From IMG/VR virus record IMGVR_UViG_3300042861_000770, positions 1 to 20,115 of that record: DNA of 20,115 bases, one strand, 5' to 3'. Shown one piece after another: positions 1 to 20,115 of the stretch (position 1 is the first letter of the stretch; every line of letters starts with the position of its first letter). This DNA comes from a virus. The notes beneath the pieces were generated by a model. That model was given only the letters and a program-made list of their open reading frames with translations, had not been told where the DNA came from and ran no database searches. Position numbers and translations under genes: made by a program.

Positions 1-15
1 AAATGCTGTTTTCAT
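1..15 (-). CDS. Start of a leftward gene cut by the window edge
   Basis: Only five codons are visible (M-K-T-A-F), read leftward from an ATG at 15-13. The support is a strong Bacteroidota-type promoter directly upstream, which would start transcription almost at this ATG. Nothing can be said about the product. The start could also belong to an untranslated RNA. Confidence 0.35.
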
Positions 16-19
16 AGTA

Positions 20-51
20 CAAATATATAAAAAATTTAATATAAAAACAAA
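20..51 (-). promoter_or_regulatory. Bacteroidota-type promoter, leftward
   Basis: On the minus strand TTTG (51-48) is followed after 20 nt by TATATTTG (27-20). This matches the TTTG / TAnnTTTG consensus of Bacteroidota primary sigma promoters. The -7 box ends only 4 nt before the ATG at 15, so the transcript would be leaderless or nearly so. Confidence 0.55.
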
Positions 52-86
52 AATCCCAAAAAAATATTTAAAATTTCTGGGATTTT
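50..86. terminator. AT-rich hairpin, possible terminator
   Basis: AAAATCCCA (50-58) and TGGGATTTT (78-86) form a 9-bp stem with a 19-nt loop and T-rich flanks on both strands. It lies between divergent genes, so it may end a transcript that enters from outside. The long loop makes it weaker than the other terminators here. Positions 87-182 are T-rich and show no further feature. Confidence 0.35.
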
Positions 87-182
87 ATGTTTTTCCAACA
101 AAAAGTGTAGGGGTGTGTGTTTTTTTTGTATTTCATAAATATCTACAAAATCATAAAAAAACAAATTATTTTAATATTTTAC

Positions 183-195
183 GATATTTATCATT
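183..195 (+). promoter_or_regulatory. TATTTAT start-proximal motif
   Basis: GATATTTATCATT abuts the ATG at 196. The same TATTTATCATT string abuts the ATG at 19604, and related TATTTAT-AT-rich strings precede several other operon-leading genes. No Shine-Dalgarno sequence is visible. It is probably a phage promoter or translation-start element. Confidence 0.45.
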
Positions 196-543
196 ATGGA
201 ACTATTAATAAATAACAATTCCTTTACTGTAAAAACAATGATCACACCCAAAGATATTCAAAATGGAATGATGGGTAAAAAATTTGACAATCAGTTTAAT
301 GGTATGTTGTTTGTTCTAAACGAAGGTGATCATTCCTTCTGGATGAAAGATTGTATAATTAATCTTGATATCATATTTATCAAAGATAATCTCATAACAA
401 AAATACATAAAAACTGTAAACCTTGTAAAGATAATAATTGTCTACGTTACAAAGGTTTTGGTGATATGGTTCTTGAAATAACTGGGGGTTCTTGTGATCT
501 ATATGACATACAAGAAAACGACCTTGTTGTTATTAACGATTAG
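196..543 (+). CDS. DUF192 family protein
   Basis: This 115-aa protein shows the main DUF192 (UPF0127) blocks: M-x-P-x-D-I-x-x-G-M-M-G at residues 16-27, GMLFV at 36-40, then SFWMKDCIINLDIIFI at 47-62, and a cysteine-containing stretch (C74, C77, C82) where the family has its C/P-rich turn. The acidic C-terminal strand ends NDLVVIND. Many cellular members are exported; this copy has no signal peptide, so it is probably cytoplasmic. The biochemical role of the family is not settled. It stands alone on the plus strand behind a TATTTAT motif and overlaps the convergent DUF3310 gene by 11 nt. Confidence 0.85.
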   Translation: MELLINNNSFTVKTMITPKDIQNGMMGKKFDNQFNGMLFVLNEGDHSFWMKDCIINLDIIFIKDNLITKIHKNCKPCKDNNCLRYKGFGDMVLEITGGSCDLYDIQENDLVVIND

Positions 544-763
544 TTTCTAACTTTTCAATATGATGTTGTAGATACCAAGCCGCTTTTTTCAAGTCTTGTA
601 ATTCCTTATCCTTGTGTTTTTTACCCGCTCTTGAGATATATTTAATAGTATTACCTAAAGAAAAACCTAAGTCCCAAGCGTCAATCACTTTAATCGCTTC
701 ATATTCATTATTTTTACCAAATTGGTAATGGTCAGGGTGATTAACCATTTCTTTTTCTTCCAT
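533..763 (-). CDS. DUF3310 (SaV-like) phage protein
   Basis: This 76-aa protein has the typical DUF3310 layout: N-H-P-D-H-Y at residues 8-13, a central E-A-I-x-V-I-D-x-W helix, G-N-T-I-K-Y-I-S-R-A-G at 37-47 and D-L-K-K-A-A-W-Y-L at 57-65. The family is common in tailed phages and resembles small all-alpha MazG-like folds; its activity is unproven. Its length is normal for the family. It is the last gene of a leftward operon, 4 nt after the 71-aa gene. A second Met at residue 6 directly precedes the conserved block and is an alternative start. Confidence 0.9.
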   Translation of the reverse strand: MEEKEMVNHPDHYQFGKNNEYEAIKVIDAWDLGFSLGNTIKYISRAGKKHKDKELQDLKKAAWYLQHHIEKLETNR

Positions 764-767
764 TATT

Positions 768-983
768 TTAACCGTTTTTTTGTTGATATAACCCCAAACT
801 AATTAAAAGTGTTCTCGTTTTACGACCAAGATCTGCGTCGTTCGGGAATTCGTTTGCCAAATCCTGAATTGTTTTGTAAGTTTTTACTAAATCAATTTCT
901 TGTTGATTATTTTTCTGTGATACAGGATTTTTGTAACCAAACTCTTTCTCTTGTCTTAATTCATTAAGTGTTCTTGTTTTCAT
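768..983 (-). CDS. Small unknown protein
   Basis: This 71-aa hydrophilic protein is not recognised. It has a basic, Gln/Asn-rich N-terminal half and a C-terminal half that looks helical (D-L-A-N-E-F-P-N-D-A-D-L-G-R-K). It has no cysteines, signal peptide or membrane segment. Its gene sits 4 nt upstream of the DUF3310 gene and 5 nt downstream of the 259-aa gene, so it is almost certainly cotranscribed with them. Confidence 0.7.
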   Translation of the reverse strand: MKTRTLNELRQEKEFGYKNPVSQKNNQQEIDLVKTYKTIQDLANEFPNDADLGRKTRTLLISLGLYQQKNG

Positions 984-988
984 ATTAT

Positions 989-1768
989 TTATTTTAATTG
1001 TTCCTTTGTTTTTTTGTAATCCTCAATTCCTTTTTTCTGTACGATATAACTAATCAATTTTCGTTTAAATAGTGGTAATAACGTTTCTTCTAACGGGAAC
1101 TCACCATTAACTGTCATTTCAACAATCGGTAGTGTTTTTTGTTTCTCACTATCAACATTACTAAACATATCAATTATTTTTGTAATAGTCAAATCCTTTT
1201 TTTCATCTGAATAAATTAAATTTATAATTAATTTATTTTCAGGGGATCCTTTTGCTGCTGGTTTTTTCTCATATTCCCAAACATATAAAACATTAGTGTT
1301 ATTATTTTCATAATAAAAATAACCAGTTTTTAATGTTATATTATCAATATTTTTTTTAACTTTAACAATAACATTGTCAAATACTGTTTCCCAAACAGAT
1401 TTTGCAATATCAAAATATTCGTGTAGTTTTGGTGTGCTATATGATAAAATCTTAATAAATTCTGCATGTTCATCACTTGTCATTGGGGGTAGATCTTTAA
1501 TTTTTAAATCCATAACCAATAATTCGTCATCAACAGTTTTAAATTTTTTATCAGTATATAATATTTTCTTATCTTTAATTAATGTTTGTGCGTTTGCAAG
1601 GTGTAATGATAATTCAATAAACCCTGGGTATAATTCTAATTTATCTAATTTTTCGCCCATTTTTTGAAAATAGGATAATAACACATACTCTTTATGTTCT
1701 TGGTCAATTGGTTTGTCAAACATCCAATCTGTCTCCATCAAAAACATTACCTTTTTTTTCCTACCCAT
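989..1768 (-). CDS. Unknown 259-aa protein of the phage hypothetical type
   Basis: I do not recognise a domain with an assigned function. The sequence resembles a hypothetical family I recall from large marine phage genomes: E-H-K-x-Y-x-L-L-x-Y-x-Q-K near residues 24-36, then G-F-I-E-L-S-L-H-L-A-N-A-Q-T-L about residues 49-63, and a C-terminal half rich in beta strands (YFYYENNNTNVLYVWEYEKK). No signal peptide or membrane segment is visible. The ATG at 1768 gives the basic start M-G-R-K-K-K; Met8 is an alternative. It lies 28 nt downstream of the 510-aa gene, in the same direction. Confidence 0.75.
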   Translation of the reverse strand: MGRKKKVMFLMETDWMFDKPIDQEHKEYVLLSYFQKMGEKLDKLELYPGFIELSLHLANAQTLIKDKKILYTDKKFKTVDDELLVMDLKIKDLPPMTSDEHAEFIKILSYSTPKLHEYFDIAKSVWETVFDNVIVKVKKNIDNITLKTGYFYYENNNTNVLYVWEYEKKPAAKGSPENKLIINLIYSDEKKDLTITKIIDMFSNVDSEKQKTLPIVEMTVNGEFPLEETLLPLFKRKLISYIVQKKGIEDYKKTKEQLK

Positions 1769-1796
1769 CTCACTAATAATATTAATAATTTATAGA

Positions 1797-3329
1797 TTAA
1801 TCAATCCTCATAACAACATAATATGTGTCGTTAATATTTACTTCGTCGTAATAGTTATCATAACCATTTAATGAACCGTAATCCGCGTCACGGACTAGGT
1901 CATCCAGCATAGCATCTGTGTCTATAAATTTAACAATTGTCTCAACATCAAAACCTTTATCCTTTAACCAGTCATATGGATCGTATCTAATATCTTCTAA
2001 CATAGTTTCAACCCTATCATTAATTTCATCCTGATTAAAATCACCGTCAGGGTTTTCATTTATTTCGTCAATTTCGTACTCAATATCACTGATTTCACTC
2101 TCAATCTCATCCAAACGTGTTTCATTATCGGTTTCTTGTTCTTCAAATTCCTCATCAGAATATGTTATCATTTCAACTTTTTTACCATTTTGATATAGTT
2201 CCCATTCATCTGAAAACTCAACAACAAAAATATTATCTAAATAATCTTTAAATTTAAAATATTTTGCACTATCAATTTTATCCTCAATTAATGGTGTTCT
2301 ACCTCCTTTTTCAATTAAAAATCGTTCAACTTCTAGTCCTAATTTTTGTTTTTCATAGTCTTGGACTTCTTGTTCTTGGTTATAACTTAAATCTCTACTA
2401 ATACCATAATCTTCGGGATTTTCTTCTATATATTCTCGTTCACCATCCTCAAAAGCCTCTATAACCATATCGGCATCAACATAGTATGATATACGATTTG
2501 GTCCAAGATATTCTAATGGGTTATCAGTCCATTCTTCAAAATAGTCTCTTAACGAACTATCGGCCTCTTCAGTTGTTCCGACCGCAAATTTCATATCTTC
2601 TGTTAAACACTCATATTCGTGTAAATCATAATGACGACCGGATGGGTAAAAATCATAAACATCTGATTTATCATCTTTCAATTCATTAAGTTCATCTTCT
2701 AACTCACTAATACGATCTGTAATATCATCATATAACTCATTCCAATTTTCAAGTTCTGTGTCTAAATTTTCCTGTTCTTCTTCTAATTGTTGTATTGTGT
2801 TTCTAATTTCATTAACTCGTTCAAGTTCCTCATTCGTTAATGCGGTAATATCAGAACGATTATTCGCAAATTCAAATGCAGCATGTGCCATTTCACCAAC
2901 CTCATCAGTATTATTCAAGTTCCATTCATCATCTTCTCTAAGACTTTCTTGTTCACTAGTTTTTGCGTTTAATATTCTTTGTTGTTCAATTCTTTCTAGT
3001 GGTGTATTCCATTTAGTAACATAACCAGTAACTTCAACACCATCTAATGATGATATATTTGATCCCGAAATGTTTAATTTTCCTAAAATTTTAAGTTTAC
3101 CTAAACTTTTAACTCTTGGATCATCTAATTTTAGGTCACCAGAAACAACTAATGTTTTATTTTTAAAAGGTGGTAATGATGGTATTGCTTCTGTTTTATA
3201 AAACACTTTTCTCATTAAGTCATAATATTGTTCTGGTGTTATTACAACCTCCTCCATTTCTTGTTCTCTAATAATATCCTTAATTAAGGTTATTAATTTT
3301 GATTCTGTTATTTTAAATGTCTTTTTCAT
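1797..3329 (-). CDS. 510-aa LRR/coiled-coil protein with putative capsid-targeting N-terminus
   Basis: The start is placed at the ATG at 3329, 15 codons into the longest frame, because a TATTTAT motif lies just upstream and the protein then begins with a lysine-rich amphipathic helix (K-L-I-T-L-I-K-D-I-I-R-E, residues 11-22). That helix ends in I-x-E, like T4 capsid-targeting and prohead-protease sites. Residues about 50-105 carry LRR-like strands (L-V-V-S-G-D-L-K-L, L-G-K-L-N-I-S-G-S-N-I-S-S-L-D-G-V). A coiled coil follows (about 165-220, L-E-E-E-Q-E-N-L-D-T-E-L), then a very acidic region and a second acidic coiled coil near 405-435. There is no membrane segment. Function is unknown; a packaged internal virion protein is a plausible inference. 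Confidence 0.75.
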   Translation of the reverse strand: MKKTFKITESKLITLIKDIIREQEMEEVVITPEQYYDLMRKVFYKTEAIPSLPPFKNKTLVVSGDLKLDDPRVKSLGKLKILGKLNISGSNISSLDGVEVTGYVTKWNTPLERIEQQRILNAKTSEQESLREDDEWNLNNTDEVGEMAHAAFEFANNRSDITALTNEELERVNEIRNTIQQLEEEQENLDTELENWNELYDDITDRISELEDELNELKDDKSDVYDFYPSGRHYDLHEYECLTEDMKFAVGTTEEADSSLRDYFEEWTDNPLEYLGPNRISYYVDADMVIEAFEDGEREYIEENPEDYGISRDLSYNQEQEVQDYEKQKLGLEVERFLIEKGGRTPLIEDKIDSAKYFKFKDYLDNIFVVEFSDEWELYQNGKKVEMITYSDEEFEEQETDNETRLDEIESEISDIEYEIDEINENPDGDFNQDEINDRVETMLEDIRYDPYDWLKDKGFDVETIVKFIDTDAMLDDLVRDADYGSLNGYDNYYDEVNINDTYYVVMRID

Positions 3330-3412
3330 ACAATAATAAATATATAATTCTTTACAAATTAATCTATATTCCAATATTTATTAATAAATAAACACTATAA
3401 AATCAATTAATT
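3330..3412. promoter_or_regulatory. Divergent promoter region with TATTTAT motifs
   Basis: This 83-nt AT-only-looking spacer separates divergent genes. On the minus strand TATATTTATTATT lies just upstream of the ATG at 3329. On the plus strand the near-palindrome TATTTATTAATAAATA (3375-3390) lies about 22 nt upstream of the ATG at 3413. Both fit the motif seen before other first genes in the window. Confidence 0.4.
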
Positions 3413-3547
3413 ATGGGATGTGGATGTAAAAACAAAGGAAACCAACAACAAGCGGAACAAACCGTAAAACAAACTCAAGAACAAAAAAGTGCAAGTGTAC
3501 AAGAGTCAGTTAAAAAAATTGTTGAGAAATACTACAATAAAAAATAA
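3413..3547 (+). CDS. 44-aa GCGCK-type small protein
   Basis: This short frame starts M-G-C-G-C-K-N-K-G, continues with a Gln-rich linker and ends in an amphipathic basic helix (V-Q-E-S-V-K-K-I-V-E-K-Y-Y-N-K-K). It has its own upstream TATTTAT motif and is followed 21 nt later by a clear terminator, so it is a monocistronic unit, which supports a real gene. The C-x-C-K cluster might bind metal or be modified. It recalls the G-C-x-x-C-K-x-N-K-G start of the small membrane protein at 10343-10504. Function is unknown. Confidence 0.75.
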   Translation: MGCGCKNKGNQQQAEQTVKQTQEQKSASVQESVKKIVEKYYNKK

Positions 3548-3568
3548 TTCCTTTGGGTAATGAAATTT

Positions 3569-3599
3569 AAGGTGGTAAGTATATTTTATCACCTTTTTT
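3569..3599 (+). terminator. Rho-independent terminator
   Basis: AAGGTGGTA (3569-3577) pairs with TATCACCTT (3587-3595), a 9-bp stem with one G-U pair on the plus strand, followed by six T. It ends the 44-aa transcript. The next TATTTAT motif begins within a few bases. Confidence 0.8.
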
Positions 3600-3600
3600 A

Positions 3601-3612
3601 TATTTATATAAT
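3601..3612 (+). promoter_or_regulatory. TATTTAT start-proximal motif
   Basis: TATTTATATAAT lies directly before the ATG at 3613 and directly after a terminator T-run, so a new transcript must start at or very near this site. The placement supports a promoter rather than a chance AT-rich string. Confidence 0.5.
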
Positions 3613-4719
3613 ATGGTACTAAATAATTTTATAGAAGAATACAATGAAGATGGTTTCGTTGGAACTGTTAAGTCTGTCTTTGTTAGGTTGACGGCATTTT
3701 TAACAATAGTCGCTAAGGCAAACAGACAATCTGAGATTAACCTTGAAATGTTAGAAGGTGGTGATTTCGGTGCAAATCCTGGTTTATTTGATTTTTTATC
3801 AAAAAACGGGTTTTTGGTTGATGTTGACTATGAAGGTTTTGATGATGAAATTAAAAACTACTATTTAGAATGGTGGTTAGAAGCCGATGAGGATAGTGCT
3901 TTACAATATGTTTGTAATCACCTATTAACTGATGTTGAAAATAGAAGTGGTCAATATTGGTTATATTTGAGAGATAGAGATGAATTAAGTGTTTTTTTTG
4001 AATCTTATAGTCGTGAGACATCACCTCAAGACTTAGCAAAGGCTATACTTGGTGGTGATGATTTTTTTGACCGCTTTTGGGACACAACTGATGATGTTTA
4101 TCGCGATGTAATTGATGATTTAAATGATGAAAATAAAAACAGATTATCACATTATATCGTTAAACAAATCGGAAATCAAGAATTATCACTTGATGAATAT
4201 GATTCTGATTTGTTTAATGAGTTTTCAGAAGAACAAGGGACTGAAGGATTTTTTACAATTACTAGTGAAAACGTGATGGAACTTATTTCCAATGAAAAAG
4301 CAATGAATGAGTTGTTAAATGGAGATCTGGACGATCTTAAATCTGAATTAGATTCACTACATAATAGTGCTTATAATAATGCTTATGAAAGTGAATGTTA
4401 TGATTTGGTAAACAATGGTCTTGAAGATTACTTCACGTCAAAAATTGTTGAAGAACCTTTTGAAACTGGTGGTAATACAAAATATCGTAACTATATTAGA
4501 ATACGTGACTTTGGAAGTAACGTATCTGTATTTGTTAATGAAAATAAAGGTTATACTTATAGTGATTCACTATTAGAATATTTTGGAACTTATGTTGGTA
4601 TGATGGGTAAACTATTTGATGATGGTGCTTACGATCAGATTAGTTTTCGTATACCAGAATATGCAGATTGGGATGATACCCGAAAAAACATAAATGATTA
4701 CTTTGGTGAATACATATGA
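3613..4719 (+). CDS. Unknown acidic 368-aa protein, paralog of next gene
   Basis: Acidic, helix-rich cytoplasmic-type protein without a recognised domain, signal peptide or membrane segment. The C-terminal third aligns by eye with the following protein: here D-L-K-S-E-L-D-S-L-H-N-S-A-Y-N-N-A-Y, there E-L-K-S-S-L-S-N-L-Y-S-M-A-Y-N-E-A-W. In both a helix, then a (D/E)-(Y/F)-F-(T/S)-(S/K) segment and an I-x-I-x-D-F strand follow, and both end in a Y-rich tail (D-Y-F-G-E-Y-I; L-S-D-Y-I-Y). A further match is D-V-I-D-D-L-N-D-E-N-K against D-I-I-E-I-L-N-D-N-N-L. It leads a plus-strand operon directly after a terminator and overlaps the next gene by 4 nt (ATGA). Confidence 0.8.
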   Translation: MVLNNFIEEYNEDGFVGTVKSVFVRLTAFLTIVAKANRQSEINLEMLEGGDFGANPGLFDFLSKNGFLVDVDYEGFDDEIKNYYLEWWLEADEDSALQYVCNHLLTDVENRSGQYWLYLRDRDELSVFFESYSRETSPQDLAKAILGGDDFFDRFWDTTDDVYRDVIDDLNDENKNRLSHYIVKQIGNQELSLDEYDSDLFNEFSEEQGTEGFFTITSENVMELISNEKAMNELLNGDLDDLKSELDSLHNSAYNNAYESECYDLVNNGLEDYFTSKIVEEPFETGGNTKYRNYIRIRDFGSNVSVFVNENKGYTYSDSLLEYFGTYVGMMGKLFDDGAYDQISFRIPEYADWDDTRKNINDYFGEYI

Positions 4720-5711
4720 TGAATTTTGATTTAATTATTAATTACATTAATAATGGTGGTTCTAGGGATAATGAGAATATTATAATCACGTCGTTTAGGA
4801 AATGGAGTAACGTTGCTAAATTCCTAATTACACACAATAAAATAGAAAAAATTAATTTAGAAAAATTATACACCATTTTGTATCGTAATGATGAAGAATC
4901 TGAATTTAATATGATTTGTCATTCTATATTAAAGAAATACGGTCCTGGTTATTTTGTAAAATATTTAGACGATGTTAGTGTTGTTGATAATGAATTTTAT
5001 ATTTCATTACCAGATTTAAGTTATTTATCCAATATTTTTAATTACGAAGATATAAGTATAGTCGTTAATGGTGTTTTTGGTCAAGATTGGTATAAATATT
5101 TCTATGTTGATGAAAGTAGTATCTACTATTATTCTGATATTATTGAAATATTAAATGATAATAATTTAATAACAATTAAAGAAATCATTTTGGAAGCCTG
5201 TGGTGATAATAATTTTGATGAAGAATCTTTCAACTATAATTTACCATCTGATTATTTTGATGAAAACGATGAATTTAATGTTTCAGATAATATTGAGGTT
5301 ATTATGACAGATTCTGAGTTATTTAAATTTGTTATTGAATTGGATTGTTTACGGGAACTTAAATCAAGTTTGAGTAACTTATATTCAATGGCATATAATG
5401 AAGCCTGGAATGAACAGATGTTTGAAATAATCTGGTCAGAGTTATCTGAGTTTTTTAGTAAAGATGTTGTTTGGGAAGATGATTTCGTTAAAATTAAAAT
5501 AAAAGACTTCAATATTGTTTTAGATGATTACTTTAGTGGTATTGGTGATAGTGAAACAAATATAATAGAAGATAATAGTTATATTAAAATATTACATTCT
5601 TTATTTTTATTAGGAATTTATGAAGAACCTAACATTAGATTATTACCATACCCAAGTGATGATTTAGTTAGTAATTACATTAACGATTCATTATCAGATT
5701 ATATTTATTAA
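4716..5711 (+). CDS. Unknown acidic 331-aa protein, paralog of preceding gene
   Basis: It is coupled by an ATGA overlap to its probable paralog and shares that protein's C-terminal architecture: a helix at about 205-245 with A-Y-N-E-A-W, F-F-S-K-D-V-V, the K-I-K-I-K-D-F strand, and a tyrosine-ending tail. The N-terminal part is more diverged and rich in Asn, Ile and Tyr. No catalytic motif, cysteine cluster or membrane segment is visible. Tandem duplication followed by divergence is the simplest reading. The function is not inferable. Confidence 0.8.
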   Translation: MMNFDLIINYINNGGSRDNENIIITSFRKWSNVAKFLITHNKIEKINLEKLYTILYRNDEESEFNMICHSILKKYGPGYFVKYLDDVSVVDNEFYISLPDLSYLSNIFNYEDISIVVNGVFGQDWYKYFYVDESSIYYYSDIIEILNDNNLITIKEIILEACGDNNFDEESFNYNLPSDYFDENDEFNVSDNIEVIMTDSELFKFVIELDCLRELKSSLSNLYSMAYNEAWNEQMFEIIWSELSEFFSKDVVWEDDFVKIKIKDFNIVLDDYFSGIGDSETNIIEDNSYIKILHSLFLLGIYEEPNIRLLPYPSDDLVSNYINDSLSDYIY

Positions 5712-5759
5712 CTATTTAACTATTCAAATAAAATTCATATCTATTAACAAAAATAGTAT

Positions 5760-6455
5760 ATGAAAAAAATTAATAAAAATTCAAAAAGAGGTATTGTGAA
5801 TCTATTTGCAGATTTCATATTAACCAAAATTGACAAAAACGAAAACACAATTATTCAAATCACAGATTGTGAATCGTTTATGGTTGTTCACGGCCAAACA
5901 ACATCAAAGACAATATTAGATCTTGAAGATGTTAAATCAGAATTTTATAATCTGTTTAAAGATGAACTAAAAAGTATTGGTATTGAGAAAATAAATACCA
6001 TTGACGTTATTAGATATGACCAAGAAATCAATAACATTGAAAAAGGTTGGATCACTGTAAATAAAAACATTTTTACGGATGGTACTGACCCTGTTCACGA
6101 ATTATCGATAACGTCCGAATTTCCTTATGGGTATAGTCTAAACTGCGGTAGATTGATGGTGTATTATTCTCACTACATTTTTAACCATTTATATAGTTTA
6201 TTAAATAGTGATGAGGTACAATTTTACTTCACAAAAGAAACTGACGATTCTGAAGATTTCAAAATAAAAATAATTTGTGACACAAAACAAAATTTAAAAG
6301 ATATTACGTCATTAATTTTAGACGTGTTTTCGTTTGATTTAAAAGACTTTAAAGATAAAATCAATGATTATAACGTTCTTGAAGATATTTTAAATCCTGT
6401 CAAAGATAAACCCTACACAAAACAAGATCTATTAGAACATATTATATTATTTTAA
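5760..6455 (+). CDS. Unknown 231-aa protein
   Basis: It begins with a basic segment (M-K-K-I-N-K-N-S-K-R-G), followed by alternating strands and helices: T-I-I-Q-I-T-D-C-E-S-F-M-V-V-H-G at about 34-49, then Y-G-Y-S-L-N-C-G-R-L-M-V-Y-Y-S near 122-136, and P-V-K-D-K-P-Y near the end. The pattern resembles a hypothetical family I recall from large Bacteroidota and marine phages, without known function. It is the third gene of the plus-strand group, 48 nt after the paralog pair, and is closed by a bidirectional terminator. Confidence 0.75.
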   Translation: MKKINKNSKRGIVNLFADFILTKIDKNENTIIQITDCESFMVVHGQTTSKTILDLEDVKSEFYNLFKDELKSIGIEKINTIDVIRYDQEINNIEKGWITVNKNIFTDGTDPVHELSITSEFPYGYSLNCGRLMVYYSHYIFNHLYSLLNSDEVQFYFTKETDDSEDFKIKIICDTKQNLKDITSLILDVFSFDLKDFKDKINDYNVLEDILNPVKDKPYTKQDLLEHIILF

Positions 6456-6460
6456 AACGA

Positions 6461-6491
6461 AAATCCCACTATTAAGGTGGGATTTTTTTTT
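6461..6491. terminator. Bidirectional terminator between convergent genes
   Basis: AAATCCCAC (6461-6469) and GTGGGATTT (6477-6485) form a perfect 9-bp stem with a 7-nt loop. A T-run follows on the plus strand and a T-rich tract (complement of AAAACG) on the minus strand. It serves both the gene ending at 6455 and the glutaredoxin gene ending at 6490. Confidence 0.85.
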
Positions 6492-6777
6492 AGTTAATTA
6501 TAAATGATTTAATAATCTCAAAACCTTCGTTAATGTCGTCAAAATCACGATCTGGTGCAAACAACTCTGTTAATGGTTCTTCAGTTTCTGGATCCTCAAT
6601 TAACATAAATGCTGGTACATAATCATTTTCAGTAATATTAACAAACATATTATATTCTTCTTCGTATTCGTCAATATCTCTATCAACAAACTGGATATTT
6701 GATTTATCCAACATTTCTTTTAGTTCAACACAAAAAGGACAACTTTTCATTGTGAACAATACAACCGCTTTATCCAT
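6490..6777 (-). CDS. Glutaredoxin
   Basis: This 95-aa glutaredoxin-fold protein has the active site C-P-F-C at residues 13-16, after a beta strand (A-V-V-L-F-T-M-K). The cis-proline is in Y-V-P-A (P55), followed by a strand and a C-terminal helix. Members reduce disulfides or glutathionylated proteins in the cytoplasm; phage versions often feed ribonucleotide reductase. The segment between strands is acidic (D-E-Y-E-E-E-Y) and longer than in short bacterial glutaredoxins. It is translationally coupled to thioredoxin (8-nt overlap). No ribonucleotide reductase is in the window, so the partner is unknown. Confidence 0.9.
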   Translation of the reverse strand: MDKAVVLFTMKSCPFCVELKEMLDKSNIQFVDRDIDEYEEEYNMFVNITENDYVPAFMLIEDPETEEPLTELFAPDRDFDDINEGFEIIKSFIIN

Positions 6778-7084
6778 TTATCAATGTGTTTATCATATCG
6801 TTTAATTGGGTTTCTGATTGCACACCAACTTTTGTATCAATGACCTCACCAGCATTAAACATTTTTATTGTTGGTACACTCCTAACACCTAATGACATCG
6901 CGATTTCTCTGTTTAAATCAACATCAAGTGTATACATTTGAACGTCGGTTGTATTATCGTTTGCCACTTTTTCAAAAATTGGTTTTAACATTTTACACGG
7001 ACCACACCACTGTGCGCCTAACTTCAGAATTATTTTCTCACCTTTATTAATTTTTTCTTGTAATTCTACACTACTAATTTCCAT
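6770..7084 (-). CDS. trxA: Thioredoxin
   Basis: This 104-aa classic thioredoxin has W-C-G-P-C-K at residues 26-31, the central Y-T-L-D-V-D strand, cis-Pro71 in R-S-V-P-T-I, and a terminal helix. It has no signal peptide, so it acts as a cytoplasmic disulfide reductase. Phage thioredoxins can support ribonucleotide reductase or, as host Trx does in T7, act as polymerase processivity factors; the sequence does not tell which applies. It overlaps the unknown gene upstream by 11 nt and glutaredoxin downstream by 8 nt. Confidence 0.95.
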   Translation of the reverse strand: MEISSVELQEKINKGEKIILKLGAQWCGPCKMLKPIFEKVANDNTTDVQMYTLDVDLNREIAMSLGVRSVPTIKMFNAGEVIDTKVGVQSETQLNDMINTLING

Positions 7085-7421
7085 CTTTTAATTTCATTAA
7101 ATTTTTTATGAAGAACTTTGTTTCTTCTATGTTTTTTGGTTCAAAATATATTGTTATTTTATATTCCGAATCACGAATATCCTTCTTTGATAAATATATA
7201 TAAAGGTCTGATTTATTCTTAAAAAAAGCATCATAATACAAAAACCCATTATCAAATATAACACTGTCACTATATATTAATAAAAAATTTTTAGTTAATA
7301 ATAATTCTGGTGTTATATTTAAATTACCATCAACAACACATTTTGATAATAACGTACCCTCTTGTTCATATATCCATTTTAAAATATCACCTTCTTTCTC
7401 AAAAAATTCCTTTCGTTCCAT
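7074..7421 (-). CDS. Unknown 115-aa protein upstream of thioredoxin
   Basis: Not recognised. It opens with a charged helix (E-R-K-E-F-F-E-K-E-G-D-I-L-K-W-I) and continues as alternating aromatic strands. It has one cysteine, no membrane segment and no signal peptide. Its 3' end overlaps the thioredoxin start by 11 nt, so the three genes form a translationally coupled unit, and a link to redox or nucleotide metabolism is possible but unproven. A terminator of the preceding peptide gene lies 17 nt upstream of its ATG. Confidence 0.7.
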   Translation of the reverse strand: MERKEFFEKEGDILKWIYEQEGTLLSKCVVDGNLNITPELLLTKNFLLIYSDSVIFDNGFLYYDAFFKNKSDLYIYLSKKDIRDSEYKITIYFEPKNIEETKFFIKNLMKLKDGN

Positions 7422-7426
7422 ATTTT

Positions 7427-7463
7427 AAAATATAAAAAAAGTGGTAGAAAAATCCACCACTTT
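7427..7463 (-). terminator. Leftward terminator after the 36-aa gene
   Basis: AAAGTGGT (7438-7445) pairs with ACCACTTT (7456-7463), with a 10-nt loop. On the minus strand the stem is followed by a run of T from the A-rich tract 7427-7440. It lies 7 nt past the stop of the 36-aa gene. Confidence 0.75.
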
Positions 7464-7470
7464 ATCGTAA

Positions 7471-7581
7471 TCAATAATTGTTTTTGTGTTTTTGTTTACG
7501 AGTGTATTGTTTTTTACTCTTGTAAACAATTGGTCTTGTCGCTGACCATATCTCCTGCATTGTAATTTCAATTGTTTTCAT
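7471..7581 (-). CDS. 36-aa basic peptide with KSKK-Y-RK tail
   Basis: A short frame begins M-K-T-I-E-I-T-M-Q-E-I-W and ends K-S-K-K-Q-Y-T-R-K-Q-K-H-K-N-N-Y. The W-x(7)-V-Y-K-S-K-K-x-Y-x-R-K pattern recalls a very small phage hypothetical family with a basic tail. The stop is followed at once by a good leftward terminator, which argues for real expression. The strongly basic C-terminus would suit nucleic acid or ribosome binding, but this is a guess. Confidence 0.65.
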   Translation of the reverse strand: MKTIEITMQEIWSATRPIVYKSKKQYTRKQKHKNNY

Positions 7582-7742
7582 CTTATTTTTTTATAGGTTA
7601 ATAACTAATTCTGTGCTAAGATAATACTTTTTTTTAAATATTGATATAAATGTGAAAAAAATTATTAAAAAAATTTTAAAAGAGAAAATTAAAAGGTCTT
7701 AATAATTATATGATTGGTAATTGTTGTTAGTATGGGGTTTGA

Positions 7743-7774
7743 AATAAAACAAAAGGCGAAAAATAAATTTCGCC
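7743..7774 (-). terminator. Leftward terminator of candidate RNA
   Basis: GGCGAAA (7755-7761) and TTTCGCC (7768-7774) form a 7-bp stem with a 6-nt loop. On the minus strand it is followed by TTTTGTTTTATTT. It defines the 3' end of the candidate RNA. Confidence 0.75.
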
Positions 7775-7947
7775 CTCTAAACTCATTCTCGTAGAGTATG
7801 TTCGCCTGTTAAGCACTTACAGGAGAGCTTACGATTACCACCCTTAGATGTATTCGGGGTATCGCCCCTCGTTTTCAATCGCAATGGTACTTTCTAGGTA
7901 ACCATTAGTTTTTTTTTGGGAAAACCATAAAACCTCAATCATTTAAC
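7745..7947 (-). ncRNA. Candidate structured RNA, about 200 nt, unknown class
   Basis: This lies in a 413-nt gap without a credible protein gene. Reading leftward from a near-perfect host promoter, the stems are: ACCATT/AATGGT (7901-7906 with 7883-7888), a domain closed by GCGATT/AATCGT (7882-7877 with 7836-7831) that encloses GGGG-cgata-CCCC (7868-7856), CCTGT/ACAGG (7823-7805), CTCTA/TAGAG (7796-7775), and a final GGCGAAA/TTTCGCC terminator. The domain-closing stem needs a G-U pair that exists only in the minus-strand RNA. GC content is visibly higher than in the flanks. It does not match tRNA, tmRNA, RNase P or SRP RNA as I know them. The remainder of the gap (7582-7744, 7983-7994) is AT-rich with no clear feature. 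Confidence 0.6.
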
Positions 7948-7951
7948 TATA

Positions 7952-7982
7952 CAAAGGTATAAATATTTTCTTAATATCCAAA
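7952..7982 (-). promoter_or_regulatory. Bacteroidota-type promoter for candidate RNA
   Basis: On the minus strand TTTG (7982-7979) and TACCTTTG (7959-7952) are separated by exactly 19 nt, a full match to TTTG-N19-TAnnTTTG. The start of transcription is expected near 7945-7947. The -33 box lies 12 nt past the stop of the upstream gene. Confidence 0.7.
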
Positions 7983-7994
7983 CATTTTTTAAAA

Positions 7995-8285
7995 TTAATT
8001 TAAAAATATTTCACCGAACTTTGTTTTTTGGACGATATTGTTTACTGCAACTTCCTGTTTATCAACAATATCTGGTATTTTTAAATCAACAACTATATTT
8101 ATCATTTGTTCCTTGGTTAAGGTTATATCCTTTCCTTCTTCAACATTTTTTTCACAACGTTGACGAAGTTTTAAATAAAACTCATCTTTTTGTAATTCAC
8201 CAATTAAATCCATTAGATCATTTGGGTTTTTTTCAAAAAAAGTAATAACTTGATTCAAATAAATTTCAATATCAACATTTTTCAT
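7995..8285 (-). CDS. Small unknown phage protein (96 aa)
   Basis: Mostly helical, with N-terminal D-I-E-I-Y-L-N-Q-V-I-T-F-F-E-K-N-P-N-D-L, a central E-E-G-K-D-I-T-L-T-K-E-Q-M-I-N-I segment and a terminal K-F-G-E-I-F-L-N. I recall similar hypothetical proteins in marine tailed phages, always without function. There is no membrane segment and a single cysteine. It is cotranscribed with the 646-aa gene, 13 nt downstream of it. Confidence 0.75.
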   Translation of the reverse strand: MKNVDIEIYLNQVITFFEKNPNDLMDLIGELQKDEFYLKLRQRCEKNVEEGKDITLTKEQMINIVVDLKIPDIVDKQEVAVNNIVQKTKFGEIFLN

Positions 8286-8298
8286 ATTGTAGTTATAA

Positions 8299-10239
8299 TT
8301 AAAGTAAACAATCGCCTTTCATCTCATCAGGATAGTTAACTGGCCAAAATGTGTCAGCACTTGTGTCAACATATCTTTTAAACTCTTCTGGTAATGTTTC
8401 AATATCAATTGGTGAATTTTCAACAGAGATAAACAATAAACATCTTAAATCAACAACACTATTTGGGAATGTTGTCAATTCCTCATTATTAGTTAAAGTT
8501 AAAAATTGTAAATTAGTAAGGTTACCTACTGTTTCTGGTAATTTATTAATACAATTATTAAAAACTAATGTTTGTAAATTAATTAATTTACCAATTGAAT
8601 CCGGGATGTCAAAGATTACCTTGTCGTTTGATGTATTGTCAACTTCAAAAAGTATTGTTGTGTCTGGTATACTATCTAATAACTCATTCATACCAAACAT
8701 TCTAATATATTTTGCACTAGTATCTGAAGGGTATTTAATTTGTATTATATCACCAAATTGATTATTAAGTTCATTAGAAAATTTTTCCTTTAAACTTTTA
8801 TAATATGGTCTCATTTCTTTACTTAATATGATTTCCATATCATTTTCATTTAAATCTTTAAGGGTCTTTTGTAATAATTTTTCACGTTTCTTTGAAATGT
8901 AGTACCCCATTGCACTAGGTGTTAATGCTCTAACCATTCCAGCCGATAATTCATTCCCTAAACCAATGTATTTTTTTTGTAATTCTTCTGGAAAATTCCC
9001 AAAAATCTCATCACCTCTTGGTGTTGATTTAAGCTCGGGACTTCTTAATTCTAACCATAGTTCAACTTCTTCTAAACTACCTAATTCTGAAATAGGATCT
9101 GTAGTATTTAAATTGTAAGATTTATATTTTTTTAATTTTGCCTCATCTTCGCCATCGTATGGTTTTGCTTCTAAATAGTCTTTTTTACCTTCAAGAGCGG
9201 GAACTTTAGATACAATTTCACTCCAAGACAATTCATTACCACCAGCGTATCGTCCAGAGTTTGATCCATCGGCTAATCTCATACCACCATATTTATCAAC
9301 AAGGACAACGGTTGCGTAATTTAAATCAGTCTCTGGTAAATTTTTCTGAATAACATAATATAATGTTAAATTTTGATTTAAACGATAATTATAATAATAA
9401 TTTGAGGATCCTTCCCAAGAAGTACACCATCTTCTATCTGGTGCGAATTTCTTTCTAATGTTAATACATTTATGTTTTTGGTCTGGTGCAAAAATTAAAA
9501 TATCATCATCTTCATATGCAATATCAACATCACTAGTGTCAACTTCTGGTACTGTATACTCACTCTCTTCCATTGGTGTGTATCCGTCAACAATATGTTC
9601 AAATTCAATAAAATTCATCAATTTACTTAGTTTTGCATTCAATGGGATTAGATCGTAGTGTTTTACAAAACGTTTAACCCTAGGTAAGATTGCGGTCATA
9701 ACATCTTCATCTGGATTTTCATCGTGAAATTTTTGTGCTATTGCTACTATAAGTTCATTGACACCTTGGTTATTAAACTTTGTAAAATACCGTTGAACCA
9801 AACTATTTAACTCAGACGGATTAATATTTGTAACGTCTGATTTAAATTCTCTCGCTTGAGGTAAGTTTGTTTTAATCTCAAAGAATTTTTTAATATTATT
9901 TTTTGTTAATTGTAAATCAGCGCCTTTATTTTTTGCGATATAATCCTGGACTAAACCATCTAAATCTTTTTTAGTTTTTTGTTGTGTTGATTTACTTGTG
10001 ATTAGACTTTTTAATTTTTGGTATGAGTGCTTGAAGATGTCTTTATCTGCGTTATCCAAGCCACTTTTAAATCGTTCAAAATCAGAGATTGTTTTACGTA
10101 TCTCATCTTCGGTTTCATCAGTTTCTTTTGTAAACTTATCTAATAATTTTTTAACCGTAGATTCCGGGTATTCTAATAATATTTTTTTAGTTGTTAAATT
10201 TTCTTTAACTACTTTTGATAATATATTTACTAATTCCAT
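8299..10239 (-). CDS. 646-aa protein: CTS-like start, WCTS domain, C-terminal LRR
   Basis: The N-terminus is a short helix ending in L-L-E at residues 21-23, compatible with a capsid-targeting and prohead-protease site. Residues 24-200 are helical and include a repeat-like P-E-S-T-V-K-K-L-L-D-K-F block and an acidic segment. A compact domain at about 240-345 contains R-R-W-C-T-S-W (269-275), a YYYNYR run, L-T-L-Y-Y-V-I-Q-K, and V-V-L-V-D-K-Y-G-G; I recall this domain from large phages without known activity. A helical part follows, then about 3-4 leucine-rich repeats near 545-625 (I-P-D-S-I-G-K-L-I-N-L-Q-T-L, L-P-E-T-V-G-N-L-T-N-L). LRRs are usually protein-binding. It leads its operon behind a TATTTAT motif. 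Confidence 0.8.
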   Translation of the reverse strand: MELVNILSKVVKENLTTKKILLEYPESTVKKLLDKFTKETDETEDEIRKTISDFERFKSGLDNADKDIFKHSYQKLKSLITSKSTQQKTKKDLDGLVQDYIAKNKGADLQLTKNNIKKFFEIKTNLPQAREFKSDVTNINPSELNSLVQRYFTKFNNQGVNELIVAIAQKFHDENPDEDVMTAILPRVKRFVKHYDLIPLNAKLSKLMNFIEFEHIVDGYTPMEESEYTVPEVDTSDVDIAYEDDDILIFAPDQKHKCINIRKKFAPDRRWCTSWEGSSNYYYNYRLNQNLTLYYVIQKNLPETDLNYATVVLVDKYGGMRLADGSNSGRYAGGNELSWSEIVSKVPALEGKKDYLEAKPYDGEDEAKLKKYKSYNLNTTDPISELGSLEEVELWLELRSPELKSTPRGDEIFGNFPEELQKKYIGLGNELSAGMVRALTPSAMGYYISKKREKLLQKTLKDLNENDMEIILSKEMRPYYKSLKEKFSNELNNQFGDIIQIKYPSDTSAKYIRMFGMNELLDSIPDTTILFEVDNTSNDKVIFDIPDSIGKLINLQTLVFNNCINKLPETVGNLTNLQFLTLTNNEELTTFPNSVVDLRCLLFISVENSPIDIETLPEEFKRYVDTSADTFWPVNYPDEMKGDCLL

Positions 10240-10254
10240 ATTTCTTTTTTTTTG

Positions 10255-10269
10255 TTAATTATAAATATC
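10255..10269 (-). promoter_or_regulatory. TATTTAT motif upstream of 646-aa gene
   Basis: On the minus strand GATATTTATAATTAA ends 15 nt before the ATG at 10239. It is nearly identical to GATATTTATAATAA before the gene starting at 15071, a different operon. No TAnnTTTG box is present here. Confidence 0.45.
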
Positions 10270-10342
10270 ACTAAACATATAAAATTCACCAACGTTTTAA
10301 AATATCCTTTCCAATTCGTCACACTTTATTTATATTTTACGT

Positions 10343-10504
10343 ATGGAAACGAAAGAAGCAACAAAAGTCGGGTGTAGTGCCTGTAAATCAAATAAAGGTG
10401 TTAAACAGACTCAGAATTTTTTATTTTGGTTTGGCGGCATTATGTTCGCCTTTGCAATATATGGTGTTATATCATTTATCTATGACATAATTAATTTATT
10501 TTAA
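10343..10504 (+). CDS. 53-aa small Cys-motif membrane protein
   Basis: The N-terminal cytoplasmic-type segment has G-C-S-A-C-K-S-N-K-G at residues 10-19. One hydrophobic segment follows (about 25-47, F-L-F-W-F-G-G-I-M-F-A-F-A-I-Y), then a short tail. C-x-x-C may bind metal or be redox active. The G-C-x-x-C-K-x-N-K-G block mirrors the start of the 44-aa protein at 3413. It stands alone on the plus strand behind a TATTTATATTTT motif (10328-10339), and its stop overlaps the dnaJ stop by 3-4 nt in convergent orientation. Confidence 0.75.
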   Translation: METKEATKVGCSACKSNKGVKQTQNFLFWFGGIMFAFAIYGVISFIYDIINLF

Positions 10505-11436
10505 GTTTTTTCATACTTTAAATATTGATTTATAAATAAATCACCAACACCATTATATTTAAATCCCTTACCTTTTACTCTTAACGGTTTGGATGTGTCA
10601 ATATTTTTTGGGAAATTGATTTTCATTGTTCCGTCAGGGTGTGGTATTTCAAAAGATTCCTCATTAAAATCATTAATATTAAAGTATTTATTATATACTA
10701 AATTATTGTCGTACTTATCAAAGTCATTTTCGGTTTGTAAGTTAACCTTAATTATTAAATCACCATACAAACCTTCATTAAAATCACCAACACCTTTCAT
10801 TCTTAAAAATTGCCCATTATCAATACCGTGTGGTATTTTTACCTCAACTTTTTTTGTTTCATTTTTTGTACCATTTCCTAAACATTCATTACATTTATTT
10901 GTCAATGTGTAACCTCGTCCAGAACAATTGTTACACATCATAGAAACAATTTGTATAAACATACCACTACCCATCTGTTGTAAAATCTGTCCTTGTCCTG
11001 AGCAAGTTTGACAAATTTGTCTTTCACCACCTTTACCATCACAAGGTTCACATTTAATTTTCCGATTAAACTCAAATTGTTTTTCTTTTGATTGGAAAGA
11101 ATCTAACACTGTAATATCAACTGCGATTGTTTTTGTGTGAACTCTATGTTCTTGTGATTCGTGACCTCTGTGCATATTTCTAAAGGCAGCTCTGAACGCT
11201 TCACCATATTGACCTTTTATTCCACTGAAAGGGTTTTTTCGTTCAAAATCGTATTTCTTACGACTTTCCTCATTACCAATAGCGTCGTAAGCAATTGATA
11301 TGTTTTTAAAAATTTCCTCATCACCACCTTTATCTGGATGATTTTCTTTTGCTAACTTTCTATACGCTTTTTTTATGTCATCTTGTGTTGCGTCTTCTGA
11401 AACACCTAGAATAGTGTAATAATTGTCAGTATTCAT
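10501..11436 (-). CDS. dnaJ: DnaJ (Hsp40) co-chaperone, no G/F linker
   Basis: This 311-aa class I-type J protein has its J domain at residues 4-65 with H-P-D at 33-35 (H-P-D-K-G-G), which stimulates DnaK ATPase. Four C-x-x-C-x-G-x-G repeats follow at C129, C142, C168 and C182 and bind two zincs, then a client-binding beta domain. The Gly/Phe-rich linker typical of cellular DnaJ is almost absent: about 60 charged residues with little glycine separate J and zinc domains. At 311 aa it is clearly shorter than the usual 370-380. No dnaK or grpE is in the window, so it probably recruits host DnaK for phage protein folding or assembly. Confidence 0.95.
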   Translation of the reverse strand: MNTDNYYTILGVSEDATQDDIKKAYRKLAKENHPDKGGDEEIFKNISIAYDAIGNEESRKKYDFERKNPFSGIKGQYGEAFRAAFRNMHRGHESQEHRVHTKTIAVDITVLDSFQSKEKQFEFNRKIKCEPCDGKGGERQICQTCSGQGQILQQMGSGMFIQIVSMMCNNCSGRGYTLTNKCNECLGNGTKNETKKVEVKIPHGIDNGQFLRMKGVGDFNEGLYGDLIIKVNLQTENDFDKYDNNLVYNKYFNINDFNEESFEIPHPDGTMKINFPKNIDTSKPLRVKGKGFKYNGVGDLFINQYLKYEKT

Positions 11437-11464
11437 TTTTTATTAAATTTTAATATCTTTAATG

Positions 11465-11496
11465 CAAATATAGTAATTTTTTATGAAATACCTAAT
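11465..11496 (-). promoter_or_regulatory. Probable Bacteroidota-type promoter of dnaJ
   Basis: On the minus strand TATATTTG (11472-11465) matches TAnnTTTG; about 20 nt upstream is only TTAG, a weak -33 match. The spacing to the dnaJ ATG is 28 nt. This fits expression by host RNA polymerase. Confidence 0.45.
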
Positions 11497-12115
11497 AGTT
11501 TTGTTTAAAAATAAAGAAAGAAAGAAAATAATTAAAAAATTTAAAACCAAAGAAAGGGCTGAAAAATTTTTTGATAAATTACTAAATAATGATGTTGTTT
11601 TTAACAAAGAGGTTGAGAATGGTAAAAGTTGTGAATTTGAACTTGGGATATTAGAAAATGATTCTAAAGACTTTACACCTTTTTATGTAAGGGATGAACT
11701 AGGTCGTCAAATAAAAATTGAAATTGATGATCCTAATTATAAAATAACTAAGATATCAAAATATAAGGTTGAGGAGTTTTTATACGATTTACAAACCAAA
11801 AATAAAATCCCATTCAAGTATTTCTATAGTAAGTATTTAAAAGTAACTGGTCTTAAATTTATATCTAAATTAAACAACAAACTATTAGTTCAAGAAGATG
11901 ATAATTATTTCTTATTCTCACTAAAAAGTGATGGTGATAGTAATCGGTTTTTAAAAATCCTTGAAGATACGTTATATAAAAATAAAAGAAGTGATTGTGT
12001 TGTGGTCTACGACACGTCAATACAACAAAAAAAATACCTTTACTCAATATTAGAAAGTAAAGGTATCTCAAAGTCGTTTTTATATAGAAATTCAACTACG
12101 TTTTTTACTGAATAA
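11483..12115 (+). CDS. Unknown 210-aa protein
   Basis: Basic, Lys-rich N-terminus (K-N-K-E-R-K-K-I-I-K-K-F-K-T-K-E-R-A-E-K-F-F-D-K-L-L) that resembles a small alpha/beta module, followed by F-Y-V-R-D-E-L-G-R-Q-I-K-I-E-I near residues 72-86. The C-terminal half has V-V-V-Y-D-T-S and a helix ending S-I-L-E-S-K-G-I. There are no membrane segments and no recognised catalytic motif. It is transcribed divergently from dnaJ with a 46-nt spacer and overlaps the convergent 114-aa gene by 24 nt. Confidence 0.75.
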   Translation: MKYLIVLFKNKERKKIIKKFKTKERAEKFFDKLLNNDVVFNKEVENGKSCEFELGILENDSKDFTPFYVRDELGRQIKIEIDDPNYKITKISKYKVEEFLYDLQTKNKIPFKYFYSKYLKVTGLKFISKLNNKLLVQEDDNYFLFSLKSDGDSNRFLKILEDTLYKNKRSDCVVVYDTSIQQKKYLYSILESKGISKSFLYRNSTTFFTE

Positions 12116-12436
12116 TTTTAAAAGTTTATTTAAAAATGTATCATTAATCACTGGTTCTAAAACTTCCGTTGATGTTTGATCTTTTTCTATTTTATTTAGT
12201 TCTTTTTCAAGACTACCTTTAAGTATGAAAACAACTTCAACACCTGAAATATCAATTTTAAAACGATTTTTGTTTTCGTTTATTTCTGGGAATTGTTTTT
12301 TGATGTTATAAAAATCATACACGTTTAATTCGTAAACCAAAACACCTAATCCTGTTGGAAATAATTTTTGTATACCATCTGTTATTAACGCTAAGTTTGT
12401 TAAATCCCCATAATTATTTTCTTGAACCGTTTCCAT
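12092..12436 (-). CDS. Unknown 114-aa protein
   Basis: N-terminal G-D-L-T-N-L-A-L-I-T-D-G-I-Q-K-L-F-P-T-G followed by a strand (L-G-V-L-V-Y-E-L) suggests a small alpha/beta fold. A second strand pair (F-K-I-D-I-S-G-V-E-V-V-F-I-L-K) and a basic tail (L-F-S-K-K-R-S) follow. No known motif is seen. It is the last gene of a leftward run; its ATG overlaps the previous small gene by 37 nt and its 3' end overlaps a convergent gene. Confidence 0.65.
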   Translation of the reverse strand: METVQENNYGDLTNLALITDGIQKLFPTGLGVLVYELNVYDFYNIKKQFPEINENKNRFKIDISGVEVVFILKGSLEKELNKIEKDQTSTEVLEPVINDTFLNKLLKLFSKKRS

Positions 12437-12606
12437 AATGTTTGTTTCTCTTCTTTTGGTAGTATCTCTTCCCTCTTAAAATTTTTTATTTGCTGGATAA
12501 ACTGTTTTTTTTCACGTTCCAGTTGTTGTTGGTCTAATAATATCTCATTCTTCAACCACTCTATGTTCTTCTCTTTCTCTGTTTTCAATTGTACCATATT
12601 CATCAT
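12400..12606 (-). CDS. Small coiled-coil protein (68 aa)
   Basis: This is nearly all one charged helix, with heptad-like Q-L-E-R-E-K-K-Q-F-I-Q-Q-I-K-N-F-K-R-E-E and a basic aromatic tail (L-W-K-R-F-K-K-I-I-M-G). I recall this helix plus W-x-R-x-K-K-I tail from small phage proteins. If it starts at 12606 it overlaps the upstream gene by 62 nt; Met4 at 12597 shortens the overlap to 53 nt. That amount of overlap is unusual but is repeated with the next gene (37 nt), which suggests a compressed cluster. Confidence 0.6.
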   Translation of the reverse strand: MMNMVQLKTEKEKNIEWLKNEILLDQQQLEREKKQFIQQIKNFKREEILPKEEKQTLWKRFKKIIMGI

Positions 12607-12988
12607 CTAATTTAAGTTTATTTGACTCTAAGTCAAATTTTAAATCTTGTAACGTTATTAAGTTTTGTTTTTCAAAAATATTTTTTAACTCCTGGACTTT
12701 TAAACCAAATAAAAGTTCTTTTTCCTCAATTTCACGATTATATTTGATTACGTTTTTAATACTATCAACAATTGTATTGACAGTATCTTCATTAAATTCA
12801 ACACCAAAAGAAATTAGCCTCATTGTCGGATCTGTTGACTTATTTTCAATAACACTATCTTGTGGTACGTATTTTTTAGGTAATTTCCAATCTTTCGGAA
12901 ATGACATGTCAAAACTCAAGTAGGTTTTAAGTTTTCGGATTGATTGTATATAAGGATACAATTCATTAAATTCATTATAGATACTCAT
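12545..12988 (-). CDS. Unknown 147-aa protein, coiled-coil C-terminus
   Basis: Strand-rich N-terminal part (L-S-F-D-M-S-F-P-K-D-W-K-L-P-K-K-Y-V, about residues 24-41), then R-L-I-S-F-G-V-E-F-N-E-D-T-V and a long helix with E-L-L-F-G-L-K-V-Q-E-L-K-N-I-F-E-K. The pattern S-F-P-x-x-W-K-x-P-K-K-Y/F followed by a helix is familiar to me from marine phage hypothetical proteins next to a small coiled-coil gene, as here. No function can be assigned. Confidence 0.75.
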   Translation of the reverse strand: MSIYNEFNELYPYIQSIRKLKTYLSFDMSFPKDWKLPKKYVPQDSVIENKSTDPTMRLISFGVEFNEDTVNTIVDSIKNVIKYNREIEEKELLFGLKVQELKNIFEKQNLITLQDLKFDLESNKLKLDDEYGTIENREREEHRVVEE

Positions 12989-12992
12989 ATTA

Positions 12993-13181
12993 TTAATTTT
13001 TCATTATGTATGTTATTGCGTATGATATCATTATCCCGTAAAAAAATAATTCGCTTTTATTTAAAATTAATTTTTGAGGTGTCTTTTCCGATAACAACAA
13101 AAGAGTTTTAGTAATCAGTCTTAAAGACGACAAAAGCGAAAATACGAATACGAAAGAAAATATTGTATCTATATTAACCAT
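12993..13181 (-). CDS. 62-aa two-segment membrane peptide
   Basis: Two hydrophobic segments (about residues 5-30 and 43-60) flank a short charged loop (S-E-K-T-P-Q-K-L-I-L-N-K-S-E). Both termini would be on the same side of the inner membrane. The small size and two-TM topology are compatible with a holin or a superinfection-exclusion peptide, but it lies away from the amidase. The start ATG overlaps the histone-like gene stop by 8 nt and the stop lies 4 nt before the next gene, so it is cotranscribed. Confidence 0.65.
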   Translation of the reverse strand: MVNIDTIFSFVFVFSLLSSLRLITKTLLLLSEKTPQKLILNKSELFFYGIMISYAITYIMKN

Positions 13182-13350
13182 TCTTTCTAGCCTCTAAAAT
13201 TTCACCTCTAAACGTTTTTAATAGTTCTCTTAATTCTTGTGCTGCAGTTCTTGCTCTAGTTCCTGCTGATTTATTGTTTTTTTCATAAAATTTTGTTGAT
13301 TCGTCAGAAAGTGTCTCAACTAACGCTTTTATTTTTTCTAAAGTTTCCAT
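13174..13350 (-). CDS. Histone H1-like protein (Hc1 family)
   Basis: A 58-aa frame, M-E-T-L-E-K-I-K-A-L-V-E-T-L at the start, F-Y-E-K-N-N-K-S-A-G-T-R-A-R at residues 21-34, then Q-E-L-R-E-L-L-K-T-F-R-G-E-I-L-E-A-R. This is the Hc1 signature seen in chlamydial and Bacteroidota histone-like proteins (helix, F-Y-x-K-x-N-K-x-A-G-T-R-x-R turn, helix). The usual basic Ala/Lys tail is missing, so it is the conserved core only, as in many Bacteroidota copies. The expected role is DNA binding or compaction, of either phage or host DNA. It heads the small-gene run and overlaps the two-TM gene by 8 nt. Confidence 0.85.
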   Translation of the reverse strand: METLEKIKALVETLSDESTKFYEKNNKSAGTRARTAAQELRELLKTFRGEILEARKNG

Positions 13351-13401
13351 TTTTATTTTTTATTTATGTTTATTATTAGAATAATATCACTACATCAAAA
13401 A

Positions 13402-13878
13402 TTAGTAAATATTTATTCTCATATTTTTATCTAAGTTCTTATATATTGTTAAAATTAAATCTAAATCAGATTGTGTGAATGCTTTTTCAAAATCAAATAC
13501 ATCCATAAAAAACATATCAATTGATTCTCGGATTTTTTTATCCTTTTGTTTATAAAAAATTTCATCAAAAAAGTTCTGAAAATATTCGTAGTGTTCACCC
13601 TCTATTTCAAATATTATGTTTTCTTTTTTGAAGTCATTAATCAGTTGTTTCCAACACCAGTTGAAGTGTTTTAGATTATCTTCGTTGGTCATTTCTATTT
13701 TGGTCTCTGTAAGATCTTCATCCCCTAAAAAAGTAGTTGATAATTTAAGGTAAAGCGATCTACAAAAGTCATAATACAACTCCATTTTCTCAGAGAAAAT
13801 ATTATTTCTCGTCATCCACAAATCAACTTCTTCTCGTTGTAGTTGTTTTGTTATATAGTTAAAAAAATTATTCTCCAT
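13402..13878 (-). CDS. Unknown 158-aa protein with start inside a hairpin
   Basis: The start is set at the ATG at 13878 instead of the TTG two codons upstream. The protein begins M-E-N-N-F-F-N-Y and is helical, acidic and aromatic (W-C-W-K-Q-L-I-N-D-F-K-K, Y-E-Y-F-Q-N-F-F-D-E-I-F-Y). There is no membrane segment, signal peptide or recognised motif. Codons 1-7 form the 3' arm and T-tract of a 13-bp perfect inverted repeat, so expression is probably controlled at that hairpin. It lies between the Zn-ribbon gene and the histone-like gene in the same direction. Confidence 0.75.
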   Translation of the reverse strand: MENNFFNYITKQLQREEVDLWMTRNNIFSEKMELYYDFCRSLYLKLSTTFLGDEDLTETKIEMTNEDNLKHFNWCWKQLINDFKKENIIFEIEGEHYEYFQNFFDEIFYKQKDKKIRESIDMFFMDVFDFEKAFTQSDLDLILTIYKNLDKNMRINIY

Positions 13879-13902
13879 AAACAATTGTCTATGGAGAATA
13901 AT
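13861..13902 (-). terminator. Terminator-like hairpin covering a start codon
   Basis: ATTATTCTCCATA (13867-13879) and TATGGAGAATAAT (13890-13902) are perfect inverted repeats with a 10-nt loop that itself contains the palindrome ACAATTGT. On the minus strand the stem is followed by TTTTTT (13866-13861). It looks like a terminator after the gene ending at 13926, but its 3' arm contains the ATG and next codons of the following gene, so it could be an attenuator or a translational operator. Confidence 0.7.
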
Positions 13903-13925
13903 AATAAGGTTTTTACGTAAGTAAA

Positions 13926-15071
13926 TTATTGTGTCTTTCTATCGTAATTAATTAAATTTTGAATTTTACTAAACTCCTCAGATAATATTTCTTGTTTTCT
14001 CTCAGCAATACTTTCTAATTTAATATCAATACCACTTCCTGAATTTTCACCAGTACCATCTGTTATTGGTTGTTTAGATTTTCTATATGCTGACATTTTA
14101 GCCTTGTTGTATTTTTTATCTTTCATTTTTTTTGTTAGTCTATCACCAAGTTCTGTTTCTTCACCATTTGCCCATTCTGGGTTGTTTCCAGTTTTTGATG
14201 ATCCTTTTATATTATCAGCAACCCAATTCTCATCGTATTCAATTTCATCTGGTACAATATTTTCCATACCTGGTTGTAAATAATCATCAATAAAGTCCTT
14301 ACCATCATTTGACATAACATACGCTTTTTTTGACATTTTCTCTAACTGACCATTATTTTTTGGGAAATGTTTTGGGTTTTCATTATATCCACCTTTGGAT
14401 CCGTCTTCTAAATAATCTTTCATTTTTTTACCAACAGATTTTAAATAATCATCGTTTTCTTTCTTTGATTTTTTAACCGATTTTTCATATTCAGAATAAC
14501 CTTTTGGTGTTTCACCTTTTTTAAACTTCATCTCTTCAGCGATAACTGTTTGTTCTATAATGTCTAATAATTTTTCTTCACTCAAGATATAACCTTTGTT
14601 ACCAATCTCAAGTTTATATTTTACCTCAGATTCTGTGATTTTTGATTTTTCTTTTTTCACAATATTTAATACTAAAGTTTCAAATTGTGATTCAGACATT
14701 AATATTTTTTTATTATCAATTGTTAAACTATAGTAAACACTTTCTTTAACTGGAAATTTTTTACCATCTAATTCAAATTCTTTTTTTCCTTTTTTCTTTG
14801 CTTGTAACGCAGCATATGTAAACTCTGAACTTTCACCCATCTCTTCTTCGTCAACTTCTAATTCGTATATTATTTCTTCGTTTTTTGTACCACATTCGTT
14901 ACACTCACCTTCAGTCATCTCACGACCACATTGCTCACAAGTTTCACCTTCTTCAACGTAATCAAATTCTTCAGATTTATTAAGTTTTAGTTTTTCCATC
15001 AAATCATTTGCTTTTGATTCAATAGTCTCATTTAATATTTTATTTGTTAGTTTTTTTAGTGTGTCTTTCAT
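13926..15071 (-). CDS. 381-aa protein with CTS-like start and zinc ribbon
   Basis: The N-terminal amphipathic helix ends at L-N-E (residues 13-15), a potential prohead-protease site. C45-x2-C48-x8-C57-x2-C60 forms a zinc ribbon (C-E-Q-C-G, C-N-E-C-G). Two similar blocks follow at about 113-143 and 151-180 (Y-x-L-x-I-x-N-K ... L-S-E ... I-V/E), an internal duplication. The remainder is Lys/Asp-rich and low in hydrophobics, with Y-x-E-N-P-K-H-F-P and A-K-M-S-A-Y-R-K-S, typical of phage hypothetical proteins; a serine/glycine linker precedes the C-terminal helix. A packaged DNA-associated or internal virion protein is possible. Confidence 0.75.
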   Translation of the reverse strand: MKDTLKKLTNKILNETIESKANDLMEKLKLNKSEEFDYVEEGETCEQCGREMTEGECNECGTKNEEIIYELEVDEEEMGESSEFTYAALQAKKKGKKEFELDGKKFPVKESVYYSLTIDNKKILMSESQFETLVLNIVKKEKSKITESEVKYKLEIGNKGYILSEEKLLDIIEQTVIAEEMKFKKGETPKGYSEYEKSVKKSKKENDDYLKSVGKKMKDYLEDGSKGGYNENPKHFPKNNGQLEKMSKKAYVMSNDGKDFIDDYLQPGMENIVPDEIEYDENWVADNIKGSSKTGNNPEWANGEETELGDRLTKKMKDKKYNKAKMSAYRKSKQPITDGTGENSGSGIDIKLESIAERKQEILSEEFSKIQNLINYDRKTQ

Positions 15072-15081
15072 TTTGTTTGTT

Positions 15082-15095
15082 TTATTATAAATATC
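15082..15095 (-). promoter_or_regulatory. TATTTAT motif upstream of Zn-ribbon gene
   Basis: On the minus strand GATATTTATAATAA ends 10 nt before the ATG at 15071 and shares 12 leading bases with the motif before the 646-aa gene. The 53-nt spacer to the upstream gene has no terminator hairpin that I can see. Confidence 0.45.
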
Positions 15096-15124
15096 TTAAA
15101 TTTTAATAAATGTGATATTTTATA

Positions 15125-15787
15125 TTATATTTTCAATTTACCAATCTCAACTTCAATTATTTCTTTGATTATATCTTTATTTATACCAAATTTTTCCGAA
15201 ACCTTATTTACCGCATTTATCAACATTTTATCTTCAAAAATATTAAGGGCGTTAATATCACCTTGATTACAATATGGAAACTTTTTACATTTTTTCTTAA
15301 CCTGAACAAACTTACCACCAGGTATTTGTGGTTTTGATTTACCTCTCCAGTCTTTTTTATTTGTACTTTTAGCCCACATCTTTGGTGTTTCATATGAACC
15401 AGATGAGGATGACCCCGTCGCTTCTTTTGTTTCCATTTTCGTGAATAACGGTTGTGAATATCCCCCAGCTGAAGATGTACCTGTCATTTCTTTTGTTTCT
15501 TTTTTACCTCTACTGTCAATTATTGATTTTAAGAAACTTTTTAGTGTATTAGGGTCTTTAAGATACTCTCTAATTTTTTGTTTTATTTTATTCGCGGATA
15601 GTTTTTTATTTTTAACTAGATTTAAAATAATAACCATATCGTTGGGTTCAACTAAATAATCTTCAGGATTTTTTTCATTACCATCTTCATTCAAGGATTT
15701 GTTTGCAGCAACTCTAGCGTCATTATTTCCTGCCGTTAAACTGTTAACCATTTGTGTTATATCTTGTTTAATAGTGTCTTCCATCAT
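15125..15787 (-). CDS. 220-aa protein with TGxSSxGxY repeats
   Basis: An N-terminal acidic part is followed by a helical module (N-K-K-L-S-A-N-K-I-K-Q-K-I-R-E-Y-L), then two copies of a Ser/Gly motif, K-E-M-T-G-T-S-S-A-G-G-Y-S-Q-P and K-E-A-T-G-S-S-S-S-G-S-Y-E-T-P (about residues 98-134), each preceding an aromatic segment. C-K-K-F-P-Y-C-N-Q-G-D-I-N-A-L follows, then a C-terminal helical tail. Related Ser/Gly/Tyr repeats occur in phage structural or scaffold-like proteins that I recall, without fixed function. ATGA overlap with the membrane gene upstream. Confidence 0.75.
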   Translation of the reverse strand: MMEDTIKQDITQMVNSLTAGNNDARVAANKSLNEDGNEKNPEDYLVEPNDMVIILNLVKNKKLSANKIKQKIREYLKDPNTLKSFLKSIIDSRGKKETKEMTGTSSAGGYSQPLFTKMETKEATGSSSSGSYETPKMWAKSTNKKDWRGKSKPQIPGGKFVQVKKKCKKFPYCNQGDINALNIFEDKMLINAVNKVSEKFGINKDIIKEIIEVEIGKLKI

Positions 15788-16194
15788 TTAAAGGTTATAA
15801 TATAAGTTAATGCCGCTATAATTGATCCACCAACAATTTCAATAATTACATTCTTAGTTTTGATTTTTTTAATATCATCACGTAATTGCTTGTTTTCCTC
15901 GTCAACTAATTTATACTTTGAATCCTTTAATTCAATTATCTCATTGTTTTTTTTATCTTTCACCTCTAGGGTAGTTATTATTTTTTCGTTTTTAAATACT
16001 TTGTTTTCTAGTTGTTGTATTTCATTTTTATACGTCACTTCTTGTTTTTTCAATCGCTCTAAATCATTCAAGTCAACCAAAATAGATTTTCCAACATTAA
16101 CTGGTATTAATAGTGTTGTTGTGTCAGATTCAATTATTTGACCAAAAGAAATATTGGTTAATAATATAAAAAAAAGAATAAGTGTGTTTTTCAT
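15784..16194 (-). CDS. Exported coiled-coil protein with C-terminal TM (lysis-block candidate)
   Basis: A 136-aa protein with a Sec signal peptide (M-K-N-T-L-I-L-F-F-I-L-L-T-N-I-S-F-G, cleavage likely before Q19). There is no lipobox cysteine. A long coiled coil spans about residues 45-112 (L-E-R-L-K-K-Q, N-E-I-Q-Q-L-E-N-K-V), then a C-terminal hydrophobic segment (I-I-E-I-V-G-G-S-I-I-A-A-L-T-Y-I-I). The predicted topology is a periplasmic coiled coil tethered to the inner membrane. It resembles a spanin-type envelope protein, but a unimolecular spanin would need a lipobox. It is 1 nt after the N-TM coiled-coil gene and overlaps the next gene by 4 nt. Confidence 0.75.
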   Translation of the reverse strand: MKNTLILFFILLTNISFGQIIESDTTTLLIPVNVGKSILVDLNDLERLKKQEVTYKNEIQQLENKVFKNEKIITTLEVKDKKNNEIIELKDSKYKLVDEENKQLRDDIKKIKTKNVIIEIVGGSIIAALTYIITFK

Positions 16195-16195
16195 T

Positions 16196-16549
16196 TTAAT
16201 ATTTATATTTAATTCTTAACGCAGAGTCAATTTGTTTAGCGGTATAACCTAAAATTATATCCCTCTGTACTTCATAATAATTGTTAATTGTTTTTCTATC
16301 GGTTTTTATTTTTGATATTATTGAATCAATTTTTGATATATCCTTTTTATAACCGATTATTGAATCATTTAACATTTTTTGTTGTTTATTTAAGTCTTCA
16401 ATTTTAGTATCTAATTGGTCTAATTTATATTGTAATAATTCTGATCTATCCTCAATTGGACTACAAGATCTAATTAATAATACAATTAACAATATTGTAC
16501 CTATTGATTGGATTATAAACTGAAAATTATTAATTACAAATTCTTTCAT
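16196..16549 (-). CDS. Spanin-like N-TM coiled-coil protein
   Basis: The start is placed at the ATG at 16549, 14 codons into the longest frame, because it makes a 4-nt ATGA overlap with the previous gene. The 117-aa product has one N-terminal TM (about residues 9-26, F-Q-F-I-I-Q-S-I-G-T-I-L-L-I-V-L-L-I), a Cys just after it, and a long coiled coil (L-L-Q-Y-K-L-D-Q-L-D-T-K-I-E-D-L-N-K-Q-Q). Size and topology match an inner-membrane spanin (Rz type), and it lies two genes after the amidase. It has no clear proline-rich end and no embedded outer-membrane lipoprotein frame that I can support. Confidence 0.75.
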   Translation of the reverse strand: MKEFVINNFQFIIQSIGTILLIVLLIRSCSPIEDRSELLQYKLDQLDTKIEDLNKQQKMLNDSIIGYKKDISKIDSIISKIKTDRKTINNYYEVQRDIILGYTAKQIDSALRIKYKY

Positions 16550-17127
16550 TCTATTGGTGTTTTTTTTCTTGATGAGATTACTTGTGACCATTTAGTTTTA
16601 AATTTATCGTAATATTGTTTTAAATTTGTTAAAAACTCCATATACTCATCGTCAACCTTGGTCATAGTCCCGTTTATATAAATACCATTCTTTTCACCAA
16701 TTGATAAAAAGAACTCAACATCCAATTCATTTATTTTACCAGACCACTCAACATTATTGTCATATAAATTTAACTTGTCAAAATCAACCAATTCAGATAC
16801 GTCGGCGGTAAACTCATCCATTGTTTCTTGGAATGCTCGTTTGTCTTCAGTTGTAAGTTGTAAATTTTTAGGTTCTTTACTATGGATAACAAATACACCA
16901 CCAGAAATTCTGTATGCTCGTTTTTTATCTGATTTATTTACAGTTTCTTCCTCATTACCATCTTCTTCTTCACCATCAAAAGTTTCATATTCCTTTTCAA
17001 CATCCTCTTGTTCGGTTAATAATCCGTGAGTTGATTTAATTTTATAAATTTCACTTTCATTTAATGTGTTTTTAAGTACTTTTCTTGATGCACTTAAAAG
17101 TGATTTAATTTCGTCATATCTATTCAT
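16546..17127 (-). CDS. 193-aa acidic protein with CTS-like start
   Basis: The ATG at 17127 is chosen over a TTG two codons upstream and overlaps the amidase stop by 8 nt. The N-terminal basic helix ends at L-N-E (residues 22-24) with a second L-T-E at 37-39, both compatible with prohead cleavage. A strongly acidic stretch (E-E-E-D-G-N-E-E-E) follows at about 53-61. The C-terminal part is alpha/beta (Y-R-I-S-G-G-V-F-V-I-H, then V-E-F-F-L-S-I-G-E-K-N-G-I-Y-I-N-G-T). Function is unknown; the acidic N-terminal region is typical of a cleavable propeptide or scaffold. Confidence 0.75.
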   Translation of the reverse strand: MNRYDEIKSLLSASRKVLKNTLNESEIYKIKSTHGLLTEQEDVEKEYETFDGEEEDGNEEETVNKSDKKRAYRISGGVFVIHSKEPKNLQLTTEDKRAFQETMDEFTADVSELVDFDKLNLYDNNVEWSGKINELDVEFFLSIGEKNGIYINGTMTKVDDEYMEFLTNLKQYYDKFKTKWSQVISSRKKTPIE

Positions 17128-17716
17128 CTTCAATTTTTTTTAAAAAATATTCAAAATTAAACGATGGGTTTAAATCTGTTGTTTCCATAAAGAAATTACT
17201 TCTTGTTAGTACTCCAAAAAATTTTTCAGCACCGTTAATTTTAGTGTTATGTCCAACAAACTTATTGTCAATATTCATTTGTGCGATTAGTTTCTTACAC
17301 AAGAATAGCGTTGAATTAGTTTGTTCTTCAGTGTAAGGATCCCAAAAAATGTAGTCTCTCCATTTTTTTTCGTACACCTTACCTTTATAAATATTACCAA
17401 TCCAGTTAATGTAACCATTTTTTAATGGTTCTTTTTCTAACCAACCCAAATTTTCCAAACAAATAACAATTGCGTTCTTATCAACAACGCTAATATTAAA
17501 AATTTTTGAGGTTTCCTCCTTTGGTAATAATTGTAAAATCTTACCATCTTTATCTATAAAATAATTAGGTATTTTTTCGTAATTACCATTCAGACGATAT
17601 TTAAGTGATGTTAAATATTCATCGCTTGGTCTACCAGAATGAATTAAAATAATTTGTCTTTTATTTTCATTAACACCAAGACCAACAAATTTTCCATACT
17701 TAATAATTTTTGTCAT
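17120..17716 (-). CDS. N-acetylmuramoyl-L-alanine amidase-like endolysin
   Basis: A 198-aa protein with the Amidase_2 (PGRP-like) layout: I-I-L-I-H-S-G at residues 22-28 (zinc ligand His26), Y-F-I-D-K-D-G-K-I-L-Q-L-L-P at 52-65, A-I-V-I-C-L-E-N-L-G at 82-91, and F-V-G-H-N at 153-157 (zinc ligand His156). The family cleaves the MurNAc-L-Ala bond of peptidoglycan. The canonical third ligand region (K-x-D-P-G) is replaced by F-F-G-V-L-T-R-S-N, so catalysis may use another residue or be lost. There is no signal peptide, as for a holin-dependent endolysin. The start overlaps the membrane gene stop by 1 nt. Confidence 0.8.
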   Translation of the reverse strand: MTKIIKYGKFVGLGVNENKRQIILIHSGRPSDEYLTSLKYRLNGNYEKIPNYFIDKDGKILQLLPKEETSKIFNISVVDKNAIVICLENLGWLEKEPLKNGYINWIGNIYKGKVYEKKWRDYIFWDPYTEEQTNSTLFLCKKLIAQMNIDNKFVGHNTKINGAEKFFGVLTRSNFFMETTDLNPSFNFEYFLKKIEDE

Positions 17717-18801
17717 TATTTTTTATATATCAATCTTTTTATGTTTTGATTAACTTCATCATTATTTTCTTCACTTGTCTGAACCCAATTTATTTCTTGA
17801 TCCAGATTTAATGGTTCTCGTTCTATATTATACTCATTTCGGTATTGTGAATTGGCCAAAGCCGTTGGTTCATTAATAATATCTTCTGTGGTTGGTGGTT
17901 CTAATTTACCTTCTTTTCGTAATTGATTGACCCTTTTCCAAATTTTTTGTGTCTTTTTTTTATTATTATCCGTTTCAGTTTTTTGTTCTGTTGGATTCTC
18001 TTTTTTATTTGATTTAAACAATTGATTTGTTGCAATCACTAATGTTATCGCTAACGGATCAAAAACAAAAATTAGTATTAATATAAATAAGTTGGCAACT
18101 TTTTTTATATCCCAACCTAATATCTCACTAACATATTTTATAGCACCAAGTTCACTACCCTCAATTTCCGCAGATTCCATATCTAAAATCTGAACATCTA
18201 ATTTGGTAATACTATCATTACAATTATCAATCTTCTTTGAAATATCGTCTCGCCGAACTTGTGCTTGTTGTAATTGAGTTTCAAAAGATTTCCTATTACC
18301 CTCGTTGGCCTTGGTTATTAATTGTCCTGTTTTTCTGTCAACTGTTTGTGTCGTTGTATTATTTGATAGTCCATCTCTCAATTTTGTTATATCACCATTT
18401 AATATTGTTTTCTCGTCAATTAATTCATCTTTTATTTCTATAAACCGATTCTTCTTAACCTCAATATTTTTAATTCGTTTTTCATTGATTTCCATTTTGG
18501 CAATATTACCCTGGAATCCAGTACTCAAAAGCCCGTAAATACCAATTGATGTAATTATTGATAATGTAATTAGGGCTGTTGTCATATAGAATTTTAACAT
18601 CCCGTAAGTTTCATTCCATTTGTCGTGTAGATAGGTCGCAATTGCGATTTTTGATATCTCAAGGAAGGATCCCATAATAATAACTGGTGTTGCAACACTA
18701 ATAAACACAACGGATAATCCAATAACACTATAGTATGCTGCGGTACCAGATAGACCTAACGCACATACTAACATAAACCAAGGTAAAAATTTTTCTTTCA
18801 T
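17716..18801 (-). CDS. Multi-TM coiled-coil phage membrane protein
   Basis: A 361-aa protein. Three hydrophobic segments (about residues 5-26, 28-55, 70-94) precede a periplasmic or cytoplasmic coiled coil (about 100-215, I-N-E-K-R-I-K-N-I-E-V-K-K). A fourth TM (about 232-258) ends in F-V-F-D-P-L-A-I-T-L-V-I-A-T-N-Q, a signature I recall from large-phage membrane proteins with this same TM/coil/TM plan. The tail is basic. It opens the leftward lysis-type operon (membrane protein, amidase, acidic protein, two coiled-coil envelope proteins), so a role in lysis timing or envelope remodelling is plausible but unproven. Confidence 0.75.
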   Translation of the reverse strand: MKEKFLPWFMLVCALGLSGTAAYYSVIGLSVVFISVATPVIIMGSFLEISKIAIATYLHDKWNETYGMLKFYMTTALITLSIITSIGIYGLLSTGFQGNIAKMEINEKRIKNIEVKKNRFIEIKDELIDEKTILNGDITKLRDGLSNNTTTQTVDRKTGQLITKANEGNRKSFETQLQQAQVRRDDISKKIDNCNDSITKLDVQILDMESAEIEGSELGAIKYVSEILGWDIKKVANLFILILIFVFDPLAITLVIATNQLFKSNKKENPTEQKTETDNNKKKTQKIWKRVNQLRKEGKLEPPTTEDIINEPTALANSQYRNEYNIEREPLNLDQEINWVQTSEENNDEVNQNIKRLIYKK

Positions 18802-18849
18802 AATGACTAAAATATAACAAATAAATACTTATAATAAAGTTTATTAGAT
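18802..18849. promoter_or_regulatory. 48-nt divergent promoter region
   Basis: The minus strand holds GTATTTATTTGTT (18828-18816), 15 nt before the ATG at 18801. The plus strand holds AAATACTTATAATAA (18823-18837), 12 nt before the ATG at 18850. The two overlap, so opposing polymerases would compete. Both belong to the TATTTAT-like class. Confidence 0.45.
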
Positions 18850-19272
18850 ATGTCACTACTTAGAGAATCAATTAAAAAACATTTAATTCTTGAAAAGAAA
18901 ATAGCCCAAGTTGTCTCAAATCTTGAGGTTTCATTTAATTTTGAGGTTGATAGGAGGAGTCATGCTTTTGATAGATCTACAAGACCAGAACTTGATGGAA
19001 CAGATTATAATCAGAACCCTATTGAAAATAAAGAAATTAAAGAACTTATTTCACTAGTTAAGGGTGATATTGCCGAAAAAATTATTAATAGAGAAATTTT
19101 TAACAAAAAACCATTTGTTGTTAAATCAGTTGAACGGGAATTAGCGTTAGCGATAAACCCTATACATATTGGGGGTACTTATTGGAGATTAGAAATTTCA
19201 ACTGTATTTAGGGAATCACTTTCAAATCCATTTAGAGTTGGTGATAATCAAGTTGTAATTTGGGTTGTTTAA
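18850..19272 (+). CDS. 140-aa CTS-bearing protein, HxxxR motif, possible nuclease fold
   Basis: The N-terminus (M-S-L-L-R-E-S-I-K-K-H-L-I-L-E, cleavage-type I-L-E at 13-15) is a capsid-targeting-like helix. After it come a strand F-N-F-E-V, then S-H-A-F-D-R-S-T-R-P-E (H38-x3-R42-x2-R45-P46), a helix, and strands A-L-A-I-N and W-R-L-E-I-S-T-V-F-R. The H-x3-R start plus antiparallel strands ending in T-V-F-R recalls BrnT/RelE-like or phage-effector nucleases, but this is weak. The next plus-strand protein has the same CTS-like helix and an H-x3-R-x2-R-P motif. Its stop codon lies inside the stem of the antisense RNA candidate. Confidence 0.75.
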   Translation: MSLLRESIKKHLILEKKIAQVVSNLEVSFNFEVDRRSHAFDRSTRPELDGTDYNQNPIENKEIKELISLVKGDIAEKIINREIFNKKPFVVKSVERELALAINPIHIGGTYWRLEISTVFRESLSNPFRVGDNQVVIWVV

Positions 19273-19482
19273 GTAGGATAGGATATTAGTATCTTAATCG
19301 TCTTCCATCTTCCTATCAGCCTGGGTTCGTTTCTTCCCAAACTACTTCTACTTAAACCATCACTTTGAGCTCATTTGTGACTTTTAACCCTCATTATTTA
19401 GCTCGGGCTAGGATTTTCAACCTGTGTCGGATTACGCCAGACACCCTACGATTGGACTTTTAGTGTTGTTCCAATTACAACA
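19267..19482 (-). ncRNA. Candidate structured RNA, at least 210 nt, unknown class
   Basis: This fills the 331-nt gap between two plus-strand genes. Reading leftward from a host-like promoter: GTGTC-t-GG...CC-GACAC (19444-19424), TAGCCC/GGGTTA (19410-19385), TCAC/GTGA (19380-19360), then a three-way junction closed by the perfect 10-bp GTTTAAGTAG/CTACTTAAAC (19357-19348 with 19276-19267) with arms GTTTGGG/CCCAGGC (19342-19319) and GATAGGA/TCCTATC (19317-19277). The two stems with G-U pairs pair only as minus-strand RNA; the plus strand would have A-C mismatches. It is antisense to the end of the upstream gene. No poly-U terminator is visible; the 3' end is unknown. GC is clearly higher than in the flanks. 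Confidence 0.6.
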
Positions 19483-19485
19483 ATA

Positions 19486-19517
19486 CAAATTTAACACTTT
19501 ATTTTAGATAAAACAAC
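19486..19517 (-). promoter_or_regulatory. Bacteroidota-type promoter for candidate RNA
   Basis: On the minus strand GTTG (19517-19514) is followed after 20 nt by TAAATTTG (19493-19486). It has the full TAnnTTTG box and continues TAT, as the promoter of the other candidate RNA does (TTTGTAT in both). Transcription should start near 19480. Confidence 0.55.
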
Positions 19518-19548
19518 ACCTTTTACAAAAAATTTTTAAAAAAAATAA

Positions 19549-19574
19549 AAAACACCAACCTTGGTGTTTTTTTT
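19549..19574 (+). terminator. Rho-independent terminator
   Basis: AAAACACC (19549-19556) pairs with GGTGTTTT (19563-19570), with a 6-nt loop and T-run to 19574. It ends rightward transcription from the gene at 18850. On the minus strand it is followed by T-rich sequence as well (complement of 19535-19548). Confidence 0.8.
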
Positions 19575-19589
19575 AATTAACGTTTTCTA

Positions 19590-19603
19590 TAGTATTTATC
19601 ATT
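19590..19603 (+). promoter_or_regulatory. TATTTAT start-proximal motif
   Basis: TAGTATTTATCATT abuts the ATG at 19604 and lies 16 nt after a terminator T-run, so transcription probably restarts here. TATTTATCATTATG is shared with the start at 196. With this spacing the transcript would be leaderless or nearly so. Confidence 0.5.
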
Positions 19604-20115
19604 ATGTTAAGAGATATTATTAAAAAAATATTGAGTGAGGAAGTTATGTCCATTGATAAATTCACAATCGTAGAGATTGACCTACCGGACTTGTTTCTTG
19701 AAAGCATTTTAAATGAAGGTCACTCAACTGTGGTCGTAAGTAAAACGCTTATGGACAATTTAAAAAGTTACGTTAAAAGTAAATATAATTGGCCACCAGG
19801 TGTTAACGATTTGTGGTGTAGTGATATTAGAGAAAAAAAAGATCAAAATGATGATGTCATAAAAATTTCTTGTTCTAAAAAATTTACAATAAACGTTTCT
19901 TATCACTGGGCTCAGAGACTTTTTAGACCTGATGAACCAGAACACCAACCAGGTGGTCGTCTATCTCATTTAAATGTGTTGTATCCTGATATTTACGAAG
20001 GGTTAAAACTTTTTTTTGATTACAAAGATTCAATTAATGAGTATATTGCAAAAACAACCAACTGGTCATCACCAGAAACAAAAAAATTTTTACTAACTTT
20101 TGGTGATTATCAAGA
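19604..20115 (+). CDS. CTS-bearing protein with HxxxR motif, truncated by window end
   Basis: The frame is open for 170 codons to the window end. It begins M-L-R-D-I-I-K-K-I-L-S-E (L-x-E at 10-12), a compact example of the capsid-targeting-like helix. The body has D-L-P-D-L-F-L-E-S-I-L-N-E-G-H-S, then F-T-I-N-V-S-Y-H-W-A-Q-R-L-F-R-P-D-E, an H-x3-R-x2-R-P block like S-H-A-F-D-R-S-T-R-P-E in the preceding protein, followed by a helix. Two cysteines lie between. It could be a diverged paralog of the preceding gene or share only a motif. The C-terminus is missing. Confidence 0.75.
   Translation, partial: MLRDIIKKILSEEVMSIDKFTIVEIDLPDLFLESILNEGHSTVVVSKTLMDNLKSYVKSKYNWPPGVNDLWCSDIREKKDQNDDVIKISCSKKFTINVSYHWAQRLFRPDEPEHQPGGRLSHLNVLYPDIYEGLKLFFDYKDSINEYIAKTTNWSSPETKKFLLTFGDYQ

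Follow-up and report, generated by a model that had tools for sequence, protein, structure and literature searches.

A structured RNA family of Bacteroidota jumbo phages linked to a convergently encoded protein

The window, the whole stretch of DNA analysed here, is a 20,115-bp IMG/VR record that carries a structured RNA element on its minus strand at positions 7982–7745. Comparison with relatives places this RNA in a previously undescribed family carried by large marine phages, and the family is very probably genuine. It represents a new, well-supported structured RNA family in jumbo phages of Bacteroidota and is tied to a new protein family.

A promoter-led structured RNA and its family

The initial annotation, made from the sequence alone, had described a leftward TTTG-N19-TAnnTTTG promoter, a rho-independent terminator and a GC-richer, protein-free segment encoding a minus-strand structured RNA of about 200 nt that fits no known class. 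All of these claims held. The promoter (TTTG-N19-TACCTTTG; 7982–7952, minus strand) is of the Bacteroidota type. Its motif and spacing are shared with nearly all homologues, upstream of which TTTG-N18-20-TA(T/C)CTTTG was found again, and the first 54 nt of the aligned promoter stretch are 100% identical between L002 and L003. Only two such promoter matches occur in the 20 kb, compared with 0.47 expected from shuffling. Counted from its probable transcription start, a position deduced from the promoter, through the last nucleotide of the conserved core, the RNA spans 7945–7803 (minus strand). A terminator scan identified an intrinsic terminator with a 12-pair stem (7779–7750, minus strand) and a T-rich tail; terminator-like sites number five in the 1-kb region against 0.5 expected. 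The G+C content is 41–47% inside 7750–7899 and 15–30% in most flanking windows, and no ORF of ≥50 aa covers the RNA.

The folding energy of the window RNA is weak (z of −1.28 for the claimed strand, −2.16 for the opposite one), and minimum free energy by itself would not have proved it. The RNA is accepted as real because of comparative evidence, namely covariation in 14 aligned core sequences with two-sided changes in 22 of the 25 base pairs. Homologues without compensatory changes, or an ORF conserved across the segment, would have refuted the annotated RNA; the opposite was found, with abundant compensatory changes and no conserved ORF. The strand had been argued from a G-U pair, and wobble pairs in the homologues agree with the claimed (minus) strand.

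The predicted fold of the RNA core is a three-way junction that stacks onto a pseudoknot of the H type. The layout consists of P1, GAAAA(N)GA, hairpin P2, (G/A)AAUA, hairpin P3, GGU and P1', followed directly by the pseudoknot (S1-L1-S2-L2-S1'-S2') and CG, and the core includes conserved unpaired bases. In the window, the conserved core (7883–7803, minus strand) is matched by covariance models R1 (E = 2e-13) and R2 (E = 4.6e-12), both of which include the window sequence among their members. Its elements, all on the minus strand, are P1 CGAUU/AAUCG (7881–7877/7836–7832), GAAAA (7876–7872), P2 GGGG/CCCC (7868–7865/7859–7856), P3 CAUC/GGUG (7850–7847/7842–7839), pseudoknot stem S1 UAAGC/GCUUA (7831–7827/7814–7810) and pseudoknot stem S2 CCUGU/ACAGG (7823–7819/7809–7805). 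The pseudoknot, in which the GCUUA loop pairs with UAAGC, had been overlooked by the initial annotation.

Covariation across the 14 distinct core sequences, which come from jumbo-phage contigs and one Flavobacteriales metagenome-assembled genome (MAG), supports this layout. Standard pairs occupy 96.4% of pair cells, compared with 73.8 ± 1.5% after shuffling and 32–46% with slid partners. Both pseudoknot stems cross and covary, and S2 is paired in 100% of cells with all 5 of its 5 pairs varying on both sides. For example, L251 has AGCU/AGCU in S1 and CCCAU/AUGGG in S2, and its tandem copy has AGUU/AACU and CCCGU/ACGGG. A ten-sequence set gave the same outcome. The core sequences were aligned manually to match the structure, and the alignment is therefore biased towards it, but each ungapped row was verified as present in its source, and sliding the partners abolishes the signal. 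In the most distant members (L152, L176 and L179) the junction is kept, and AGGA/UCCU and GUUAGG/CCUAAC pairings are possible by eye.

Further elements surround the core. The 5' domain (7936–7907, minus strand), assigned by eye and without statistical scoring, has a stem GGUUUU/AAAACU and a weak second helix. In homologues this domain reads by eye as an H-type pseudoknot (AUGG/CCAU, UUGG/CCAA, AGGG/CCCU, AAGG/CCUU, UGGU/ACCA), which has no score because the aligner broke register. A pre-core hairpin AUGGU/ACCAU (7905–7884, minus strand) is replaced in homologues by other complementary stems, CUGAC/GUCAG and CGGAA/UUCUG. The loop UACGAGA of a 3' hairpin ACUC/GAGU (7797–7781, minus strand) recurs in type A relatives. 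In types A and B, the 5' pseudoknot and hairpin can be made out, as can the 3' hairpin with its CGAGA loop, again by eye and unscored.

The closest relative of the window is L002, in a 296-kb contig, with 97% identity over the neighbouring 646-aa protein; the window therefore derives from a jumbo phage. After the promoter, L002, L003 and L004 carry a different RNA that shares just a short motif with the window RNA, and a search of viral contigs with this motif retrieved L054, a distant member within a tRNA array. The first family model contained five members, with the variable P2 loop padded with N to hold register, and retrieved five further copies at E below 1e-4 from 49 records, including a second copy in the phage of L002. 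Later rounds added L208, L190, L136, L134, L176, L152, L179, L251–L254 and G458:198987, and two tandem RNA copies in a Flavobacteriales MAG contig also joined the family. Many DNA-pattern matches proved to be protein-coding and were removed, either on visual inspection or with the covariance model. Each locus holds one full-length RNA, or at most two complete RNAs, which either have their own terminators (L251–L253) or lie in tandem (L119).

At the Rfam gathering threshold the window had no match, and L002, L009 and L054 gave tRNAs only. Permissive Rfam scans (the window to E ≤ 10; also L119 and L126) returned nothing believable for the RNA, and ARAGORN found no tRNA or tmRNA match in the window RNA. 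Direct nucleotide similarity searches in phages and plasmids gave only promoter-like or chance matches, and the RNA is thus absent from annotated phage records at that sensitivity. The huge phages LR745206 and LR756502 gave no match at E ≤ 0.01. A housekeeping RNA of Flavobacteriales was ruled out, as the RNA occurs in only one MAG, both among 399 genomes of the order and among 240 of the family. A riboswitch or leader of the downstream gene was also ruled out: the RNA is closed by a terminator of its own, and the gene that follows either varies or is oriented towards the RNA.

The convergent partner protein

In most members, an opposite-strand ORF of 140–223 aa lies behind the terminator and mostly starts with M(K/R)xLIRxILxEE. 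This gene in relatives, and its relic in the window, had been overlooked by the initial annotation. ORF families i, ii and iii align and share invariant H97, R101, R104, E128 and G129. In 63 whole records, including records of 257–296 kb, all 16 strong protein matches (E < 1e-20) are convergent with an RNA core located 55–137 nt away; these matches collapse to about nine distinguishable lineages. Weaker protein matches in the same records cover little beyond the N-terminal part. This count is biased by loci first found via the RNA, and its unbiased part is four loci found through the protein. A protein-only search of viral contigs with family ii gave 10 loci, six already known and four new (36–40% identity). 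The RNA faces the ORF in all four new loci (E of 1e-8 to 1e-9), in forms (UUAGAAUGA) beyond the reach of the DNA patterns used; three of these loci are near relatives of one another.

Besides this linkage, comparison shows joint occurrence of RNA and protein at two genomic positions. Type C RNA accompanies ORF i at position 1 in L002 and L009 and at position 2 in L128, and position 2 in other phages is occupied by type A RNA with ORF ii. The RNA and protein identity matrices for eight pairs are correlated (Spearman 0.81, permutation p about 0.001), to which shared descent contributes. Some RNAs face other ORFs, iv in L125 and v in L152, L176 and L179, for which a relationship to the main family is not established: ORF v has only the leader in common with it, and ORF iv gives a weak alignment at the H-x3-R-x2-R motif. 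A functional pairing of the RNA with the convergent protein is likely.

Pfam, PHROGs, PADLOC, NCBIfam and PDB sequences, searched with the partner and neighbour proteins, gave no match that names a function for the partner. With the AlphaFold model of ORF ii (pLDDT 81, pTM 0.80), only the archaeal RelE toxin 1wmi was matched in the PDB at high probability, and this match is weak (E 0.04, prob 0.90, TM 0.55 by target). A RelE/BECR-type RNase had been guessed from the H-x3-R-x2-R motif ahead of the structure search, which adds some weight. Because the ORF i model (pLDDT 74.5) did not reproduce the match, the predicted RelE-fold kinship remains a possible lead only.

Solo RNAs, one-sided loss and the putative role of the RNA

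The window phage retains the RNA but no longer has the protein gene. The relic of the partner gene is 16 codons long, VKKIIKKILKEKIKRS followed by two stops (7652–7702, plus strand), and aligns with the start of the intact L002 ORF (MKKIIKKILREE...). An internal deletion in the ORF of L134 leaves MKKIIKTYNPLN, with the RNA present and its core cut by the contig start; in L003, codon 40 of the ORF is a stop and the RNA is present. Comparison thus shows three cases of protein loss with the RNA kept (the window, L134/G449 and L003) and zero of the reverse, and no intact superfamily ORF without the RNA was found among the 63 records. This asymmetry is suggestive only, since there are just three losses, all in close relatives of one another.

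Solo RNAs also occur elsewhere. One lies in G047 (L127 1–13000) between tRNA-Leu and tRNA-Met of a 22-tRNA array, and another in a tRNA array of G458. The Flavobacteriales MAG contig (L132, 11.8 kb) has two RNA copies beside hsdMSR-like type I restriction genes, a WYL-like regulator and a DUF262-like protein, names that were read from translations without family search. No partner ORF of the family was found in this MAG genome. In L008, L011 and L012, position 1 is an empty site, where the promoter leads straight into a 36-aa small ORF without any cassette. In the window, this basic small ORF (MKTIEITMQEIW...SKKQYTRKQKHKNNY; 7471–7581, minus strand) borders the cassette. Small basic ORFs ending in SKKxYxRKxKHK border the cassette at several positions and in the MAG (examples are the window, L176 and L119) and lie on both flanks in L208. 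They have a weak Pfam match to DUF7230 and could possibly serve as a recombination anchor.

Our best explanation is that the RNA is an antidote for a phage effector, a reading that is as likely to be wrong as right, being inferred without expression, binding or toxicity data. The standalone structured phage RNA would pair functionally with the protein encoded convergently beside it, and would act as an antitoxin or immunity RNA that neutralises the phage effector in a manner similar to type III toxin-antitoxin systems. In the window phage, the orphan RNA would shield the infection from this effector when it comes from other phages. A neutralising RNA predicts tight linkage, joint occurrence and one-sided loss, because an effector without its RNA would not be kept and an RNA without its effector would be. 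Binding of RNA to protein, toxicity of the protein and the immunity role are all inferred. Against the antidote reading, the RNA is one large fold and not a set of short repeats, and the two genes are convergent with separate promoters. A bolder and no more than possible version is a mobile weapon-and-antidote cassette of jumbo phages. In this version, a virion-carried toxic enzyme with the leader would be held in check by the opposite-strand pseudoknotted RNA, and solo RNAs, spreading through phage tRNA arrays and the genomes of hosts, would confer immunity to rival phages. Two short genes are enough for a direct test of the function. Should the RNA prove to be an antidote, the toxin-antitoxin logic of protein and RNA would also cover a novel RNA fold, a novel protein family and convergently arranged genes, and the solo RNAs would suggest that large phages compete within a single host.

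Type III toxin-antitoxin systems (ToxIN, CptIN, TenpIN/AbiQ) consist of a pseudoknotted ncRNA and one adjacent protein gene, separated by an intrinsic terminator (PMC5086642), and the window RNA family likewise has a predicted H-type pseudoknot, an adjoining protein gene and a terminator between the two. However, in place of tandem 34–50-nt repeats it has a single RNA of about 200 nt, built from a three-way junction plus one or two pseudoknots. Type III systems form a bicistronic co-directional operon in which one promoter serves both genes and the toxin lies downstream of the RNA, whereas here RNA and protein have separate promoters and all 16 strong partners are convergent. The partner matches no known toxin family, whereas known systems use ToxN-like proteins. 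As the co-direction, repeat and ToxN-like protein criteria are not met, the pair is excluded from type III, and it is inferred to work like these systems without being one. In the AbiF system, the phage-borne ncRNA RCd22 neutralises the adjacent protein by direct binding, in cis and in trans (PMC12373285). The window family is also a phage-borne ncRNA beside a protein gene, with neutralisation by binding only inferred, but the window RNA has no Rfam match and the partner no Abi_2 match. Phage PhiTE escapes ToxIN with an RNA that mimics ToxI (PMC3475682). An antidote-like RNA without its toxin is, by analogy, the role proposed for the solo copies; this mimicry is untested, and both the RNA and the protein differ from those of PhiTE. 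With RelE/BECR-fold mRNA interferases the partner shares the weak 1wmi fold match of ORF ii and the H-x3-R-x2-R motif, but RelE toxins are neutralised by proteins, and the match is weak and absent for ORF i. GOLLD and ROOL are also structured phage RNAs of unknown role. They are known from tRNA arrays, as are solo copies of the window family, but are much longer than its roughly 200 nt, and the window RNA matches no Rfam family.

Several other explanations were considered. The RNA could be a working cofactor of an RNA-protein effector, such as an RNA-directed nuclease or an injected particle, that needs the RNA for activity. In its favour are the close association of RNA and protein, which also change together, the large conserved fold with conserved unpaired bases and an arginine-rich protein motif, but it is unlikely, as it does not explain the RNA persisting after protein loss (the window and L134) or alone in tRNA arrays and a bacterium. 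Alternatively, the RNA could act alone on a host or phage target as a decoy or regulator, with the convergent ORFs as unrelated cargo sharing the terminator and insertion site. The solo copies favour this, as do the several ORF families in the slot (i/ii/iii, iv and v), of which v resembles the main family in its leader peptide alone. This is also unlikely: one protein superfamily is strongly found only beside the RNA in whole records, and hitch-hiking leaves the match between RNA and protein subtypes unexplained. Type I-like control, in which the RNA limits the convergent gene by pairing with it in antisense or by colliding transcription at the terminator they share, fits the convergent order and the 55–137 nt between RNA core and ORF. 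It is very unlikely, as the conserved region that covaries lies outside the ORF, antisense control needs no pseudoknotted three-way junction, and solo copies have no ORF to pair with. Also very unlikely is a virion RNA that is co-packaged with the leader-bearing protein or aids its loading, with a logic like that of packaging RNA: the M(K/R)xLIRxILxEE leader, which we take to be a head-targeting signal by analogy with T4-like phages, is also on other proteins of these phages (weak N-terminal matches), but this function of the leader is only inferred and the solo RNA in the bacterial MAG does not fit.

Other features of the window and its relatives

A second promoter-led structured non-coding stretch, RNA X, is located at 19490–19260 (minus strand) of the window and faces a 140-aa ORF (18850–19272, plus strand) that contains the sequence SHAFDRSTRP. 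The 3' 131 nt of RNA X are 97.7% identical to a stretch behind the type A RNA of L125. RNA X may possibly represent another RNA family arranged in the same way. At L125 7066–7310 (G001), the loop of the type A terminator is interrupted, and the RNA continues into the 3' half of RNA X, which could be a recombination of two RNA genes. An intact-looking copy of ORF ii is found at 19604–20113 (plus strand) of the window, cut by the contig end; its RNA is inferred to fall just past the window.

One to three tandem genes reading as C5-type DNA methyltransferases were observed at L125 4349–6947, L126 6808–7719 and L129 8445–9278. They lie ahead of the type A RNA and behind a sigma-70-like gene, and their copy number and type vary between close phages. 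The window also carries phage-borne thioredoxin, glutaredoxin, DnaJ-like chaperone and DUF192 genes (6490–7084, 10501–11436 and 196–543).
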